NCBI RefSeq assembly: GCF_000787815.1
Contig: NZ_BBPO01000007.1
Coordinates: 66,671 to 130,670, forward strand
DNA: 64,000 bases
Origin: Streptacidiphilus neutrinimicus
GTDB lineage: Bacteria > Actinomycetota > Actinomycetes > Streptomycetales > Streptomycetaceae
Direction of reading: 5' to 3'
Shown here in pieces: positions 1-64,000 of the stretch; the stretch's first letter is position 1; each line of letters opens with the position of its first letter. The notes beneath the pieces were generated by a model. It worked only from the letters and a program-made list of their open reading frames with translations. It was not told where the DNA came from and ran no database searches. Position numbers and translations under genes: made by a program.

Positions 1-484
1 GGGCCCCCCCGGGCGGGGGGGGCGCCGCCGTAACGTCGGGCCGACCCCGCAGCGTGGGTTGCCGCCGTAACGCCGGGCTGCGGCCGTCACCCGGGCTGCG
101 GCCCTGGCGCTGGGCTGATCCCGGGGCGCCGGGCCGACCACGTGACGGCGGCCCGACGCCCAGCGCGCGCCCGATCCCGGCACGGGAGCGAGCGGTCCGG
201 CGCGGGCGCCCTGGGCCCGCGGGCGGCGGCTCGTGCGCGCATGCCTCGGGCTGCTCGGCCCCGTGGCGCGGTCCGGCCCGCTCCCTGTGGCCGGGCCGCT
301 GCTGACGCCGGGACAGCGTGGCGGCCGCGCTTCGGCCGCATGTTCGCGGGGCGCTGCCAGTCTGACGGTCCGGCCCGTTCCCCCAGCCCGCCCTGCATGC
401 GGGAGCCGCCGCAGGTCGGCCCGCCCCGGGCTGCGCGGCCGCATGGGGCCGCTCTCGGTCAGAGGCGCGCGCCCGGGGCCGCGG
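1..484. other. GC-rich stretch without a recognisable gene
   Basis: I see no coding region I can support here. Open frames on both strands are arginine/alanine/proline-rich and match no family I know, as expected by chance at this GC content. A 12-nt motif, GCCGCCGTAACG, occurs at about 25-36 and again at 61-72, followed by similar GGGC(T/C)G runs, so part of the stretch may be a degenerate short repeat. It lies downstream of the minus-strand ATPase gene that ends at 485 and may hold that gene's terminator. Confidence 0.5.
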
Positions 485-988
485 TCACGCGCCAGCTTCG
501 CTCGAAAGCGTGATGGCGGGGGTGACCCCTGCACTTGCACCGGTGGACGCCGCTGCGGGCTGTCCCGCGGTGTGCTCGGTCGCGGCGTCCTCCAGGCTCT
601 TCGCGTCGAGGGCGAGCACGCAGGTGACCGTCTTGCCGGTGAGGCGGACCACCACGTCCCAGCTCTCGGCCAGCAGCCGGACGATCTGCAGGCCCCGGCC
701 ACCCAGCGCGTCCTCTCCGGCCTCGCGCGCCGACGGGAGCGTCGTGCCCTCGTCCGTCACCGAGACGCGCAGGCCCGAGTCGGTCAGAGCGAGCGTGAGG
801 TCGACCGGGCCGCTCCCGTAGCGCATGGCATTGGTGACCAGTTCGGAGACGATCATCTCGGCGCTGTCGACGAGATCGGTCGCGCCCCATGCCGCCAATG
901 CGGTGCGGGTGATCCGGCGGGCGTGCCGGACGTTGCGCGGGTGGGGCGGGAAGGAGGCGACAGCCGCCCAGGCTCTCCGGTCGTTCAT
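485..988 (-). CDS. ATP-binding regulatory protein, RsbW/SpoIIAB-like HATPase
   Basis: This 167-aa protein is a stand-alone GHKL ATPase of the anti-sigma/serine kinase type that is abundant in Streptomyces. The N box is visible as ELVTNAMRYG and the G1 box as VTDEG followed by a glycine-rich GGRGLQIVR segment. No sensor or membrane segment is present, so it should be cytoplasmic and act by binding or phosphorylating a sigma or anti-anti-sigma partner. No such partner is adjacent, so its target cannot be told. The start was chosen because GGAGG lies 9 nt upstream of this ATG; another ATG 7 nt earlier is in a different frame. The last 35 or so residues are Ala/Thr-rich and probably disordered. 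The gene is divergent from the GntR regulator at 1116. Confidence 0.85.
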   Translation of the reverse strand: MNDRRAWAAVASFPPHPRNVRHARRITRTALAAWGATDLVDSAEMIVSELVTNAMRYGSGPVDLTLALTDSGLRVSVTDEGTTLPSAREAGEDALGGRGLQIVRLLAESWDVVVRLTGKTVTCVLALDAKSLEDAATEHTAGQPAAASTGASAGVTPAITLSSEAGA

Positions 989-1115
989 CGTTCATGCCTC
1001 CAGGGCAGGATCATGAGGGCACGCAAGTAGTTGGGATAATCCGGATTGAGCCAGCCTTGACCGATGTTGGCTCGTTTCCCTGAGCCCGCGCAAGTGCAAT
1101 GGCTACATTCTCGGG

Positions 1116-1937
1116 GTGAACATTTCCCGAGGGGCGGGCCAGGCCCCTAAATATCAGCGGCTGGCCGCGGACCTGCGGCGCCGGATCATGGACGGGGAGT
1201 GGCAGGGCGGCGTGCCGTTGCCGGTGGAAGGGGAGTTGGAGACCCAGTACGGGGTCGCTCGTAATACTGTCCGACTTGCTGTTGATGTTCTCGTCAATGA
1301 GGGACTTCTGGTCCGAGTCCAGGGAAAAGGGACCTATCTCAAGGACCACACCGTCGTCGATCATCACGCCTATCGTGCACCGACCGTCGCCGTTCCAGGA
1401 ACCCCCCTTGGCGCTGCTTCCTCCGTATATGCGGAAGAAGCCCGGGCGGCCGGTCGGAAATTGACATCCGACTTTCAGATGCTGATCGTAAGAGCCACCA
1501 CTGACATCACCGAACGCCTCCGGCTCGCCCCGGCGGAGGCCGTGGTGCTCCGGCGGGTGCTGCGCTATCTGGACGGCGAACCGTGGTCGGTCGAGGAGAG
1601 CCACTACCCCGTCCGGCTCGCCGCCGCGACCGCGCTCATGGATCCGGACCCGGTGCCCGGCGGCGACGAGGCCGCGCTCGCGGAGGCCGGTCACGCCGAG
1701 ACGGGCTGTGTGGACGAGTTGTGCGCCCGAATGCCCAACCCCGACGAGGCCCGCTGGTTCCAGGCCGGGCCGGGCGTGCCGTTGCTTGTCCAGTTGCGCA
1801 CCGGCCTCACGCAGTCAGGTCCGGTGCGGGTCACCGAGACCCGGTACTGCGCGGATCGGAACCGGTTGGTCTACACGCTCGGCTCCGCGGAGCCCGTCGC
1901 GTCCTCGGGTCGGGTTCCGGCGCAGACGCAGAGATGA
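1116..1937 (+). CDS. GntR-family transcriptional regulator with UTRA ligand domain
   Basis: This 273-aa protein has an N-terminal winged helix (about residues 9-75, including the NTVRLAVDVLVNEGLLVRVQ recognition region and GKGTY wing) and a C-terminal UTRA-type effector domain (about 110-255, with VVLRRVLRYLDGEPW). It belongs to the HutC/DasR branch of GntR regulators; the ligand is unknown. The start is GTG, and TACATT sits 7 nt upstream at 1104-1109, so the transcript may be leaderless. The stretch 1260-1480 is visibly less GC-rich than its surroundings, with unusual codons for this genome, which may reflect horizontal acquisition. No obvious target operon adjoins it; a perfect terminator overlaps its stop codon. 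Confidence 0.88.
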   Translation: MNISRGAGQAPKYQRLAADLRRRIMDGEWQGGVPLPVEGELETQYGVARNTVRLAVDVLVNEGLLVRVQGKGTYLKDHTVVDHHAYRAPTVAVPGTPLGAASSVYAEEARAAGRKLTSDFQMLIVRATTDITERLRLAPAEAVVLRRVLRYLDGEPWSVEESHYPVRLAAATALMDPDPVPGGDEAALAEAGHAETGCVDELCARMPNPDEARWFQAGPGVPLLVQLRTGLTQSGPVRVTETRYCADRNRLVYTLGSAEPVASSGRVPAQTQR

Positions 1938-1967
1938 CCGGCCCCGGGCACACGCCCGGGGCCGGTC
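1936..1967. terminator. Bidirectional terminator between GntR gene and mycoredoxin
   Basis: A perfect 14-bp GC stem (arms 1936-1949 and 1954-1967) with a 4-nt ACAC loop overlaps the stop codon of the GntR gene and lies 16 nt beyond the end of the convergent mycoredoxin gene, so it can serve both. Confidence 0.8.
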
Positions 1968-1982
1968 ACCATGCGGTCGGGG

Positions 1983-2234
1983 TCAGGCCAGGGCGGCCTT
2001 GACCTGCGCGAGGGACGGGTTGGTCATCACCGTCTCCGCGCCGGTGGAGGAGAGCGCCAGCACGGTCGGCACCGTCTGGTTGCCGTTGTTGACCTTCTCG
2101 ACGAAGGCGGCGGACGCCGGGTCCTGCTCGATGTTGATCTCGGTGTACTCGATGCCCTCACGGGTGAGCTGCGACTTCAGCCGCTGGCAGTACCCGCACC
2201 AGGTCGTGCTGTACATCGTGACTTTGGCGGACAT
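1983..2234 (-). CDS. mrx1: Mycoredoxin (glutaredoxin-like)
   Basis: This 83-aa thioredoxin-fold protein has the CGYC active site at residues 13-16 and the cis-proline segment TVPTV near residue 55. Mycoredoxins reduce mixed disulfides between proteins and mycothiol, the low-molecular-weight thiol of actinobacteria, in the cytosol. It is divergent from uvrD2, the same pairing found in Mycobacterium (the Rv3198A/uvrD2 neighbourhood), which supports the assignment. Length is typical for the family. The gap to uvrD2 is short, so the two promoters must lie in about 170 bp. Confidence 0.92.
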   Translation of the reverse strand: MSAKVTMYSTTWCGYCQRLKSQLTREGIEYTEINIEQDPASAAFVEKVNNGNQTVPTVLALSSTGAETVMTNPSLAQVKAALA

Positions 2235-2407
2235 CCGTATCGCTCCTCTTGGGTCGGGCCCGGCGTTTGCGTTGCCGGTAGGCCCAACGCGGCCGCACGG
2301 GGCGACATTCCCCGCGCCCCTCGTCCGGGCCGGTCCGTCGTATCAGGTGACCGGCCCTGTGGACAACGTGGCTCTGGTTGTCGCTGCGGCTTGAGAGGAT
2401 GGGCGGC

Positions 2408-4753
2408 ATGCAGGTAGAGCTCCCCGGCACGCTGCCGTCCTTCGCAGGTTCCCACGAGGCCGATCCGGGCGGGCGCCGCGACGCCGACGCCGTGCTCGCC
2501 GGGCTCGACCCGGAACAGCGCGCCGTCGCCACGGCGCTGCACGGGCCCGTCTGCGTCCTCGCGGGCGCGGGGACGGGCAAGACACGCGCCATCACCCACC
2601 GGATCGCCTACGGCGTGCGCAGCGGCGTGATGCAGCCGCAGCGGGTCCTCGCGGTGACGTTCACGGCGCGCGCGGCGGGGGAGATGCGCGGCCGGCTGCG
2701 CCAGCTCGGCGTGGAGGGCGTGCAGGCGCGCACCTTTCACGCGGCCGCGCTGCGCCAGCTCCAGTACTTCTGGCCGCGGGTGATCGGCGGCGAGCTGCCG
2801 CGTCTGCTGGAGCGCAAGGTGCAGCTGGTGGCCGAGGCCGCGGGCCGCTGCCGGATCCGCCTGGAGCGCACCGAGCTGCGCGATCTGACCGCCGAGATCG
2901 AGTGGGCCAAGGTCACCCAGACCGTGCCGGAGGACTACCCGGCGGCCGCGGCCAAGTCCGGCCGGGAGACGCCGCGGGACCCGGCCGAGATCCGGCAGGT
3001 CTACAAGGTCTACGAGGAGCTGAAGCGCGACCGGGGCGTGATCGACTTCGAGGATGTCCTGCTTCTCGCCGTCGGCGTGCTGGACGACCGGCCCGAGGTC
3101 GCCGAGCAGGTCCGGGCCCAGTACCAGCACTTCGTCGTCGACGAGTACCAGGACGTCTCGCCGCTCCAGCAGCGTCTGCTGGACCTGTGGCTCGGCCCGC
3201 GCTCGAGCCTGTGCGTGGTGGGGGACGCCAGCCAGACGATCTACTCGTTCACGGGCGCCACGCCGGAGTACCTGCTGGGCTTCCGCACGCGGCATCCCGA
3301 CGCGACCGTGATCAAGCTCGTGCGGGACTACCGCTCCACCCCCCAGGTGGTGCACCTCGCCAACGGCCTGCTCGCACAGGCGCGCGGCCAGGCGGCCCAG
3401 CACCGCCTGGAGCTGGTCTCCCAGCGCGACACCGGCCCGGAGCCGGTCTACCTGGAGTACCCGGACGAGCCCGCCGAGGCCGAGGGCACGGCCAAGCGGA
3501 TCCGGGCCCTGCTCGACTCGGGCGTCCGCGCCAGCGAGATCGCGGTGCTGTTCCGCGTCAACGCGCAGTCCGAGGTCTACGAGCAGGCCCTGGCCGACCA
3601 GGGCGTCCCCTACCAGCTCCGCGGCGCGGAGCGCTTCTTCGAGCGTCCCGAGGTCCGTGAGGCCGGCTTGCTGCTGCGCGGCGCCGCCCGTGCGGGCGGG
3701 GGCCCGGTCGACCCGCTGCTGGAGGAGACCCCCGAGCGGCTCGCCGACCAGGTGCGGGCCGTGCTGTCCACTCGGGGCTTCACCCCCCAGCCCCCGGCGG
3801 GGTCGGGAGCGGTGCGCGAGCGCTGGGAGTCGCTCGCCGCCTTGGTGCGCCTGTCCGAGGACTTCGAAGCGGCGCAGCACGCCGCACAGCAGCCGGCCAA
3901 CCTCGCGGCCTACGTCGCCGAGCTGGACGCCCGTGCGGCGGCCCAGCACGCCCCGGCCGTCGAGGGCGTCACCCTCGCCTCGCTCCACTCGGCCAAGGGC
4001 CTTGAGTGGGACGCCGTCTTCCTGGTCGGTCTGACCGAGGGCATGATGCCGATCACCTACGCCAAAACGGACGAGCAGATCGAGGAGGAGCGGCGGCTGC
4101 TCTATGTCGGCGTCACCCGGGCTCGGGTGCACCTGGGATTGTCCTGGGCATTGGCCCGTTCCCCCGGCGGTCGCGCTTCGCGCAGCCCCTCCCGTTTTCT
4201 CGACGGCCTGCGGCCGGGCTCCGCGCTGCGCGCCACGGGCGGCGGCCGGGGCGGCGCGGGCGGTCAGGGCGGGCAGGGCGGGCGTGCCTCGCGGAGCCGC
4301 TCGCCGATCAAGTGCCGCGTCTGTGGCCGGGTGCTCACCGAGGCCGTCGAGCGGAAGCTGCGGCGCTGCGAGGACTGCCCCTCCACGCTCGACGAGGGTC
4401 TGTACGAGCGCCTGCGGGACTGGCGCGGTCGCACGGCCAAGGAGCAGGGCCTGCCGGGCTACTGCGTCTTCACCGACGCCACGCTCATCGCCATCGCCGA
4501 GCAGCAGCCGGGCTCGCTCCCGGACCTCGGCCAGATCTCCGGCGTGGGCCGGGCCAAGCTGGACAAGTACGGCGAGGCGGTGCTGTCCTTGTGCGCCGGG
4601 GCCGATCCGTCCGGGGTCGAGGCGAAGCTCGACGCGGGTGCGGGAACCCGGTCCGGGGGCGACGCCGAGCAGGGCGATCAGGGGGACATCTCGGACCTCT
4701 GGGGCGACCCGGCACCTGCGACGACGCCGGTCGAAGACTCGCCGGAAAAATAG
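2408..4753 (+). CDS. uvrD2: ATP-dependent DNA helicase UvrD2
   Basis: This superfamily 1A 3'-5' helicase has 781 residues from the chosen start. Walker A is AGAGTGKT (about 52-59), Walker B lies around VVDEYQDV, and the later motifs LVRDYRSTPQVV and LASLHSAKGLEWDAVF are clear. The C-terminal region carries a four-cysteine knuckle (CRVC...CEDC), the mark of UvrD2 against UvrD1, followed by an HRDC domain (about residues 665-740) for DNA binding. It acts in DNA repair and replication-fork maintenance. An in-frame TTG lies 30 nt upstream, but the ATG at 2408 has GAGAGG about 9 nt before it. It is followed by a promoter that reads into the whiB7 region. Confidence 0.95.
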   Translation: MQVELPGTLPSFAGSHEADPGGRRDADAVLAGLDPEQRAVATALHGPVCVLAGAGTGKTRAITHRIAYGVRSGVMQPQRVLAVTFTARAAGEMRGRLRQLGVEGVQARTFHAAALRQLQYFWPRVIGGELPRLLERKVQLVAEAAGRCRIRLERTELRDLTAEIEWAKVTQTVPEDYPAAAAKSGRETPRDPAEIRQVYKVYEELKRDRGVIDFEDVLLLAVGVLDDRPEVAEQVRAQYQHFVVDEYQDVSPLQQRLLDLWLGPRSSLCVVGDASQTIYSFTGATPEYLLGFRTRHPDATVIKLVRDYRSTPQVVHLANGLLAQARGQAAQHRLELVSQRDTGPEPVYLEYPDEPAEAEGTAKRIRALLDSGVRASEIAVLFRVNAQSEVYEQALADQGVPYQLRGAERFFERPEVREAGLLLRGAARAGGGPVDPLLEETPERLADQVRAVLSTRGFTPQPPAGSGAVRERWESLAALVRLSEDFEAAQHAAQQPANLAAYVAELDARAAAQHAPAVEGVTLASLHSAKGLEWDAVFLVGLTEGMMPITYAKTDEQIEEERRLLYVGVTRARVHLGLSWALARSPGGRASRSPSRFLDGLRPGSALRATGGGRGGAGGQGGQGGRASRSRSPIKCRVCGRVLTEAVERKLRRCEDCPSTLDEGLYERLRDWRGRTAKEQGLPGYCVFTDATLIAIAEQQPGSLPDLGQISGVGRAKLDKYGEAVLSLCAGADPSGVEAKLDAGAGTRSGGDAEQGDQGDISDLWGDPAPATTPVEDSPEK

Positions 4754-4784
4754 TTTGCGCGCGCAGTGCGGACCCTACTAGCGT
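4746..4784 (+). promoter_or_regulatory. Probable WhiB7-type autoregulated promoter
   Basis: A -35 hexamer TTGCGC (4755-4760) and a -10 hexamer TAGCGT (4779-4784) are 18 bp apart, and an AT-only run AAAAATA (4746-4752) ends 2 bp upstream of the -35. An AT-rich block just upstream of the -35 is the known signature of promoters activated by WhiB7 with the principal sigma factor. Transcription would start near 4791 and read through the 134-aa frame and the attenuator to whiB7. The promoter overlaps the last codons of uvrD2. Confidence 0.65.
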
Positions 4785-4955
4785 GCCGAGCACGGTCGAG
4801 GAAACGAGGCCGAGCCCACTCAGGCACTACCTGGAGCGGGCGTTACTGCTGTGTGCTGTACAGCCCTCGGGCTGTGCTGCAAGCTTGAAAGAAGTGACCA
4901 TCTACGGGCCCGCGACGCCAGCGGACCCCGAGCGCGCCGAAGGGAGGCGGACATT

Positions 4956-5360
4956 GTGATCACCATGACGAAACTGGCTGGCCAGACGGTGACCGCCGCT
5001 GACTTCGGTATGCGCAGCGTTGCCCTGCCCTGTGTCAAGGCCAGTGGTCTGTCCCTCGCCGGTGCCCTTGTCGACGCCACCCGTGTGCGCGTCGCCACCG
5101 AAGGCGCTGTCGTGGATGCCACCACTGCCGCCCTGGCCGGCAATGGCTTCGGCGCGTGGGATGCCCGTCGTCTCGAGCGACCGCTGTCGGCACCCGTAGC
5201 GATCATGGCCGCCCCTGGCGGTTATGGCGACGCGGCGGGTGCCGGAAGCTCCGCGAAGCAGCAGTCCCAGCAGCACCAGCTCCACACGCAGAAGATCGCC
5301 GCAGCGGCGATGACGATCCGGGCCCTCCGCGGACCCGACCCTGGGATAGAACGAACCTGA
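4956..5360 (+). CDS. Hypothetical protein in the whiB7 leader
   Basis: This 134-aa frame starts at a GTG with GGGAGG 8 nt upstream; an ATG three codons later is an alternative. I recognise no family. The first 60 or so residues are Ala/Val/Leu-rich (MTKLAGQTVTAADFGM...), a Gly/Ala stretch follows, and the C-terminus is Gln/His-rich (QQSQQHQLH) then basic. It sits between uvrD2 and whiB7, where I recall a small hypothetical gene in S. coelicolor. It is transcribed from the putative WhiB7-type promoter and ends 22 nt before the intrinsic terminator, so its translation could influence attenuation. The strong Shine-Dalgarno supports a real gene; function is unknown. Confidence 0.6.
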   Translation: MITMTKLAGQTVTAADFGMRSVALPCVKASGLSLAGALVDATRVRVATEGAVVDATTAALAGNGFGAWDARRLERPLSAPVAIMAAPGGYGDAAGAGSSAKQQSQQHQLHTQKIAAAAMTIRALRGPDPGIERT

Positions 5361-5382
5361 GCCTGCATCAGGTCGGCTTTCC

Positions 5383-5417
5383 AGGGCCGCGGAACCCGAA
5401 TCGGGATCCGCGGCCCT
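5383..5417 (+). terminator. Transcription attenuator in the whiB7 leader
   Basis: An 11-bp perfect stem (AGGGCCGCGGA at 5383-5393 with its complement at 5407-5417) is extended inward by CCC/GGG and followed by TTCTGTTT. It lies 153 nt upstream of the whiB7 start and downstream of the probable promoter. wblC/whiB7 genes are known to be controlled by ribosome-targeting antibiotics through attenuation in a long leader, and this hairpin is the obvious candidate for that terminator. Confidence 0.75.
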
Positions 5418-5569
5418 TCTGTTTGCCCACAGGCACGACAGAACCCAATCGAGCACACCGACTCAGACAGGAAGACGACGCGACCGTGTCACCGGTGACC
5501 ACCCCGCACGCCCCGTCCGCATCCATGGCCGACCACTTCGACGACTCCCACCCTCCGGAGGTTTCTCTG

Positions 5570-5845
5570 ATGCAGCTCACCGCGTTCGAGGAGGCCGACA
5601 CGCTCGGCGTCCCGATCCCCTGCCGCTCCCTCGACCCCGAGGTCTTCTTCGCCGAGACCCCCGCGGACGTGGAGTACGCCAAGTCCCTCTGCGGCACCTG
5701 CCCTGTCAAGGACGCCTGCCTGACCGGCGCGCTCGAGCGCCGCGAGCCCTGGGGCGTCTGGGGTGGGGAGCTCTTCGTCCAGGGTGTCGTCGTGGCCCGG
5801 AAGCGGCCGCGTGGTCGCCCGCGCAAGTCCGAGGTCATGGCGTGA
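5570..5845 (+). CDS. whiB7: WhiB-family regulator WhiB7 (WblC)
   Basis: WhiB7 is an Fe-S-cluster transcription activator that works with the principal sigma factor to induce intrinsic resistance to ribosome-targeting antibiotics. The 91-aa protein has the four cluster cysteines (C18, C41, C44, C50), the WhiB7-specific EPWGVWGGEL turn and a C-terminal AT-hook, RGRPRK, that binds AT-rich DNA next to -35 elements. The ATG at 5570 was chosen for its GGAGG at 8-nt spacing; in-frame starts upstream lack one. The leader from about 4791 is some 780 nt and carries an open frame and an attenuator. The following gene overlaps its stop codon. Confidence 0.95.
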   Translation: MQLTAFEEADTLGVPIPCRSLDPEVFFAETPADVEYAKSLCGTCPVKDACLTGALERREPWGVWGGELFVQGVVVARKRPRGRPRKSEVMA

Positions 5846-6162
5846 CCGCCGAAAGCGCGCTGCGCAGCTCCATCCGCGAGATCGCCGATCCGGTGATCGA
5901 TCCGAACCCTCTCGACGACAAGCAGGTCCCTCCGATGAACCGTCCCGCCGACGAACGTCCCCGCCCCGCGCTGCACACCGAGACTTCCCAGAACAGGACC
6001 CTCACCATGCAACTCATGCCCGAAGCCCTGGCCCGTGTCCACATGCAAGAGCGAATGCAGGAGGCCGAGCGCGAACGATTGCTGCGCGCCCTGCAGTTGA
6101 GGCGCCGCGCCGAGCGCGCCTCGCTGCGCGCCCGGCGCGCGCTCGCCGCCGTCGTCCTCTGA
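5842..6162 (+). CDS. Small basic protein coupled to whiB7, function unknown
   Basis: This 106-aa protein begins at a GTG that overlaps the whiB7 stop codon (GTGA), so it is translationally coupled to whiB7. The N-terminal half is hydrophilic and Pro/Asp-rich; the C-terminal half is predicted helical and strongly basic (QERMQEAERERLLRALQLRRRAERAS...), suggesting RNA or ribosome binding, but that is only a guess from composition. It has no cysteine motif or membrane segment. It ends about 95 nt before a strong terminator. Coupling implies it is co-induced with whiB7 under antibiotic stress. Confidence 0.7.
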   Translation: MTAESALRSSIREIADPVIDPNPLDDKQVPPMNRPADERPRPALHTETSQNRTLTMQLMPEALARVHMQERMQEAERERLLRALQLRRRAERASLRARRALAAVVL

Positions 6163-6256
6163 GCCGACGACACGTCAGCACGTCAGAGCCGAACAGCGGA
6201 ACCGAACAGCGGAACCGAACCGGCGTCACCGTACGCAGATCCGTTTGAACAGTGAT

Positions 6257-6287
6257 CGGGCCCGCCTCCCCTCGGGAGGCGGGCCCG
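6257..6287. terminator. Bidirectional terminator
   Basis: A perfect 14-bp stem (6257-6270 with 6274-6287) and a CTC loop lie between the convergent whiB7 operon and the ABC1-kinase gene, serving both. Confidence 0.8.
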
Positions 6288-6324
6288 AGGGCTTTCCGGC
6301 TGGCCGCAGCCGGTCCGGAGAGCC

Positions 6325-7668
6325 TCAGGCGAGGGCTTCCTCGTCGGCGAAGCCGGGCAGCCACGCGAGCAGCTCGTCACGGAAGGGGGCGGTGGCGTCC
6401 AACTGGCACAGCACCCCGATGGTGCTGAGCGTCACCCGGTGGATCAGCAGGTACGACGGGGGCAGGTTGAGCTGGCGCCCCAGCGCGTAGGCGGGCGAGC
6501 GGGGGTCCCCAACCCGCGCCGCCTGGGCCCGCATCCAACTGCGGGTGAACCGGAACTCGTCGACGGCCGCCGGCTCGATGATCGGCAACACGTAATCGAG
6601 CACTGCGTCCGCGTCCAGCTCGATGGTCGGCTTGACGAAGCCCTCCTGCCGCAGCATCTCCAGGACCCCGTTGGCATCGCCCTGCAGCGCCAGGCGCAGC
6701 GCCGTCCCTATCGGCAGCGGCAGCCCCTCGGGAAGTCGGTCGACGGTGCCGAAGTCGAGGACGCCCAACTGCCAGCCCTCCGCCGGGCCGTCGTCGACCA
6801 GCAGGCGGAAGTTGCCGGGGTGCGGATCCGCGTGGAGCAGCCCGGTGCGGGCCGGTCCCGCGAAGAGGAAACGGGCCAGCAGCCGGCCCGCCCGGTCCCG
6901 CTGCTCCTGTGTGCCGGAGGCGATGATCTCCGAGAGCGGGACGCCCTCCAGCCACTCGGTGACCAGGACCTGGTCGCCGTGGTGCACCACCGCCGGAACT
7001 CTGATCTCCGGGTCGTCGGCGAATTCCTCGGCGTGGATGTCCTGGGACTCGGCCTCCAGCGCGTAGTCGAGTTCCTCCGTGATGCGGTTGCGCAGCTCCG
7101 CGATCAGCGGCTTGACGTCCAGGCCCGGGATCAGCGGGCCGATCAGCCTGGCCACTCGGCTCAGCTGGGTGAGGTCCGAGAGCAGGGCGTCGCCCGCACC
7201 CGGATACTGGACCTTGACGGCCACCTCGCGTCCGTCGTGCCAGACCGCCCGGTGGACCTGGCCGATCGAAGCGGCCGCAGCCGGCTTGTCCTCGAAGGAG
7301 ACGAACAGATCCGGCCAGTCGGGCCCGAGCCGCTCGGCCAGGGCGCTGTGCACGGAGGCGGCAGGCATCGGCGGCGCGGCCTCCTGGAGCTTGGTGAGGG
7401 CCGCCCGGTACGGGCCCGCCACCTCCTCCGGCAGGGCGGCCTCGAACACGGACAGCGCCTGTCCGAACTTCATGGCTCCGCCCTTGAGTTCGCCGAGCAC
7501 CTTGAACAGTTGGTCGGCGGTGCGCTGCTGCAGCTCTGCCGCCACCTCGTCAGCGGGCCGGCCGCCGATGCGCTTGCCGAGGCCGAGAGTGGCGCGTCCG
7601 GCTATCCCCAGCGGCAGGGCAGCGAGTTTCGCCGTGCGGGTCACTGCCTTGCGTGGAAGATCGCTCAC
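6325..7668 (-). CDS. ABC1/AarF (UbiB-type) atypical kinase
   Basis: This 447-aa protein is a UbiB-family atypical kinase. The family hallmark K-x-G-Q motif is visible as KFGQ at residues 67-70, the AAAS-type nucleotide loop follows (ASIGQVHRA, about 132), then the VAVKVQYPG lysine, the HADPHPGN catalytic loop and the DFG motif (LDFGTVD). Members act on or near lipid or quinone metabolism and have ATPase activity; the substrate here is unknown, and actinobacteria use menaquinone rather than ubiquinone. Its position next to whiB7 matches Mycobacterium Rv3197. It lacks the C-terminal membrane helices of E. coli UbiB. Confidence 0.9.
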   Translation of the reverse strand: MSDLPRKAVTRTAKLAALPLGIAGRATLGLGKRIGGRPADEVAAELQQRTADQLFKVLGELKGGAMKFGQALSVFEAALPEEVAGPYRAALTKLQEAAPPMPAASVHSALAERLGPDWPDLFVSFEDKPAAAASIGQVHRAVWHDGREVAVKVQYPGAGDALLSDLTQLSRVARLIGPLIPGLDVKPLIAELRNRITEELDYALEAESQDIHAEEFADDPEIRVPAVVHHGDQVLVTEWLEGVPLSEIIASGTQEQRDRAGRLLARFLFAGPARTGLLHADPHPGNFRLLVDDGPAEGWQLGVLDFGTVDRLPEGLPLPIGTALRLALQGDANGVLEMLRQEGFVKPTIELDADAVLDYVLPIIEPAAVDEFRFTRSWMRAQAARVGDPRSPAYALGRQLNLPPSYLLIHRVTLSTIGVLCQLDATAPFRDELLAWLPGFADEEALA

Positions 7669-7755
7669 GGATGCCTCCCTGCTCCGTGGACGCGCTTCGG
7701 GCCGTGGGCCCGGGCGGATCCTCGTCCGGTGCGTGTGTGGTGCGTGCGGCTGAGC

Positions 7756-8802
7756 TCATTCTGCCCCGGGTTGCCAGCAGCAGCCGCAATCGGGGTGCGC
7801 CTCCAGCGACCGGCGGCGCATCGAGCCGTCGACCATGGAGATGTCGACCCACCCGCCCAGGCTAGGCGGTGCCGCACCGTCCAGGTAGATCAGCGCGTGC
7901 AGCGCCGCGGTGGACGCGACCGTGGCCGCCAGGGTGGCGTCGCAGGCGCCCGGCGCGGGCCGGCCGCTGCAGTGCTGAGCCAGGAGCAGCGGCCAGCTCG
8001 GGTCCTGCTCGGCGCGTCGGCAGGACAGGCAGCGCCCGCACGGGCTGTTGCCTGGCAGGACCAGCGGCCCCACCGAACCGGTCGTCTCCACCACACCCGC
8101 GTACAGGTGGGGGAGCCCGGCCTGCACCAGCGCCTGCCCGAGCTCCGGATCGGGCAGGCCGCGCGGCGCCACCACGACGAGATCGGGGAGCCCCTGGGCG
8201 GCGGCCGTCTCGTCGGGCCGCCAGGGCGCTGCGCGGCGGACGGCCGCCTTGGCCGCGTCGGTCCGCAGCCGGCCAGTGTCGTCGGGGCGCAGCCCCGCCG
8301 GCGAGGCGTCCTCGGGCCGTACTCGGCCCGCGTCGCGCACGCGGACCCTCCCCACCCCGGCTGCTGCGAGCAGCGAGGCGACCGCCGCCCCGACCCGCCC
8401 GGCCCCGCGCACCTCGACCCGGACCTCCCGGCGGGCGAGCAGAGCGGCTGGCGCCGCGCCGGGACCGGGCCGGGCGAGCGAGAGGGCGGCCAGATCCGGT
8501 GCCAGCCTCGCCCGCTCTTCGGGCGGAAGGGCCAGCAGCGGCCGGTGGGCGGCGCTGTCGTCGAGGGCGTCGCAGGCGAGCAGCTCCTCCAGCAGCTCGT
8601 CGACGCGCTCGGGGCCGATGCCCAGGCGAGCCGCCTCGCCCGGCAGCGCGGCCAGTTCCCTCGTGCCGTCCAGCAGGTCCAGGAACCGCACCTCGTCGGG
8701 CGCGGCCGCCACCGTGCCGCCGTGCCGGGAGTCGAGGCCGAACTGCAGCGTCTCCCGGTCGCGCCAGGCGCGGTGCAGAGCGGGCTTGAGACAGGGGCGC
8801 AT
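7756..8802 (-). CDS. ThiF/E1-like adenylyltransferase fold protein, degenerate
   Basis: This 348-aa protein resembles the ThiF/MoeB/E1 superfamily: a Rossmann-like segment around VEVRGAGRVGAAVASLLAAAG (about 140-160) and a C-terminal zinc-type cysteine pattern (CGRCLSCRR, later CGCC). The nucleotide loop is degenerate (GAGRVG rather than GxGGxG), and the N-terminal 100 residues look like the helical leader-binding domains found in this group. No peptide-modification genes are nearby, so a role in RiPP maturation is not supported. The start at 8802 has a GGAG about 9 nt upstream; an earlier ATG at 8853 has only a weak site. It sits in the same conserved block as in other streptomycetes. Confidence 0.75.
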   Translation of the reverse strand: MRPCLKPALHRAWRDRETLQFGLDSRHGGTVAAAPDEVRFLDLLDGTRELAALPGEAARLGIGPERVDELLEELLACDALDDSAAHRPLLALPPEERARLAPDLAALSLARPGPGAAPAALLARREVRVEVRGAGRVGAAVASLLAAAGVGRVRVRDAGRVRPEDASPAGLRPDDTGRLRTDAAKAAVRRAAPWRPDETAAAQGLPDLVVVAPRGLPDPELGQALVQAGLPHLYAGVVETTGSVGPLVLPGNSPCGRCLSCRRAEQDPSWPLLLAQHCSGRPAPGACDATLAATVASTAALHALIYLDGAAPPSLGGWVDISMVDGSMRRRSLEAHPDCGCCWQPGAE

Positions 8803-9050
8803 CGACGTCTCCGTTCCGAGCGGGGGTCCTGCCGGATCTGACGCGCTCAGCATGCACCTGAGGCGGAAAACATGCGCAAAGTTATCCACAGGGCTGTGGA
8901 TATGGTCTGATGATCGCTCAAATCCGCTGTGAGTTGGTCCGACTTTGGCGCGAATCCGCCCTATTCCCACCGTCGCGACGACCACCCGAAGGGAGAAATT
9001 CAGCCAATGGGTGGGGACTTTTGTCGGTCCCGGCAGGTAGCGTCTTCGAC

Positions 9051-9638
9051 GTGGCTGCTGGACCGGAGCACCGTCCTGCTGCGCCGCGCAGGCCTGCTCT
9101 GGCAACAACCCAGAGCCGGTTGTCGGCGCAGAACGTCGAGGTGCGCAGAAGCGCCCGCCGCAGCCGCACGGTGTCCGCCTATCGCGAGGACGGGCGCACC
9201 GTCGTGCTGATCCCCGACCGCATGTCCGCGGCCGAGGAGAAGCGCTGGGTGGAGCGGATGCTGGATCGGCTCGACGCCCGGGAGAGTCGGCAGATCCGCG
9301 GTGACGACGAGCTGGCGGCGCGCGCCTGTGAGCTGTCCAGGAAGTACCTGGGTGGCCGGGCCAAGCCGCGGAGCGTCCGCTGGGTCACCAACCAGAACAC
9401 CCGCTGGGGCTCCTGCACCCCGTCGGAGGGGACGATACGCCTCTCCCACCGGCTGCAGGGCATGCCCGAATACGTGGTCGACTACGTGCTGCTGCACGAG
9501 CTCGCCCACCTCCTGGAGCCGGACCACGGGAGCCGGTTCTGGGCCCTGCTGGAGGCGTATCCCCGCACCGAACGGGCGCGGGGCTACCTGGAGGGAGTCG
9601 TCGCCGCCCGGCTGCCTGCGCAGCGCGAGAGCCACTGA
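9051..9638 (+). CDS. YgjP-like zinc metallopeptidase (DUF45/WLM type)
   Basis: The protein has the zinc motif HELAH (in VLLHELAHLLEPDHG) near its C-terminus, preceded by the family's RWGSC signature (NTRWGSCTP) and a central basic region. This is the YgjP/DUF45 metallopeptidase family, cytosolic, substrate unknown. The start is uncertain. I chose the GTG at 9051 (195 aa) because TAGCGT lies 8 nt upstream and could be a -10 element giving a leaderless transcript; the frame stays open to 8910, but that extension is poorly conserved-looking. It is divergent from the ThiF-like gene. Confidence 0.82.
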   Translation: MAAGPEHRPAAPRRPALATTQSRLSAQNVEVRRSARRSRTVSAYREDGRTVVLIPDRMSAAEEKRWVERMLDRLDARESRQIRGDDELAARACELSRKYLGGRAKPRSVRWVTNQNTRWGSCTPSEGTIRLSHRLQGMPEYVVDYVLLHELAHLLEPDHGSRFWALLEAYPRTERARGYLEGVVAARLPAQRESH

Positions 9639-9805
9639 GGCCGCGCACATCGAGCAGTCAGGGCGCCTTCGGCGTCCCCGCCTCGTCCGCCCTCGCCCGG
9701 GCTCTGCGGGCCGGGCCTCTCAGCCCGGCCGCGTCAGGGCAGCCGGAGTCGGCACGGCCCGAGCGAGCTGCACGGCTCGAGTCAACGCGTCTCGAGTCGG
9801 GCCGG

Positions 9806-9850
9806 CCCACGTCACGTCAGCCCACGTCACGTCAGCCCGCATCAGCTCAG
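9806..9850. repeat. 15-bp tandem repeat at the 3' end of the Nudix gene
   Basis: Three units of CCCACGTCACGTCAG (the last is diverged: CCCGCATCAGCTCAG) run without gaps. The last unit contains the Nudix stop codon (9842-9844, minus strand), so the array appears to be an outward duplication of the gene's own end. It lies between convergent genes. Confidence 0.85.
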
Positions 9851-10426
9851 CGTGATCCTGGCCAGCTCCGTCAGCCGCCGGACGGAGGCGTCGGTGTCCG
9901 TCGGCAGCCCGTCCCACGGAAACCAGCGCAGGTCCAGGGACTCCTCGCTGATCTGGGCCACCGCGTCGGCCGGGGCGACGATCAGGTACTGGACGTCCAG
10001 GTGCGTGTTCTCGGGCTGGTCCTTGCCGGCGCAGCGCACCGCGTGGCGGTCCAGCTTGGCGGGCCCCTCCCCGACCAGGGCCAGGCCCTCGGAAATGCCG
10101 GACTCCTCCCGGGCCTCGCGCAGGGCGGCAGCGGCCAGGGTCGTGTCCTCCGGCTCGCAGTGACCGCCCAGCTGCAGCCAGCGGCCGACCTTGGGGTGCA
10201 GGGTCAGCAGCACCCGCCCATGCTCCGCGTCGACGACCAGGGCGCTCGCGGTGATGTGGGCGGGACGGCAGCTACGCCAGACCCCGTCGGCGCGGGCGTC
10301 GAGGTGGGCCAGGTAATCGTGCCGCAGGAGGTCCTGCTCGGGGTCGGGCGCCTCCCAGGAGCTCAGCGTCCTCACGGCGTCCGCGTGGAGCGCGGAGAGG
10401 GAGATCGTCTCGGTGCGCGAGATCAC
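9842..10426 (-). CDS. Nudix hydrolase
   Basis: This 194-aa protein carries a Nudix box (GGHCEPED...LREAREESGI, about residues 106-130) with one extra residue between the glycine and the REAREE helix compared with the strict consensus. The family cleaves nucleoside diphosphates linked to another moiety, using Mg2+ bound by the glutamates of that helix; the substrate cannot be read from sequence. The start GTG overlaps the stop codon of the upstream metalloprotease gene by 4 nt (GTGA), so the two are translationally coupled. Confidence 0.88.
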   Translation of the reverse strand: MISRTETISLSALHADAVRTLSSWEAPDPEQDLLRHDYLAHLDARADGVWRSCRPAHITASALVVDAEHGRVLLTLHPKVGRWLQLGGHCEPEDTTLAAAALREAREESGISEGLALVGEGPAKLDRHAVRCAGKDQPENTHLDVQYLIVAPADAVAQISEESLDLRWFPWDGLPTDTDASVRRLTELARITLS

Positions 10427-12156
10427 TGCTCGGTACCCGGCTTCCCCTCGTCCTCCTCGCCCGGCTTCCCTTCGTCGGACTCGCCGGCGGAGGTGCCTTC
10501 GGCCGAAGGCTTCTCTTCGCCGGAGTCGGCATCGGAGTCGGAGCGCGTGTCGGCCTCGGGGGCGCCGGGGCGTCGCCCGGCCGCCTCGTTGAGCATCTCG
10601 TCGAGCTTGGAGAAGTCGATCCCACCCTCGGCGAGGTCGGGGGCGGCGGCTCCATGTACGAAGCCGTCCGGGTCGTCCAGGTCTGCCGCGGTGGGGAGCA
10701 TGTCCGGGTGACCCCACAGGGCGTCGCGGCCGTCGGTGCCGCGGGCGTCGGCCAGCGAGGCCCACAGGCGGGAGGCGTCACGGAGGCGGCGCGGGCGCAG
10801 CTCCAGGCCGACCAGTGTGGCGAAGGTCTGCTCGGCCGGGCCACCCGTCGCACGCCGGCGACGCAGGGTCTCGCGCAGGGCGGCGGCGTGCGGCAGGTGC
10901 GGGGAGGCGGCGGCGTGGACCACGGCGTCCACCCAGCCCTCGACGAGCGCGAGGGCCGTCTCCAGCCGGGCCAACGCGGCCTTCTGCTCAGGGGTGTCCT
11001 CGGGCTGGAACAGCCCGCCCCCGAGGGCCTCCTGCAGCGACTCGGGGTTCGTCGGGTCGACCTGACCGACCAGGTCCTCGAGGCGGGCGGTGTCGACCTT
11101 GATGCCGCGCGCGTAGGCCTCGACGGCGCCGAAGAGGTGCTGGCGCAGCCATGGCACGTGGGCGAAGAGGCGCTGGTGCGCGGCCTCGCGCAGGGCGAGG
11201 TACAGGCGGACCTCGTCGGCGGGCACGGAAAGCCCCTCGCCGAACAGCTCGATGTTCTGCGGCAGGAGCGCTGCCTTGCCGGCCGGGCCCAGCGGCAGGC
11301 CGACGTCACTGGAGCCGAGCACCTCGGCTGCCAGGGCGCCGAGCGCCTGGCCGATCTGGGTGCCGAACATGGCCCCGCCCATGCTGCGCATCACACCGAG
11401 CAGCGGGCCGGCCATGGCCTGCATCTCCTCGGGGACCACGCTGCCCATGGCGTTGCCGACCCGCTCGGCGACCGGGTCCACAAGCTGCTGCCAGGTCGGG
11501 AGGGTGGCCTCGATCCACTCCGCCCGGCTCCACGCGACCGCCGAGGCCGCGCCGGCGGGCAGCGCCGTCGCCGAGTCCAGCCAGAGCTCGGCGAGGCGCA
11601 TCGACTCGGAGACGGCGGACCGCTCCGACTCCGCGACAGAGCGGTCCTTGGACCCCGCCTCCTCGCTGCCCTGCACGACCGCCTGGCGGGCGATGTTCTT
11701 GGCGAGCTCCCAGTTGACCGGCCCGCCGTCGAAGGAGAGCATCTGGCCCAGCTGCTGGAAGGCGGCGCCGAGGTCGTTGGGGTTCAAGCCGCCGAAGATG
11801 GCGGCGAAGGGGTTGTCACCGGCGTCGCCGGAGCCGCCCGTGCCGCCTGGCAGACCGGGAAAGCCGGGGAATCCGAATCCGAACGGGTTGCCGCCCTGGC
11901 CACCACCGCCTGAGCCGCCGCTTCCGGAGCCGCTGCCCCCCTGGCCGCCGCCGCTCCCCGAGCTGCCGCTGCCACCCCCGGAGCCGCTGCCGCCGCTCCC
12001 TGAGCCGCCGTCGCCGCCCTGGCCGCTGCCGCCGCCGCTGCCCTTGTCATTGTGGCTGCCTGAGCCGCCGTGGCTGCCGGAGCCGCCCTGCTTCCCCTCC
12101 ATGCCCTCCTCGGGCTCCTCGGGGGGAAGGCCGAAGCCGAAGGGGATGTCGCTCAC
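10423..12156 (-). CDS. Zinc-dependent metalloprotease family protein (DUF2342)
   Basis: This 577-aa protein belongs to the actinobacterial DUF2342 'zincin-like' family, the Rv3195 group that sits near ylbL and whiB7 in Mycobacterium. The recognisable core includes MFGTQIGQALGALA and REAAHQRLFAHVPWL, which holds the presumed metal-ligand histidines. Residues about 20-110 are an extreme Gly/Ser low-complexity linker (GSGGGSGSSGSGGGQGGSG style) that then reaches a GNPFGFGFPGFPG motif; the C-terminal 60 residues are acidic and disordered. No signal peptide is evident. The start GTG has GAGGCGA upstream. The activity of this family is unproven, so 'protease' is a fold-based name. Confidence 0.85.
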   Translation of the reverse strand: MSDIPFGFGLPPEEPEEGMEGKQGGSGSHGGSGSHNDKGSGGGSGQGGDGGSGSGGSGSGGGSGSSGSGGGQGGSGSGSGGSGGGGQGGNPFGFGFPGFPGLPGGTGGSGDAGDNPFAAIFGGLNPNDLGAAFQQLGQMLSFDGGPVNWELAKNIARQAVVQGSEEAGSKDRSVAESERSAVSESMRLAELWLDSATALPAGAASAVAWSRAEWIEATLPTWQQLVDPVAERVGNAMGSVVPEEMQAMAGPLLGVMRSMGGAMFGTQIGQALGALAAEVLGSSDVGLPLGPAGKAALLPQNIELFGEGLSVPADEVRLYLALREAAHQRLFAHVPWLRQHLFGAVEAYARGIKVDTARLEDLVGQVDPTNPESLQEALGGGLFQPEDTPEQKAALARLETALALVEGWVDAVVHAAASPHLPHAAALRETLRRRRATGGPAEQTFATLVGLELRPRRLRDASRLWASLADARGTDGRDALWGHPDMLPTAADLDDPDGFVHGAAAPDLAEGGIDFSKLDEMLNEAAGRRPGAPEADTRSDSDADSGEEKPSAEGTSAGESDEGKPGEEDEGKPGTEQ

Positions 12157-12290
12157 GAGTCGCCTCGATCTGATAGGCCGGCGCCGGAACACGGCGGGTG
12201 CCGGGTGCACCGCCATGCCCTGGCCTCGGGCAGGATGGACCGGTACGTGACACTTACGTACGCATCAAAACTAACCGTGGAGGATAGCCG

Positions 12291-13448
12291 GTGAGTTCCC
12301 CGCCTTCGGACGTTCGCTCTCGGCTGACCGGTGACCAGGTGGGTCCGGCGGGTATGGAGGAGGCCGAGGTGGGCCGACCCGAGTACACCGGACCGCCCCT
12401 GGTCGTGGCCGTCACCGGTGCGGCCTCTGGCATGGGCGAGCGCTTGGTGCGCCGCCTGGCCGAGGCCCAGGGCGTGCGGCGGGTGCTGGCGATCGACGAG
12501 CGTCGCGGCGAGGCCCGGGGCGTCCAGTGGCGGGTTCTCGACGTGCGGGACCCCGCCGTGGCCGAGCGGCTGGCCGGCGTGGACGTGGTGGTCCACCTCG
12601 CCCTCGACCTCGGGATGGAGTCGGATCCCAAGGCGCGGTCGGCGTACAACGTGCGCGGCACCCAGACCGTGATCACCGCCGCGGCGGCCGCGGGGGTGCA
12701 CCGGGTGGTGCTGTGCACTTCCGCGATGGTCTACGGGGCTCTGGCCGACAACGAGGTCCCGATGGCCGAGGACGCGCCGCTGCGGGCCACCGAAGAGGCC
12801 ACACTCGTGGGCGACCTGCTGGAGATCGAGCGCCTGGCCCGCAGGGCGCCGCACGTTCACCCGGGGCTCTCGGTGACGGTGCTGCGCCCGGCCGTGCTGG
12901 TCGGGCCCGGGGTGGACACCGTGCTGACCCGGCACTTCGAGGCGCCGCGCCTGCTCGTGGTGGCGGGCTCCCGGCCGTGCTGGCAGTTCTGCCACGTCGA
13001 CGACCTGACCACGGCGCTGGAGTACGCGGCGCTCGGCTTCGTCGAGGGCGAGGTCACCGTGGGCTGCGACGGCTGGCTGGAGCAGGAGGAGGTCGAGCAG
13101 ATCACCGGCATCCGCCGGATGGAACTGCCCGCCTCGCTCGCGCTCGGGACGGCTGCCCGGCTGCACCGGCTCGGTCTGACCCCGGCCCCGGCGGGGGACC
13201 TGGCCTACACGATGTATCCGTGGGTGGTCTCGGGGAGCCGGCTGCACGAGGCGGGATGGCGGCCGCGCCACAGCAACGAGGACGTGCTGGCGGAACTGCT
13301 GGCGCAGGTGTCCGGGAACCACGCGGTAGCCGGCCGTCGCCTCAGTGGCAAGGACGCTGCGACCAGCCTGGGTGCGGCAGGAGCGACGGTGGCCCTGGTG
13401 GGAACGGCGGCGCTGGTGCGTCGGGCCCGTAAGCGGCGACGCGTCTGA
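12291..13448 (+). CDS. Atypical SDR-family NAD-dependent epimerase-like protein with C-terminal membrane tail
   Basis: This 385-aa protein has a Rossmann nucleotide motif, TGAASGMGE, at residues 42-50 and an extended-SDR layout (VVHLALD, STSAMVYG segments). The YxxxK catalytic pair expected after the serine is not visible: the corresponding place reads VGDLLEIE, so it may bind NAD(P) without acting as a dehydrogenase. A hydrophobic stretch followed by RRARKRRRV ends the protein and looks like a tail anchor. GTG start with GGAGG 8 nt upstream. It is divergent from the DUF2342 gene and part of the conserved block. Confidence 0.83.
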   Translation: MSSPPSDVRSRLTGDQVGPAGMEEAEVGRPEYTGPPLVVAVTGAASGMGERLVRRLAEAQGVRRVLAIDERRGEARGVQWRVLDVRDPAVAERLAGVDVVVHLALDLGMESDPKARSAYNVRGTQTVITAAAAAGVHRVVLCTSAMVYGALADNEVPMAEDAPLRATEEATLVGDLLEIERLARRAPHVHPGLSVTVLRPAVLVGPGVDTVLTRHFEAPRLLVVAGSRPCWQFCHVDDLTTALEYAALGFVEGEVTVGCDGWLEQEEVEQITGIRRMELPASLALGTAARLHRLGLTPAPAGDLAYTMYPWVVSGSRLHEAGWRPRHSNEDVLAELLAQVSGNHAVAGRRLSGKDAATSLGAAGATVALVGTAALVRRARKRRRV

Positions 13449-13566
13449 GCCCGAGGGGACGGAGTCACGGCTCGAGAAGGGGCAGCGGGCGAATAGCGGG
13501 GCCTTGGCGGAAATCAGATGTCACGATGCGGAATCGACTCTTGAGCCCCGCCTCCGATCCGTCATC

Positions 13567-14019
13567 ATGGAGGCCATGAGCCCCAACACGACGGCCGACG
13601 ACCCGATTCGCCTGCTCGCGCTCCGTGAGACCGCGCTGTCGCTCGACGAGGTCTACGCCGCGGTGCAGCACGACGCCGCCGGCGGGACCGACGTCTTCAT
13701 CGGCACGGTCCGTGACCACGACGGCGGCAAGGGCGTCACCGCTCTGGAGTACAGCGCGCACCCCACCGCGGAGGCCGAACTGCGCCAGGTGGCGGAGAAG
13801 GTCTGCGCGGATTTCCCGGTTCTCGCGCTCGCCGCCGTGCACCGGGTCGGACTGCTGGAGATCAACGATGTCGCAGTGATCGTGGCGGTCTCCTGCGCCC
13901 ACCGTGGCGAGGCGTTCGAGGCCTGCCGACGCCTGATCGACACGATCAAGCACGAGGTGCCGATCTGGAAGCACCAGCGTTTCGGCGACGGCACCGAGGA
14001 GTGGGTCGCCGCCTGTTGA
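13567..14019 (+). CDS. moaE: Molybdopterin synthase catalytic subunit MoaE
   Basis: MoaE with MoaD converts precursor Z (cPMP) to molybdopterin by adding two sulfurs. The 150-aa protein shows FIGTVRDHDGG near the N-terminus, the ALEYSAHP segment, the HRVG strand and the catalytic-site motif KHEVPIWKHQ (about 129-138). No moaD is adjacent, so the small subunit must be encoded elsewhere. The start is ambiguous between ATG 13567 and ATG 13576; neither has a well-spaced Shine-Dalgarno, so the transcript may be leaderless. Confidence 0.93.
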   Translation: MEAMSPNTTADDPIRLLALRETALSLDEVYAAVQHDAAGGTDVFIGTVRDHDGGKGVTALEYSAHPTAEAELRQVAEKVCADFPVLALAAVHRVGLLEINDVAVIVAVSCAHRGEAFEACRRLIDTIKHEVPIWKHQRFGDGTEEWVAAC

Positions 14020-14179
14020 GCGGCCGGTGAGGTCCACCTGAATCAGGGGTGCCGCGAGCCGATGTGTCTCGCCCGTCCGCCGCACGGGTATGGATCGGGT
14101 GCGTGACCGGCATGGCCCGGTGATCGTTGTGCCGATCAGCGACTAGTCTGCTGATATCACGATGATCTGGGAGAACGAC

Positions 14180-14347
14180 ATGGGTGTGCTCGCCTGGTGG
14201 ATCATTCCGCTGGTGGGTGGTGTGCTCGCCGCACTCTGGGTGACCTGGTCCTCCCGAACCCGCTCGACGGGCGACCGGGATTCCGTGCAGGGCTACGAGC
14301 GCTTCCGTGAGGCCATGGAACGCACGACTGACCGGCCGGAAGCCTAG
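14180..14347 (+). CDS. Small single-pass membrane protein
   Basis: This 55-aa protein has one N-terminal transmembrane helix (about residues 3-22, LAWWIIPLVGGVLAALWVTW) and a charged cytoplasmic tail ending in a short helix (YERFREAMER). The ATG at 14180 follows GGGAG at suitable spacing; an in-frame ATG lies 18 nt upstream. It is conserved in position before the ylbL-type protease, which suggests a role linked to it or to the envelope. Function unknown. Confidence 0.75.
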   Translation: MGVLAWWIIPLVGGVLAALWVTWSSRTRSTGDRDSVQGYERFREAMERTTDRPEA

Positions 14348-14389
14348 TCCGCCGGGCGTGACCGCGCGCGCGTCCCGTACTGTCGTGCC

Positions 14390-15481
14390 ATGCCACGCCG
14401 CTCCGCGACGATGCTCGCCGCCACGTTGATGCTCATAGCGCTCTTCTGCGTCGCCCTCGTGGTGCCGGCGCCCTACGCCGAGATGAGCCCCGGGCCGACG
14501 TACAACACGCTGGGTGAGCAGAACGGCAAGCCGGTCATCGTCATCACCGGTCACCCGACCTTTCCGACCACGGGCAACCTGAACATGACCACGGTCGAGG
14601 TCAGCAGCGCGGACTACCAGCCGAGCCTGGTCTCCGCACTGATCGGCTGGGTCAAGAGCGACATGGCGATCGTGCCGCACAGCACGCTCTACCCCGACAA
14701 CCAGACCGAGCAGCAGGCCCAGCAGCAGAACGCCGAGGAGTTCTCTGCCTCGCAGGACAGCGCCAAGGCGGCCGCGCTCGGCAGTCTGGGCTACCCGGTC
14801 AAGGCGGAGGTCGTGGTCGCCGCGGTCGTGGAGGGCAGCCCCTCGGTGGGCAAGTTGCACGCCGGTGACGTGATCCTCGCCGTGGACGGCACCCGCGTCA
14901 CCGACCCCCAGCAGGTGTCCACCCTGGTCACCAAGCACCAGCCGGGTCAGGACGTGGTCTTCACGGTGATCCCCAAGGCGAAGACCTCGGACATCACCCA
15001 GACGCCGGCCCAGCAGGCGGCGGTCGAGCAGAGGGTGACCATCACCACCGCGAAGAACCCGGACACCGGCAAGGCCATGGTCGGCATCCAGCCGGACGTC
15101 GAGCACACGTTTCCGTTCGACGTGCAGATCAACTTGGGTGACGTGGGCGGGCCGAGCGCCGGCCTGATGTTCGCGCTCGGCATCGTGGACAAGCTCAACG
15201 GCACCAACCTGACCGGCGGAAAGTTCATCGCCGGCACCGGCACCATCGACGCGCACGGGAACGTCGGGCCGATCGGCGGCATCAGCATGAAGCTGATCGC
15301 GGCCCGCGACGCCGGTGCGCAGTACTTCTTCACCCCGGCCGACAACTGCGCCGAGGCGGCCTCCTCCACGCCGAGCGGCCTCACCCTCGTCAAGGAGACC
15401 AGCCTCAACGGCGCGCTCCAGGCGCTCGCTGACATCCGCTCGGGCAACACCGCGGCGCTGCCGTCCTGCGCGGCCAAGTAG
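14390..15481 (+). CDS. Membrane-anchored PDZ-Lon (S16) protease, YlbL family
   Basis: This 363-aa protein has an N-terminal membrane anchor (about 7-28), a PDZ domain (about 130-205, with LHAGDVILAVDG) and a C-terminal Lon-type S16 domain. The catalytic dyad is present: S256 in GGPSAGLMFA and K301 in GISMKLIAARDAGA, 45 residues apart as in Lon. It is predicted to cleave extracytoplasmic or membrane substrates without ATP; YlbL is linked to recovery from DNA damage in Bacillus. TACTGT (14378-14383) lies 6 nt before the ATG, so the mRNA is probably leaderless. The 3' end runs into a tandem repeat copied from its final codons. Confidence 0.93.
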   Translation: MPRRSATMLAATLMLIALFCVALVVPAPYAEMSPGPTYNTLGEQNGKPVIVITGHPTFPTTGNLNMTTVEVSSADYQPSLVSALIGWVKSDMAIVPHSTLYPDNQTEQQAQQQNAEEFSASQDSAKAAALGSLGYPVKAEVVVAAVVEGSPSVGKLHAGDVILAVDGTRVTDPQQVSTLVTKHQPGQDVVFTVIPKAKTSDITQTPAQQAAVEQRVTITTAKNPDTGKAMVGIQPDVEHTFPFDVQINLGDVGGPSAGLMFALGIVDKLNGTNLTGGKFIAGTGTIDAHGNVGPIGGISMKLIAARDAGAQYFFTPADNCAEAASSTPSGLTLVKETSLNGALQALADIRSGNTAALPSCAAK

Positions 15482-15562
15482 TCCCTAACGGCCAAGTAGT
15501 CCCGAACGGCCGAGTAGATCCCGACCGGCAAAGCAGTTCCGACCGGCCAAGTAGTCTCGATC
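15472..15562. repeat. 18-bp tandem repeat seeded at the ylbL-type gene stop codon
   Basis: Five consecutive units (18,18,19,18,18 bp) of the type GGCCAAGTAGTCCCGAAC begin in the last codons of the protease gene, so the first unit contains the gene's own GCC AAG TAG. Later copies are diverged. The array fills the gap before the hairpins that separate the convergent genes. Confidence 0.88.
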
Positions 15563-15605
15563 GCCCGAGCGGGCGATCGGCCGTCAGCCGATCCGGCTGA
15601 CGGCC
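15558..15605. terminator. Two consecutive hairpins between convergent genes
   Basis: Hairpin one pairs CGATCGCCC with GGGCGATCG (within 15558-15579). Hairpin two has a perfect 12-bp stem (15579-15590 with 15594-15605) and an ATC loop. They lie between the protease gene and the PPA1309 gene and probably end both transcripts. Confidence 0.7.
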
Positions 15606-15612
15606 GAGCCGG

Positions 15613-16152
15613 TCAGCTGAAGGTGGTCAGCAGTGCGTCGGCGAGGCCGGGGACCAGATCCGGGCCGGTGAGCACCTCGCGGGCGGAGTCCTTCTCGCGC
15701 AGGCGCAGCGCGGACTCCCGGCTCCCGTCGCGCAGTACGGCGACGGTCATCCGGACCTCCTGACGCTCGGGGTGCTTGGCGACGAAGGCGGCCAGTTCGC
15801 GCTCGCCCTTGCCCTTGGGCAGCTGCGACTCGGCGGAGGGCGGGAGGATCAGCCGCTCGACGACCAGGGCGCAGCCGACGACCGCGTCCGGCCAGGCGAT
15901 GGTGCCCAGGAACTCGTCGAGCTTGGCGTCCCTCGGGAGCTCCTCCTGCTCGATCGGGGTCAGCTCGCCCTCGGCGCCGGACTCCAGGCCGAGCTGACGG
16001 GCCAAGGCGGGTTCGTTCGCCAGGAGCTTGCCCGTGTCCACCAGGGCGAAGAGGCGAGCGGGCTGGTCCCAGCCGAGGCCGGCGACGTACTCGTCGATCT
16101 CGAGTGCGGCGCGGGTCAGCGGGCGGGCGGCGGGGGGTGTGGCGTCGGACAT
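15613..16152 (-). CDS. PPA1309 family protein
   Basis: This 179-aa cytosolic protein is a conserved actinobacterial protein of unknown function (PPA1309 family). Typical segments are LEIDEYVAGLGWDQPARLFALVDT near the N-terminus, the central LTPIEQEELP and the C-terminal KHPERQEVRMTVAVLRDGS. It has no metal or nucleotide motif. In related genomes it lies, as here, between the YlbL-type protease and the UPF0182 gene. The start ATG follows GGAG; an in-frame start 33 nt upstream is less convincing. Confidence 0.85.
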   Translation of the reverse strand: MSDATPPAARPLTRAALEIDEYVAGLGWDQPARLFALVDTGKLLANEPALARQLGLESGAEGELTPIEQEELPRDAKLDEFLGTIAWPDAVVGCALVVERLILPPSAESQLPKGKGERELAAFVAKHPERQEVRMTVAVLRDGSRESALRLREKDSAREVLTGPDLVPGLADALLTTFS

Positions 16153-16279
16153 GCTCCATATCCTCACATGTAAGCGGGAACTCAAATAATCGTCGTCGGA
16201 GTTGGACTAGCGGTCCCTGGAACCGCGCCGAGCCGGGGACGACCTGCCCAGTCGATGACGAGCTCCCCGAGGACCCGCC

Positions 16280-17143
16280 TTGGTATTCCAGATGCCGACG
16301 CCCGGCCCGACGCGGCGCCGTCCGCGCGTGCTGCCGCTGGCCTCGGCGATCTCGGCGGGCCTGATGCTCGGCGCCCTGGCGGTGCTCGTCGCACCGACCT
16401 GGGCCCAGTTCACCCTCTTCCTGGTCTTCGGCTCCGTCATGGCGCTGCTCGTGGGCGGCAATTGCTGGCTCGCGCACCGGCTGCGCCAACCGCTGAGCGT
16501 GATGTCACCCGAGCAGGTGAGCCTGGACCCGTGCCGTCAGCTCGTCGCGGGACGCAAACCGGTCCTGCTGGCGACGGTGGCCGGAGTGCCCGGCGTGCTC
16601 GCGGGGGCGGCTGCGGCGACGCATGCGGAGCTGTGGCAGGAGACGGTGCGCGGCGCCGAGTGGGGAGTGCGGGATCCGATCCTGCACCGGCCCTCGGGGT
16701 TCTATCTGACGACGGTGCCCTGGTACCGCTTCCTGGTCGACTTCGGCTTCGCCGCGATGGTCGCCTCGCTCGCGGCGGCCGGTGCGGTGCACTACCTGTA
16801 CGGCGGACTGCAGCTTCAGGACCGGCGCAGACGCAGCACCGCCGCCGCGAGGGCTCAACTGTCGGTGCTGTGCGCCGTACTGCTGGCGCTGAAGGCGGCG
16901 GCGTACTGGCTGGACCGCTTCGAGATCGTGGGCCGCGCCGGTCAGCTGGGCCCCCGCGAGCTGGGCGCCTGGCTCCAGGCGAAGTCGGTCCTGTGCTGGC
17001 TCGCGCTCATCTGCGCGCTGCTCTTCCTGACCGTTCCGATGCGCCACCGCTGGCTGCCGGCGCTGACCGGCCTCGGGCTGCTGCTGTTCTGTTCGGGCCT
17101 GGTGGGCGGGGTCTACCCGCTGCTCGTCCGCTATCTCGGTTGA
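16280..17143 (+). pseudogene. UPF0182 membrane protein, truncated to its N-terminal third
   Basis: The 287-aa product matches the N-terminal membrane part of UPF0182 proteins: GGNCWLAHRLR, a FYLTTVPWYRFL segment, HYLYGGLQLQ, KAAAYWLDR and a final VGGVYPLLVRYLG. Full-length members are roughly 900-1000 aa; here the frame stops where the large C-terminal region should begin, and a tRNA gene starts 41 nt later, so the rest cannot be hidden by a frameshift. The usual loop between the first two helices also looks shortened. The start is TTG 16280 or ATG 16292. I call it a remnant, but a functional short version cannot be excluded because the frame is intact with about six or seven helices. Confidence 0.75.
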
Positions 17144-17170
17144 AGAGCTCCTCTGAGCACGTGCTAGGGT
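17140..17170 (+). promoter_or_regulatory. Promoter of the first initiator tRNA
   Basis: TTGAAG (17140-17145), overlapping the stop codon of the UPF0182 remnant, and TAGGGT (17165-17170) are 19 bp apart and end 13 nt before the tRNA. Confidence 0.55.
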
Positions 17171-17183
17171 TGAGACACAACGA

Positions 17184-17257
17184 CGCGGGGTGGAGCAGCT
17201 CGGTAGCTCGCTGGGCTCATAACCCAGAGGTCGCAGGTTCAAATCCTGTCCCCGCTA
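17184..17257 (+). tRNA. Initiator tRNA-fMet (CAT), copy 1
   Basis: The 74-nt cloverleaf folds fully: acceptor CGCGGGG/CCCCGCT with the initiator-specific mismatch at the 1-72 position (C-U), D stem GAGC/GCTC, anticodon loop CTCATAA with the three consecutive G:C pairs in the anticodon stem that mark initiator tRNAs, and T loop TTCAAAT. CCA is not encoded. It starts formyl-methionine translation. Confidence 0.97.
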
Positions 17258-17270
17258 CTCAAGGACGAAG

Positions 17271-17292
17271 GCCCGGTGCGCACGCACCGGGC
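17271..17292 (+). terminator. Terminator of tRNA-fMet copy 1
   Basis: A 9-bp stem (GCCCGGTGC with GCACCGGGC) and 4-nt loop lie 13 nt after the tRNA and are followed by TTCGTCG. Confidence 0.7.
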
Positions 17293-17374
17293 CTTCGTCG
17301 TGACCAGTCGGCGTCGGGTGGTGTTGTCGTGGTTCGCTGTCCGAGCCTTCGGTATCGCCCCTGGTTATATCGAT

Positions 17375-17404
17375 TTGCTCTGATCGGCTGCGACGTCGTA
17401 CAGT
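17375..17404 (+). promoter_or_regulatory. Promoter of the second initiator tRNA
   Basis: TTGCTC (17375-17380) and TACAGT (17399-17404) are 18 bp apart and end 13 nt before the second tRNA. The -35/-10 sequences differ from those of copy 1, while the block from CACAACGACG onward is identical. Confidence 0.6.
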
Positions 17405-17417
17405 AGAGGCACAACGA

Positions 17418-17491
17418 CGCGGGGTGGAGCAGCTCGGTAGCTCGCTGGGCTCATAACCCAGAGGTCGCAGGTTCAAATCCTGTCCCCGCTA
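17418..17491 (+). tRNA. Initiator tRNA-fMet (CAT), copy 2
   Basis: Its sequence is identical to copy 1 over all 74 nt, 234 nt downstream on the same strand, with its own promoter and terminator. The pair is a tandem gene duplication including the immediate flanks. Confidence 0.97.
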
Positions 17492-17496
17492 CTGAA

Positions 17497-17528
17497 GACA
17501 GGCCCGGTGCACACGCACCGGGCCTGTC
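17497..17528 (+). terminator. Terminator of tRNA-fMet copy 2
   Basis: A perfect 14-bp stem (17497-17510 with 17515-17528) and ACAC loop. It shares the GCCCGGTGC core with the copy 1 terminator. Confidence 0.75.
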
Positions 17529-17869
17529 GCATGTCGGACGTCAGGGGATGTCCCGCTCACGCTCGACGCGGCCTTCCGGTGCGCCGACACGCGCGGGACG
17601 CAGCCGAACGGGTGGGGAATCTGACGGGCGGTCTTATCGGATCTCGGCAAGGGAAGATGGGGGTCGCGGGAGGTCGGAGCCAGGCTGGGGGCGACCACTC
17701 GCACAGGTGTTGCACGGTAGATCTGTCGCGATATCGACAAAGCGCTGAAGTACCCTCACAAGCTGCGGTATACCAGGTGTACGCGGGTTGCGGATGGTGC
17801 GACGATGAGCTCCACAGGGGCGATTGCGTACCAGGGGTGCCCGCATCCCCGGCGGACGCGGGAGTCGAC
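17529..17869 (+). promoter_or_regulatory. Leader region of the Sel1-repeat gene
   Basis: There is no convincing gene in these 341 nt. A possible promoter is CTGAAG (17745-17750) with TATACC (17769-17774), 18 bp apart, about 95 nt before the start codon. The stretch 17700-17800 is relatively AT-rich for this genome. The Sel1 frame is open upstream to 17507, but that part reads as non-protein-like sequence. Confidence 0.4.
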
Positions 17870-19927
17870 ATGTCGGTAATGGCTGGAGGCCCGACCGGGG
17901 CCGAGCAGGCGGGGCGGCTGCCTTTGCAGCGCGGCCAGGACGCCCAGCTGACCGGCACGGCCCTGTCCGGTCAGCCGCTCGCCGACCCGACGCAGTCCGA
18001 CTCCGAAGGCTCGAGACCGGACGCGGCCCTGACTGAGTCCCCACCGGCCTTCGGCGCGGTGCCGTCGCCCCCCACCTCCGTCGGAACCCCGCTTGCTGCG
18101 GCGTCGTTCGCCGGATCCATGCTCGACGGCGCGGCGATCGACGAGACGGTGATCGAGCCCGACCTGGACGGTGTCGCCAGGGGTGTCGCCAGGGTAGAGG
18201 CCCACGTCGGCGGGGAGAGCGCGGCGGGCGCGGAGAGCTTCGAGGAGGTGCTCGCGGCGCGTGAGCGGGAGGCGCTGGAGCAGCGCTACCGCGAGGCCGC
18301 GGAGGCCGGTGACGCCGCGGCGGCCAGTCTGCTGGGCGCTCTGCTGCTGCGCCGGGGCGACCTGGAGGCGGCCGAACCCTACCTGCGCCGCGCCGCCGCG
18401 GCCGGCCTGCGGGCCGGCGCCAACAACCTCGGTGTGCTGCTGCACCAGCGCGGGCACCGCGACGAGGCCGGGACATGGTGGCGCGAGGCCGCCGTCGCCG
18501 GCAGTGCGCCCGCCGCGCACGCCCTCGGGCTCCACCTGCGCGACCGCGGCGACGAGTCCGCCGCCGAGTACTGGCTGCTCCAGGCGGCCGAGCAGGGCCA
18601 CACCGGTGGTGCCTACGCCCTCGGCGACCTACTGGAGCACCGGCAGGACGCGGTCCGCGCCGAGCGCTGGTTCCGCACGGCCGCCGAGGTCGGCCACCGC
18701 GAGGCCGCCTACCGGCTCGGTCGGCTGCGCGAGGGCGCAAGGGACGCTGCCGGAGCCGAGCCCTGGTACCGGCAGGCCGCGGCCCGCAGCCACACCGCGG
18801 CGTCGCTGCGCCTCGGCCACCTGCTCGAGGCGCGGGGCGAGCGCGAGGAGGCTGCGCGCTGGTACCGGCAGGCGGCGCAGGCGGGGGAGGCGCGCGCGGC
18901 CTGTGCGCTGGGCTTCCTGCTCCGCGACCAGGGCGACGCGGTCGGGGCCGCCGACTGGTGGCGTGAGGCCGCCGAGGCCGGTGACGGTGCCGCGGCCAAC
19001 GCGCTCGGCGCGCTCCACGACGAGTGGGGCGAGACCGAGATGGCGCAGCAGTGGTACCGCTCCGCCCTCGACGCCGGGGACCACAACGGGGCCTTCAACC
19101 TCGGCCTCATGGCGGCGGCCCGCGGCCATGAGGCGATGGCCGAGCAGTGGTACCGGCGCGCGGCCTACGCGGGCCACCGCGAGGCGAGCAACGCGCTAGC
19201 GGTGATGCTGCTCCAGCGCGGCGACACGCCCGGCGCCGAGCCGTGGTTCTGCAAGGCCGCCGAGGCGGGTTCGGTCGACGCCGCCTACAACCTCGGCATT
19301 TTGCACGCGGAGCGCGGCGAACTGCACTCGGCCCAGGAGTGGTACGCCCGCGCGGCGGCCGGGGGCCACGCCGACGCGGCGCTGCAGTTGGGTGTCGCGA
19401 AGGAGCGGCGCGGTGATCTGGGCGCGGCGGCGGCCCGGTACCGGCTGGCTGCCGACGGCGGTTCGGTCGAGGGTGCGTTCCGCCTCGCCGTGCTGCTGGA
19501 GCGGTGCGAGGACGAGACAGGGGGCCGCGGCGAGGACCCGGAGCGCTGGTATCGCAAGGCGGCCGAGGCCGGACACGGCCGCGCCCAGGTGCGCATCGGC
19601 GTCCGTGCGGCGGAGCGCGGCGAGACCGAGGAGGCGGAGCGCTGGTATCGCGCCGCCGCTGAGGGCGGCAGCCGCAGCGGCGCGTTCAACCTCGGCCTGC
19701 TGCTGGCCCGTGAGGGCGGGGAGTCCGAGGCGCTGCGCTGGTACACCCTCGCGGCGGAGGCCGGTCACGGGCGGGCCGCGCTCCGGCTCGCGCTGGTCGC
19801 GGCACGCCGGGGTGAACTGCGCGAGGCGCGGGTCTGGTGTGTCCGCGCGGCGGAGCTCGGGCCCGCGAGCGTCACGGAACGTGCGGAGCGCCTGCTGGAG
19901 GCGCTGAGCGCTGAGCTCTCGGCGTGA
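17870..19927 (+). CDS. Sel1-like/TPR repeat protein
   Basis: The 685-aa protein has a low-complexity N-terminus (about 120 residues) followed by some 15 or more Sel1-like repeats of about 35 residues, each built on the pattern AxALGxLLxxRGDxxxAExWxRxAAEAGH. Sel1 repeats form an alpha-superhelix for protein-protein contacts; no catalytic domain, signal peptide or membrane segment is present, so it is most likely a cytosolic scaffold. The partner is unknown. The ATG at 17870 follows GGGAG at 5-nt spacing. The 3' end dissolves into a 14-bp tandem repeat that starts at its stop codon. Confidence 0.88.
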   Translation: MSVMAGGPTGAEQAGRLPLQRGQDAQLTGTALSGQPLADPTQSDSEGSRPDAALTESPPAFGAVPSPPTSVGTPLAAASFAGSMLDGAAIDETVIEPDLDGVARGVARVEAHVGGESAAGAESFEEVLAAREREALEQRYREAAEAGDAAAASLLGALLLRRGDLEAAEPYLRRAAAAGLRAGANNLGVLLHQRGHRDEAGTWWREAAVAGSAPAAHALGLHLRDRGDESAAEYWLLQAAEQGHTGGAYALGDLLEHRQDAVRAERWFRTAAEVGHREAAYRLGRLREGARDAAGAEPWYRQAAARSHTAASLRLGHLLEARGEREEAARWYRQAAQAGEARAACALGFLLRDQGDAVGAADWWREAAEAGDGAAANALGALHDEWGETEMAQQWYRSALDAGDHNGAFNLGLMAAARGHEAMAEQWYRRAAYAGHREASNALAVMLLQRGDTPGAEPWFCKAAEAGSVDAAYNLGILHAERGELHSAQEWYARAAAGGHADAALQLGVAKERRGDLGAAAARYRLAADGGSVEGAFRLAVLLERCEDETGGRGEDPERWYRKAAEAGHGRAQVRIGVRAAERGETEEAERWYRAAAEGGSRSGAFNLGLLLAREGGESEALRWYTLAAEAGHGRAALRLALVAARRGELREARVWCVRAAELGPASVTERAERLLEALSAELSA

Positions 19928-20007
19928 GCTGTGAACCGTGAGTCGTCAACCGTGAGCTGGGAACCGTGAGCTGGGAACCGTGAGCCGTCGACAGTGAGCT
20001 GTGAACC
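19924..20007. repeat. 14-bp tandem repeat seeded at the Sel1 gene stop codon
   Basis: Six perfect-length units of the type GTGAGCTGTGAACC run without gaps; unit 1 contains the TGA stop of the Sel1 gene (19925-19927). Units 3 and 4 are identical and the others differ by a few bases. The array ends 7 nt before the stop of the convergent Fur-family gene. Confidence 0.92.
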
Positions 20008-20014
20008 CTGAGGC

Positions 20015-20437
20015 TCAGGCCCTGGCCTTGGCGCAGTCGGGGCAGAGGCCGCGGTAGGTGACCTCGACGCCGGAGATGGCGAAGCCGTAGCGCTCCGCGT
20101 CCGGAAGGGAGCCGAGCGGGTCGCCTGCCGGGTGGACGTCGCGGATCGTGCCGCAGGACTCGCAGATGAGGTGCTGGTGCGCGTGGCGGGCGTTGGGGTC
20201 GTACCGCTTGGCGCGGCCGTCCGTCGAGACCTCCAGCACCTCGCCCAGGGTGACGAGCTCACCGAGGGTGTTGTAGACCGTCGCCCGGCTGATCTCCGGA
20301 AGCAGTTCCACCGCGAGGGCATGGATCTCGTCGGCGGTGTAGTGGACGTGGTCGCCGTCCAGGACCTGTGCGACGACCCGTCGTTGCGCGGTGAGTCGCC
20401 ATCCGCGATCCCGGAGCCGTTCCAGCAGGTCACTCAT
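20015..20437 (-). CDS. Fur-family regulator, PerR/CatR-like
   Basis: The 140-aa protein has the Fur fold: an N-terminal winged helix with the recognition segment ISRATVYNTLGEL (about 49-61) and a C-terminal dimerisation domain with the structural zinc cysteines C92, C95, C132 and C135. Regulatory-site histidines H86 and H88 are present in HAHQHL. From position (next to the UPF0182/Sel1 region) and sequence it is probably the orthologue of S. coelicolor CatR, a peroxide-sensing PerR-type repressor of catalase, though no catalase gene adjoins it here and Fur/Zur/Nur specificity cannot be decided by eye. ATG start. Confidence 0.85.
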   Translation of the reverse strand: MSDLLERLRDRGWRLTAQRRVVAQVLDGDHVHYTADEIHALAVELLPEISRATVYNTLGELVTLGEVLEVSTDGRAKRYDPNARHAHQHLICESCGTIRDVHPAGDPLGSLPDAERYGFAISGVEVTYRGLCPDCAKARA

Positions 20438-20538
20438 AGGGGAGAGGGTAGCAGGGGGCCGGAGAGCGTTCGGTTTTGGACAAGATCCAGTACTGGACGA
20501 AGGCCTCTCGGGCCGCCGAGTTTTCGGGTGGCCGAGCC

Positions 20539-21240
20539 TCAGACGGCGGAGCTCTCGGTCCCCGCCTCGGCCTCGGTCCCCGCCTCGGCCTCGGTCCCCG
20601 CTTCGTCGGCCGCCTCGTCCAGCCAGGCTTCGGCCTTCTTCTCCGCGCGGCGCTTGAGCAGGACCAGGCCGATGACCACGACGACCCCGGCGCCGACCGC
20701 GAGCCAGCTCGCCAGCGAGGCGTAGTGCTCGACCCGGTGCCAGCCGGCGCCGGCGAAGTAGCCGAGAAGGACGAAGCCCGTGGCCCAGATCGAGCCGCCG
20801 AGCAGGTTCCACCGGGCGAAGGTGCGGTAGGGCATCTCGGAGACGCCGCACAGGCCGGGGACGAGCGCGCGCAGCGCCGCGGCGAAGCGGCCGGCGAAGA
20901 CGGCCTTGCCCCCGAGGCGTCGGATCAGCTCCTTGCTCTGGCGGATGCTGGCGGGCTTGATCAGCCGCTCCGGCAGGCGGGCTAGCAGCGTGTCGCCCCA
21001 GCGCTTGCCGACGGCGTAGCCGATCCCGTCGCCGATCACCGCTCCGAGGATCGCCATGAGCAGGACCGCCCAGAGCTGGGTGTGACCGCTGTAGGCCGTC
21101 ACGCCCCCGATCACCACCGCGGTCTCACCCGGGATCAGGAACCCGAGGAAGACCGAGGACTCCAGGGCGGGGAGCAGGAAGACGGCGATCAGCACCAGCG
21201 TCCCGTTGAGCGAGAGCAGGTGGTCGCTGATCCAGGACAT
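20539..21240 (-). CDS. DedA-family membrane protein
   Basis: The 233-aa polytopic protein has the DedA/VTT core: the FLGFLIPGETAVVIGG segment (about 32-47), a GDGIGYAVGKRWG amphipathic region and the F-x-GRF-x(6)-R motif (FAGRFAAALRALVPG) that is essential in E. coli YqjA. DedA proteins act in membrane homeostasis, with undecaprenyl phosphate or phospholipid flipping proposed. The C-terminus after the last helix is a charged tail ending in repeated EAGTEA units encoded by an 18-bp tandem repeat. AGGA lies before the ATG. Confidence 0.92.
   Translation of the reverse strand: MSWISDHLLSLNGTLVLIAVFLLPALESSVFLGFLIPGETAVVIGGVTAYSGHTQLWAVLLMAILGAVIGDGIGYAVGKRWGDTLLARLPERLIKPASIRQSKELIRRLGGKAVFAGRFAAALRALVPGLCGVSEMPYRTFARWNLLGGSIWATGFVLLGYFAGAGWHRVEHYASLASWLAVGAGVVVVIGLVLLKRRAEKKAEAWLDEAADEAGTEAEAGTEAEAGTESSAV
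20558..20611 (-). repeat. In-frame 18-bp tandem repeat in the DedA C-terminus
   Basis: Three 18-bp units (two identical, one diverged) encode the repeated EAGTEA segment at the very end of the DedA protein. The period is a multiple of three, so copy number can change without loss of frame. Confidence 0.9.
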
Positions 21241-21444
21241 CGGCGGTCCTCATGACAGGAGGCGGACAGGACGGGATCTCACCGTACCGTCCATCCGGGT
21301 AAGCGCGCGGTCAGCGACGAGCGCCCCCGGCAATCAGGGGTCCGACCATGAGGAGCCCGGCCCTGGTCTCGGCCCCGGTCTCGGTCTCCGGCCATCCGGC
21401 GCGGCGGGGCCGGTTCGGGTTCGCTCCCCAGGCCGACGGGAGCA

Positions 21445-22239
21445 TCAGCCCAAGCGGTGGAGTGCCTCGCCGTGCAGCAGGCCGTTGCTGACGAGGGCGT
21501 TGCCGCTGCGGACGCCGGGGATGCCGTCGAGGCCGGTGAAGCGGCCGCCCGCCTCCTCCACGATGACGCAGTTGGCGGCCATGTCCCACAGGCTCAGTTC
21601 CGGTTCGGCGGCGATGTCGACGGCGCCCTCGGCGACCATCATGTAGGACCAGAAATCGCCGTAGGCGCGGGTCCGCCAGCAGGCGCGGGTGAGGTCGAGG
21701 AAGGCGTCGAGCTTGCCGCGCTCCTCCCAGCCGGTGAGCGAGGAGTAGGAGAACGAGGCGTCCTCGAGGCGGGAGACCTCCGACACGCGGATGCGACTGG
21801 CGCGGGTGAGGCTGCGGCCCGTGAACGCGCCGGTACCGCGAGCCGCCCACCAGCGGCGGCCGAGCGCGGGGGCGGAGACGAGTCCGACGACGGGCTGTTC
21901 GCCGCCCGGACCGGCCTCCATCAGCGAGATCAGAGTGGCCCAGACCGGGACGCCGCGGATGAAGTTCTTGGTGCCGTCGATCGGGTCGATGACCCAGCGG
22001 CGGGGGCTCTGGCCGGTGGTGGTGCCGAACTCCTCGCCGAGGACGGTGTCGCGTGGCCGGGCGCGGGCCAGGTCGCTGCGGAGCAGATCCTCGACGGCCT
22101 TGTCCGCGTCGCTGACCGGGGTGAGGTCCGGTTTGGTCTCGACGGCGAGGTCGAGAGCGCGGAAGCGGTCGAGGGTCACCGAGTCGGCGTGGTCCGCGAG
22201 GACGTGGGCGAGGCGCAGATCGTCGGAGTAGTCGGCCAT
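21445..22239 (-). CDS. hisN: Histidinol-phosphatase, inositol monophosphatase-like
   Basis: The 264-aa protein is in the IMPase superfamily: metal ligands in GEEFG (about 68-72), the WVIDPIDGTKNF signature (about 85-96) and the C-terminal LWDMAA segment. In actinobacteria this HisN-type enzyme removes phosphate from L-histidinol phosphate, the penultimate step of histidine synthesis. It is not next to other his genes, as is usual for hisN. TACTGT lies 7 nt upstream of the ATG with no Shine-Dalgarno, so the transcript is probably leaderless. An inositol phosphatase role cannot be excluded. Confidence 0.88.
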   Translation of the reverse strand: MADYSDDLRLAHVLADHADSVTLDRFRALDLAVETKPDLTPVSDADKAVEDLLRSDLARARPRDTVLGEEFGTTTGQSPRRWVIDPIDGTKNFIRGVPVWATLISLMEAGPGGEQPVVGLVSAPALGRRWWAARGTGAFTGRSLTRASRIRVSEVSRLEDASFSYSSLTGWEERGKLDAFLDLTRACWRTRAYGDFWSYMMVAEGAVDIAAEPELSLWDMAANCVIVEEAGGRFTGLDGIPGVRSGNALVSNGLLHGEALHRLG

Positions 22240-22296
22240 GCCCCGAACAGTAACGATCTCGACCGGTGTGGGCCAGCGTCGTCCACCCCGGGCCGC

Positions 22297-22392
22297 GTCG
22301 CGGTCCAACCCCGTCGCGGTTCAACCCCCTCGCGGTCCAACCCCGTCGCGGTTCAACCCCGTCGCGGTTCAACCCCGTCGCGGTTCGACCCC
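22297..22392. repeat. 16-bp tandem repeat between the SMR gene and hisN
   Basis: Six gapless 16-bp units of GTCGCGGTTCAACCCC (T/C and G/C variants; a seventh partial copy follows) lie about 60-150 bp upstream of hisN. Unlike the other arrays here it does not include a stop codon, and it lies outside the probable hisN core promoter. Confidence 0.92.
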
Positions 22393-22453
22393 GTCGCGTG
22401 GGTCCGGGCCGGTCGCGTGGGCGGGACGTCGCGTCAGCGGGCGGAACGACCCG

Positions 22454-22777
22454 TCAGTGCGCCCCTCCGCTGAGCTGGAGGCCGATCACCCCGACGAGGA
22501 TCAGGGAGATCGAGACCAGCTTGAGGACGGATACCGCCTCGCCGAGCCAGATCATTCCGACGATCGCGGTGCCGCCCGCGCCGATCCCGGTCCACACGGC
22601 ATAGGCGGGGCCGACCTCGAGGGACTTCAGAGAGAGCGTCAGCAGGCCGAAGCTGCCGAGGGCGAAGGTGGCGAAGCCGACGGTGGGCCAGACCTTGGAG
22701 AAGCCGTCGCTGAGCTTCAGGCAGACGGCGAATCCCGTCTCCAGAACTCCCGCGACGATCACCAGCAGCCAGGCCAC
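22454..22777 (-). CDS. Small multidrug resistance (SMR) family transporter
   Basis: This 107-aa protein has four transmembrane helices and the essential membrane glutamate E13 in GVLETGFAV. SMR proteins are proton antiporters for quaternary ammonium compounds, or guanidinium exporters (Gdx/SugE). The sequence around the glutamate and the final GVIGLQL segment fit either subtype, so the substrate is not assigned. It is monocistronic; I found no clear guanidine riboswitch upstream. Confidence 0.92.
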   Translation of the reverse strand: MAWLLVIVAGVLETGFAVCLKLSDGFSKVWPTVGFATFALGSFGLLTLSLKSLEVGPAYAVWTGIGAGGTAIVGMIWLGEAVSVLKLVSISLILVGVIGLQLSGGAH

Positions 22778-22881
22778 AGCGTCCTCCGGGGAAGCGGACG
22801 GTCACTTCTCACCATGATCGATGCGGGCCCGGCCTTTGGCATCTCGTGACATCGCGGCGGCTCCGCTCCACCCGTCCACCC

Positions 22882-22926
22882 CTCCACCTGCGGGCCCTGC
22901 GGGCCCCGCGGGCCCCGCAGGTGGAG
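22882..22926 (-). terminator. Terminator of the aroA-rsgA operon
   Basis: A 13-bp stem (22882-22894 with 22914-22926) encloses a GGGCCCCGCGGGCCCC-rich loop that can pair further. It lies 20 nt past the rsgA stop. Confidence 0.7.
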
Positions 22927-22945
22927 CAGAGCCGACTGGCCGAGG

Positions 22946-23977
22946 TCAGTCGCCCTCGCGGGCCTCGCGGGTGGAGAGAAGACGGCGCAGGGAGTAGAGG
23001 CGGGCCGGGTCGGCGTGGCCCTCGGCGACCCAGGCGTCGAGGGCGCAGTCCGGCTCGTCGTGGGAGCAGGCACGAGGGCAGTCGGCGGTGCCCGGTTCGA
23101 GGTCGGGGAAGGCGTGGATGACGCGGGACGGTTCGATGTGGGAGAGGCCGAAGCTGCGGAAGCCCGGGGTGTCGATGACCCAGCCGGACTTCTGACCCTT
23201 CGCCGCGGGGAGGCGCAGCGCCAGCGCGGAGGTGGTGGTGTGGCGGCCGCGCCCGGTGACCGCGTTGACGTGGCCGGTCTGCCGCTGATGGTCGGGGACC
23301 AGCGCGTTCACCAGCGTGGTCTTGCCGACGCCGCTGTGGCCGATGAAGACCGTCGACAGCCCGCGCAGCAGCTCGCGGACGACTTCGGCGCCGTCGGTGG
23401 CCAGGGTGTCGCGGCTGGTGACGACGTGTTGGAGGCCGAGCGGCGCGTAGGTCTCCAGCAGCGACTCGGGTGCCGCCAGGTCGGACTTGGTCAGCACCAG
23501 CAGCGGCTCCATGCCCGCGTCATAGGCGGCGACCAGGCAGCGGTCGATGAGGCGGGGGCGCGGCTCGGGGTCGGCCAGGGCGGTGACGATGGCCAGCTGG
23601 TCCGCGTTGGCGACGACGATGCGTTCGTAGGGATCGTCGTCGTCCGCGGTGCGCCGCAACACGGAGTCGCGCTCCTCGACGCGGACGATGCGGGCGAGCG
23701 AGCCGTCCTCGCCGGTGAGGTCGCCGACGAGGGCGACGCGGTCGCCGACGACGACTCCCTTGCGGCCGAGTTCACGGGCCTTCATCGCGGCGATCTCACG
23801 CTCGCGCTTGGTGCCCTCCTCGACCAGGCAGGTGAAGCGGCCCCGGTCGACCGTGAGGACCAGGCCTTCTGCGGCGTCCTCGTGCGTCGGACGGATCCGC
23901 GTGCGCGGGCGGGAGCCGCGTCGGGAGGGGCGTTGGCGGATGTCGTCCTCGTCGGCGTCCTTGCCGTAGCGGCGCAT
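22946..23977 (-). CDS. rsgA: Ribosome small-subunit-dependent GTPase RsgA
   Basis: This 343-aa protein is a circularly permuted GTPase that helps 30S maturation. In order it has an OB-fold (about 35-100), G4 TKSD, G1 GHSGVGKTT, a switch with TTTSALALRL, G3 DTPGF, and a C-terminal zinc-binding region with the CPRACSHDEPDC pattern. The N-terminal 30 residues are basic and disordered. The ATG lies 11 nt after the aroA stop with a G-rich Shine-Dalgarno, so it is an operon with aroA, an arrangement common in actinobacteria. Confidence 0.95.
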   Translation of the reverse strand: MRRYGKDADEDDIRQRPSRRGSRPRTRIRPTHEDAAEGLVLTVDRGRFTCLVEEGTKREREIAAMKARELGRKGVVVGDRVALVGDLTGEDGSLARIVRVEERDSVLRRTADDDDPYERIVVANADQLAIVTALADPEPRPRLIDRCLVAAYDAGMEPLLVLTKSDLAAPESLLETYAPLGLQHVVTSRDTLATDGAEVVRELLRGLSTVFIGHSGVGKTTLVNALVPDHQRQTGHVNAVTGRGRHTTTSALALRLPAAKGQKSGWVIDTPGFRSFGLSHIEPSRVIHAFPDLEPGTADCPRACSHDEPDCALDAWVAEGHADPARLYSLRRLLSTREAREGD

Positions 23978-23988
23978 GGCGTTACCCC

Positions 23989-25344
23989 CTAGCCCTTTCC
24001 GCCCGTGCTGGCGGTCGGCAGGGGGCCTTCCTTCGACCCGAGCAGCGCGGCCCACAGGTCGGGGAAGCCGGGCAGCGTCTTGGCGGTGGTGGCGATGTTC
24101 TCGACCTCGACGCCGGGGACGACCAGGCCGATCACGGCTGCGGCGGTGGCGAGGCGGTGGTCCTCGTAGGTGTGGAAGACGCCGCCGTGCAGCGGGCGCG
24201 GCGAGATGCGCAGGCCGTCCTCGGTCTCGGTGACGTCGCCGCCGAGGGCGTTGAACTCGCGGGCGAGCGCGGCGAGCCGGTCCGTCTCGTGCAGGCGGAG
24301 GTGCGCGATGCCGCGCAGCGTCGAGGGGGAGTCGGCCAGGAGCCCGACGGCGGCGACCACGGGCGTCAGCTCGCCGACGGCGTGCAGGTCGGCGTCGATG
24401 CCGTGGACCCGGCCCGTTCCGGTGAAGCGCAGCCCGTCAGCTGTGAACTCGCAGGCACCGCCCATCCGTGTGAACAGGTCCCGCAGCTCGTCACCCGGCT
24501 GACTGGTGCGCGTCGGCCAGTCGCGGACGGTGACGGCGCCGCCGGTGACGAGGGCGGCGGCCAGGAACGGCGCGGCGTTGGAGAGGTCCGGCTCGACCAC
24601 CACGTCCCGGCCGAGCAGGGCGCCGGGGGCGACGCGCCACACGTCCGGCTCGCCGCCGTCCTCGGGCGCGTCGACCTGGGCGCCGGCGGCGCGGAGCATC
24701 TCCACGGTCATCCGGATGTGGGGGAGGGACGGGACCGGGTCGCCGACGTGCCGGACCTCGACGCCGTGCTGGAAGCGCGCGCCGGAGAGCAGCAGTGCGC
24801 TGACGAACTGCGAGGAACTGGAGGCGTCGACCGTGACCGTGCCGCCGACCAGGCCACCGGTGCCGTGGACGGTCATCGGCAGCGCGCCCCGGCCGCCGTC
24901 CTCGATGCGGGCGCCGAGCGAGCGCAGCGCCTCGATGACGCCGCCGAGGGGGCGTTCGTGCGAGCGCGGGTCGCCGTCGAAGTGGACGGGGCCGTCGGCG
25001 AGCGCGGCGACCGGCGGCAGGAAGCGCATCACGGTGCCGGCGTTGCCGACGTCGATGGCGGCTGGTCCGCCGAGCGGCGCGGGCAGCACCCGCCAGGCCT
25101 CACCGCCGCCGCTGACGCCGCTGCTGGAGTTGAGGGTGTCCTCGACGCCGATGCCGAGCGCGCGCAGGCCGTCGGCCATGAGCTGGCTGTCGCGGCTGCG
25201 AAGCGGGCGCCGGACGTAGCCGGGCTGGGCGGCGAGAGCGGCCAGCACCAGGGCGCGGTTGGTCGCGGACTTGGAGCCGGGCACGGTGACCACCGCGTCC
25301 ACGGGATCGGTCGCGGTCGGGGCGGGCCAGTGCAGCTCGGTCAT
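23989..25344 (-). CDS. aroA: 3-phosphoshikimate 1-carboxyvinyltransferase (EPSP synthase)
   Basis: AroA transfers enolpyruvyl from PEP to shikimate-3-phosphate in aromatic amino acid synthesis. The 451-aa protein has the substrate-binding [17 protein letters not shown] motif (about 20-36), the GNAGTVMRF motif, [15 protein letters not shown] and the C-terminal [11 protein letters not shown] segment. TAAGCT lies 8 nt upstream of the ATG, with no Shine-Dalgarno, consistent with a leaderless transcript. rsgA follows in the same operon. Confidence 0.95.
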
Positions 25345-25463
25345 GAGCACACAGCTTAGGCCCCGAACCGATGGGGGCTCGGAACGGCGACCGCAGAACC
25401 GGCCACTGATCCGGCCTCCTGGACGGCCGCTGCCGGTGAGTCGTCACGGGAGGCGGTGAATCG

Positions 25464-26174
25464 TTATGGGAGGAGCCAGCGGGCGCCGAGGGCGAGGGAG
25501 CCGAGCGAGACCACGAGGAAGAAGCCGACCCAGAGGATGCCGGGGAGGCGGGTCAGTCGGGCGAGCTGGTCCGCGTCGGAGTCGCGGGCCTGGCGGCGGG
25601 CGCGCTTGGACTGGAGCTCGATCACCGGCCGGACGCCGCCGAGCAGCAGGAAGAAGACACTGAGGTAGGCGAAGGCGCCTTGCAGTTCCGCGCCGCCGAA
25701 CCAGGAAACGGAGAAACAGAGCGCACCGGTGGTGAGCACGGTCAACACACCGAAGGCGTTGCGCACCTCGATCAGCACGCCGAGCAGCAGCGCCACCACG
25801 GCCCACAGCAGCGCCGTGGTGTGGCCGGCGGAGAGCAGCCACGCGCCGCCCAGCCCGAGGAGGGAGGGGGCGATGTAGCCGGCGGCTGCGGTGAACACCA
25901 TGCCGGGGCCGTAGGGCTTGCCAGAGGAGACGGTCAGGCCGCTGGTGTCCGAGTGCAGCCGGATGCCGTGCAGGCGGCGGCGCATCAGCAGCGCGATCAG
26001 CGCGTGCCCGCCCTCGTGGGCGATGGTCACCACGTTGCGGGTGAACTGCCACACAATCCGCCAGCCGACCGCGAGCAGCGCGACCGCGGCCATGGCCCAG
26101 ACCACGGCGGGGCTCGGCTCCGCCTGGGTGCCGGTCACCTGCTCCCAGACCTGGCTGATGCTGTGCGCCTCCAT
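25464..26174 (-). CDS. M50-family membrane metalloprotease (site-2-protease-like)
   Basis: The 236-aa polytopic protein has the zinc motif HEGGH (in TIAHEGGHALIALL, about residues 54-67) within a membrane segment, a GPGMVFTAAAGYIAPSLLG helix and further hydrophobic helices. The PDZ domain and the NPDG motif of RseP-type proteases are missing, placing it in the short 'M50B-like' group, and the second metal-ligand motif is not obvious. Regulated intramembrane proteolysis is possible but unproven. ATG start with GAGG 9 nt upstream. It is divergent from the FAD oxidase. Confidence 0.85.
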   Translation of the reverse strand: MEAHSISQVWEQVTGTQAEPSPAVVWAMAAVALLAVGWRIVWQFTRNVVTIAHEGGHALIALLMRRRLHGIRLHSDTSGLTVSSGKPYGPGMVFTAAAGYIAPSLLGLGGAWLLSAGHTTALLWAVVALLLGVLIEVRNAFGVLTVLTTGALCFSVSWFGGAELQGAFAYLSVFFLLLGGVRPVIELQSKRARRQARDSDADQLARLTRLPGILWVGFFLVVSLGSLALGARWLLP

Positions 26175-26284
26175 GTCGCTGTGCCTCTGCTTCCCGGTTC
26201 CTGCGGTCGTCGGACGAGGCGTGCAGCCTCGCACAGGTGGACGCCGGAGAGCCACGTCGCGGTTCGCCCGGGATCAGCGGGGCG

Positions 26285-26329
26285 TTGTCACGAGCGGAAT
26301 AAAACTCTAGGGTAATTTACCCATGGGTA
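26285..26329 (+). promoter_or_regulatory. Promoter with overlapping palindromic operators for the FAD oxidase
   Basis: TTGTCA (26285-26290) and TAGGGT (26308-26313) are 17 bp apart. Two perfect palindromes overlap the -10 and the start site: GGGTAATTTACCC (26310-26322) and TACCCATGGGTA (26318-26329), so GGGTAAT half-sites recur at 15-bp spacing. The stretch is strikingly AT-rich for this genome. Layout suggests a repressor of TetR or MarR type; none is encoded next to it. Confidence 0.7.
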
Positions 26330-26356
26330 ATATCTAGGCCGCTGGGAGCAGCCCTC

Positions 26357-27985
26357 ATGCCCGAGACCGTCAGCCGTCCCCGAACCGACCCCGGCACCCC
26401 CGCTCGCGCGCGCTCCTGGTGGGGCTGGGGCTACACCGACGCACATCCCGCCGACGCGGAATGCCTCGCCATGGGCGCCCTGCTGCCGGGCACCCTCGCC
26501 GCCCCGCTCCCGATCCCGCAGGTGGCGGACCTGGCCATCGGCCGTCCCGCCCTGACGCCGCCGTCCTCCCTGGAGCGCCTGGTCACCGCCGATCCCGAGG
26601 CGCGCGCGGCACACGCCATGGGCAAGGCCTACCGCGACGTCATCCGCGCCCTGCGCGGCCGGCCGGGCCGGATCCCCGACCTCGTCGCCCACCCCGGAAG
26701 CGACCAGGACGTCGCCGACCTGCTGGACTGGGCGGGCGGACACGAGGTGGCCGTCATCCCCTTCGGCGGCGGATCGTCGGTCGTCGGCGGGGTCGAGTAC
26801 CGCGGCGACGACCACCGCGCCGTGCTGTCGCTCGACCTGACCTCGATGGACCGGGTCCTGGAGATCGACACCGCGAGCCGCTCCGCCCGGATCCAGGCCG
26901 GGGCGCTCGGTCCCGTGCTGGAGGACCAGCTGCGGCCCCACGGCCTCACCCTGCGCCACTTCCCGCAGAGCTTCGAGTTCTCCACCCTGGGCGGCTGGCT
27001 CGCCACCCGGGCGGGCGGCCACTACGCCACGGTCCACACCCACATCGACGACTTCGTCCAGTCCCTGCGGGTGGTGGCGCCCGCCGCCACGGGCGCGTCC
27101 TGGCGGCTGCCAGGATCCGGGGCGGGACCCTCGCCCGACCGGCTGTTCCTCGGGTCCGAGGGCGCGCTCGGCGTCATCACCGAGGCGTGGATGCGCCTGC
27201 AGGAACGGCCGCGCCACAAGGCGTCGGCGTCCGTGGCCTTCACCGACTTCGGCCGTGCGCTCGACGCGGTGCGCGCTGTCGCCCAGTCCGACCTGGCCCC
27301 GGCCAACTGCCGTCTGCTCGACCCCGGCGAGGCCGCGCTGTCGGGCGCCTCGCGCGACGGTTCCAGCGTCCTGGTCCTGGGCTTCGAGTCCGCCACCGCC
27401 CCGGTGGGCGACCGACTCGCGACCGCGCTGGACCTGGCCCGCGCCCACGGCGGCCGTGGCGGGGCGCCGACGACGGACCGCGACGAGCCGGCCCCGGCGG
27501 GCGACGCCGCGGTGAGCGCGTGGCGCTCGGCGTTCCTGCGGATGCCCTACCTGCGCGACGGGCTGGCGCGGATGGGCGCCGTCGTCGAGACCTTCGAGAC
27601 CGCCGCGACCTGGGACGTGCTGCCCGCCCTGATCGACGCCGTCCGTACCGAGGTCGGCGCGGCCGCGCTGAAGGCCACCGGCCACCCGGCCACCGTCAAC
27701 TGCCGCCTCACCCACGTCTATCCGGACGGCGCGGCCCCGTACTTCACCGTCGCCGTGGCCGGCCGCCCCGGCGACGAGGTGGAGATCTGGGACGAGATCA
27801 AGGCCGTCGCCGGCGACGTCCTGCACCGTCACCGCGCCACCGTCACCCACCACCACGCGGTCGGCCGGGACCACCGTCCCGGTTACGACCGGCAACGTCC
27901 CGAACCGTTCGCGCTGGCGCTGCGCGCCGCGAAGGACGCACTGGATCCGCACCACGTCCTCAACCCCGGCGTGCTGCTCGACTGA
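26357..27985 (+). CDS. FAD-linked oxidase, alkyl-DHAP synthase-like
   Basis: The 542-aa flavoprotein is of the VAO/PCMH fold: FAD-binding IPFGGGSSVVGGVE (about 135-148) and FPQSFEFSTLGGWLATRAGG (about 200-218), and a C-terminal cap with the HHH motif (VTHHHAVGRDH). This is the alkyldihydroxyacetonephosphate synthase-like (FAD-binding oxidase/transferase type 4) group; in bacteria the substrate is usually not an ether lipid precursor and remains unknown. No fatty-acyl partner is adjacent. The ATG follows GGGAG. The promoter carries overlapping operators, so expression is probably inducible. Confidence 0.88.
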   Translation: MPETVSRPRTDPGTPARARSWWGWGYTDAHPADAECLAMGALLPGTLAAPLPIPQVADLAIGRPALTPPSSLERLVTADPEARAAHAMGKAYRDVIRALRGRPGRIPDLVAHPGSDQDVADLLDWAGGHEVAVIPFGGGSSVVGGVEYRGDDHRAVLSLDLTSMDRVLEIDTASRSARIQAGALGPVLEDQLRPHGLTLRHFPQSFEFSTLGGWLATRAGGHYATVHTHIDDFVQSLRVVAPAATGASWRLPGSGAGPSPDRLFLGSEGALGVITEAWMRLQERPRHKASASVAFTDFGRALDAVRAVAQSDLAPANCRLLDPGEAALSGASRDGSSVLVLGFESATAPVGDRLATALDLARAHGGRGGAPTTDRDEPAPAGDAAVSAWRSAFLRMPYLRDGLARMGAVVETFETAATWDVLPALIDAVRTEVGAAALKATGHPATVNCRLTHVYPDGAAPYFTVAVAGRPGDEVEIWDEIKAVAGDVLHRHRATVTHHHAVGRDHRPGYDRQRPEPFALALRAAKDALDPHHVLNPGVLLD

Positions 27986-28106
27986 GGCGGCGCGATCGGC
28001 TCGGACGGCAGCGGTCGGGGTTGCCGCCCGCCGGGCCCGGCGCCGGCGGACGGTCGCGCCGAGGTTCCCACCCCGGCCACGGAGGGGACCTGGCAAGGTG
28101 GAACCC

Positions 28107-28871
28107 ATGTGCGGACGGTACGCGTCGAGTCGTAAGCCCGAGGACCTGGTCGAGCTCTTCGAGGTGAAGAGCTGGAACGCCCAGGAGGCGCTCGTGGCCG
28201 ACTACAACGTCGCCCCGACCAAGGACGTGTACGCGGTGCTGGAACGCCCCCTCCGGGAGCTCGGACCGGACCCGGTGCGCCAGCTGCGGGTACTGCGCTG
28301 GGGCCTGGTCCCCTCCTGGGCGAAGGACCCGGGTGTGGGGGTGAAGATGTTCAACGCGCGCGCCGAGACGATCCACGAGAAGCCCGCCTACCGTCGGGCG
28401 TTCACGACGCGGCGCTGTCTGCTCCCGGCCGACGGCTACTTCGAGTGGCACACCCCCGAGAAGGAGCCCGGCCAGAAGAAGGCGCCGAAGAAGCAGCCGT
28501 ACTTCGTGACCCCGAAGGACGGCTCGGAGATGGCCTTCGCCGGGCTCTACGAGTTCTGGCGGGACCGGAACATCCCCGAGGAGGACCCGGCCGCGTGGCT
28601 GACCACGTGCACGGTCGTCACGACCGCCGCCGAGCCGGAGCTGGCGGCGGTGCACCCGCGGATGCCGCTCGTCCTGCCGCGCGACCGGTGGGACGACTGG
28701 CTGGACCGCTCCCGCACCGATGCGGACGAGCTGCAGGCGCTGCTGGCTCCGCCCACGCCGGGCCTGATGGAGCTGCGGCCGGTGGGAGCCGCGGTCGGCA
28801 ACTTCCGCAACAACGGGCCCGGGCTGCTGGAGCGGGTCGAGCCGGAGGAGATCGAGGAGACGCTCTTCTGA
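28107..28871 (+). CDS. SOS response-associated peptidase (SRAP, HMCES/YedK-type)
   Basis: SRAP proteins crosslink to abasic sites in single-stranded DNA through Cys2 and so shield them. The 254-aa protein begins MCGRY, giving Cys2 after Met removal, with the active-site NVAPT (N34), the FNARAET segment, the GYFEW glutamate and the VHPRMP histidine all present. The start was placed at MCGRY; an in-frame ATG 9 nt earlier would prevent exposure of the cysteine. It is monocistronic upstream of sigR. No LexA box is evident by eye. Confidence 0.94.
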   Translation: MCGRYASSRKPEDLVELFEVKSWNAQEALVADYNVAPTKDVYAVLERPLRELGPDPVRQLRVLRWGLVPSWAKDPGVGVKMFNARAETIHEKPAYRRAFTTRRCLLPADGYFEWHTPEKEPGQKKAPKKQPYFVTPKDGSEMAFAGLYEFWRDRNIPEEDPAAWLTTCTVVTTAAEPELAAVHPRMPLVLPRDRWDDWLDRSRTDADELQALLAPPTPGLMELRPVGAAVGNFRNNGPGLLERVEPEEIEETLF

Positions 28872-28893
28872 CAACATGGACGCAGAGCGGACG

Positions 28894-28919
28894 GGAATGT
28901 ACAGGTGAGCTCTCTGGTT
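28894..28919 (+). promoter_or_regulatory. SigR-dependent promoter of sigR (sigRp2-type)
   Basis: GGAAT (28894-28898) and GTT (28917-28919) are exactly 18 bp apart, the consensus for SigR promoters (GGAAT-N18-GTT). It lies about 53 bp before the long-form start codon, as expected for the autoregulatory promoter. Confidence 0.88.
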
Positions 28920-28971
28920 GAGGCCACTGACAGGATCGAGTCAGATCGCACGCGTCAGTGGAAGGCAGCTC

Positions 28972-29745
28972 ATGGTCCCAGCAGCATGCCCCGCCCGCCC
29001 GGAGGAGAACGCCCAGTCGTTCCTCGCCTGGGCCGACTGGCCTGTCGCGGGCGATTCCGCGCAGAGCCAGATAGTCTCCATGGCGAGCACGAACGGCATC
29101 GCTGAGGAGGTGGGTCCGGTCGCCGAGAAGGACACCGAGGAGACCGAGGCGGAGCGCGCCCAGCGCTTCGAGCGGGACGCTCTGGGCTACCTGGACCAGC
29201 TCTACTCCGCCGCCCTGCGGATGACGCGCAACCCGGCGGACGCCGAGGACCTGCTCCAGGAGACCTTCGTCAAGGCGTTCGCCTCCTTCCACCAGTTCCG
29301 TGAGGGCACCAACCTCAAGGCCTGGCTCTACCGCATCCTGACGAACACCTTCATCAACTCCTACCGGAAGAAGCAGCGCGAGCCGCAGCGCACCGGTGCG
29401 GACGAGATCGAGGACTGGCAGCTGGCGCGGGCCGAGTCGCACATGTCGACGGGCCTGCGGTCGGCCGAGGCGCAGGCGCTGGACCACCTCCCCGACAGTG
29501 ACGTGAAGGAAGCCCTGCAGGCGATCCCGGAGGAGTTCCGGATCGCGGTGTATCTCGCCGACGTCGAGGGCTTCGCGTACAAGGAGATTGCCGACATCAT
29601 GGGGACACCCATCGGTACGGTGATGTCCCGACTGCACCGCGGGCGCCGCCAGCTGCGGTCCCTGCTGGAGGACTACGCCCGTGAGCGCGGGCTGGTCCCG
29701 GCCGGTACTGGCACGGGGGATGACCGGAAAGGCGCGGACTCATGA
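28972..29745 (+). CDS. sigR: ECF sigma factor SigR (thiol-oxidative stress), long and short forms
   Basis: SigR (ECF group, SigH in Mycobacterium) drives the disulfide-stress regulon. Region 2 ([23 protein letters not shown]) and region 4 ([39 protein letters not shown]) are nearly identical to S. coelicolor SigR. The long form starts at ATG 28972 (257 aa, GGAAGG 6 nt upstream) and would come from the SigR-dependent promoter; a short form can start at ATG 29080 (221 aa). In S. coelicolor the N-terminally extended SigR' is the unstable isoform made from the induced promoter, and the layout here fits that. rsrA overlaps its stop codon. Confidence 0.95.
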
Positions 29746-30053
29746 GCTGCGGCAACCACCACGACACTCCGTGCGAGGACGTGCTCGACCACTTGTACGA
29801 GTACCTCGACAACGAGATGGGCGCAGCGGAGTGCGCGAAGCTGCGCGAGCACCTCGACGAGTGCAGCCCGTGCCTGGAGAAGTACGGGCTGGAGCAGGCG
29901 ATCAAGGCGCTGGTGAAGCGCAGCTGCGGCTGTGACACCGCCCCTACGGACCTGCGCGGCAAGGTCATGGCCCGCATCGAGCGGATCCGCGCCGGCCTTC
30001 CGGTCGAGGGCGACGTCCTCTCGGAGCACTCGGCCGCCCCGGCGGCGGAGTAG
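29742..30053 (+). CDS. rsrA: Zinc anti-sigma factor RsrA
   Basis: RsrA binds SigR and releases it on oxidation. The 103-aa protein has the redox/zinc ligands C11, H37, C41 and C44 at the same positions as S. coelicolor RsrA, plus C3, C31, C62 and C64. The ATG overlaps the sigR stop codon (ATGA), coupling translation and keeping sigma and anti-sigma in step. Confidence 0.97.
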
Positions 30054-30341
30054 GCGCAAGCCCGCGCATTCCGCGCGGAGGGCCGACGCAGGCGAGCCGT
30101 TGACCTGCTCGGTTGTGCTTTTTCGGCGCCATCTGGCTTGCCGTTTCCAAGATTTGACGCGCCGGACGTTTGAAACCGCGCCATGTGAAGAAATGGTGCT
30201 GTCCTGGCCGCATCAAGACCGCGGGCCTGGGTAAGCAGTCACCCGATCGTGGAGTTTTTCGTGGAACGACCGCTGCTGTGCGGCCGCTGTGCGATGAACT
30301 GAGGCTGGGCCGGGGACCATGGCGAAAGCGGAGCGGAGTCG

Positions 30342-31715
30342 GTGGCGGAGGCGGGCGGGCAGCCCCTGGCGCGTGGGGGGCGGGCCTACGCGGGGGCGGT
30401 GATCGTCGGGGCGTTGGTGTGCGTGGTGGCCTGCGGGGTCGGTGCGGGGCCCTGGAGTCGGGTCGCGGTGTTGGCCGCGCTGCACGGCGCGTGCGAGTGG
30501 CTGGTGCGGCGTCAGGCGCGGGTGGGGGCGGTCGCGGGGGCCGTGTCCAGAGAGGCGACCGCACGCTGGGCGGCGTTCTTTCCGGTGCTGCTCGCGGCGG
30601 CGGCCCTGCTGCGGCCGGGGCCGGCCGCGCTCGTGCCGGTGCTGGGCGCGCTGCTCGCGCCCGCCGCGCCGCCGCGCGCGCTCCGGCGGCTGTGGAACGC
30701 GGCGCAGTTGGCGCTCGCGACATGTGCGGCAGCCGGGGCCTTCCGTGGGCTCGGCGGGCCCGAGCAGCTGGCGCGGCATCAGTTCCCCGCCGTGCTGGGG
30801 CCGACGGTGGCGGCGGCGCTGGCCTTCTGTGTGGTCTCCGGGGTGCTCGCGGCGGGGATCAGGATCACTGCGGAGCGGGCCGATCCGCGCACGGTGTGGG
30901 GCGGGGTGCTGCTGCGCTCGCTCGTGCCGTGCCTCGGCTACGGCCTGATCGGGCTGATGATGGCGGTCCTGTGGCAGGGCCGGTACGGCGTCTTCTCGGC
31001 CGTGCTGGTGCTGCTGCCGCTGACGGTGTCCTCGTGGGTCTTCGCCCAGTTCCAGCAGGAGGAGGCCGCGCATCAGGCGACGGTCAGCGCGCTGGTGCAG
31101 GCGGTGGAGATCAAGGACGAGTACACCCGCGGGCACAGTGAGCGGGTCAGCCGGGCGTCGGTGCTGATCGCGCGGGAGCTGCGGATGGCGGAGGAGCGGG
31201 TCGCCTCGCTGCGGATCGCCGGAGTGCTCCACGACATCGGCAAGCTCGGCGTGCCGACGCGGGTGCTGCGCAAGAACGGCCCGCTCACGGACGACGAGCA
31301 CGAGGCAGTGCAACTGCACCCGACGTTCGGGCACGAGATGGTGCGCGGCATCGGGTTCCTCGGGGAGGCCCGGGAGGGCATCCTGCACCACCACGAGCGG
31401 ATGGACGGGCGCGGTTACCCGTCCGGACTGGCGGGCGATCAGATCCCCGAGTTCGCCCGGGTCATCGCGGTCGCGGACGCCTTCGACTCGATGACCTCCA
31501 CTCGTTCCTACCGGCGGGCGCGGCCGGTGGACGAGGCGGTGACGGAGCTGGAACGGTGCTCGGGCACCCAGTTCGACCCGACGATGGTGGGCGCGCTGAT
31601 CCGGGCGGTGCGACGGCACGGCTGGAGCCCGGCGCAGCCGAGGCCGGGCGACGAGGACGCGCCGGATGTGCCGCTCGGCATTCGGGAGCCGAGCCGAGCG
31701 GGCGTCGTCGGATGA
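30342..31715 (+). CDS. Membrane-bound HD-GYP domain phosphohydrolase
   Basis: The 457-aa protein has an N-terminal multi-pass membrane region (about 15-245; MASE-like, unclassified) and a C-terminal HD-GYP domain. The motifs HSERVSR, HDIGK (H297-D298), HPTFGHEM, HHHERMDGRGYP (GYP about 358-360) and the late DAFDSMTS are complete, so it should be a bona fide cyclic-di-GMP phosphodiesterase or related hydrolase. In streptomycetes c-di-GMP controls development through BldD and WhiG. The start GTG follows GGAG. Its stop overlaps the ATG of the next gene. Confidence 0.88.
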   Translation: MAEAGGQPLARGGRAYAGAVIVGALVCVVACGVGAGPWSRVAVLAALHGACEWLVRRQARVGAVAGAVSREATARWAAFFPVLLAAAALLRPGPAALVPVLGALLAPAAPPRALRRLWNAAQLALATCAAAGAFRGLGGPEQLARHQFPAVLGPTVAAALAFCVVSGVLAAGIRITAERADPRTVWGGVLLRSLVPCLGYGLIGLMMAVLWQGRYGVFSAVLVLLPLTVSSWVFAQFQQEEAAHQATVSALVQAVEIKDEYTRGHSERVSRASVLIARELRMAEERVASLRIAGVLHDIGKLGVPTRVLRKNGPLTDDEHEAVQLHPTFGHEMVRGIGFLGEAREGILHHHERMDGRGYPSGLAGDQIPEFARVIAVADAFDSMTSTRSYRRARPVDEAVTELERCSGTQFDPTMVGALIRAVRRHGWSPAQPRPGDEDAPDVPLGIREPSRAGVVG

Positions 31716-33316
31716 CGCCCGGCGACTCAGCCGACCGGCGGAGCCCCACTCCGCAGGCGGCGCAACCGCCTGCTGTGCCGTCACAGCAGCCGCAGCCGTC
31801 ACAGCCGCACCCCCAGTTGCCTCAGCCGCACCTACAGCCACCCCAGCCGCACCTACGGCCGCCACACCTTCAGCCGCCAAAGCCGCCGCCACCGCAGCAG
31901 GGCCCGCGCCAGCGCGAGGCCCCTCAGTCACAACAGTCCCGCCAGTCCCAACCGCCACAACAGCGGCGGCAGAAGCCCCCCACGCTGGCCCCCACGCCGG
32001 CCCCCACGCCGACCGGCCCGCAGGCCGGGACCACCCGGTCCGCCGGCCCGAGGGAAGCGGACCAGGCCACGTCGTCCTGGCGGTGGCGGCGGGCAACAGT
32101 GCACGCCGCGGCCGTTCTGCTGGTGCTGGCGTCACTCGGCTGGGTCAGCGCGTACGGGTTCGTGGAGCCGTGGACCGCGGTGGTCTTCGGGGTCCTCGTC
32201 GCCGTAGGCGAGCTGGCCCGGACGGCGCTGCCGGGGGAACGGGACCACGCGCCGCTGGGGGCGGCGGGCGCGCTCGGCTACGCGCTGCTCGGCAGTCTCG
32301 ACGGGGCGCGCACCCACCACGGCGTGGCGCAGGTCGTCCTGGTCTGCACGGCGGGGGCGCTCATCGGGACCGTGCCCCGCCTGCTGCGGCGCCGACGACC
32401 CAAATGGGGCGCGGTCTCCCGACGGGTGCTGAGCGTCGGCTTCGCGGCACTGCTGTTCCAGCCGTTCTACAACCGGGGGGCGCTGCTGCGGCACGGTCTC
32501 GAACACGGGCCGGGCTACGCCGCCTACGCGGCGGTGTGCGCCGCGCTCTCCGCGGGGGTCGACGTGTCGCTGGCGGCGGTGCTCTCCGGGGCGCCGTTGC
32601 CGCGGGCGTTGCGGGACGAGGCGTCGGCGGTGCTGCGGATCGGCTCGGCGGTCGCGGCCACGGGCGTGGTGATCGCCATCGCGGCGGGCGAGATCGGCCT
32701 GTGGGCGTTGCCGCTCTTCTCGGTGCCGCTGCTGCTGACGCTGGCCGGATTCCGCCGCTACGCGGCGATCCGGGCGACGCAGCGTCAGACCATCGCGAGC
32801 CTGGCGCGGGCGACGGAGGTGGCCGGATACACGCTGCCGGGCCACGCCTGCCGGGTCTCCGACCTGGCCTGCCGCGTCGGCCGGGAACTCGCGCTGTCCG
32901 ACCAGGAGTTGCTGCTGCTCGAGTACGCGGCGCTGATGCACGACATCGGCCAGCTCTCGCTCGTCGACCCGATCCCAGGCGGCGCGACGGCGCTGCTGGA
33001 CGACGAGGAGCAGCGTCGGATCGGGCGGCTCGGCAGCGAGGTGATCCGCAGGACCGGGGTGCCGCCGCAGGTCGCCGAGATCGTGGCCCGCGCGGCGGAG
33101 CCGTACCGCCGTGCGGACGGGAGTCTCGACGAGGCGGTGCCGCTCGCCGCCCGGATCATCCGGGTGGCGAACGCCTACGACGACCTCGCATGCGACGACC
33201 CGGGCCCGGCCCGCCGCGAGGAGGTCTTGGCCCAGTTGCGAGCGGGAACCGAGCGTGACTACGAACCTCGTGTGGTGGAGGCCCTGGTCCGTGTCTTTCC
33301 ACGGATCGCCGGGTAG
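31712..33316 (+). CDS. Membrane protein with degenerate HD domain
   Basis: The 534-aa protein begins inside the stop codon of the HD-GYP gene (ATGA overlap). Residues about 5-110 are a Pro/Gln-rich low-complexity region, then come several membrane helices (about 125-330), then an HD domain (about 345-530). The HD pair is kept (MHDIGQ, H410-D411) but HDIGK's lysine is Gln, the GYP segment is gone, and the HHERxDG stretch is replaced by AAEPYRRADG, so it is probably inactive or altered. The paralogous architecture suggests duplication and a hetero-oligomer with the catalytic neighbour. Confidence 0.85.
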   Translation: MTPGDSADRRSPTPQAAQPPAVPSQQPQPSQPHPQLPQPHLQPPQPHLRPPHLQPPKPPPPQQGPRQREAPQSQQSRQSQPPQQRRQKPPTLAPTPAPTPTGPQAGTTRSAGPREADQATSSWRWRRATVHAAAVLLVLASLGWVSAYGFVEPWTAVVFGVLVAVGELARTALPGERDHAPLGAAGALGYALLGSLDGARTHHGVAQVVLVCTAGALIGTVPRLLRRRRPKWGAVSRRVLSVGFAALLFQPFYNRGALLRHGLEHGPGYAAYAAVCAALSAGVDVSLAAVLSGAPLPRALRDEASAVLRIGSAVAATGVVIAIAAGEIGLWALPLFSVPLLLTLAGFRRYAAIRATQRQTIASLARATEVAGYTLPGHACRVSDLACRVGRELALSDQELLLLEYAALMHDIGQLSLVDPIPGGATALLDDEEQRRIGRLGSEVIRRTGVPPQVAEIVARAAEPYRRADGSLDEAVPLAARIIRVANAYDDLACDDPGPARREEVLAQLRAGTERDYEPRVVEALVRVFPRIAG

Positions 33317-33435
33317 GCAGCGGGCAAGGGGGTGCACGTGGTTGGATGCAGAGGCAGGGCCTTGCGGGTCCATGTGTCGACCTGTGGATGTGGCAACGCA
33401 ACGTGTGCACGCCCTCGGCGTAGTGGTTACGCCAG

Positions 33436-34428
33436 GTGCTGGGGACCGACAAGCGGCAGGCTGAGGTGAAGATCTTCAATCGAGCACGGCAGAGGCCGTC
33501 CGCCAGCTGGCGGCAGACCACCGACCGCGCCTTCACGCTCATCGGGGACGGTCGGCTGGACGACGCCGGCGCATTGCTGGTCCGGGCGACGGACCTGGAG
33601 CCCTGGCTCTCGGACTCGTGGTTCAACCTGGCGTTGCTGCACAAGTTCCGCCGGGACTGGGACCAGGCGCGCGCGGCGGGGCTGCGCGCGGTCGCCCTGC
33701 TGGACCGCGGTAGCGGCGTGGGCGCACCCGACTGGTGGAACCTCGGCATCGCGGCGACCGCCCTGCAGGACTGGGCGCTGGCCCGGCGCGCGTGGCAGGC
33801 CTACGGGCTGCGCGTCCCCGCCGGGGACGGGCCCGTCGGCCTGGACCTCGGCACCACGCCGGTCCGGCTCTCCCCGGAGGGGGAGTCCGAGGTCGTGTGG
33901 GGCCGAAGACTGGACCCGGCCAGAGTCGAGGTGCTGAGCATCCCGCTGCCGTCCTCCGGGCGGCGCTGGGGCGAGGTCGTCCTCCACGACGGCTCCGCGC
34001 ACGGGGAGCGGGTCGCGGACGGCGTGCCGTACCCCGTCTTCGACGAGATCGAGCTGTGGGCGCCGTCGCCCGTCCCGACGCACGTCGTGCTGTTGCAGGC
34101 GACGACGGAGGGTGACCGGGACGAGCTGGAGCGGCTGGTCTCCGAGGCCGGCTACGCGGCGGAGGACTGGACCTCGTCCGTGCGGCTGCTCTGCCGGGCC
34201 TGCAGTGAGAGCCGGATGGCCGCCGATGACGGCCACAGCGGGGCGCACGACCCGCACGACGACGGTCCGCTGGGTCGGCTGAGCCACCACGCCCAGGGGG
34301 AGCTGTGGGTCCCCGAACGGGAGTGCGGCCTCGCCGCGCCCGCGGGGCTGGTGGGGGAGCTGCTGGACCGCTGGGTTTCCGCGGCCCCCACCCGGAGGGC
34401 GTACCGGGATCTTGAGGAAGTCTGCTGA
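33436..34428 (+). CDS. TPR-containing protein of unknown function
   Basis: The 330-aa protein has a TPR-like N-terminal part (about 20-110: AFTLIGDGRLDDAGALLVRATDLEPWLSD, then WFNLALLHKFRRDWDQARA), a central beta-rich region and a conserved C-terminal part with paired cysteines (CRAC) and LWVPEREC. The middle region is a Streptomyces hypothetical that I cannot name. GTG start. It precedes peptide deformylase by about 50 nt and may share its transcript. Confidence 0.78.
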   Translation: MLGTDKRQAEVKIFNRARQRPSASWRQTTDRAFTLIGDGRLDDAGALLVRATDLEPWLSDSWFNLALLHKFRRDWDQARAAGLRAVALLDRGSGVGAPDWWNLGIAATALQDWALARRAWQAYGLRVPAGDGPVGLDLGTTPVRLSPEGESEVVWGRRLDPARVEVLSIPLPSSGRRWGEVVLHDGSAHGERVADGVPYPVFDEIELWAPSPVPTHVVLLQATTEGDRDELERLVSEAGYAAEDWTSSVRLLCRACSESRMAADDGHSGAHDPHDDGPLGRLSHHAQGELWVPERECGLAAPAGLVGELLDRWVSAAPTRRAYRDLEEVC

Positions 34429-34479
34429 GGTGCCACGTACCCTTTGACGGAAGAGCTGAGCACAGTCGAAGGCGAGAGC

Positions 34480-35079
34480 ATGTCGGAAGAGCAGTTGGAA
34501 GCGCCGCAGCAGGTGATCGGTGAGGAGCCGGACACCTCGCGCGGCACCGTGCGGCCCATCACCGTGGTCGGAAACCCGGTGCTGCACCACCCGTGCGCCA
34601 CGGTGACCGAGTTCGGCCCCGAGCTGCACGCGCTGATCGACGACATGTTCGTCAGCATGTACGCCGCCGAGGGCGTGGGCCTGGCCGCCAACCAGATCGG
34701 GGTCGGGCAGCGGGTCTTCGTGTACGACTGCCCGGACGACGACAACGTCCGCCACATCGGCGTCGTGGTGAACCCGGTGCTGGACGAGCTGGAGCCGTCC
34801 CAGCGGAACCTGGACGACGGCAACGAGGGCTGCCTGTCCGTGCCGGGCGCCTACGCCGAGCTGCCGCGGCCGGACTTCGCCGTGGTGCGCGGGCAGGACA
34901 GGGACGGCAAGGACATCGTCGTCGAGGGCACTGGCTTCTTCGCCCGCTGCCTGCAGCACGAGACGGACCACCTGAACGGGTACCTGTACATCGACCGGCT
35001 CTCCAAGCGAGACCGCAAGGACGCCCTGCGGCAGATGGAGGAGAAGTCGCCGCGGTACGAGGTCGTTCCGAACGAGTGA
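34480..35079 (+). CDS. def: Peptide deformylase
   Basis: Def removes formyl from nascent N-terminal fMet. The 199-aa protein has motif 1 [10 protein letters not shown], motif 2 EGCLSVP with the metal-ligand Cys, and motif 3 QHETDHLNG with the two His ligands and the catalytic Glu. An N-terminal extension of about 20 acidic residues precedes the core. The ATG at 34480 has GAAGGCGAG upstream; an in-frame TTG lies 36 nt earlier. Confidence 0.96.
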
Positions 35080-35086
35080 GTCAACG

Positions 35087-35126
35087 CAAGGGGCGCGTCC
35101 ACCCGCACGGGTGAACGCGCCCCTTG
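35087..35126. terminator. Bidirectional terminator between def and nrdB
   Basis: A long hairpin, 12 bp (CAAGGGGCGCGT with its complement), one C-A mismatch, then 6 bp (CACCCG/CGGGTG), occupies 35087-35126 between convergent genes. Confidence 0.85.
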
Positions 35127-35140
35127 GGCGTTTCCTGGGT

Positions 35141-36172
35141 CTAGAAGTCGTCGTCGAAGGAGACGGAGCCCTCGACGGCGATCTGGTACGCGGAGACCCG
35201 GCGCTCGAAGAAGTTCGTCAGCTCCTGGACGTTCTGCAGCTCCATGAAGGCGAACGGGTTCTCCGAGCCGTAGCGGATCGGCAGGCCCAGACGGGCGAGG
35301 CGCTGGTCGGCCACGCACTCGAGGTACTGCCGCATGGACTCGGTGTTCATGCCCGGCAGGCCCTCGCCGCACAGGTCCTGGGCGAACTGGAGCTCCGCCT
35401 CGACAGCCTCCTCCAGCATCGCGGTGACCCGCTTGCCCATCTCCTCGTCCCACAGCTCGGGCTCCTCGGCCCGCACGGTGTCGACGACGCGGAAGGCGAA
35501 GTCCATGTGCATGGACTCGTCGCGGAAGACCCAGTTGGTGCCCGTCGCCAGGCCGTGCAGCAGCCCGCGCGAGCGGAACCAGTAGACGTACGCGAAGGCG
35601 CCGTAGAAGAACAGGCCCTCGATGCACGCCGCGAAGCAGATCAGGTTGAGCAGGAAGCGACGGCGGTCTTCCTTCGTCTCCAGCCGGTCCAGCTTCTCGA
35701 CACTGTCCATCCAGCGGAAGCAGAACTGGGCCTTCTCGCGGATGGAGGCGATGTTCTCCACCGCCGCGAAGGCGGCCGTGCGGTCCTCCGGGTCGGGCAG
35801 GTAGGTGTCCAGCAGGGTCAGGTAGAACTGGACGTGCACGGCCTCCTCGAAGAGCTGGCGCGACAGGTACAGGCGCGCCTCCGGGGAGTTGATGTGCTTG
35901 TAGAGGGTCAGCACCAGGTTGTTGGAGACGATCGAGTCGCCGGTCGCGAAGAACGCGACCAGCCGGCCGATCATGTGACGTTCGCCCCCGCTGAGCTTGG
36001 CCAGGTCCGCGACGTCGGAGTGGAGGTCGACCTCCTCCACGGTCCAGGTGTTCTTGATGGCGTTGCGGTAGTGCTCGTAGAAGTCCGGGTACCGCATCGG
36101 GCGGAGCGTCAGCTCGAAGCCCGGGTCCAGGATGTTCTTCTTCTGGGCGCCGTTCGGCTCGGTGGTCGTCAT
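35141..36172 (-). CDS. nrdB: Class I ribonucleotide reductase small subunit
   Basis: NrdB holds the di-iron tyrosyl-radical site that starts turnover in NrdA. The 343-aa protein shows ligand motifs FEEAVHVQFY (Glu, His) and RDESMHMDF (Glu, His) and ends SVSFDDDF, the C-terminal peptide that docks to NrdA. The ATG shares its A with the nrdA stop (TAATG), so it is tightly coupled. In S. coelicolor the class Ia operon is nrdABS with an AraC-like nrdS; here nrdB is the last gene and faces def. Confidence 0.93.
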   Translation of the reverse strand: MTTTEPNGAQKKNILDPGFELTLRPMRYPDFYEHYRNAIKNTWTVEEVDLHSDVADLAKLSGGERHMIGRLVAFFATGDSIVSNNLVLTLYKHINSPEARLYLSRQLFEEAVHVQFYLTLLDTYLPDPEDRTAAFAAVENIASIREKAQFCFRWMDSVEKLDRLETKEDRRRFLLNLICFAACIEGLFFYGAFAYVYWFRSRGLLHGLATGTNWVFRDESMHMDFAFRVVDTVRAEEPELWDEEMGKRVTAMLEEAVEAELQFAQDLCGEGLPGMNTESMRQYLECVADQRLARLGLPIRYGSENPFAFMELQNVQELTNFFERRVSAYQIAVEGSVSFDDDF

Positions 36173-38538
36173 TACTGGCAGGCCTCGCAGGACTCGGGGT
36201 TCTCCAGGGAGCAGGCGACGGCTTCCGCCTCCGCCACGACCTGGGTGGTGGCCGCGCGGGCGATCCGGGTCGCCGGGCGCGAGCGCAGGTAGTAGGTGGT
36301 CTTCAGGCCGACCTTCCAGGCGTACGCGTACATCGAGCTGAGCTTGCCGATGGTGGGCGCGGCCATGAAGAGGTTCAGCGACTGGCTCTGGTCCAGGTAG
36401 GGCATGCGGGCGGCGGCCAGGTCGATCAGCGCGCGCTGCGGCAGCTCCCAGGCCGTGCGGTAGAGGCGCTTGTACTCCTCCGGCAGGTCGGTGATCTCCT
36501 GGGCGGAGCCGTTGCCCTCGCGCAGCTCCTCACGCGTGATCGCGTTCCACAGGCCGAGCTTCTTCAGGTCGGCCACCAGGTACGGGTTGACCTGGAGGAA
36601 CTCGCCGGAGAGGGTCTCGCGCTTGAAGAGGTTGGAGACCTGCGGCTCGATGCACTCGTAGACGCCCGCGATGGACGCGATCGTCGCGGTCGGAGCGACG
36701 GCCAGCAGCAGCGCGTTGCGCAGACCGGTGTCGGCGACGCGGGCGCGCAGCGCGTCCCAGCGCTCCGGCCACTCGGTCGTCACCGCGAAGTGGTCGATGT
36801 GGAGCTGACCGCGGGCGGCGCGGGTCTCGTCGTAGGCCTCGTGGCGGCCCAGGCGCTCGGCCAGCTCACAGCTGGTCTCGTACGCGGCCAGCATGATCCG
36901 CTCGGAGAGCTTCGTCGACAGGGCCTTGGCCTCGGCGGAGTCGAAGTCCAGGCGGAGCTTGAAGAAGACGTCCTGCAGGCCCATCATGCCCAGGCCCACC
37001 GGGCGCCAGCGGGAGTTGGACGCGCCTGCCTCGGGGGTCGGGTAGAAGTTGATGTCGATGACCCGGTCGAGGAAGGTCACGGCGGTGCGGACGGTCGCGT
37101 CGAGGCGCTCCCAGTCGATCGAGCCGTCCTCGTTCACGTGCGCGCCGAGGTTGACGGAGCCGAGGTTGCAGACGGCCGTCTCGGAGTCGTCGGTGACCTC
37201 GAGGATCTCGGTGCACAGGTTGGAGGAGTGGACCGTGCGGCCCGGCAGCGCGGTCTGGTTGGCGGCCCGGTTGGAGGCGTCCTTGAAGGTCATCCACCCG
37301 TTGCCGGTCTGCGCGAGGGTGCGCATCATCCGGGCGTAGAGGGTGCGGGCCGCGATGGTGCGGACGGCCTTGCCGGACCGCTCGGCCTCGACGTAGGCGG
37401 CGTCGAACTCGGCGCCCCACAGGTCGACCAGCTCGGGCACGTCGCCGGGGGAGAAGAGCGACCAGTCGCCGTCCGTCTCGACGCGGCGCATGAACTCGTC
37501 CGGGATCCAGTGCGCCAGGTTGAGGTTGTGGGTGCGCCGGGCCTCCTCACCGGTGTTGTCGCGCAGCTCGAGGAACTCCTCGATGTCCGCGTGCCAGGTC
37601 TCCAGGTAGACGCAGGCCGCGCCCTTGCGGCGGCCGCCCTGGTTGACCGCGGCGACGGAGGCGTCGAGGGTGCGCAGGAACGGGACGATGCCGTTGGACT
37701 GGCCGTTGGTGCCGCGGATCAGCGAACCGCGGGAGCGGACGCGGGAGTAGGACAGGCCGATGCCGCCGGCGTGCTTGGACAGGCGGGCGATCTGCGCGTA
37801 GCGGTTGTAGATCGAGTCCAGCTCGTCGAGCGGCGAGTCCAGCAGGTAGCAGGAGGACATCTGCGGGTGCCGGGTGCCGGAGTTGAACAGCGTGGGGGAG
37901 CTCGGCAGGTAGTCCAGCCGGCTCATCAGCCCGTAGAGCTCGGCGACCTCGGCGACCGACGCGGCGTCGCCGCCGACCTCCAGGCCGCAGGCGACGCGGA
38001 GCATGAACTGCTGCGGGGTCTCCACGACCTGGCGGGTGATCGGGTGGCGCAGCAGGTAGCGGGAGTACAGCGTGCGCAGGCCGAAGTACTCGAAGCGGTC
38101 GTCGCCGTGCGGGTCGACGACGGCGTCGAGGGCTTCGGCGTGGGCGGCGACGAAGGCGGCCGTGGCGTCGCCGATCAGGCCCTCGCGGTGGCCGACGGCC
38201 ACGGACGCGGCGAAGCAGGTCGCGCCCTGGCCGGCGGCCTCCTCGCGGATCTCCTCGGCCAGCAGGCGCGCGGCGAGGCGCGAGTACTGCGGGTCCTCGG
38301 CGATGAGCGCGGCGGCGGCCTCCATGGCGAGCCCGCGGAGCTCTGCGTAGTCGGCCTTGGCGCTGCGGCCGCGCAGCGCGGCGGCGGCGACGCGGCCCGG
38401 GTCGACGGCGGTGAGGTCGGTGGAGCGCTCGGTCAGGGTGACCAGCAGGGCGGTGCCGGGGGCGTCCGCGCCCGCGCCGGGTCCGTGGTCGGACTCCTGT
38501 GCGGGCTGGGGCAGGATGGCAACGGCGGTGTCCGTCAT
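36172..38538 (-). CDS. nrdA: Class Ia ribonucleotide reductase large subunit
   Basis: NrdA reduces ribonucleoside diphosphates. The 788-aa protein has the catalytic segment SNLCTEILEV (Asn, Cys, Glu triad), the CNLGSVNL redox cysteine, the PTATIASIAGV motif and a C-terminal swinging tail with a CEAC pair. I do not see an N-terminal ATP-cone; the first 100 residues go straight into the RNR N domain, so overall allosteric activity control may be absent. The ATG follows GAGGAG. Expression is controlled by the cobalamin riboswitch and NrdR boxes upstream. Confidence 0.95.
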   Translation of the reverse strand: MTDTAVAILPQPAQESDHGPGAGADAPGTALLVTLTERSTDLTAVDPGRVAAAALRGRSAKADYAELRGLAMEAAAALIAEDPQYSRLAARLLAEEIREEAAGQGATCFAASVAVGHREGLIGDATAAFVAAHAEALDAVVDPHGDDRFEYFGLRTLYSRYLLRHPITRQVVETPQQFMLRVACGLEVGGDAASVAEVAELYGLMSRLDYLPSSPTLFNSGTRHPQMSSCYLLDSPLDELDSIYNRYAQIARLSKHAGGIGLSYSRVRSRGSLIRGTNGQSNGIVPFLRTLDASVAAVNQGGRRKGAACVYLETWHADIEEFLELRDNTGEEARRTHNLNLAHWIPDEFMRRVETDGDWSLFSPGDVPELVDLWGAEFDAAYVEAERSGKAVRTIAARTLYARMMRTLAQTGNGWMTFKDASNRAANQTALPGRTVHSSNLCTEILEVTDDSETAVCNLGSVNLGAHVNEDGSIDWERLDATVRTAVTFLDRVIDINFYPTPEAGASNSRWRPVGLGMMGLQDVFFKLRLDFDSAEAKALSTKLSERIMLAAYETSCELAERLGRHEAYDETRAARGQLHIDHFAVTTEWPERWDALRARVADTGLRNALLLAVAPTATIASIAGVYECIEPQVSNLFKRETLSGEFLQVNPYLVADLKKLGLWNAITREELREGNGSAQEITDLPEEYKRLYRTAWELPQRALIDLAAARMPYLDQSQSLNLFMAAPTIGKLSSMYAYAWKVGLKTTYYLRSRPATRIARAATTQVVAEAEAVACSLENPESCEACQ

Positions 38539-38694
38539 GTACGCGCTCGCTCCTCGTTGGCGGCCGGTGTCTGAGAGGTGCTCAGTCGGACCGCGTGAGA
38601 AGGCAGGCGGGAACAGGGCAGCGCGAAGCCGACCCGGCGGCCCACCCACGAGGCCCGGCGTTGCGGCGCCCGCGGCCGGGCAGGCCGGGGCGTG

Positions 38695-38800
38695 CTGGCG
38701 GCAGGTCCTCGGACTCGCGGCAGGCCCGTTGTCGTGCGGGCGTGGCAGCCGCTCACCGTTGCGGGGCAGCCCCGGATTCTCACCGGGTTCCCCTGCGTCG
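38695..38800 (-). ncRNA. Cobalamin (B12) riboswitch upstream of nrdAB
   Basis: On the minus strand I see the conserved core: a hairpin arm CCCGGTGAGAATCCGGG (38771-38787), the CTGCCCCGCAACGGT segment, GCCACGC, and the closing AGTCCGAGGACCTGCC (38700-38715). These match the adenosylcobalamin riboswitch. Class Ia nrdAB of Streptomyces is known to be repressed by B12 this way, because a B12-dependent NrdJ is also present in the cell. The leader from here to the nrdA ATG is about 160 nt and can hold the expression platform. Confidence 0.93.
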
Positions 38801-38812
38801 ACAGCGAGCATG

Positions 38813-38859
38813 AGCATACATCTAGGGGCGAGCGCGTCGCGCAGCACCAGATGTTGTGT
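38813..38859 (-). promoter_or_regulatory. Paired NrdR boxes over the nrdAB promoter
   Basis: Two 16-nt boxes on the minus strand, ACACAACATCTGGTGC (38844-38859) and CCCCTAGATGTATGCT (38813-38828), are separated by 15 bp, so their phase is 31 bp, as required for NrdR tetramers or larger forms. The second box contains TAGATG, a plausible -10. NrdR is the universal repressor of bacterial ribonucleotide reductase genes. Confidence 0.8.
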
Positions 38860-38913
38860 CGCCGGTTGGTTCGTTCGAGTAATCGTTCGATCACCCGGGT
38901 GGGTCGGCGGTGG

Positions 38914-39429
38914 TTACGCAGACGAGCCGCTCAGCTCCAGGGCGTAGGTGAAGAGGTCCAAGCCCGGGAAGGGCGACCAGTCCCGCTCGGGGGTGCGGAC
39001 GAAGCCGAGCCGCTCGTAGATCCGGTGGGCGTGGGCCATGCCCTGCTGCGAGGACATGACGATCCGGGGCAGCTCCAACTCGACCGCGCGGGCGATGACC
39101 GCGCGCACCATCAGTTCCCCGACGCCGCGTCCGCGTGCCGACGGCTCCGGCGCGACGGCGAGCATCCGGAACTCGCCCTCGCGGCCCTCGGCGAGGTCGG
39201 CGTAGGGGGAACCGGGCGGCGCGAAGGTGACCGAGCCGAGCACGACGCCGGTGTCCTCCTCGACGGCGACGAGCAGTTCCGCCTTCTCGGCCCGGTCCCG
39301 GGGGTCGCGCAGCAGTTTGGCGTAGTCGGCGTCGCGCGGGATGTGACCGTCGGTGATGAAGGCCTCGGCGACGAGGTGACCTGCGGCGTCGTATTCGGAA
39401 GGGAGGGCGGGACGGACGATGATGCTCAT
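38914..39429 (-). CDS. GNAT-family N-acetyltransferase
   Basis: The 171-aa protein has the acetyl-CoA-binding motif A (RMLAVAPEPSARGRGVGELMVRA; R-G-R-G-V-G about residues 96-101) and the motif B helix ending IYERLGF. Substrate unknown. It is upstream of and in the same direction as nrdA but separated from it by the riboswitch and promoter, so it is an independent unit. Confidence 0.88.
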   Translation of the reverse strand: MSIIVRPALPSEYDAAGHLVAEAFITDGHIPRDADYAKLLRDPRDRAEKAELLVAVEEDTGVVLGSVTFAPPGSPYADLAEGREGEFRMLAVAPEPSARGRGVGELMVRAVIARAVELELPRIVMSSQQGMAHAHRIYERLGFVRTPERDWSPFPGLDLFTYALELSGSSA

Positions 39430-39515
39430 CCCTGAAGTGTGCCCGACGCCCCGGCGGCCTCCGAGAGCGCGGTCGCCGAAAGGCGCGACGGACCGTCACA
39501 TGCCATCGTCGATGC

Positions 39516-40178
39516 GTGATGAACTGGCGGCGGAGCGAACGAGACAGCGGACGAGACAGCGGACGACGCGGGGCCGTGGGACTGGCGGCCGGGGCGCTCT
39601 GCGCGGCGATCGGCCTGGCCGGATCGGTCGCGCTGCCGGCGACGGCGGCGCGCGCGGCGAGCCATGCCACCGCCACGAGGGCCGAAGCCTGCGCGGGGTC
39701 CAAGCGGTCCAACCCCGTGGCGGTGACGCTGCGCGGCGTACGGTCCGCGTACTCGGCCGGCGGCCGCTGGTCGACGCTGCGGCTGACCCTCCACAACGGG
39801 ACCCGGACCGGCTGCGGGCAGCTCAAGCCGGTCCTCGTCTACGGCGCGCGCGACAGGACGCTCCGCGTGGACGCGGTGCGGCTGGAGACCCGGCTCGACG
39901 GGCACTGGCGGGCGGTCCCGCTCAGCGCCGCGCTGGGCGAGCTGGCGGCCGCGGTCGGCCCCGCGGGCGGCCTGTGGCTGCGCGCGGGCCAGACCACGAC
40001 CCTCACCGTCCGCATGCGCGTGGCACGCAGCGCTCCCCACGGCGAGTGGCTCTCCCTCGCCGTCGCCTACGCACCCCTGCGGCGCAGGGGCACCACGGTC
40101 TCCTGGCCGGTGGGCGTGACCAACCCGTCCTACTTCCGCGTGGTCGCGAGCCACGCCTCCACGACCCGGCCCGCCTAG
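39516..40178 (+). CDS. Secreted DUF4232-like protein
   Basis: The 220-aa protein has a signal peptide (basic RRSERDSGRDSGRR, then a hydrophobic AVGLAAGALCAAIGLAGSVAL core and an ALPATAARAA cleavage region). The mature part has the beta-sandwich feel of DUF4232-type proteins, with two cysteines (AEACAGS, TGCGQL) that could form a disulfide and a TLTLHNGT-type strand. Function unknown; extracellular location is likely. The start is GTG 39516 or ATG 39519. It is divergent from the GNAT gene. Confidence 0.65.
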   Translation: MMNWRRSERDSGRDSGRRGAVGLAAGALCAAIGLAGSVALPATAARAASHATATRAEACAGSKRSNPVAVTLRGVRSAYSAGGRWSTLRLTLHNGTRTGCGQLKPVLVYGARDRTLRVDAVRLETRLDGHWRAVPLSAALGELAAAVGPAGGLWLRAGQTTTLTVRMRVARSAPHGEWLSLAVAYAPLRRRGTTVSWPVGVTNPSYFRVVASHASTTRPA

Positions 40179-40530
40179 CCCCACCCCAAGGCCTCCCTGC
40201 CCGCCCGCCGAGCGGCCGAGGCCGGGGCGCGGCCGACGCGATGCCGCGGACCGCCCACGACGACCACGTTCACCGGGTCGACCGGGCGCCCCGTGCACCC
40301 GTGCCGAGGCGTCACCGGGCGGCCGGCCGCCGGGCCGCTGCGGGCAGTCGTGCCAAGGGGCCGCCCGACGACCGCGTTCACCGGGTCGGCCCGGTGCCGC
40401 GTGCGGCCGTGCCGAGGCGTCGCGAGCCGCCGGTCACCGGCTGCCGTTCAGCGCGTTCACCGGGTCGGCGGGGTTGCCGAGCTGACGCTCGGTTCGACGG
40501 CCGGAGGCCCGAGACCGAGGTGCGTGGGGC
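40179..40530. repeat. Non-coding region with imperfect 108-bp duplication
   Basis: No gene is supported here. CGTTCACCGGGTCG occurs at 40267, 40375 and 40454 and GTGCCGAGGCGTC at 40301 and 40409, so a 108-bp block is tandemly duplicated with a partial third copy. It separates two convergent genes. Confidence 0.75.
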
Positions 40531-41298
40531 TCAGGCCACCGGGAGGTGGGGGAGGATGTTCCAGCAGTCGAGGGTGAGGGCGCCCTTGGCGTCGCGGAGC
40601 CAGCGGGTGACGGAGGTGTTGGCGACGGCGCCGGTGCGGGTGAGGTCGGTGAGTTCGCCCTCCTGGAGGTCGTCGATGACGTGGCGGAGCAGCAGCACCA
40701 CCGCGTCGTGGGCGACGATCAGGACACGCCGGTCGGGTTCCGTCTCGTACAGGTCGCGCAGGGCGCTGCGCAGGCGCAGCGCCACGTCGGAGTAGGACTC
40801 GCCGCCCGGGGGACGCCAGCGGAGCTCGCCGAGGAGGCGTCTGCGCGCGGCCTCCTCGGGGTGGCGCAGCTCGATCGCCGCCGAGGTGAGCATCTCCAGC
40901 AGGCCCAGCTCGCGGTCGCGCAGCCGCTCGTCCGTGCAGAGCTCCGGCAGCGGCAGGCCCGCGCGGTCGAGCTCCTCGACGATGAGCTCCGCGGTCTCCT
41001 GGGTGCGCAGGTAGGGGGAGACCCAGAGGCTGTGCGGCAGGCCCTCGCCGCTGCGGGAGGCGATCCAGCGGCCGAGCGCGCGTGCCTCCTCGCGGCCGTG
41101 CGTGGTGAGAGAGAGGTCGGCGTCGCGGCAGCTGATGCCCACGTCGAGCGCGCCCACGGCCTCCGCCGCGTGGAAGGCGGCGTTGGCGGTGCTCTGGCCG
41201 TGCCGGACGGCGGTCAGCGACAGCGGGCCCGGCAGCGCGGGAAAGAGCCGCCGGGGCGCCGTGCGCAGCGCCCTCGGGTTCGGGTCGGTCAGTGCCAC
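40531..41298 (-). CDS. Histidine phosphatase family protein (phosphoglycerate-mutase-like)
   Basis: The 255-aa protein has the catalytic RHGQ motif (VRHGQSTANA, about residues 31-40), a second-histidine motif VAHDAVV (about 193-199), and the SPYLRTQET arginine. Substrates in this family range from sugar phosphates to phosphoproteins and cannot be told apart here. GTG start. It lies 94 bp after the symporter stop on the same strand and may be co-transcribed with it. Confidence 0.88.
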   Translation of the reverse strand: MALTDPNPRALRTAPRRLFPALPGPLSLTAVRHGQSTANAAFHAAEAVGALDVGISCRDADLSLTTHGREEARALGRWIASRSGEGLPHSLWVSPYLRTQETAELIVEELDRAGLPLPELCTDERLRDRELGLLEMLTSAAIELRHPEEAARRRLLGELRWRPPGGESYSDVALRLRSALRDLYETEPDRRVLIVAHDAVVLLLRHVIDDLQEGELTDLTRTGAVANTSVTRWLRDAKGALTLDCWNILPHLPVA

Positions 41299-41392
41299 GG
41301 GTCGCCCCCTGGGGATCGACTGGCCCGCCGCCGGAGTGCGAACGGGCCGCCGTTCCAGTGTGCGGGAGCGGGCGGCCCGTTCTAAGGGCGCA

Positions 41393-43042
41393 TCAGGTGG
41401 TGACGGGGGCGATCACGTCCCTGCCGTGCTCCGGTCCCTCCGTGTCGCTGCCGGCCGGCGTGTCCGCCACGTCGGCGACGTAGTCGGCGGCGACGGTCTC
41501 GTCGACGCCCTCGGGGGCCTTCACGGCCTTCAGGACCAGGGTGAGCACGACCGCGACGGCGATGTTGAGCACCAGCGCGGTGACGCCGATGTAGCCGATC
41601 TGGCCGATCACCGGGATGTTCGCCGAGCTGCCGCCGAAGTGCGTGCCGGGCTTGCCGGCCGCGGCGACACCGTAGGCCTTCCAGGTTCCGTACGTCATGC
41701 CGGCCGCCCAGCCGGCCAGCAGCGCCCAGCGGTGGAACCACCGCACGAACAGGCCGCCGACGATCGCCGGGAAGGTCTGCAGGATCCAGATCCCGCCGAG
41801 CAGCTGGAGGTTGATCGAGAACTGCTTGTCGATGCCGAGCACGAAGCCGAGCGCCCCGAGCTTGACCACCAGGGAGACCAGCTTGGCCACCTTGGTCTCC
41901 TCGGCCGGGGTGGCGTCCGGCTTCAGCAGGTCCTTGTAGATGTTCCGGGTGAACAGGTTGGCCGCGGCGATCGACATGATCGCGGCGGGGACCAGCGCGC
42001 CGATGCCGATCGCGGCGAAGGCGACGCCCGCGAACCAGCTCGGGAACATCTGCTGGAACAGCTGCGGGATGGCCAGCTGCGAGTTGTAGCCCTTGACGCC
42101 CTTGCCGACGCCGGCCGAGATCGCCATGAAGCCCAGCAGCGAGAGCAGTCCCAGCATCAGCGAGTAGGCCGGCATGACCGCGAGGTTGCGCCGCACGGTG
42201 AGCCGGTCCTTGGCCGCCATCACGCCGGTCGCCGAGTGCGGGTACATGAACAGCGCCATCGCCGAGCCGAGCGCGAGGGTGGCGTAGGCCCACTGCGCCT
42301 GCGCGCCGGGGATCATCGAGCCCCGCGGCTTGCCGGTGGCGGGGTTGGTCCTGGCCATGGCCGTGGCCGCGTCGTGGAAGATGTGGCCGTAGCCGCCGAG
42401 CCGGATCGGGATGTAGATGATCGCGACCAGGACGACGACGTAGACCAGCGTGTCCTTGACGAAGGCGATCAGCGCGGGCGCGCGGAGGCCGGAGCTGTAG
42501 GTGTAGGCCGCGAGCACCGCGAAGGCGATCAGCAGCGGCAGGTCCTTGCCGAAGCTGCTGCTGCCGCCGACGTGGAGGGTGTCCAGCACCGCCTGGATGC
42601 CCACGAGTTGCAGCGCGATGTAGGGCATGGTCGCGAGGATGCCGGTCAGCGCGACAGCCACCGCGACGCTCTTGCTGCCGTAGCGGCCGCGGGCGAAGTC
42701 GGCGAGGGTGACGTAGCCCTTGCGGCGGGCCACGGACCAGAGCCGGGGCAGGAAGAGGAAGACGAGCGGCCAGGCGATGATCGTGTAGGGCACCGCGTAG
42801 AAGCCCTGCGCGCCCACGCCGTAGATCAGCGCCGGGACGGCGATGAAGGTGTAGGCGGTGTACAGGTCGCCGCCGAGCAGGAACCAGCTGATCACGGTGC
42901 CGAAGGAGCGGCCGCCGAGGCCCCACTCGTCCAGGTGCTGCGCGTCGGTCGCCCGGCGCCAGCGGGCGGCGACGAAGCCGATCACGGTGACCAGCAGGAA
43001 GAAGAGGATGAAGACGGACAGCGCCGTCCAGTCGGTCTTCAC
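41393..43042 (-). CDS. Sodium:solute symporter (SSS family)
   Basis: The 549-aa protein has about 13 helices in the SSS/LeuT-like pattern, with FLLGGDLYTAYTFIAVP near the N-terminus, GSMIPG...MYPHSATGVMAA in the middle and AAIGIGALVPAAIMSIAAANLFTRN, the sodium-site helix. Pairing with DUF3311 is typical of the subgroup often annotated as organic-acid (monocarboxylate) symporters; the substrate here is not proven. The start GTG overlaps the DUF3311 stop codon (GTGA). Confidence 0.92.
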   Translation of the reverse strand: MKTDWTALSVFILFFLLVTVIGFVAARWRRATDAQHLDEWGLGGRSFGTVISWFLLGGDLYTAYTFIAVPALIYGVGAQGFYAVPYTIIAWPLVFLFLPRLWSVARRKGYVTLADFARGRYGSKSVAVAVALTGILATMPYIALQLVGIQAVLDTLHVGGSSSFGKDLPLLIAFAVLAAYTYSSGLRAPALIAFVKDTLVYVVVLVAIIYIPIRLGGYGHIFHDAATAMARTNPATGKPRGSMIPGAQAQWAYATLALGSAMALFMYPHSATGVMAAKDRLTVRRNLAVMPAYSLMLGLLSLLGFMAISAGVGKGVKGYNSQLAIPQLFQQMFPSWFAGVAFAAIGIGALVPAAIMSIAAANLFTRNIYKDLLKPDATPAEETKVAKLVSLVVKLGALGFVLGIDKQFSINLQLLGGIWILQTFPAIVGGLFVRWFHRWALLAGWAAGMTYGTWKAYGVAAAGKPGTHFGGSSANIPVIGQIGYIGVTALVLNIAVAVVLTLVLKAVKAPEGVDETVAADYVADVADTPAGSDTEGPEHGRDVIAPVTT

Positions 43043-43311
43043 GCCTGCTCACCCCCACGGGCGAGGCGCCGCGCCCTGCGCTGCCGCTCCTCGCGGGTGA
43101 ACAGGACGTAGGCGAGCCCCGTCATCAGCGCGGAAAGGATCACCCAGAGCAGCTGGTACCAGTAGAAGAACGGGATCCCGACGAAGGCGGGCTTGTCGGT
43201 CGCATAGGAGTCGACCCACAGCAGGGCGACGAAGGGCGCGACCAGGAGTACCGCGCAGACCACGCGTACGGGCGTGACCAGCGGGAGCTTGGCTTCCGTT
43301 GGCTGGGACAT
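43039..43311 (-). CDS. DUF3311 small membrane subunit
   Basis: The 90-aa protein has two transmembrane helices (about 15-35 and 48-68) and a strongly basic C-terminus. DUF3311 proteins nearly always precede an SSS symporter and probably assist it. ATG 43311 with GGGAG 9 nt upstream; an in-frame start 18 nt earlier is less likely. Confidence 0.92.
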   Translation of the reverse strand: MSQPTEAKLPLVTPVRVVCAVLLVAPFVALLWVDSYATDKPAFVGIPFFYWYQLLWVILSALMTGLAYVLFTREERQRRARRLARGGEQA

Positions 43312-43344
43312 GAACGACGGCTCCCCCATGAGTCGTTGACGGTT

Positions 43345-43356
43345 AGTTGATCAACT
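43345..43356. promoter_or_regulatory. Palindromic operator upstream of the symporter operon
   Basis: AGTTGATCAACT is a perfect 12-bp palindrome, and outward TTGAC/GTCA arms extend the symmetry over about 24 bp. It is 34 nt before the DUF3311 start, so it overlaps the likely promoter. The form resembles FadR-type GntR operators rather than a dre site. Confidence 0.6.
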
Positions 43357-43422
43357 GTCACAGGGGAATCTAGACCCTCGTCGCGCTCACGTCACGGGGT
43401 CGCGCGGAGACGACCCGCGGAC

Positions 43423-44193
43423 TCACGCCTCCGGGCGGCGCAGGCGGGTGGTGAACTTGTAGCGGTCGCCGCGGTAGACGGAGCGGACCCACTCGACGGG
43501 CTCGCCGCCCTCGTCGAAGGAGTGGCGCGAGAGCAGCAGCATGGGCAGGCCGACGTCGGTGCCGAGCACGCCGGCCTCGCGCGGGGTGGCCAGCGAGGTC
43601 TCGATGGTCTCCTCGGCCTCGGCCACGTGCACGCTGTAGACCTCGGAGAGCGCGGTGTACAGCGAGTTGTACTTGACCAGGTTGCGGCGCAGCGCCGGGA
43701 AGCGCTTGGCGCTCAGGTGCGCGGTCTCGATGGCCATCGGGTCGCCGTTGGCCAGGCGCAGACGCTCCACCCGCAGCACCCGGCCGCCGGGGCGGATGTC
43801 CAGCAGTTCGGCGAGCCGGTCGTCGGCGGTGATGTAGCCCACCTCCAGCAGGCGGGAGGTGGGCTCCAGGCCCTGGGCGCGCATGTCCTCGGTGTAGGAG
43901 GTGAGCTGGAGCGCCTGGGAGACCTTGGGCTTGGCGACGAAGGTGCCCTTGCCCTGGATCCGCTCCAGCCGCCCCTCGACCACCAGCTCCTGCAGGGCCT
44001 GCCGCACGGTGGTGCGGGAGGTCTCGAACTCGAGCGCGAGTGTGCGCTCCGGCGGGACCGGCGTGCCGGGCGCCTGCGTCTGGGTGATCTGCAGCAGATG
44101 GCGCTTGAGGCGGTAGTACTTCGGGACGCGGGCCGTGCCGCCGTTCTCCTGCGTCTGGGGCGCTTCCACGCCCACGCCCCCATCCGTCGTCAT
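43423..44193 (-). CDS. dasR: GntR/HutC regulator DasR
   Basis: DasR is the global N-acetylglucosamine regulator; glucosamine-6-phosphate releases it from dre sites in chitin, PTS and antibiotic genes. The 256-aa protein has the wHTH ([20 protein letters not shown]) and the [18 protein letters not shown] linker, then the UTRA domain, all very close to S. coelicolor DasR. Here it lies downstream of dasD on the same strand, with a 140-nt gap, so it has its own promoter. The ATG follows AAAGGAACGAG. Confidence 0.95.
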
Positions 44194-44333
44194 GCGGGTT
44201 CTCGTTCCTTTCGGTGGGGTCCTCGCCTGGTCGCCAGGGCCGTCGTCGGCACGCTGCTGCGGGACCAATGGTGGCACGTCGGCGCTGACCGGCAAGCACC
44301 GCCGAGACTACTGGCAGGCCGGACGCCGACCGG

Positions 44334-45911
44334 TCAGGCGATCCGGGCGACCTGCGCCCCCGGGCCCGCCAGCGCCTCTGCCGCCGCGACGCCGCAGACG
44401 CGGGCGCCGCCGAAGGTGGTCAGGGTGGTGACGCCGCGGTCGGCCAGCACCGAGTCCACCCCGTAGGCGGTGCCGATCTCGACGACGACGGCGTCCGGCC
44501 GGGCGGCCGTCAGCTCCAGCGTCGCCCGCTGCATCCACGGGTGACGGTGCAGGTCGCGCACGACGATCACGAGCGGACGCCCGACGGCCGCGCCCAGCAG
44601 CGGATCGGTGTCGACCCGCCCCTCGGCCGCGTCGACCGCGGTGCGGATCAGCCCGGCGGTCTCCAGCCGGGCGGCCGGAGCGCCGACGCGCGCGGTGGTG
44701 GTGCCGGGCAGGAATTCGCCCAGCGGTCCGGCCAGGCCCCAGGGGGTCTCCGAGCCGACGGCGAAGTTGGCGGCGGGGGAGAACTCGACCACGTGCGGCA
44801 CACCGTGCAGCGGGGTGAGCGCCCCGTGCACGCGCAGCGCACGCCGTGCCGCCGTGAGGCCGATGCCGGGCACCGCCGCCTCCTTCGTCTCGCTGCGCAG
44901 CCGCGCCGACCAGCGGGCGACGGCGCGGTTGCGCTCGGCGGCCTGGTGCAGCCGCTCCTCCGGCAGCCGGCCCTCGCGGACCGCCCAGAGCAGCGCGTCG
45001 CGCAGGTAGAGGAAGGTGGCCTCGTCCTCCAGTCCGCCGCCGACGCAGATGGTGTCCGCGCCGACCGCGATGGCCTTGACGGTTCCCTCGGCGATGCCGT
45101 GCGTGCCGGAGATGGCGCCCATCTCGATGCCGTCGGTGACGATCAGCCCCTGGTAGCCGAGCTCGTCGCGGAGCAGGTCGTGCAGGATGGCCCGGGACAT
45201 GGTGGCCGGCAGGTCGGGGTCGTAGGCCGGGAAGAGGATGTGCGCGGTCATGATCCCCTTCACGCCCGCGGCGACCGCGGCCTTGAACGGGACCAGGTGC
45301 TCGTCGAAGCCGTCGGCGGTCAGGTCGATCCGGGGCAGACCCAGGTGCGAGTCGGCGGCGGTGTCGCCGTGGCCGGGGAAGTGCTTGGCGCAGGCGGCCA
45401 CCCCGGCCGACTGGACGCCGCGCACGTACGCGGCGGTGTGCCGGGCGGCCAACTCGCCGTCGCCGCCGAAGGAGCGGACGCCGATGACGGGGTTGTCCGG
45501 GTTGGTGTTGACGTCCGCGTCCGGCGCGTAGTTGAGGTTGATGCCGGCGGCCGCGAGGTCGAAGCCGATGGAGCGGGCGACCTCCTCGGTGAGCGTGACG
45601 TCGTCCACGGCGCCGAGCGCCAGGTTGCCGGGGTAGGAGGAGCCGGTGACGGCCTCCAGCCGGGTGACGTCGCCGCCCTCCTCGTCCGTCGCGATCAGCA
45701 CGTCGGGGTTGAGCGCGTAGAGCGAGGAGGTGAGCGCGGCGACCTGGGCCGGGTCGGCGATGTTGCGTCCGAAGAGCGCCACGCCGCCCAGCTCGCCCGA
45801 GTCGAGGTGCCGGCGCACCCACTCGGGAGCTGTCAGACCGGAGAAGCCTGGCTGGAGCACCGCGCCGGCGTCTGCGAGCAGTTGGACGGTGTCCGGGCCG
45901 GGGTTGGTCAT
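44334..45911 (-). CDS. dasD: Glycoside hydrolase family 3 beta-N-acetylhexosaminidase DasD
   Basis: The 525-aa enzyme splits imported chitobiose to GlcNAc. Visible GH3 motifs are KHFPGHGDT (about 175-183, with the His-Asp acid/base loop typical of NagZ-type enzymes) and the nucleophile aspartate in VTDGIEMGAI (about 250). No signal peptide is present, so it works in the cytosol on disaccharide brought in by DasABC, after which NagK acts. GGAAGG 5 nt before the ATG. It follows dasC by 51 nt. Confidence 0.93.
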   Translation of the reverse strand: MTNPGPDTVQLLADAGAVLQPGFSGLTAPEWVRRHLDSGELGGVALFGRNIADPAQVAALTSSLYALNPDVLIATDEEGGDVTRLEAVTGSSYPGNLALGAVDDVTLTEEVARSIGFDLAAAGINLNYAPDADVNTNPDNPVIGVRSFGGDGELAARHTAAYVRGVQSAGVAACAKHFPGHGDTAADSHLGLPRIDLTADGFDEHLVPFKAAVAAGVKGIMTAHILFPAYDPDLPATMSRAILHDLLRDELGYQGLIVTDGIEMGAISGTHGIAEGTVKAIAVGADTICVGGGLEDEATFLYLRDALLWAVREGRLPEERLHQAAERNRAVARWSARLRSETKEAAVPGIGLTAARRALRVHGALTPLHGVPHVVEFSPAANFAVGSETPWGLAGPLGEFLPGTTTARVGAPAARLETAGLIRTAVDAAEGRVDTDPLLGAAVGRPLVIVVRDLHRHPWMQRATLELTAARPDAVVVEIGTAYGVDSVLADRGVTTLTTFGGARVCGVAAAEALAGPGAQVARIA

Positions 45912-45962
45912 GGTTCCTTCCCTCACGGGGTCTTGAAGCGTCCCTGGCGGGTTCTCGAAGCG

Positions 45963-46868
45963 TCAGCCCTTGACCGCGCCGGCGGTCAGGCCGGAGGCGA
46001 CGCGACGCTGGAAGATGACGAACAGGATGATCACCGGCAGGGAGACCATCAGCGCGCCGGCCATCTGCGAGCCGTAGTCGGCGCCGTGGGTCGGTGTGGA
46101 GGAGAATCCGGTCAGCCACACCATCGCGGTCTGCTGGTCGTTGCTGGACAGCAGGATGTTGGCGATGACGAACTCGTTCCACGCCTGGATCCAGCAGAAG
46201 ACGCCGGTGGTGATCAGGCCGGGGACGGTCAGCGGCAGGATGACCCGGACGAAGGCGCCCCAGCGGGTGCAGCCGTCGACCAGGGCGGCCTCGTCGAGCT
46301 CCTTCGGGATGTTGACGATGAAGGAACGCAGCGTCCACACCACGTAGGGGATGGTGAAGACCAGGTAGGCCAGGATGACGCCGAAGCCCTGGTCGTACAG
46401 GCCGATGTTCTTCAGGATGAAGAACATCGGGATGACCAGCGAGAGCAGCGGGACCATCTGCACCACCAGCATGGCCGCGATGAAGAAGTTGCGCCCGGTG
46501 AACCGGAACCGGGCGACCGCGACCGCGCCGAGGAAGCCCACCGCCAGGCCCATGACGACCGCGCCGACGGTGATGATCGCGACGTTGCGCATGTCGGGCA
46601 GGAAGTTCGGGTCGGTGAAGACCGTCTTGAAGCTGGCGGTGCTGAAGCCGGTGGGCCAGAACGTCGGGTCGACGCTGAGCAGGTCCTTGCCGGTCTTGAT
46701 CGGAGTGATGATCATCCAGTAGATCGGGAAGAACATCACCACGGCGAAGACGACGGCGACGGTGTTCCAGATCGGCGTCGCCCAGCGCCTGCGGCCGACG
46801 ACCTCGTTCTCGTGGCTGCGCCGGACGCCGGAGGGCCGGACGCGGCCGGGCTTGATGCTGAGTGCCAT
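45963..46868 (-). CDS. dasC: ABC transporter permease DasC (chitobiose)
   Basis: The 301-aa inner-membrane protein has six helices and the EAA loop (ELDEAALVDGCTRWGAFVRVILPLTVPG). Together with DasB it forms the channel of the N,N'-diacetylchitobiose importer, whose ATPase is the shared MsiK encoded elsewhere. The ATG overlaps the dasB stop codon (TGATG). Confidence 0.94.
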   Translation of the reverse strand: MALSIKPGRVRPSGVRRSHENEVVGRRRWATPIWNTVAVVFAVVMFFPIYWMIITPIKTGKDLLSVDPTFWPTGFSTASFKTVFTDPNFLPDMRNVAIITVGAVVMGLAVGFLGAVAVARFRFTGRNFFIAAMLVVQMVPLLSLVIPMFFILKNIGLYDQGFGVILAYLVFTIPYVVWTLRSFIVNIPKELDEAALVDGCTRWGAFVRVILPLTVPGLITTGVFCWIQAWNEFVIANILLSSNDQQTAMVWLTGFSSTPTHGADYGSQMAGALMVSLPVIILFVIFQRRVASGLTAGAVKG

Positions 46869-47848
46869 CAGTCCTGCTCTCCGATCTTGATGACCTGGCG
46901 GATGTAGAAGACCAGGACCGCCAGCATGAGCAGGATCATCAGGATCGAGATCACGGCGCTGGTGCTGTAGTGCGAACTGCCCAGGCCCTCCTGGTAGAGG
47001 TAGATGCCGAGGACGCGGTAGCCCTCCTCCGGCGAGTTCTGGCGCAGCGACCAGATCTGCGCGAAGACCTGGAAGTCCCAGATGAAGCTGAGGGCGGTGC
47101 ACAGCACCAGGAAGGGCTTGATCACCGGCAGCACCACGTGCCGGAAGGTCTGCCAGCCGTTGGCCCCGTCGAGCTTGGACGCCTCGACGAGCTCCTTGGG
47201 CACCTGCGTCAGCGCCGCGTTGATGCCGATGACCAGGAACGGCAGCGCGCCCCAGAGCACCGCCAGCGCGACGACGACGTAGAGGCCCTGGTTCGAGTCG
47301 GCGAACCAGTCGTGCGTCCGCCAGCCCTTGTCTCCGGTCACCCGGTACAGGACGTAGTCGGCGACGCCGCCGGTGTTGGCGAACAACCAGCGGAAGACGG
47401 TGCCGGTGACGATCTGCGGGATGGCCCAGACGAACATCAGCGCGGTGACGACGGTGACCTTGGCCCAGCTGGAGACCCGCTGCAGCAGCAGACCGAAGAG
47501 GAGGGCGAGCACGACGGAGGCGGTGACGACCTCCAGCGTGAACAGCACGGTCCGCTCGGTCGACTGCCAGAACTCGGTGCTGGAGAGCACCTTGGTGAAG
47601 CCGTCGAAGCCGATGAACCTCACCAGCGAGGGTGCCGACAGGTGGAGGTAGTCGTTCACGTTCTGGAAGGCCAGAAGGAACAGGTCCACCAGCGGGTAGG
47701 CCAGCACGCCGACCAGGACCACCACGGCGGGGGCGATCAGCACATAGGGGAGGTAGTTCCCACGGATGCGCACGCCCCTGCGTACCGCAGGCGGCGCCTT
47801 CGGCTCGTTCGCGGCCGTCGGCACACGGTCGCTTTCCATCACACTCAT
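46868..47848 (-). CDS. dasB: ABC transporter permease DasB (chitobiose)
   Basis: The 326-aa protein has six helices and the EAA loop (ELVEASKLDGANGWQTFRHVVLPVIKP). It is the partner of DasC. The start was set at ATG 47848 with AAGGA upstream. It is separated from dasA by a stable stem-loop. Confidence 0.94.
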   Translation of the reverse strand: MSVMESDRVPTAANEPKAPPAVRRGVRIRGNYLPYVLIAPAVVVLVGVLAYPLVDLFLLAFQNVNDYLHLSAPSLVRFIGFDGFTKVLSSTEFWQSTERTVLFTLEVVTASVVLALLFGLLLQRVSSWAKVTVVTALMFVWAIPQIVTGTVFRWLFANTGGVADYVLYRVTGDKGWRTHDWFADSNQGLYVVVALAVLWGALPFLVIGINAALTQVPKELVEASKLDGANGWQTFRHVVLPVIKPFLVLCTALSFIWDFQVFAQIWSLRQNSPEEGYRVLGIYLYQEGLGSSHYSTSAVISILMILLMLAVLVFYIRQVIKIGEQD

Positions 47849-47876
47849 CTTGAGGTCCTTCCTCACCCGCCCCGGC

Positions 47877-47916
47877 GGAGCGGGCAACCGGCGAAAGCGC
47901 ACCGGTTGCCCGCTCC
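47877..47916 (-). promoter_or_regulatory. dasA-dasB intergenic stem-loop
   Basis: A 15-bp perfect stem (47877-47891 with 47902-47916) and a 10-nt loop lie 25 nt after the dasA stop. It lacks a U-run. By analogy with S. coelicolor it should protect the dasA message and reduce read-through, giving more binding protein than permease. Confidence 0.82.
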
Positions 47917-47940
47917 GTGCGAGATCCGTGATCCGGTCGA

Positions 47941-49266
47941 TCAGCCCGCGTTCAGGTCGGCGAGGATGGTCGTCTGCGCGGTGGTGAGCTCGCTGGTCGC
48001 GTCCTTGCCGGTGGCGATGTCGCTCAGCGCGTTCTGCAGCGCGACCTCGTCGGAGGCCTGGCTCCAGTAGGGGCTGTTCGGGATGAACCAGGTCTTGCCC
48101 ATGGCGGCCTCACCGGTCGCCTTGTTGGCGGGGGACGCGGCCTCGTAGGCCGGGACCAGGGTCTTGTTGTTCGGGATGGCGAACTTGGCCAGCGCCGTCT
48201 GCTGCGCGGTGTCGGTGAAGATGCGCAGGAACTCCGCGCCCAGGCCCGGGTTGGCGGCGTGGGTCGGGACGGCCAGGTCGGAGCCGCCGAGGAAGGCCGG
48301 GGTCGGGGTGCCCGCGGTGTCGCCCGGGAGCGGGACCTCGCCGAGGACGTTGGCCAGGGCCGGGTTGCCGCCCTGCGCGGCCGGGGCGGCCACGGAGCCG
48401 GCCTCCCAGCCGTTGCCCACGATGGCGGCGATGTTGCCCTTGGCCATCAGCGCGTCCTGGTTGTTCTCGTCGGTGGTGGCGCCGCCGACCGAGTAGTTCT
48501 TCTGCAGGTCGGCCCAGGTCTGGATGCCCTTGACGAAGTTCGGGTCGGTCAGCGTGCCGGTCCACTTGCCGCCGGAGCTCTTGGCGATGACGCCGGCGGT
48601 GCCGTACTGGGCCGCGCCGAAGGAGACCGCGGTGTACCAGTCCTTGCCCGGCAGGTAGAGCGCGGAGAAGTTCGGGTTGGAGGCGTTCTTGGCCTTCACC
48701 TTGTCCAGGTCGGCCTTGAGCTCGTCCAGCGTGGTGGGCGCCGTGGTGACGCCGGCCGCGGCGAACAGGTCCTTGCGGTAGATCAGCACGCGGGAGCCGG
48801 CGTAGTACGGGACGGCGTAGGTCTTGGTGCCGTCGCCGCTCTCGCCGGAGGCGGCCAGGGAGTCCAGCCAGGACGAGGAGTTGTCGAACTTGTCCTTGAC
48901 CGAGGTCAGGTCGACGAAGGAGCCGGCCGCGATGTACTTGGCGGTCTGGGTGTTGCCGAGCTCCAGCGCGTCGGGCGCGTTGCCGGAGAGCAGGGCCGTG
49001 TCCAGCTTGGTGCTGTAGTTCGGCCAGTTCTGCCACTCTATGTTGACCTTGGCGCCGGTCTCGTCCTGGAACTGCTTGACCGCCGCGTTGACCACGTCCG
49101 GCCAGCCCTTCTGGGCGTCCTGCATGATCCAGACGGTGATCGTCTTGCCCTTGCCGTCCGTGGAGAGGGCGCCCTGGGAGGAGCCGGTGGTCGACGACGA
49201 AGAGGAACAGGCGGCCACGGAGAGGACGGTCGCCAGTGCGGCGGCTGCAGCGATCTTGCGCTTCAA
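47941..49266 (-). CDS. dasA: Chitobiose-binding lipoprotein DasA
   Basis: The 441-aa solute-binding protein starts at an unusual TTG, chosen because AGGAGG lies 5 nt upstream and no ATG is near; it gives a short signal (LKRKIAAAAALATVLSVAAC) with a lipobox cysteine. The mature part is family 1 SBP with the ITVWIMQDAQKGWPD start. It captures chitobiose for DasBC. It has two dre sites in its promoter region. Confidence 0.95.
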   Translation of the reverse strand: MKRKIAAAAALATVLSVAACSSSSSTTGSSQGALSTDGKGKTITVWIMQDAQKGWPDVVNAAVKQFQDETGAKVNIEWQNWPNYSTKLDTALLSGNAPDALELGNTQTAKYIAAGSFVDLTSVKDKFDNSSSWLDSLAASGESGDGTKTYAVPYYAGSRVLIYRKDLFAAAGVTTAPTTLDELKADLDKVKAKNASNPNFSALYLPGKDWYTAVSFGAAQYGTAGVIAKSSGGKWTGTLTDPNFVKGIQTWADLQKNYSVGGATTDENNQDALMAKGNIAAIVGNGWEAGSVAAPAAQGGNPALANVLGEVPLPGDTAGTPTPAFLGGSDLAVPTHAANPGLGAEFLRIFTDTAQQTALAKFAIPNNKTLVPAYEAASPANKATGEAAMGKTWFIPNSPYWSQASDEVALQNALSDIATGKDATSELTTAQTTILADLNAG

Positions 49267-49383
49267 AACTTCCTCCTGAGGGAGAAGCGAGAGTGGCACC
49301 GGCTGATCTCGGAGGAGTTCCGATGCGTGACCGTGCCGGAAGTGGGGGTGCGGGTGGAGGCGCTAGCGCCCAACGCTCCGACG

Positions 49384-49433
49384 CAGCTACCCGATTGGTG
49401 TAGACCAGTGAACGGAGATTGGCATGGACCAAT
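49384..49433 (-). promoter_or_regulatory. dasA promoter with two DasR (dre) sites
   Basis: On the minus strand TTCACT (49407-49412) and TAGCTG (49384-49389) are 17 bp apart. The dre ATTGGTGTAGACCAGT (49394-49409) fills the spacer and a second, ATTGGCATGGACCAAT (49418-49433), lies just upstream. Both match the known ACTGGTCTAGACCAGT consensus in most positions, so DasR should repress by occlusion. Confidence 0.88.
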
Positions 49434-49518
49434 GAGGACCGTCAAGGCCTCTCGGTGGAGCACTTCCAAGCCGTTATCAATGCTTGACATGGGGTGGGTC
49501 CGGCCGTGCGCGGCCATG

Positions 49519-49534
49519 TCAGGACTGGACCATT
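49519..49534. promoter_or_regulatory. Weak dre-like site
   Basis: TCAGGACTGGACCATT matches the dre consensus at about 11 of 16 positions. It lies midway between dasA and the second SBP gene. It may be chance. Confidence 0.35.
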
Positions 49535-49630
49535 CCCTTCCGGGAAATCAGCTCAATCCGGACTTTCATGGACGAGCTGACCGCCGGGTGACGGTCTGAT
49601 AACGGGTCAGGTCAGATCTATGCGCCGCCC

Positions 49631-49682
49631 TTGACGGCCGCTTCCGGGCACCGTGAGACTCCCGCAATTGGTCGAGACCATT
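49631..49682 (+). promoter_or_regulatory. Promoter and dre site of the second das-type binding protein
   Basis: TTGACG (49631-49636) with TGAGAC 17 bp downstream is a possible core promoter, and the dre ATTGGTCGAGACCATT (49667-49682) starts around the expected +1. The site is a near-perfect dre and ends 18 nt before the ATG. Confidence 0.75.
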
Positions 49683-49700
49683 GGGGAGAGTGGTGCGAAC

Positions 49701-50990
49701 ATGAGACGTCGTGGCGTCGTTGCCGGGATCTTTTCGAGCCTTGCTGCGTGCGGCCTGAGCGCCTGCGGCCTCGTCGGCGCGGGGCCCGGCGGGCACGGCA
49801 GCCCCTCGCCCACCAGCTGGAACGGCAGGACCCTGGTGGTCTGGCTGATGCAGGGGGACGACCAGCAGGCCTGGATGACCTCCGTCCGGCGCGAGTTCGG
49901 GCGCAGCTACCCCGGTGCGAAGATCGACTTCGAGGTGCAGGACTGGGCCGGCGTCCAGCAGAAGGTGACCGACGCGCTCGCCCAGGTGAACCCGCCGGAC
50001 GTGATCGACATCGGCAACACGCAGACCCCCTACTACGCCGCCAACGGCGGGTTGCTCCAGCTCACGCCCTATCTCACCGAGCTCGGCGGCCAGGGCTGGA
50101 CGAAGTCGATGAACGCCTCGACCCTGTTCCGGGGCAAGCAGTACGCCGCGCCGTGGTACGCGGGCAACCGCGTGGTGATGTACAACAAGCTGCTCTGGAA
50201 GAAGGCCGGCCTCGGCGCCCCTCCGCAGACCATGCAGGAGTGGCAGGACGACCTCGCCCGGCTGCGGGACACCAGCGGCGTCTCCTCCGCCCTGTGGCTG
50301 CCGGGTCAGAACTGGTACGCCTTCGACGGATTCCTGCAGGACGAGGGCGCGCAGATCGTCAAGGAGTCCGACGGCGCCTGGCAGGGCGACCTGGACAGCC
50401 CGGCGGCCCTGAGGGCCGCGGCGCTCTTCAAGAAGCTGCAGGCCTTCGGGAGCGCCCCGATGGACGGCAACGAGGCGAACCAGGCGAAGGACTTCGCCAA
50501 GGGCGACGTCGGCTGCATGATCGCCATGGGCTACGAGGGCGCGCAGGTCGTCGCGGCCAACCCCGCGCTGAACGGCCAGATCGGCTGGTTCCCCGTCCCC
50601 GGTGCTACCGCGGGCCAGCCGGCCAAGACCTTTCTCGGCGGCTCGAACCTGACGGTCTCGCAGAACAGCGCGAACAAGGATCTCGCGGTCGGCTTCCTGA
50701 GGATCGCCCTGGACGACGCGAACGAGGCGCTGATGGCCAAGGACTCCGGCTTCCTGCCGAACCGCGCCAGTCTGTACGGCGCACTGACGGGCAACCCCTA
50801 CGCCCAGGCGGCGGCGAAGTCCGTCCCGTACGCGGGCTACACGCCGCTGCTGCCCACCTGGGGCAACGTGGAGACGGCCCCGAACCCGGTGACCACCCTC
50901 TTCCTCACCCCGTTCCTCGAGGGCAAGGATCCGGACGCCGCCGCCCAGGCCGCCGACCGCGAGATGACCGACCGGCTCAGCTGGAACTGA
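49701..50990 (+). CDS. Second DasA-like sugar-binding lipoprotein
   Basis: The 429-aa lipoprotein (basic RRR, hydrophobic core, LSAC lipobox) is paralogous to DasA: the WLMQGDDQQAW start, NPPDVIDIGNTQTPYYA and YAAPWYAGNRVVMYNK match DasA segments. It is divergent from dasA and has its own dre, but no permease follows it, so it should use DasBC or another channel. The ligand may be another chito-oligosaccharide or a related sugar; not provable here. ATG with GGGGAGAG upstream. Confidence 0.88.
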   Translation: MRRRGVVAGIFSSLAACGLSACGLVGAGPGGHGSPSPTSWNGRTLVVWLMQGDDQQAWMTSVRREFGRSYPGAKIDFEVQDWAGVQQKVTDALAQVNPPDVIDIGNTQTPYYAANGGLLQLTPYLTELGGQGWTKSMNASTLFRGKQYAAPWYAGNRVVMYNKLLWKKAGLGAPPQTMQEWQDDLARLRDTSGVSSALWLPGQNWYAFDGFLQDEGAQIVKESDGAWQGDLDSPAALRAAALFKKLQAFGSAPMDGNEANQAKDFAKGDVGCMIAMGYEGAQVVAANPALNGQIGWFPVPGATAGQPAKTFLGGSNLTVSQNSANKDLAVGFLRIALDDANEALMAKDSGFLPNRASLYGALTGNPYAQAAAKSVPYAGYTPLLPTWGNVETAPNPVTTLFLTPFLEGKDPDAAAQAADREMTDRLSWN

Positions 50991-51216
50991 CCGCGCAGCG
51001 GCGGCGGGGAGCGGCGAAAGGCCGCGAGCGCCGGAGGCGGGACCCTCAACCCGCGCCGACACCGCGGCCTTCGGCCTCGTCGGAGGAGGAGTTCGCCGGT
51101 GGCGCTCACGGGTGTGCGGGCCCGGGGTGCGGCGGCGGATCGACCGACGGTGAGGAGCGGTGGCCGCGCGGTCAGGGCAGATGCGCGAGGCGGTCGCTCC
51201 TTGGTGCTGCCTCGAT

Positions 51217-51251
51217 TGTGGACTAGACCATTCTTGGTTGTCCAGACCAGT
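51217..51251. promoter_or_regulatory. Two dre-like sites upstream of the sensor kinase
   Basis: TGTGGACTAGACCATT (51217-51232) and GGTTGTCCAGACCAGT (51236-51251) each keep a full AGACCA right half and most of the left half of the dre consensus. They are 19 bp apart in phase and about 85 nt before the kinase start. The surrounding 343-nt gap (50991-51333) holds no gene I can support. Confidence 0.55.
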
Positions 51252-51333
51252 GGGTGCGCCAATCCCGGGAATCCGGGAGCGCCCGAAAACGCCCGATCCC
51301 GTCCGGCGGGCGCCGGACGGTTACCCTCGGGCC

Positions 51334-52794
51334 ATGCCTTCCCTGAACGAGCTGGTGCGCCACCACACCTCGCTGGAACCCGCCGACGTGGAGTGGATCC
51401 ACCTGCTCATCTCCGAATGGCAGCTGCTGTCGGACCTGTCCTTCGCCGACCTCGTGCTCTGGGTCCCGACCCGGGACGGCACCCGCTACGTCTCCCTCGC
51501 CCAGATGCGACCCAACACCGGCCCGACCTCCTACCAGGACGACATGGTCGGCCACCTCGTGCCGCGCGGCCGCAGACCGCTGCTGGACATGGCGCTCGAC
51601 GAGGGCAGGATCGTCCGGGAGGGTGACCCCGAGTGGCGCGAGGACGTACCCGTTCGGGTGGAGTCGATCCCGGTGCGCCGGGAGGGACGCATCCTCGGAG
51701 TGATCGCCCGCAACACCAACCTGCTGACCGTGCGCACCCCCAGCCGGCTGGAGCTCACCTACCTGCAGAGCGCCTCCGACCTGGCCCAGATGATCGCCAA
51801 CGGCACCTTCCCCTTCCCGGGGGAGCAGGTGGACATGGACGCCTCGCCGCGCGCCGGCGACGGCCTGATCCGGCTCGACGCCGACGGCGTCGTCACCTAC
51901 GCCAGCCCCAACGCGCTCTCCGCCTACCATCGGCTCGGCCTCAACTCCGACCTGGTCGGACTGAACCTCGGCAAGACCACCGCCGACCTGATCCCGCCCA
52001 CCCGCGGCCCGGTCGACGAGGCGCTGGTCAAACTGGCCAGCGGCTGGGCGCCGCGGCAGACCGAGATCGAGCACCCCGAGGCCGTGGTCCAGCTGCGCAC
52101 CATCCCGCTCAAGCCCAAGGGCGAGACCATCGGCTCGCTGGTGCTGCTGCGCGACGTCACCGAGCTGCGCCGCCGCGAGCGCGAGCTGATGACCAAGGAC
52201 GCCACGATCCGCGAGATCCACCACCGGGTCAAGAACAACCTGCAGACCGTCGCCGCGCTGCTGCGCCTCCAGTCCCGCCGGATGGACTCGGACCCCGCGC
52301 GCGCCGCCCTCGACGAGGCGGTGCGCCGCGTCGGCTCGATCGCGATCGTGCACGAGACGCTGTCGATGGCCCTGGACGAGCGGGTCGCCTTCGACGAGAT
52401 CGCCGACCGGGTGCTGGCCATGGTGATGGAGCTCTCACCGGACGGCCGGGTGACCGCGCGCCGCGACGGCAGCTTCGGGATCCTCTCCGCGGAGGTGGCG
52501 ACGCCGCTGTCCATGATCCTCACGGAGATCCTGCAGAACGCGCTCGAGCACGCCTACGGCCCGAAGAGCGGCGGGGTGGTCCGGGTGGCGGCCCGCAGGG
52601 AGGACGGTGTGCTGCACATCACGGTCACCGACGACGGCTCCGGACTGCCCGAGGGCTTCGACCCGCAGACCGCGGGAAACCTGGGCCTCCAGATCGTCCG
52701 TACCCTGGCCGCAGGGGAGTTGGGCGGGAGCTTCGACATGAGGCCCGCGCCGCACGGCGGAACCGAGGTCGTCCTCGAAATCCCGTTTGGCTGA
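51334..52794 (+). CDS. PdtaS-like sensor histidine kinase
   Basis: The 486-aa cytosolic kinase has an N-terminal GAF-like domain (about 1-150), a PAS domain (about 175-280) and a HisKA_2/HWE-type kinase core with the phospho-acceptor motif IREIHHRVKNNLQTVAALLRL and an ATPase domain (N box LTEILQNALEHAYG, G boxes TDDGSGLP and GNLGLQIV). It is the orthologue of PdtaS (Rv3220c), which signals to an ANTAR response regulator encoded elsewhere. PdtaS lies next to whiB1 in Mycobacterium; here the Pls-type gene comes between. TACCCT 6 nt before the ATG suggests a leaderless mRNA. Confidence 0.9.
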   Translation: MPSLNELVRHHTSLEPADVEWIHLLISEWQLLSDLSFADLVLWVPTRDGTRYVSLAQMRPNTGPTSYQDDMVGHLVPRGRRPLLDMALDEGRIVREGDPEWREDVPVRVESIPVRREGRILGVIARNTNLLTVRTPSRLELTYLQSASDLAQMIANGTFPFPGEQVDMDASPRAGDGLIRLDADGVVTYASPNALSAYHRLGLNSDLVGLNLGKTTADLIPPTRGPVDEALVKLASGWAPRQTEIEHPEAVVQLRTIPLKPKGETIGSLVLLRDVTELRRRERELMTKDATIREIHHRVKNNLQTVAALLRLQSRRMDSDPARAALDEAVRRVGSIAIVHETLSMALDERVAFDEIADRVLAMVMELSPDGRVTARRDGSFGILSAEVATPLSMILTEILQNALEHAYGPKSGGVVRVAARREDGVLHITVTDDGSGLPEGFDPQTAGNLGLQIVRTLAAGELGGSFDMRPAPHGGTEVVLEIPFG

Positions 52795-52938
52795 CTGTAG
52801 GTCTGTTTTTACCAGTTACACACCCGAAGGGCGACAACCCCAAGGGATGCTGGCTCGTCTTCAGTCCCGGACGCCACAAGCGCAGCTCATGGCGCCGAGC
52901 AGGACCACCCCTACCCGACGCCCGGCGAGAAAACCCAA

Positions 52939-55900
52939 GTGGATCAAGAGAACTTCATCGCGCCCACCCACCCCACCGTCTCAGGCGGGGGAGTCATTAC
53001 GGCTCCGGCGTGGCAGCAGCCCGGCGCGACCCGGACCGCCGGACCGGACTGGTCCGGCGGAGCGGTCTGGCCGACGGCCGACCCGGCTCCGGCCCGCACG
53101 CTGCTGGACATCCTCGACGAGACCGCCTGGCGTCACCCCGACGCCCCGGCCCTCGACACCGGTACCGCCGTCCTCTCCTACCGGCAGTTGCTCCACGCCG
53201 TGGGCAACCTCGCGGCCGAGCTGGCGGACTACGGCATCGGACCCGGCGACCGCGTCGGCGTCCGCGTGCCCAGCGGCACCCCCGAGCTCTACCTCGGCAT
53301 CCTCGGTGTGCTGCGCGCCGGCGCGGCCTACGTCCCCGTGGACGTGGACGACCCGGACGAGCGCGCCGAGATGATCTGGACCGACGCCGGGGTCTGCGCC
53401 ATCGTCGGCGCAGGTCTGTCCGTCGTCGCCGGACCCAGCCCCACCGGCGGGGAGCCCGGCGCGGCACGCGTCACCGACGACGCCTGGATCATCTTCACCT
53501 CCGGCACCACCGGCCGGCCCAAGGGCGTGGCCGTCACCCACCGCAGCGCCGCCGCCTTCGTCGACGCCGAGGCCCGGCTGTTCCTGCGCCAGGCGCCGCT
53601 CGGCCCCGGCGACCGGGTGCTGGCCGGCCTCTCTGTGGCCTTCGACGCCTCCTGCGAAGAGATGTGGCTGGCCTGGCGCCACGGCGCGTGCCTGGTGCCC
53701 GCGCCGCGCTCGCTGGTCAAGGCCGGCACCGACCTCGGCCCTTGGCTGGTCGAGCGCGGTATCACCGTCGTCTCCACCGTGCCCACCCTGGTCGCGCTCT
53801 GGCCCGAGGAGGCGCTGGACCAGGTCCGGCTGCTGATCGTCGGCGGCGAGGCCTGCCCGCCCGAGCTCGTCGAGCGCCTGGCCGTCTCCGGCCGCGAGTT
53901 CTGGAACACCTACGGACCCACCGAGGCCACCGTCGTCGCCTGCGCCTCGCTGATGCGCGCGGGCGAGCCGGTGCGCATCGGCGCGCCGCTCGACGGCTGG
54001 GAGCTGGCCGTCGTCGGAGCCGACAACCGGCCTGTCGCCTGGGGCGAGGTCGGCGAGCTCGTCATCGGCGGCGTCGGCACCGCCCGCTACCTCGACCCCG
54101 CCAAGGACGCCGAGAAGTTCGGCGCCCAGCCCTGGCACGGGCGCCGCGAGCGCGTCTACCGCAGCGGCGACCTGGTCCGCGCCGACCCGCAGGGCCTGGT
54201 CTTCATGGGCCGCGCCGACGAGCAGGTCAAGCTCGGCGGCCGCCGGATCGAGCTCGGCGAGGTCGACGCCGCGCTGCAGGCGCTGCCGGGCGTCCGCGCC
54301 GCGGCCGCCGCGGTCAAGGAGACCCCGGCGGGCGGCCAGGTGCTGGTCGGCTACCTCGTCCCCGACGGCGGCCAGGAGCCCGAGCTGGCGGCGCTGCGCA
54401 CCCTGCTGCTCGACCGGCTGCCGCAGGCCCTGGTGCCGGTGCTGGCCGTCGTGGCGGAGCTGCCGACGCGCACCTCCGGCAAGGTCGACCGCAAGGCGCT
54501 GCCCTGGCCGCTCCCGGGCGTCGGCGCGGACGCCGGGACGGACGCCGGCGGACCGCTGCACGGCACCGCCGCGTGGCTGGGCGAGCAGTGGCAGGCCGTG
54601 CTCGGCGTGCCGGTGGGACCGGAGAGCGACTTCTTCGCCCTCGGCGGCACCAGCCTCGCCGCCGCCAAGCTCGTCTCGCTGCTGCGGCAGCGCTTCCCCG
54701 GCGCCTCGGTGGCCGACCTCTACCAGCAGCCCCGGCTGCAGTCGCTCGCCGACCACCTCGACGGCGGGGCGGTCGAGGAGGAAAAGGTCCGCGAGGTCCG
54801 GCCGGTGCCGCGCTACGTGGGCCTGTACCAGGCGCTGGTGCTCGCCGTCCTCTACACCCTGACCGGCCTGCGCTGGGTGCTGGCGCTCGCCGCGGTCGAC
54901 AACGTCATCGGGCCGCTGCCGTGGGCCCCGCACACCTCCTGGACCCTGATCGCGGGCGGCTGGGTGCTGCTGTCCAGCGCCTTCGGCCGCAGCCTCATCG
55001 GCGCGCTCGGCGCCCGCCTGCTGACGGCGGGTCTGAAGCCGGGCAGCTACCGCCGCGGCGGCTGGGCCCACCTGCGGCTGTGGACCGCCGAGCGGCTCGT
55101 CGGCATGTTCAACGTAGCCGCCGTCATCGGCACCCCGCTCGCCCGCCGCTACGCGCGCCTGCTCGGCTGCCGCGTCGGCCGCGACGTCGAGCTCCACAGC
55201 ATGCCGCCGGTCACCGGCATGGCCGTCTACGGCGACGGCTGCGCGGTGGAGACCGAGGTCGACACGGCCGGCTGGTGGCTCGACGGCGACCTGCTGCACC
55301 TGGGCACGATCCGGATCGGCAAGGGCGCCCGCGTCGGCACCCGGACCATGCTGATGCCCGGCGCCGAGATCGGCTACGACGCCGAGGTGCTGCCCGGCAG
55401 CTGCGTGCTCGGCCGTGTCCCGGCCCGCGCCCGCGTCCACGGCAGTCCGGCCGTCGCGGACGAGCGGCCGGTGCCGGAGCAGGAGGTGTGGCCCGAGCCC
55501 GCGCACCGCCGCTCCCGCCTGTGGGACCTCGCGTTCGCGGTCGCGCTGCCTGGCTTCCAGCTGCTGCCGTTGCTCTCGGCCCTGCCGGCCGGCGTGGCGC
55601 TCTGGCTGATGATCGGCAAGGACCCCTCCTATCTCGGCGTCTTCGACCGGATAGTCGTGGCCTCGGTCCCGCTGGCCCTGGTGACCACGGTCCTCTACGC
55701 GCTGGCCGTCGTGGTGACGGTCCGGCTGTTCTCCGTCCCGATCAAGCCCGGGCTGCACCCCGCCCACGGCAAGGTCGGCTTCTGCGTCTGGGCCGTCCAC
55801 AACCTGATGGGCTCGGCCCGGGTCACCCTCTTCCCCTTCTACGCCAGCCTGATGACGCCGCTGTGGCTGCGGCTGCTGGGCGCGAAGCTCGGCCGCCGGG

Positions 55901-56901
55901 TCGAGGCGTCGACCGTGATCGGCCTGCCCGGCCTGATGCGGGTCGACGACCACGCGTTCCTCGCCGACGACACGATGGTCGGCTCCTTCGCCGTCCGCGG
56001 CGGCTGGATGCGGCTCGGCGTCTCGTCGGTCGGCAAGCGCTCCTTCGTGGGCAACTCCGGCATCGTCGGCCCCGGCCGCGCGCTGCCGGACGACTCGCTG
56101 GTCGGCGTCCTCTCCGACGCGCCCCCAGCCTCCGAGCCGGGCAGCTCGTGGCTGGGCCGGCCCGGCATGCGCGTGCAGCGCGTCGTCGAGGGCGGCGACG
56201 ACACCGCCCGCACCTACGACCCGCCGCGCCGACTCGTCTGGGCCCGCGCCCTGGTGGAGCTGTGCCGCATCCTGCCGGTGCTGATCACCGTGCTGCTCGG
56301 CGACCTGGCCGCCACCGCCCTGCAGGCGCTCTTCGACTGGGACGGGCTGACGGTCTCCGCCGTCCTGGCGGGCGTGCTGCTGCTGGTGCTCGGAGTGACG
56401 GCATGTCTGATCACCACGCTGGCAAAGTGGTTGCTGGTGGGGCGCTTCCGCGAGGGGCAGAAGCCGCTGTGGAGTTCGTTCGTGTGGCGCAACGAGCTCT
56501 TCGACACCTTCGTCGAGGAGCTGGCGATGCCGTGGCTGGGCGGAACGCTCGTCGGCACGCCCTTCTTCACCCTGTGGCTGCGTAGCCTCGGCACCCGGAT
56601 CGGCCGCGGCGTGTGGTGCGAGTCGCACTGGTTCCCGGAGACGGACCTGATCGCCATCGGTGACGGAGCCACCGTCAACCGCGGTGTGGTGGTGCAGACC
56701 CACCTGTTCCACGACCGGCTGATGCGCATGGACGCCATCGAGGTGGGGGCCGGGGCGACCATCGGCCCGCACTCGATCGTGCTGCTGGGCTCGACGCTGG
56801 GGGAGGGGGCCGTGGTCGGCCCGTCCTCGCTGGTGATGCGCGGAGAGTCGGTGCCGGCGGGCAGCCGCTGGCTGGGCAACCCGGTGCGCCGCTGGGCGTA
56901 G
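52939..56901 (+). CDS. Pls/PosA-family single-module peptide synthetase, epsilon-poly-lysine synthetase-like
   Basis: The 1320-aa protein has an adenylation domain (about 45-520; A3 IIFTSGTTGRPKG at 184-196, YGPTE at 325, K515), a carrier domain (LGGTSL, phosphopantetheine Ser572), then a membrane part with six helices in three pairs (about 630-700, 862-933 and 1104-1168) that separate three acyltransferase/hexapeptide-like C-terminal domains (about 746-830, 980-1062, 1216-1320). There is no condensation or thioesterase domain. This is exactly the layout and length of Pls, which makes epsilon-poly-L-lysine by repeated condensation at the membrane. The pocket residues read DAESIGTVVK, close to a lysine code as I recall it. 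GTG start with a weak Shine-Dalgarno. Confidence 0.9.
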   Translation: MDQENFIAPTHPTVSGGGVITAPAWQQPGATRTAGPDWSGGAVWPTADPAPARTLLDILDETAWRHPDAPALDTGTAVLSYRQLLHAVGNLAAELADYGIGPGDRVGVRVPSGTPELYLGILGVLRAGAAYVPVDVDDPDERAEMIWTDAGVCAIVGAGLSVVAGPSPTGGEPGAARVTDDAWIIFTSGTTGRPKGVAVTHRSAAAFVDAEARLFLRQAPLGPGDRVLAGLSVAFDASCEEMWLAWRHGACLVPAPRSLVKAGTDLGPWLVERGITVVSTVPTLVALWPEEALDQVRLLIVGGEACPPELVERLAVSGREFWNTYGPTEATVVACASLMRAGEPVRIGAPLDGWELAVVGADNRPVAWGEVGELVIGGVGTARYLDPAKDAEKFGAQPWHGRRERVYRSGDLVRADPQGLVFMGRADEQVKLGGRRIELGEVDAALQALPGVRAAAAAVKETPAGGQVLVGYLVPDGGQEPELAALRTLLLDRLPQALVPVLAVVAELPTRTSGKVDRKALPWPLPGVGADAGTDAGGPLHGTAAWLGEQWQAVLGVPVGPESDFFALGGTSLAAAKLVSLLRQRFPGASVADLYQQPRLQSLADHLDGGAVEEEKVREVRPVPRYVGLYQALVLAVLYTLTGLRWVLALAAVDNVIGPLPWAPHTSWTLIAGGWVLLSSAFGRSLIGALGARLLTAGLKPGSYRRGGWAHLRLWTAERLVGMFNVAAVIGTPLARRYARLLGCRVGRDVELHSMPPVTGMAVYGDGCAVETEVDTAGWWLDGDLLHLGTIRIGKGARVGTRTMLMPGAEIGYDAEVLPGSCVLGRVPARARVHGSPAVADERPVPEQEVWPEPAHRRSRLWDLAFAVALPGFQLLPLLSALPAGVALWLMIGKDPSYLGVFDRIVVASVPLALVTTVLYALAVVVTVRLFSVPIKPGLHPAHGKVGFCVWAVHNLMGSARVTLFPFYASLMTPLWLRLLGAKLGRRVEASTVIGLPGLMRVDDHAFLADDTMVGSFAVRGGWMRLGVSSVGKRSFVGNSGIVGPGRALPDDSLVGVLSDAPPASEPGSSWLGRPGMRVQRVVEGGDDTARTYDPPRRLVWARALVELCRILPVLITVLLGDLAATALQALFDWDGLTVSAVLAGVLLLVLGVTACLITTLAKWLLVGRFREGQKPLWSSFVWRNELFDTFVEELAMPWLGGTLVGTPFFTLWLRSLGTRIGRGVWCESHWFPETDLIAIGDGATVNRGVVVQTHLFHDRLMRMDAIEVGAGATIGPHSIVLLGSTLGEGAVVGPSSLVMRGESVPAGSRWLGNPVRRWA

Positions 56902-56908
56902 CGACACG

Positions 56909-56942
56909 GAAGCCCCCGACCGCTGCGGCGGTCGGGGGCTTC
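56909..56942 (+). terminator. Terminator of the Pls-like gene
   Basis: A perfect 15-bp stem (56909-56923 with 56928-56942) and a 4-nt loop begin 7 nt after the stop codon. Confidence 0.85.
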
Positions 56943-57310
56943 CTCGTGCTCGGCCCGTCCCCGGACTCGGCTGCGCCCGGAGACGAAGCCTTGGGACGAA
57001 GCTTTGGAGACGAAGCGAGGCCCTGCCGAACGGGGGGGAGGTTCGGCAGGGCCTCTGGCCTGCTCCGGCCGTCGGGGGGAGTCGGCCGGAGCAGGGGCTC
57101 TGTGATGACAGTAGCGCTCCGTGCACGGCACAAGCGACTGCCCTCGGCTCCGACGGTATCAAATCCTCGGGGCCGTTGAGCAATGCACAGGTGTGCATTG
57201 CTTTGGAAAGTGCTCACCCTCTGCTGAAGGCGGGCACTCGATCAAGGGTTGATCAGAAGGTGGTGCGGGTCGTGCGGGGCGTTGCGGTGACTCAGCGTGT
57301 CAGGCGTGTG

Positions 57311-57562
57311 TCAGGCGGTGCGGGCACGGTTGCGGGCGGCACGGCGCTTCATCGCGCGGCGCTCGTCCTCGCTCATGCCACCCCAGACACCGGCGTCCTG
57401 GCCCGTCTCCAGCGCCCACTGGAGGCAGCTCTCCATGACCGGGCAGCGACGGCACACGGCCTTCGCCTCCTCGATCTGGAGCAGCGCGGGCCCGGTGTTG
57501 CCGATCGGGAAGAAAAGCTCGGGGTCCTCTTCCCGGCAGACAGCGCGGTGGCGCCAGTCCAT
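57311..57562 (-). CDS. wblE: WhiB-family regulator WblE (WhiB1)
   Basis: The 83-aa Fe-S protein has cluster cysteines C9, C37, C40 and C46, the DAGVWGGMS turn and a basic C-terminus (RRAMKRRAARNRAR). WhiB1/WblE binds the principal sigma factor, and its cluster reacts with nitric oxide in Mycobacterium. The sequence is nearly identical to S. coelicolor WblE. ATG 57562 has GAGGAG about 10 nt upstream; a TTG 9 nt earlier is less likely. A Crp-like site lies upstream. Confidence 0.96.
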   Translation of the reverse strand: MDWRHRAVCREEDPELFFPIGNTGPALLQIEEAKAVCRRCPVMESCLQWALETGQDAGVWGGMSEDERRAMKRRAARNRARTA

Positions 57563-57895
57563 CTTGTCCAACTCCTCTAAAGGCGGGGGTGTCCCACCAG
57601 CATCAATGGCAGCTTGTGAATGTGAACGCTTTCACGAACCCGATGGCAGGCACAGGGCCGACGCATGAGTCGGCGCACGTATGCTCGCGGCGTTGCGGGT
57701 GGATTCGGGCGCCTCAGGCGGTCTCCGTTACGGACCGTCCCGATCGCCATGTAAAGGTTCGCAAACCTCGACCCGGGATACAACCCCCTTCGGGTAGGAA
57801 ATTTTGAATCGTCGGTGTCGCTTGGGTCACACCCTGTACTTCGATGGAGTGAAGCGGCGCGTGCGTTCGAGAACAAGGCCAAATGGCCCTCGCGT
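57563..57895 (-). promoter_or_regulatory. wblE upstream region with a Crp-like site
   Basis: The 333-nt gap holds no gene. TGTGAACGCTTTCACG (57621-57636) matches the Crp/Fnr consensus TGTGA-N6-TCACA at all but the last position. It lies about 60 bp before the wblE ATG. In Mycobacterium the whiB1 promoter is controlled by a cAMP-Crp protein. Further upstream the region is AT-richer than average. Confidence 0.65.
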
Positions 57896-58852
57896 TCACA
57901 CAATCACACGCAGTGCCCGAGATACGCCTGTGAAGCTGATGGTGTTCCGCTCCCCAAGGTGGTCCCCATCGACCTGGAACGGCAGCGGTTCCTGCGAATG
58001 CAAGGTGAATTCCGCGAGATCGTGGTAGGCGACCACGTGTTTGCCGTGCGGTCCTGCACCCGTGGAGTCCAGCAGCTGCGGGATCGTGCGCAGAGTCTGA
58101 ACGAGTGACATGCGGGTCATGCCGAAGAGGTCGAGGCTCGTGTCGAAACCGGCCTCCGGCGAGGCGTAGACGGGCCGGTTGCCGAGATACGTCCACGGCG
58201 AGGTGTTGGAGACTATCGACACCGCGAGGCCCGGGATCGGGTCCGCCCCGTCGCTACTGAACGTGATCGGCCCGTGGCGACGGTGTCTGCCCTCGTCGAA
58301 GAACTGCCGCCACGCCTGCCCCACGTACAGGGCGTGCGTCGATCTGCGCCCGCCGCGCCGCGCCTGCTCCACGCGGCCCACGACGCCGGCGTCGAAGCCG
58401 AAGCCGGCCGTGAAGGTGAACCAGCGGTCGGGGAGCCCCTCCCCTCCCGAGCGGCCCAGGCTGATGGACCGCTGCCGCGGGGCGCCGGGCCGGGCCAGCG
58501 CGTCGAGCAGCACACCGGTCGCCTCGACGGGGTCGTTCGGCAGACCGAGCGCGCGGGCGAAGACGTTGGTGCTGCCGCCCGGAACGATCGCCAGTGCGGG
58601 CAGGTGTTCGCCGGGGCCGTCATGGAGCAGCCCGTTGACGACCTCGTTCACCGTTCCGTCGCCGCCCAGGGCGACCACGACGTCGTGCGTGCGCTCGCGC
58701 GCCGCCTCCCGCGCGAGATCCCGCGCGTGGCCCCGGTAGCCGGTGGCGACGACGTCCAACTTGAGGTCGTGGGAGAGGGCGTGCGCGAGGACGTCTCTGG
58801 TTCGTCCACTGGTGGTGGTCGCTTTGGGATTGACGACCAGGAGCGCACGCAT
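57896..58852 (-). CDS. Diacylglycerol/sphingosine kinase-like lipid kinase
   Basis: The 318-aa protein has the DAGK catalytic signature GGDGTVNEV (about residues 63-71), the VPGGSTNVFARALG segment and the C-terminal FQVDGD motif. This family phosphorylates diacylglycerol or related lipids at the membrane face; substrate unproven. TACGCT 7 nt before the ATG suggests a leaderless mRNA. Confidence 0.92.
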   Translation of the reverse strand: MRALLVVNPKATTTSGRTRDVLAHALSHDLKLDVVATGYRGHARDLAREAARERTHDVVVALGGDGTVNEVVNGLLHDGPGEHLPALAIVPGGSTNVFARALGLPNDPVEATGVLLDALARPGAPRQRSISLGRSGGEGLPDRWFTFTAGFGFDAGVVGRVEQARRGGRRSTHALYVGQAWRQFFDEGRHRRHGPITFSSDGADPIPGLAVSIVSNTSPWTYLGNRPVYASPEAGFDTSLDLFGMTRMSLVQTLRTIPQLLDSTGAGPHGKHVVAYHDLAEFTLHSQEPLPFQVDGDHLGERNTISFTGVSRALRVIV

Positions 58853-58964
58853 GCTCGTAAGCGTACCTACGGGGCGCGGCCGGGACCCCGTGAGGGGCGC
58901 GGCAGCCCGGTGCTCCGGGGCGGGTGGTGCCGGTGATCCACAGCGCAGAAGCTAGCCTGGAGCT

Positions 58965-59390
58965 GTGACCGTGAATGCCGCCGTGCCCGCTGCCGCCGCC
59001 CCCGCGCGTCCCAGGACGCTGACCGCCGGGGCGTGGCTCTCCATCGCCCAGGGCCTCGTGATCGCCGCCTACGGCGTCTACGTCGTGGTGGCCCCGCTGG
59101 TCGCCACCACCAAGACCGGCGTCGGCATGGCCGAGTTCGCCGGCGTGCTGCTGCTCCTCCTGGGCTTGCTCCCGCTCGCCGCGGGGCGCGCGCTGCTGCG
59201 GCTGCAGAAGTGGGGGCGCAGCCCGGCGGTGATGATCGACACCCTCTGCCTGGCGGTCGCGTACTTCTCCTGCGAGAACGGCGGGGCGTTCGTCGCCCTC
59301 GGCGTCGCCGTAGGGCTGGTCGGGATCGGCGGAGCCGTGCTGCTCCTGCACCCGAGGACCACCGCCGCGCTGTGGCCCTCGGGTCAGTGA
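58965..59390 (+). CDS. Small four-helix membrane protein
   Basis: The 141-aa protein has four predicted helices (about 22-42, 55-75, 88-100, 108-128) joined by short loops and a Pro/Ala-rich N-terminus. I know it only as a conserved streptomycete hypothetical. GTG start; TAGCCT lies just upstream, with a leaderless transcript likely. It is divergent from the lipid kinase and convergent with sigH. Confidence 0.75.
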   Translation: MTVNAAVPAAAAPARPRTLTAGAWLSIAQGLVIAAYGVYVVVAPLVATTKTGVGMAEFAGVLLLLLGLLPLAAGRALLRLQKWGRSPAVMIDTLCLAVAYFSCENGGAFVALGVAVGLVGIGGAVLLLHPRTTAALWPSGQ

Positions 59391-59402
59391 GGCCGGGAGC
59401 CC

Positions 59403-60497
59403 CTACTCCTCGATGAGGAGCTTCTCCCGCAGCTGGGCCAGCGTGCGGGCGAGCAGCCGGGAGACGTGCATCTGCGAGATGCCCACCTCGGCCGCGATCT
59501 GCGACTGCGTCATGTTGCGGAAGAACCGCAGCACCAGGATCCGCTGCTCGCGCTGCGGAAGCTGCGCCAGCAGCGGCTTGAGGGACTCCCGGTACTCGAC
59601 TCCCTCCAGCGCGTCGTCCTCCGCGCCGAGGGTGTCCGCGACCGCGGGCGACTCGTCGTCGGTGTCCGGGACGTCCAGCGAGAGCGTGCTGTACGCGTTC
59701 GCCGACTCCAGGCCCTCCAGCACCTCCTCCTCGGAGATGCCGAGGTGCTCCGCGAGCTCGTGCACCGTCGGCGAGCGGCCGTGCCGCTGGGAGAGCTCGC
59801 TGGTCGCCGTGGTGAGCGAGAGCCGCAGCTCCTGAAGGCGGCGCGGGACCCGGACGGCCCAGCCCTTGTCGCGGAAGTGGCGCTTGATCTCGCCGACGAT
59901 GGTCGGGGTCGCGTAGGTGGAGAACTCGACACCGCGCTCCGGGTCGAACCGGTCCACCGACTTGATCAGGCCGATGGTGGCGACCTGCGTCAGGTCGTCC
60001 AGCGGCTCGCCGCGGTTGCGGAAGCGGCGGGCCAGGTGCTCGACCAGCGGGATGTGCATGCGCACCAGCTGGTTCCGCAGTTCCACCCGCTCCGGGGAAC
60101 CGTCGGGCAGTTGGGCGAGCCGCACGAAGAGGGCGCGGGCGGCCTCGCGGTCCGGCGCGCTGTGACGCTGCGGCGCGGCCGTGCGCGCGCCGCCGGGACC
60201 CCACGGCTCGGCCGGCTTCTCGCCCTCGGCGTCGCCCTCGTGGTCCTCGTGCGCGTCGTCCTCGTCGTCCACCTCGAGAACGACGTCGGTGTCCTCGGCG
60301 CCGTCGGCGTCGAGCTCGAAGTCGGCCGGCCCGTCGTGGGCGGGCCGCGCCGACTCGGCCTCGGGGGCCGGGTGGGCGTCGGCGCGCTCGGGGTCGTCCG
60401 CGAACACCCTTTCCTCCGTCTGCTTCTGGTCGCTGGCGTCCGCCTGGGCGGGCACGTGGGCCCGGTTCGTTCCGGCCCGGTGGTTGAGGTCTCTCAC
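59403..60497 (-). CDS. sigH: SigB/SigF-family stress sigma factor, SigH-type
   Basis: The 364-aa sigma factor has a long acidic N-terminal extension (about 1-110, Asp/Glu-rich), then regions 2 (LDDLTQVATIGLIKSVDRFDPERG), 3 and 4 (QSQIAAEVGISQMHVSRLLARTLAQL). This is the SigB/F/G/H group of Streptomyces; the extension and the anti-sigma gene directly upstream identify SigH, which is tied to osmotic stress and development. S. coelicolor SigH is made in several N-terminal forms by processing, and internal starts are possible. GTG start. Confidence 0.92.
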   Translation of the reverse strand: MRDLNHRAGTNRAHVPAQADASDQKQTEERVFADDPERADAHPAPEAESARPAHDGPADFELDADGAEDTDVVLEVDDEDDAHEDHEGDAEGEKPAEPWGPGGARTAAPQRHSAPDREAARALFVRLAQLPDGSPERVELRNQLVRMHIPLVEHLARRFRNRGEPLDDLTQVATIGLIKSVDRFDPERGVEFSTYATPTIVGEIKRHFRDKGWAVRVPRRLQELRLSLTTATSELSQRHGRSPTVHELAEHLGISEEEVLEGLESANAYSTLSLDVPDTDDESPAVADTLGAEDDALEGVEYRESLKPLLAQLPQREQRILVLRFFRNMTQSQIAAEVGISQMHVSRLLARTLAQLREKLLIEE

Positions 60498-60525
60498 GGC
60501 GATCCCCCGCTCCCGTCTCCTCGCG

Positions 60526-60939
60526 TCACGGCTGGCCGGGGCCGGCCCCGCGCTTCTTGTGCAGGCTGATGGTCACCGTCTTGTCCGGTTCGACGGTGGA
60601 CTCCACCTCACCGGCCAGCGCGGAGAGCACCGTCCAGGCGAAGGTGTCGCGTTCGGGCGCGCGCCCGTCCGTCGTCGGGGCGGAGACGGTCACCTTGAGC
60701 GAGTCGCCGACCAGTCTGAACAGGCAGCTGAGGACCGAGCCGGGCACGGCCTGCTGGAGCAGGATCGCGCAGGCCTCGTCCACCGCGATGCGCAGATCCT
60801 CGATCTCGTCGAGCGTGAAGTCGAGCCGTGCTGCGAGACCGGCTGTCGCGGTTCGCAGAACCGAGAGGTAGGCGCCCGCCGCGGGCAGTCGGACCTCGAC
60901 GAAGTCCTGCGCGTCGGGCTCGCCGTCGATCTGGGACAC
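60526..60939 (-). CDS. Anti-sigma factor for SigH (UshX/PrsH, RsbW-like)
   Basis: The 137-aa GHKL ATPase has the N box DLRIAVDEACAILLQQ and a final TVTISL strand. It lies 28 nt upstream of sigH in the same operon, as in S. coelicolor (UshX/PrsH). The GTG start has GGAGG 5 nt upstream; in-frame ATGs at 60975 and 61077 would add extensions without a good ribosome site. Confidence 0.9.
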   Translation of the reverse strand: MSQIDGEPDAQDFVEVRLPAAGAYLSVLRTATAGLAARLDFTLDEIEDLRIAVDEACAILLQQAVPGSVLSCLFRLVGDSLKVTVSAPTTDGRAPERDTFAWTVLSALAGEVESTVEPDKTVTISLHKKRGAGPGQP

Positions 60940-61130
60940 CCTCACCTCCGAGCTGTTCCGTGCCGTGCTGTGCATGTGGCTGTCCGTATGGCTGATTGGT
61001 GCCGTGACCGGTGACGCTACCGCGATCGCGAGCGTCGTGTCGCCCATCCGGCCACCCCGGGCTTGCTGGTGACTCATAGTAGGTCTCGATATACGCACCG
61101 TGGCAATGGTGGTGGCGAAAACAGGAGAAA

Positions 61131-61601
61131 TCAGCTGCCGAGCTCGGCCAGGGCCGCGCCGCTCAGCCGGTAGACGGTCCACTCGTCCATGGGCGTCGCG
61201 CCCAGGGCCCGGTAGAAGGCGATCGAGGGCTCGTTCCAGTTCAGCACCGACCACTCCAGCCGGCCGTAGCCGCGCTCCACGCAGATCCGGGCCAGCTCCG
61301 TCAGCAGCGCCTTGCCGTGGCCGCCGCCGCGCGACTCGGGACGAACGTAGAGGTCCTCCAGGTAGACGCCGTGGGCCCCCGTCCAGGTGGAGAAGTTCCG
61401 GAACCAGAGCGCGAACCCGACCGTCCGGCCCGTGTCGTCCTCGGCGACGTGCGCGAACGCGGCGGGGTGCGCGCAGAACAGCGCGTCGTGCAACTGCTGC
61501 TCCGTGGCCTTCGCCTCGGCGAGCGACTTCTCGTAGTCCGCGAGCTCGCGCACCATCGCGTGGATCTCGGGGACGTCGGCGGGGACGGCGGGTCGGATCA
61601 T
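61131..61601 (-). CDS. GNAT-family N-acetyltransferase, SSAT-like
   Basis: The 156-aa protein has the acetyl-CoA motif YLEDLYVRPESRGGGHGKALL (R/G-x-x-G-x-G) and WSVLNWNEPSIAFYRALGA, the pattern of the diamine/spermidine acetyltransferase group. Substrate unproven. ATG start. Confidence 0.9.
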   Translation of the reverse strand: MIRPAVPADVPEIHAMVRELADYEKSLAEAKATEQQLHDALFCAHPAAFAHVAEDDTGRTVGFALWFRNFSTWTGAHGVYLEDLYVRPESRGGGHGKALLTELARICVERGYGRLEWSVLNWNEPSIAFYRALGATPMDEWTVYRLSGAALAELGS

Positions 61602-61726
61602 GTCTGAAGCCTAAGCGAGGGGACTGACGGAGCGGACCGGCGCGGCAGATCGGGCGACCGGAGGATCGGGGCGGGAGATCGGGGGACCGGGGGGATCGGC
61701 TGGGGAACCGGCCCGGGAGCCGGTGC

Positions 61727-61996
61727 TCAGACGAGACGCCGGTCCTCGTAGCACCAGCGCCCGCTCTCGCCGGGCTCGTGGCCGCGCATGACCCCGTGGC
61801 CGGTCCGCTTGTGGTGCTCCGCGGCCCGGCGGCCCGGCGTCGAGTCGCAGCAGCCGACATGGCCGCAGTGCGCGCACCTGCGCAGCGCGACGGAGCGCTG
61901 TCCGAGCTCCGCGCAGTGCGGGCAGCCGTCCGTCGCCGCGGCCGGCTCGGGATCGGGCAGCTCCGCGAGGTGCGCGCAGGGACGGGAGGGGGACAT
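61727..61996 (-). CDS. UBP-type zinc-finger protein
   Basis: The 89-aa protein is a compact zf-UBP domain: CAHL, CPHC, CAHCGHVGCCDS and AAEHHKRTGH supply the zinc ligands. In bacteria these stand-alone domains have unknown roles. ATG 61996 follows GGGAGGGG. Confidence 0.9.
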   Translation of the reverse strand: MSPSRPCAHLAELPDPEPAAATDGCPHCAELGQRSVALRRCAHCGHVGCCDSTPGRRAAEHHKRTGHGVMRGHEPGESGRWCYEDRRLV

Positions 61997-62051
61997 GCCC
62001 TCCAGAGTACGGGGTGGCCGTCTTTCCGTGTGGCTCTGTGTCGCTCTGTCC

Positions 62052-62560
62052 ATGAGCAGCCCCGGCACCCTCTTCCTCCTGGTCGCCGGGGGCACCGCGG
62101 TCGCGGGCGCGGCCCGCAGGTACCGTCTCTCCGCGCCGCTGCTGCTCGTGGTGGCCGACGCCTGATCGCCTCCGAGGTGCCGGGCGTCCCGAGCTGCACG
62201 CTCGACCCGGAGATCGTGCTGCCGGTGGTACTGCCGCCGCTCCTCTACACCTCCGCCTACACCTCCGCCCAGGAGGCCTCGGCGCGGTGATCGCCCCGCC
62301 GGACGCGGTCGCGGCGACGGCCATAGGCCGCCGGGTCGGGCTCCCGCCCAGCTCGTCCCGATCCTCCAGGGCGGGAGCCTGGTCAACGACGCGACCGCGA
62401 TCACCGCCTACCGCGTCGCGGTCGCGGCGGCGGTCGGCGAGGGCTTCTCCTTCGGCAGCGCCGTCGGCGAGTTCCCCCCGGCGGCGTTGGGCGGGACGGC
62501 GGTCGGGCTGGTGCTGATGTGGCCGTTGCAGCGGCTGCGCGAGCGCAGTTCCGCGCGCCC
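62052..62560 (+). pseudogene. Na+/H+ antiporter (CPA1/NhaP-type) remnant
   Basis: Fragments of a CPA1 antiporter appear in order but in different frames: MSSPGTLFLLVAGGTAVAG with LSAPLLLVV (from 62052), then, after a one-base shift near 62160, DPEIVLPVVLPPLLY, then, after a deletion, VIAPPDAVAATAIGRR (62287 onward), and after another shift GGSLVNDATAITAYRVAVAA. Full-length proteins need about 400-550 residues; the middle helices and the C-terminal half are missing. This is decay, not sequencing noise alone, because whole helices are lost. Confidence 0.85.
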
Positions 62561-62660
62561 CTGGCGGCCGGTGCGCGCGCGGTGCGTGGGTGGTCAGGGG
62601 GCGGGGCGAGGCTCGTTCCCGTGGGCGCCGCACCCCGTGGCGCCGGACGAGGAGCCTGCC

Positions 62661-63890
62661 ATGGTCAGCACGCCCAAGAAGAAGATCCTGATCTCCGGTG
62701 CCAGCATCGCCGGGCCCGCGCTCGCGCTGTGGCTGGGGTGGTGCGGCCACGAGGTCACCGTCGTGGAACGGGCCCAGGCGTTCCGGGAGGGCGGCGGCGC
62801 GGTCGACTACCGGGGGCGCGTGCACCGCACGGTGCTGGAGCGGATGGGCGTGCTGGACACGCTCCGCGGACTGGACACGGGGATGGGCGAGCAGAGCGTC
62901 CTCGACCCGAGCGGGCGCGAACTCCTGCGGCTCCCGGCTTCGTTCATGAGCGGTGAGCTGGAGCTGACCCGCGGCGACCTGGCCCGGACCCTCTACGAGG
63001 CGAGCCTGCCGGTCGCGCGCTACGTCTTCGGCGACTCAGTCCGGGCGCTCACCGAGCACGCCGCCGGGGTCACCGTCGAGTTCGAGCGCGGTGCGGCGCG
63101 GGAGTTCGACCTGGTGGTGGGCGCGGACGGGATCCACTCCACGACCCGGCGGCTGGTCTTCGGACCGGAGGAGCGGTTCCGGCGGGACTCGGGCTGGTAC
63201 ACCGCGACGTTCTCCACCACCGCGCCCGCCGGTCTCGGGCTGCGCGACCGGGGGGTGATGTGGAACGACCCGGGGCGGATGGTCGGCCTGTCCAACCTCC
63301 TCGGCGAGGACGGCGTGATGATGGTGTTCCACGCCCCGGATCTCGCGTTCGACCACCGGGACACCGCCCGTCAACGGGAGATCGTCCGGGAGCGGTACGC
63401 GGACGCCGGATGGGAGGTCCCGGCGTTGCTGCCCTCGGCGGCGACCGCGCCGGACTTCTACTTCGACTCGCTCAGCCAGATCGTCATGGACCGCTGGTCC
63501 CACGGCCGGGTGGTGCTGCTCGGTGACGCGGCCTGGGCGCCGGCGCCGGGCGGGATGGGCAACGGGTTGGCCGTGGTGGGCGCGTACGTTCTGGCGGGGG
63601 AGTTGGCGGCGGCGCCCGATCACGCGACGGCGTTCGTCCGCTACGAGGAGCGAATGCGACCGTACGTGGCGAAGTGCCAGAAGCAGGGCGCGGGCGCGGG
63701 ACGGTTCCTGGCGCCGGTCACGGCGAAGCAGTTGAGGCGGCGCAACCGTGTGTACCGTATGCTCTGTCACCGAACGATGCAGTCGTTCTTTGAGCGGTTG
63801 ACGGTCAGGACGGCCGAGGCGATCGAGCTTCCGGCATACCGTCTTCCGCTCCTGAGTCGTCCGACAGTGGGGGTTGTCCCACAGTCGTAG
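62661..63890 (+). CDS. FAD-dependent monooxygenase (PHBH/TetX-like)
   Basis: The 409-aa flavoprotein has the FAD-binding GASIAGPALALWLGWCGHEVTVVER motif in its first 35 residues (GxGxxG variant GASIAG), the mid-protein DG motif VVGADGIHSTTR and the GDAAWAPAPGGMGNGLAVVGAYVLA motif. It is a class A hydroxylase; the substrate is unknown, and no cluster genes are adjacent. ATG with GAGGAG 6 nt upstream. Confidence 0.9.
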   Translation: MVSTPKKKILISGASIAGPALALWLGWCGHEVTVVERAQAFREGGGAVDYRGRVHRTVLERMGVLDTLRGLDTGMGEQSVLDPSGRELLRLPASFMSGELELTRGDLARTLYEASLPVARYVFGDSVRALTEHAAGVTVEFERGAAREFDLVVGADGIHSTTRRLVFGPEERFRRDSGWYTATFSTTAPAGLGLRDRGVMWNDPGRMVGLSNLLGEDGVMMVFHAPDLAFDHRDTARQREIVRERYADAGWEVPALLPSAATAPDFYFDSLSQIVMDRWSHGRVVLLGDAAWAPAPGGMGNGLAVVGAYVLAGELAAAPDHATAFVRYEERMRPYVAKCQKQGAGAGRFLAPVTAKQLRRRNRVYRMLCHRTMQSFFERLTVRTAEAIELPAYRLPLLSRPTVGVVPQS

Positions 63891-64000
63891 ACGAATCCTC
63901 AATCCCCCGGCTGGGGGCCACAGAAACCACCGAACGGCGGGCTACGCGCGTCAGAACGCGCTGAGCTCGCCGTTTGTTCATCTGAAGGCCTCATCAGGGT

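Follow-up and report, generated by a model that had tools for sequence, protein, structure and literature searches.

Epsilon-poly-L-lysine is a known natural antimicrobial and an industrial food preservative. In the characterised Pls enzymes, as reviewed, lysine is adenylated, loaded onto a carrier domain and joined by the C domains either to free lysine or to a chain with no covalent attachment at any stage. Build-up of the polymer is promoted by acid pH and high ATP (same review), and reviewed work has its length set by the synthetase, not by degradation. At position 2 of the adenylation (A) domain pocket, Ala goes with lysine, Met with ornithine (as in PosA) and Phe with the diaminopropionate and diaminobutyrate enzymes, whilst Glu at position 3 is essential (PMC10522769). 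A Corynebacterium Pls that shares only 51% identity with its Streptomyces counterpart, and whose pocket is reported as identical or highly similar, makes epsilon-poly-lysine (PMC8117764). The Pls family is widespread and well characterised, and the gene described here is an ordinary member of it: in keeping with an earlier remark that Pls/PosA homologues are common, Pls-family genes scored above the family cut-off in 144 of 200 sampled Streptomycetaceae.

The gene lies in a 64,000-nucleotide stretch of the Streptacidiphilus neutrinimicus genome (the window) as an intact open reading frame whose GTG start (GTGGATCAA...) is conserved among the orthologues in the genus. The product is a single module with the order A-T-(TM-C)x3, made up as follows.

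52939..56901, + strand: pls-type gene for a predicted epsilon-poly-L-lysine synthetase of the PldII-less lineage, 1320 aa (ORF, TIGR02353, pocket code, trees)
53116..54516, + strand: A domain, residues about 60-526, pocket DAESIGTVVK (Pfam; 69% identity to 7WEW over 490 aligned columns)
54574..54759, + strand: carrier (thiolation) domain, residues 546-607, with the LGGTS phosphopantetheine site (Pfam, motif)
54772..56898, + strand: C-terminal membrane/C1-C2-C3 part, residues 612-1320 (TIGR02353, hydropathy, AlphaFold model, fold and hexapeptide sequence matches)

A first-pass annotation, made from the DNA letters, had described a 1320 amino acid A-carrier-(TM pair-C domain)x3 protein lacking condensation and thioesterase domains, and Pfam, TIGR02353, hydropathy and an AlphaFold model bear this architecture out. 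Pfam identifies AMP-binding, AMP-binding_C (at 24.0 bits, marginally below the cut-off of 24.5), PP-binding and one hexapeptide repeat in the protein, and finds neither a condensation nor a thioesterase domain. The NCBIfam family TIGR02353 ('Pls/PosA family NRPS') matches residues 630-1316 with 653 bits against a cut-off of 423. The A-domain core motifs and the LGGTS serine of the carrier are retained.

The C-terminal part was modelled with AlphaFold using 48 homologues (residues 612-1320, 709 amino acids; pLDDT 87, pTM 0.89). The predicted structure comprises three units, each with long membrane-type helices followed by a parallel beta-helix. Its best matches among solved folds are hexapeptide acyltransferases (galactoside, maltose and serine acetyltransferases), with middling Z values of 6-7, each over one beta-helix unit; among the Foldseek hits, none covers the C-terminal part as a whole. 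The hexapeptide sequence matches are weak and fall in the C3 unit. Conserved polar residues are found in C1 (H753, E771, E773 and D775), C2 (E989, D1010 and D1011) and C3 (H1255, H1258 and D1259). By alignment, the S. albulus linker residue W646 corresponds to W662 here; in the K. aureofaciens protein L007 this position is occupied by Arg. The counterpart of S. albulus L883, the other published linker site, is Y898 by alignment or L899 after a one-residue shift, in a stretch that is poorly aligned, so that the two sites together give no prediction of short chains.

Ten pocket residues (D236, A237, E240, S279, I300, G302, T324, V332, V333 and K515) had been picked out by eye as lysine-like, and all ten are at those positions, reading DAESIGTVVK. 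This code goes beyond mere resemblance to the known lysine code DAESIGSVCK, being exactly that of 7WEW, the crystallised A domain of the S. albulus epsilon-poly-L-lysine synthetase, and it is common to all 83 of the nearest homologue loci, from many actinobacterial genera. The characterised Pls proteins have a pocket of this type (PMC10522769, PMC8117764). Over 117 residues around the pocket, the window protein is the same as 7WEW at 93 and as a DFE-code enzyme at 59. A tree of the A domain with characterised Pls proteins had been proposed as a check; in the maximum-likelihood tree that was built, the window sequence groups with 7WEW, apart from the DFE-code diaminopropionate/diaminobutyrate-type clade, with 100/100 support. 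Sequence comparison therefore strongly supports L-lysine as the likely substrate of the A domain. The suggestion that the gene could make epsilon-poly-lysine is supported by the pocket identity and the A-domain clade, and epsilon-linked poly-L-lysine is the product that we infer by analogy. The strongest argument is one of distance: because the 51% identical Corynebacterium enzyme makes epsilon-poly-lysine, an enzyme that is 60% identical and has an identical pocket would be expected to make it too.

The genome encodes three full TIGR02353 proteins, on contigs C178 (the window gene), C140 and C164, all bearing the lysine code. Only the C164 copy has a PldII-type M1 peptidase gene after it; the window and C140 copies are without one, and no M1 peptidase gene was found at the window locus. 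Elsewhere in the genome, away from all three Pls loci, is a gene for another M1 peptidase (G000:C86:9099-10367, L234), which has 37% identity to PldII. Directly downstream of the C140 copy (L144) are genes for a PAS-SpoIIE phosphatase (7405-8904, - strand) and a mycothiol-S-transferase-like protein (6824-7384, - strand).

Three lineages are seen in a tree of full-length Pls proteins. The S. albulus type, in which the PldII neighbour is more distant, forms one, and a pan-actinobacterial PldII-linked type that includes the C164 copy forms another. The window protein and the C140 copy belong to the third, a Streptomycetaceae lineage in which PldII is absent except at L010 and L016; because these two branch near its base, the tree suggests that PldII was lost within the lineage. 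L007, L015 and L033 are near contig ends, so that the absence of PldII there is weak evidence, and L015 (Pseudonocardia) is without PldII yet falls outside the window lineage. Second copies from the same genus, such as that on C140, branch between the same-locus copies, and duplication or exchange within the genus must therefore also have occurred. Six loci in three genomes (L114, L124, L125, L142, L198 and L199; G027, G022 and G021) carry TIGR02353 in frames of ~900 amino acids without an A domain of their own; next to L198 and L199 lies a distinct NRPS-like ORF that has A and carrier parts, making up a split Pls-like system.

The window gene and its possible promoter are set between genes that are conserved in the family.

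51334..52794, + strand: PdtaS-type sensor histidine kinase, upstream flank (Pfam GAF_PdtaS, HisKA_2)
52836..52859, + strand: possible ECF-sigma-type promoter AACC-N16-CGTC upstream of pls (same spacing in six orthologues in the genus, the window included)
57311..57571, - strand: WhiB-family regulator, downstream flank, start codon uncertain (Pfam Whib on 57317-57631, gene call, empty-site comparison)
57896..58852, - strand: diacylglycerol-kinase (DAGK)-family protein, next conserved flank gene (Pfam DAGK_cat)

The PdtaS-type kinase is present as one copy in each of 61 family genomes. At all 22 loci examined in other Streptomycetaceae genera, the genes directly after it are whiB and the DAGK-family gene, in convergent orientation, whereas within the genus a Pls gene lies 3' of the kinase at all eight loci examined from the kinase side; of the PldII-less Pls loci of the genus that were examined from the other side, most have whiB and DAGK. 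Given this contrast between empty and occupied sites, the insertion of pls into this conserved core neighbourhood most likely predates the radiation of the genus, and the gene has stayed there.

The possible promoter is part of a block between the kinase gene and pls that is conserved in six orthologues. It may be of the ECF-sigma type, judging by its sequence, although the six sequences that carry it are close relatives and not independent observations. Upstream of 94 other Pls loci, the AACC-N16-CGTC pattern is found at seven beyond the five closest orthologues, which is about the background rate (4.9% of random 420-bp stretches), and the element is therefore specific to the closest orthologues. 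Separate regulation of the window gene, with an ECF sigma factor as one possible agent, is conjecture. A consensus scan found neither sigma-70 promoters nor intrinsic terminators. A second conserved block (TTTTTACCAGTTACACACC; about 52805-52827) lies upstream of the possible promoter, is largely kept in all six close orthologues and is a possible operator.

Taken together, the results indicate that the product is very probably an epsilon-poly-L-lysine synthetase, NRPS-like, membrane-bound and of a single module, and that the gene is a PldII-less paralogue which its genus has fixed between pdtaS and whiB. The analysis itself shows the architecture, the pocket, the clade, the retained motifs and the purifying selection; catalysis, linkage, release and an antimicrobial role would follow from the characterised Pls enzymes. 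By that analogy, the A domain would adenylate L-lysine, with Glu240 placed for the side-chain amine, Asp236 for the alpha-amine and the small Ala237 leaving space for the long side chain. The carrier domain would then be loaded with lysine, and the three C domains (hexapeptide-acyltransferase-like beta-helices between membrane helices) would iteratively join lysine via its epsilon-amine to free lysine or a growing chain, which would finally be let go.

In favour of this reading, 368 of 383 columns that are nearly invariant among PldII-linked Pls proteins are kept (96%), and dN/dS, measured against five orthologues, is 0.13-0.23 for the gene as a whole and stays under 0.25 in the A and C parts alike; the protein is therefore maintained. 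Against it, the protein departs from the nearly invariant residue at 15 positions, nine being in the C part (G1005H and E1018A, for example), although these sites also vary within the lineage of the window protein. The usual operon partner PldII is also absent beside the gene, although the peptidase is no part of the synthetase and catalysis does not require it. The split from the S. albulus enzyme in the full-length tree is deep, with the root placed by a single long outgroup row.

The presence of two further lysine-code Pls genes in the genome raises the question of whether the window copy is simply a duplicate of the PldII-linked gene that has fallen silent or is decaying, and in the same genus several Pls frames do look broken (L150/L110 in G001, L161/L162 in G013 and L098 in G012), which may reflect sequencing errors or real decay. 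The window frame is intact, however, its dN/dS and its retention of nearly invariant sites are those of a maintained gene, and it occupies the same position throughout the genus; nor is it a recent duplicate, its identity to the PldII-linked copy being just 57%. We regard decay as very improbable. Polymerisation of a different diamino acid (ornithine, diaminobutyrate, diaminopropionate or beta-lysine) is also very improbable. The degeneracy of pocket codes speaks for it, as does the roughly tenfold rise in lysine activation brought about by M218A in PosA (PMC10522769), but the window pocket and its surroundings match 7WEW and differ from the DFE-code and DMEHNGTVSK pockets, and the tree excludes the DFE clade. 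No gene for lysine 2,3-aminomutase or diamino-acid biosynthesis was found among the flanking genes tested (PdtaS kinase, solute-binding proteins, WhiB, DAGK-family protein and sigma factor; two small neighbours have no Pfam match), which also counts against an epsilon-poly-beta-lysine synthetase.

A reading that refines the epsilon-poly-L-lysine assignment, and does not exclude it, is that the polymer is of unusual length or fate, being short-chain or retained by the cell, so that no degrader is needed and PldII was lost from the lineage. The lineage without PldII forms a coherent group that is under purifying selection, and K. aureofaciens has two genes of this lineage together with one PldII-linked gene and is a reported producer of short chains. 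On the other hand, its short-chain enzyme, AZL89021.1, may correspond to any of the three genes, PldII loss leaves chain length unchanged in reviewed work, the window protein has Trp at the position of W646, where mutation shortens chains, and the PldII encoded at C164 could serve all three copies. We consider this refinement possible but doubtful.

What is modestly new is a PldII-less lineage fixed at one locus in an acidophile genus, accompanied by one or two further Pls genes with the lysine code. Streptacidiphilus grows at pH 3.5-6.5 according to the genus literature, a circumstantial fit with poly-lysine accumulation needing acidic pH. The poly-lysine potential of the genus apparently went unremarked in a 2020 Streptacidiphilus genome-mining paper, since the word 'lysine' is absent from its main text. 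More speculatively, and we think this unlikely, the genus may have a fixed, separately controlled, PldII-free synthetase making a polymer unlike classical epsilon-poly-lysine in its length or fate. If so, the polymer might be, for example, a protective coat on an acid-exposed cell surface and not a released antibiotic, and one cell would run two or three lysine polymerases with different jobs. The Pls lineages share one lysine pocket with C-terminal parts that are only about 50-60% identical, and so offer natural material for asking what determines chain length, whilst a three-Pls genome in an acid-growing genus would make the biological role of the polymer approachable through single and multiple knockouts.

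Among known systems, the S. albulus Pls (7WEW) resembles the window protein in domain order, length, the ten-residue pocket and W646, with A domains that are 69% identical; as differences, full-length identity between the window protein and the S. albulus-type gene L020 is ~60%, and the window protein is of a separate lineage and encoded at a different locus without an adjacent pldII. The PldII-linked Pls of the same genome (G000 contig C164, L001/L145) has the same pocket and architecture but is 57% identical and has the PldII-type M1 peptidase gene 3' of it. PldII-less Pls proteins of Kitasatospora and Streptomyces (L007, L008, L009, L012, L013, L014 and L017) share the lineage and pocket of the window protein and are 64-70% identical to it, but are encoded at other loci, none with the WhiB/DAGK flanks, and PldII was not found nearby. 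PosA of Acinetobacter baumannii, a delta-poly-L-ornithine synthetase, is alike in enzyme class and architecture, but its DMEHNGTVSK pocket has Met at the length-sensing position (PMC10522769), where the window protein has Ala237 within DAESIGTVVK, which argues against a PosA-type identity. The synthetases of the PDAP/PDAB type (DFE... codes; L193-L197, assigned by code only) belong to the same TIGR02353 architecture family but are about 35% identical to the window protein and form their own clade (100/100); the window protein lacks Phe at pocket position 2 and falls outside that clade, which argues against a poly-diaminopropionate or poly-diaminobutyrate synthetase.
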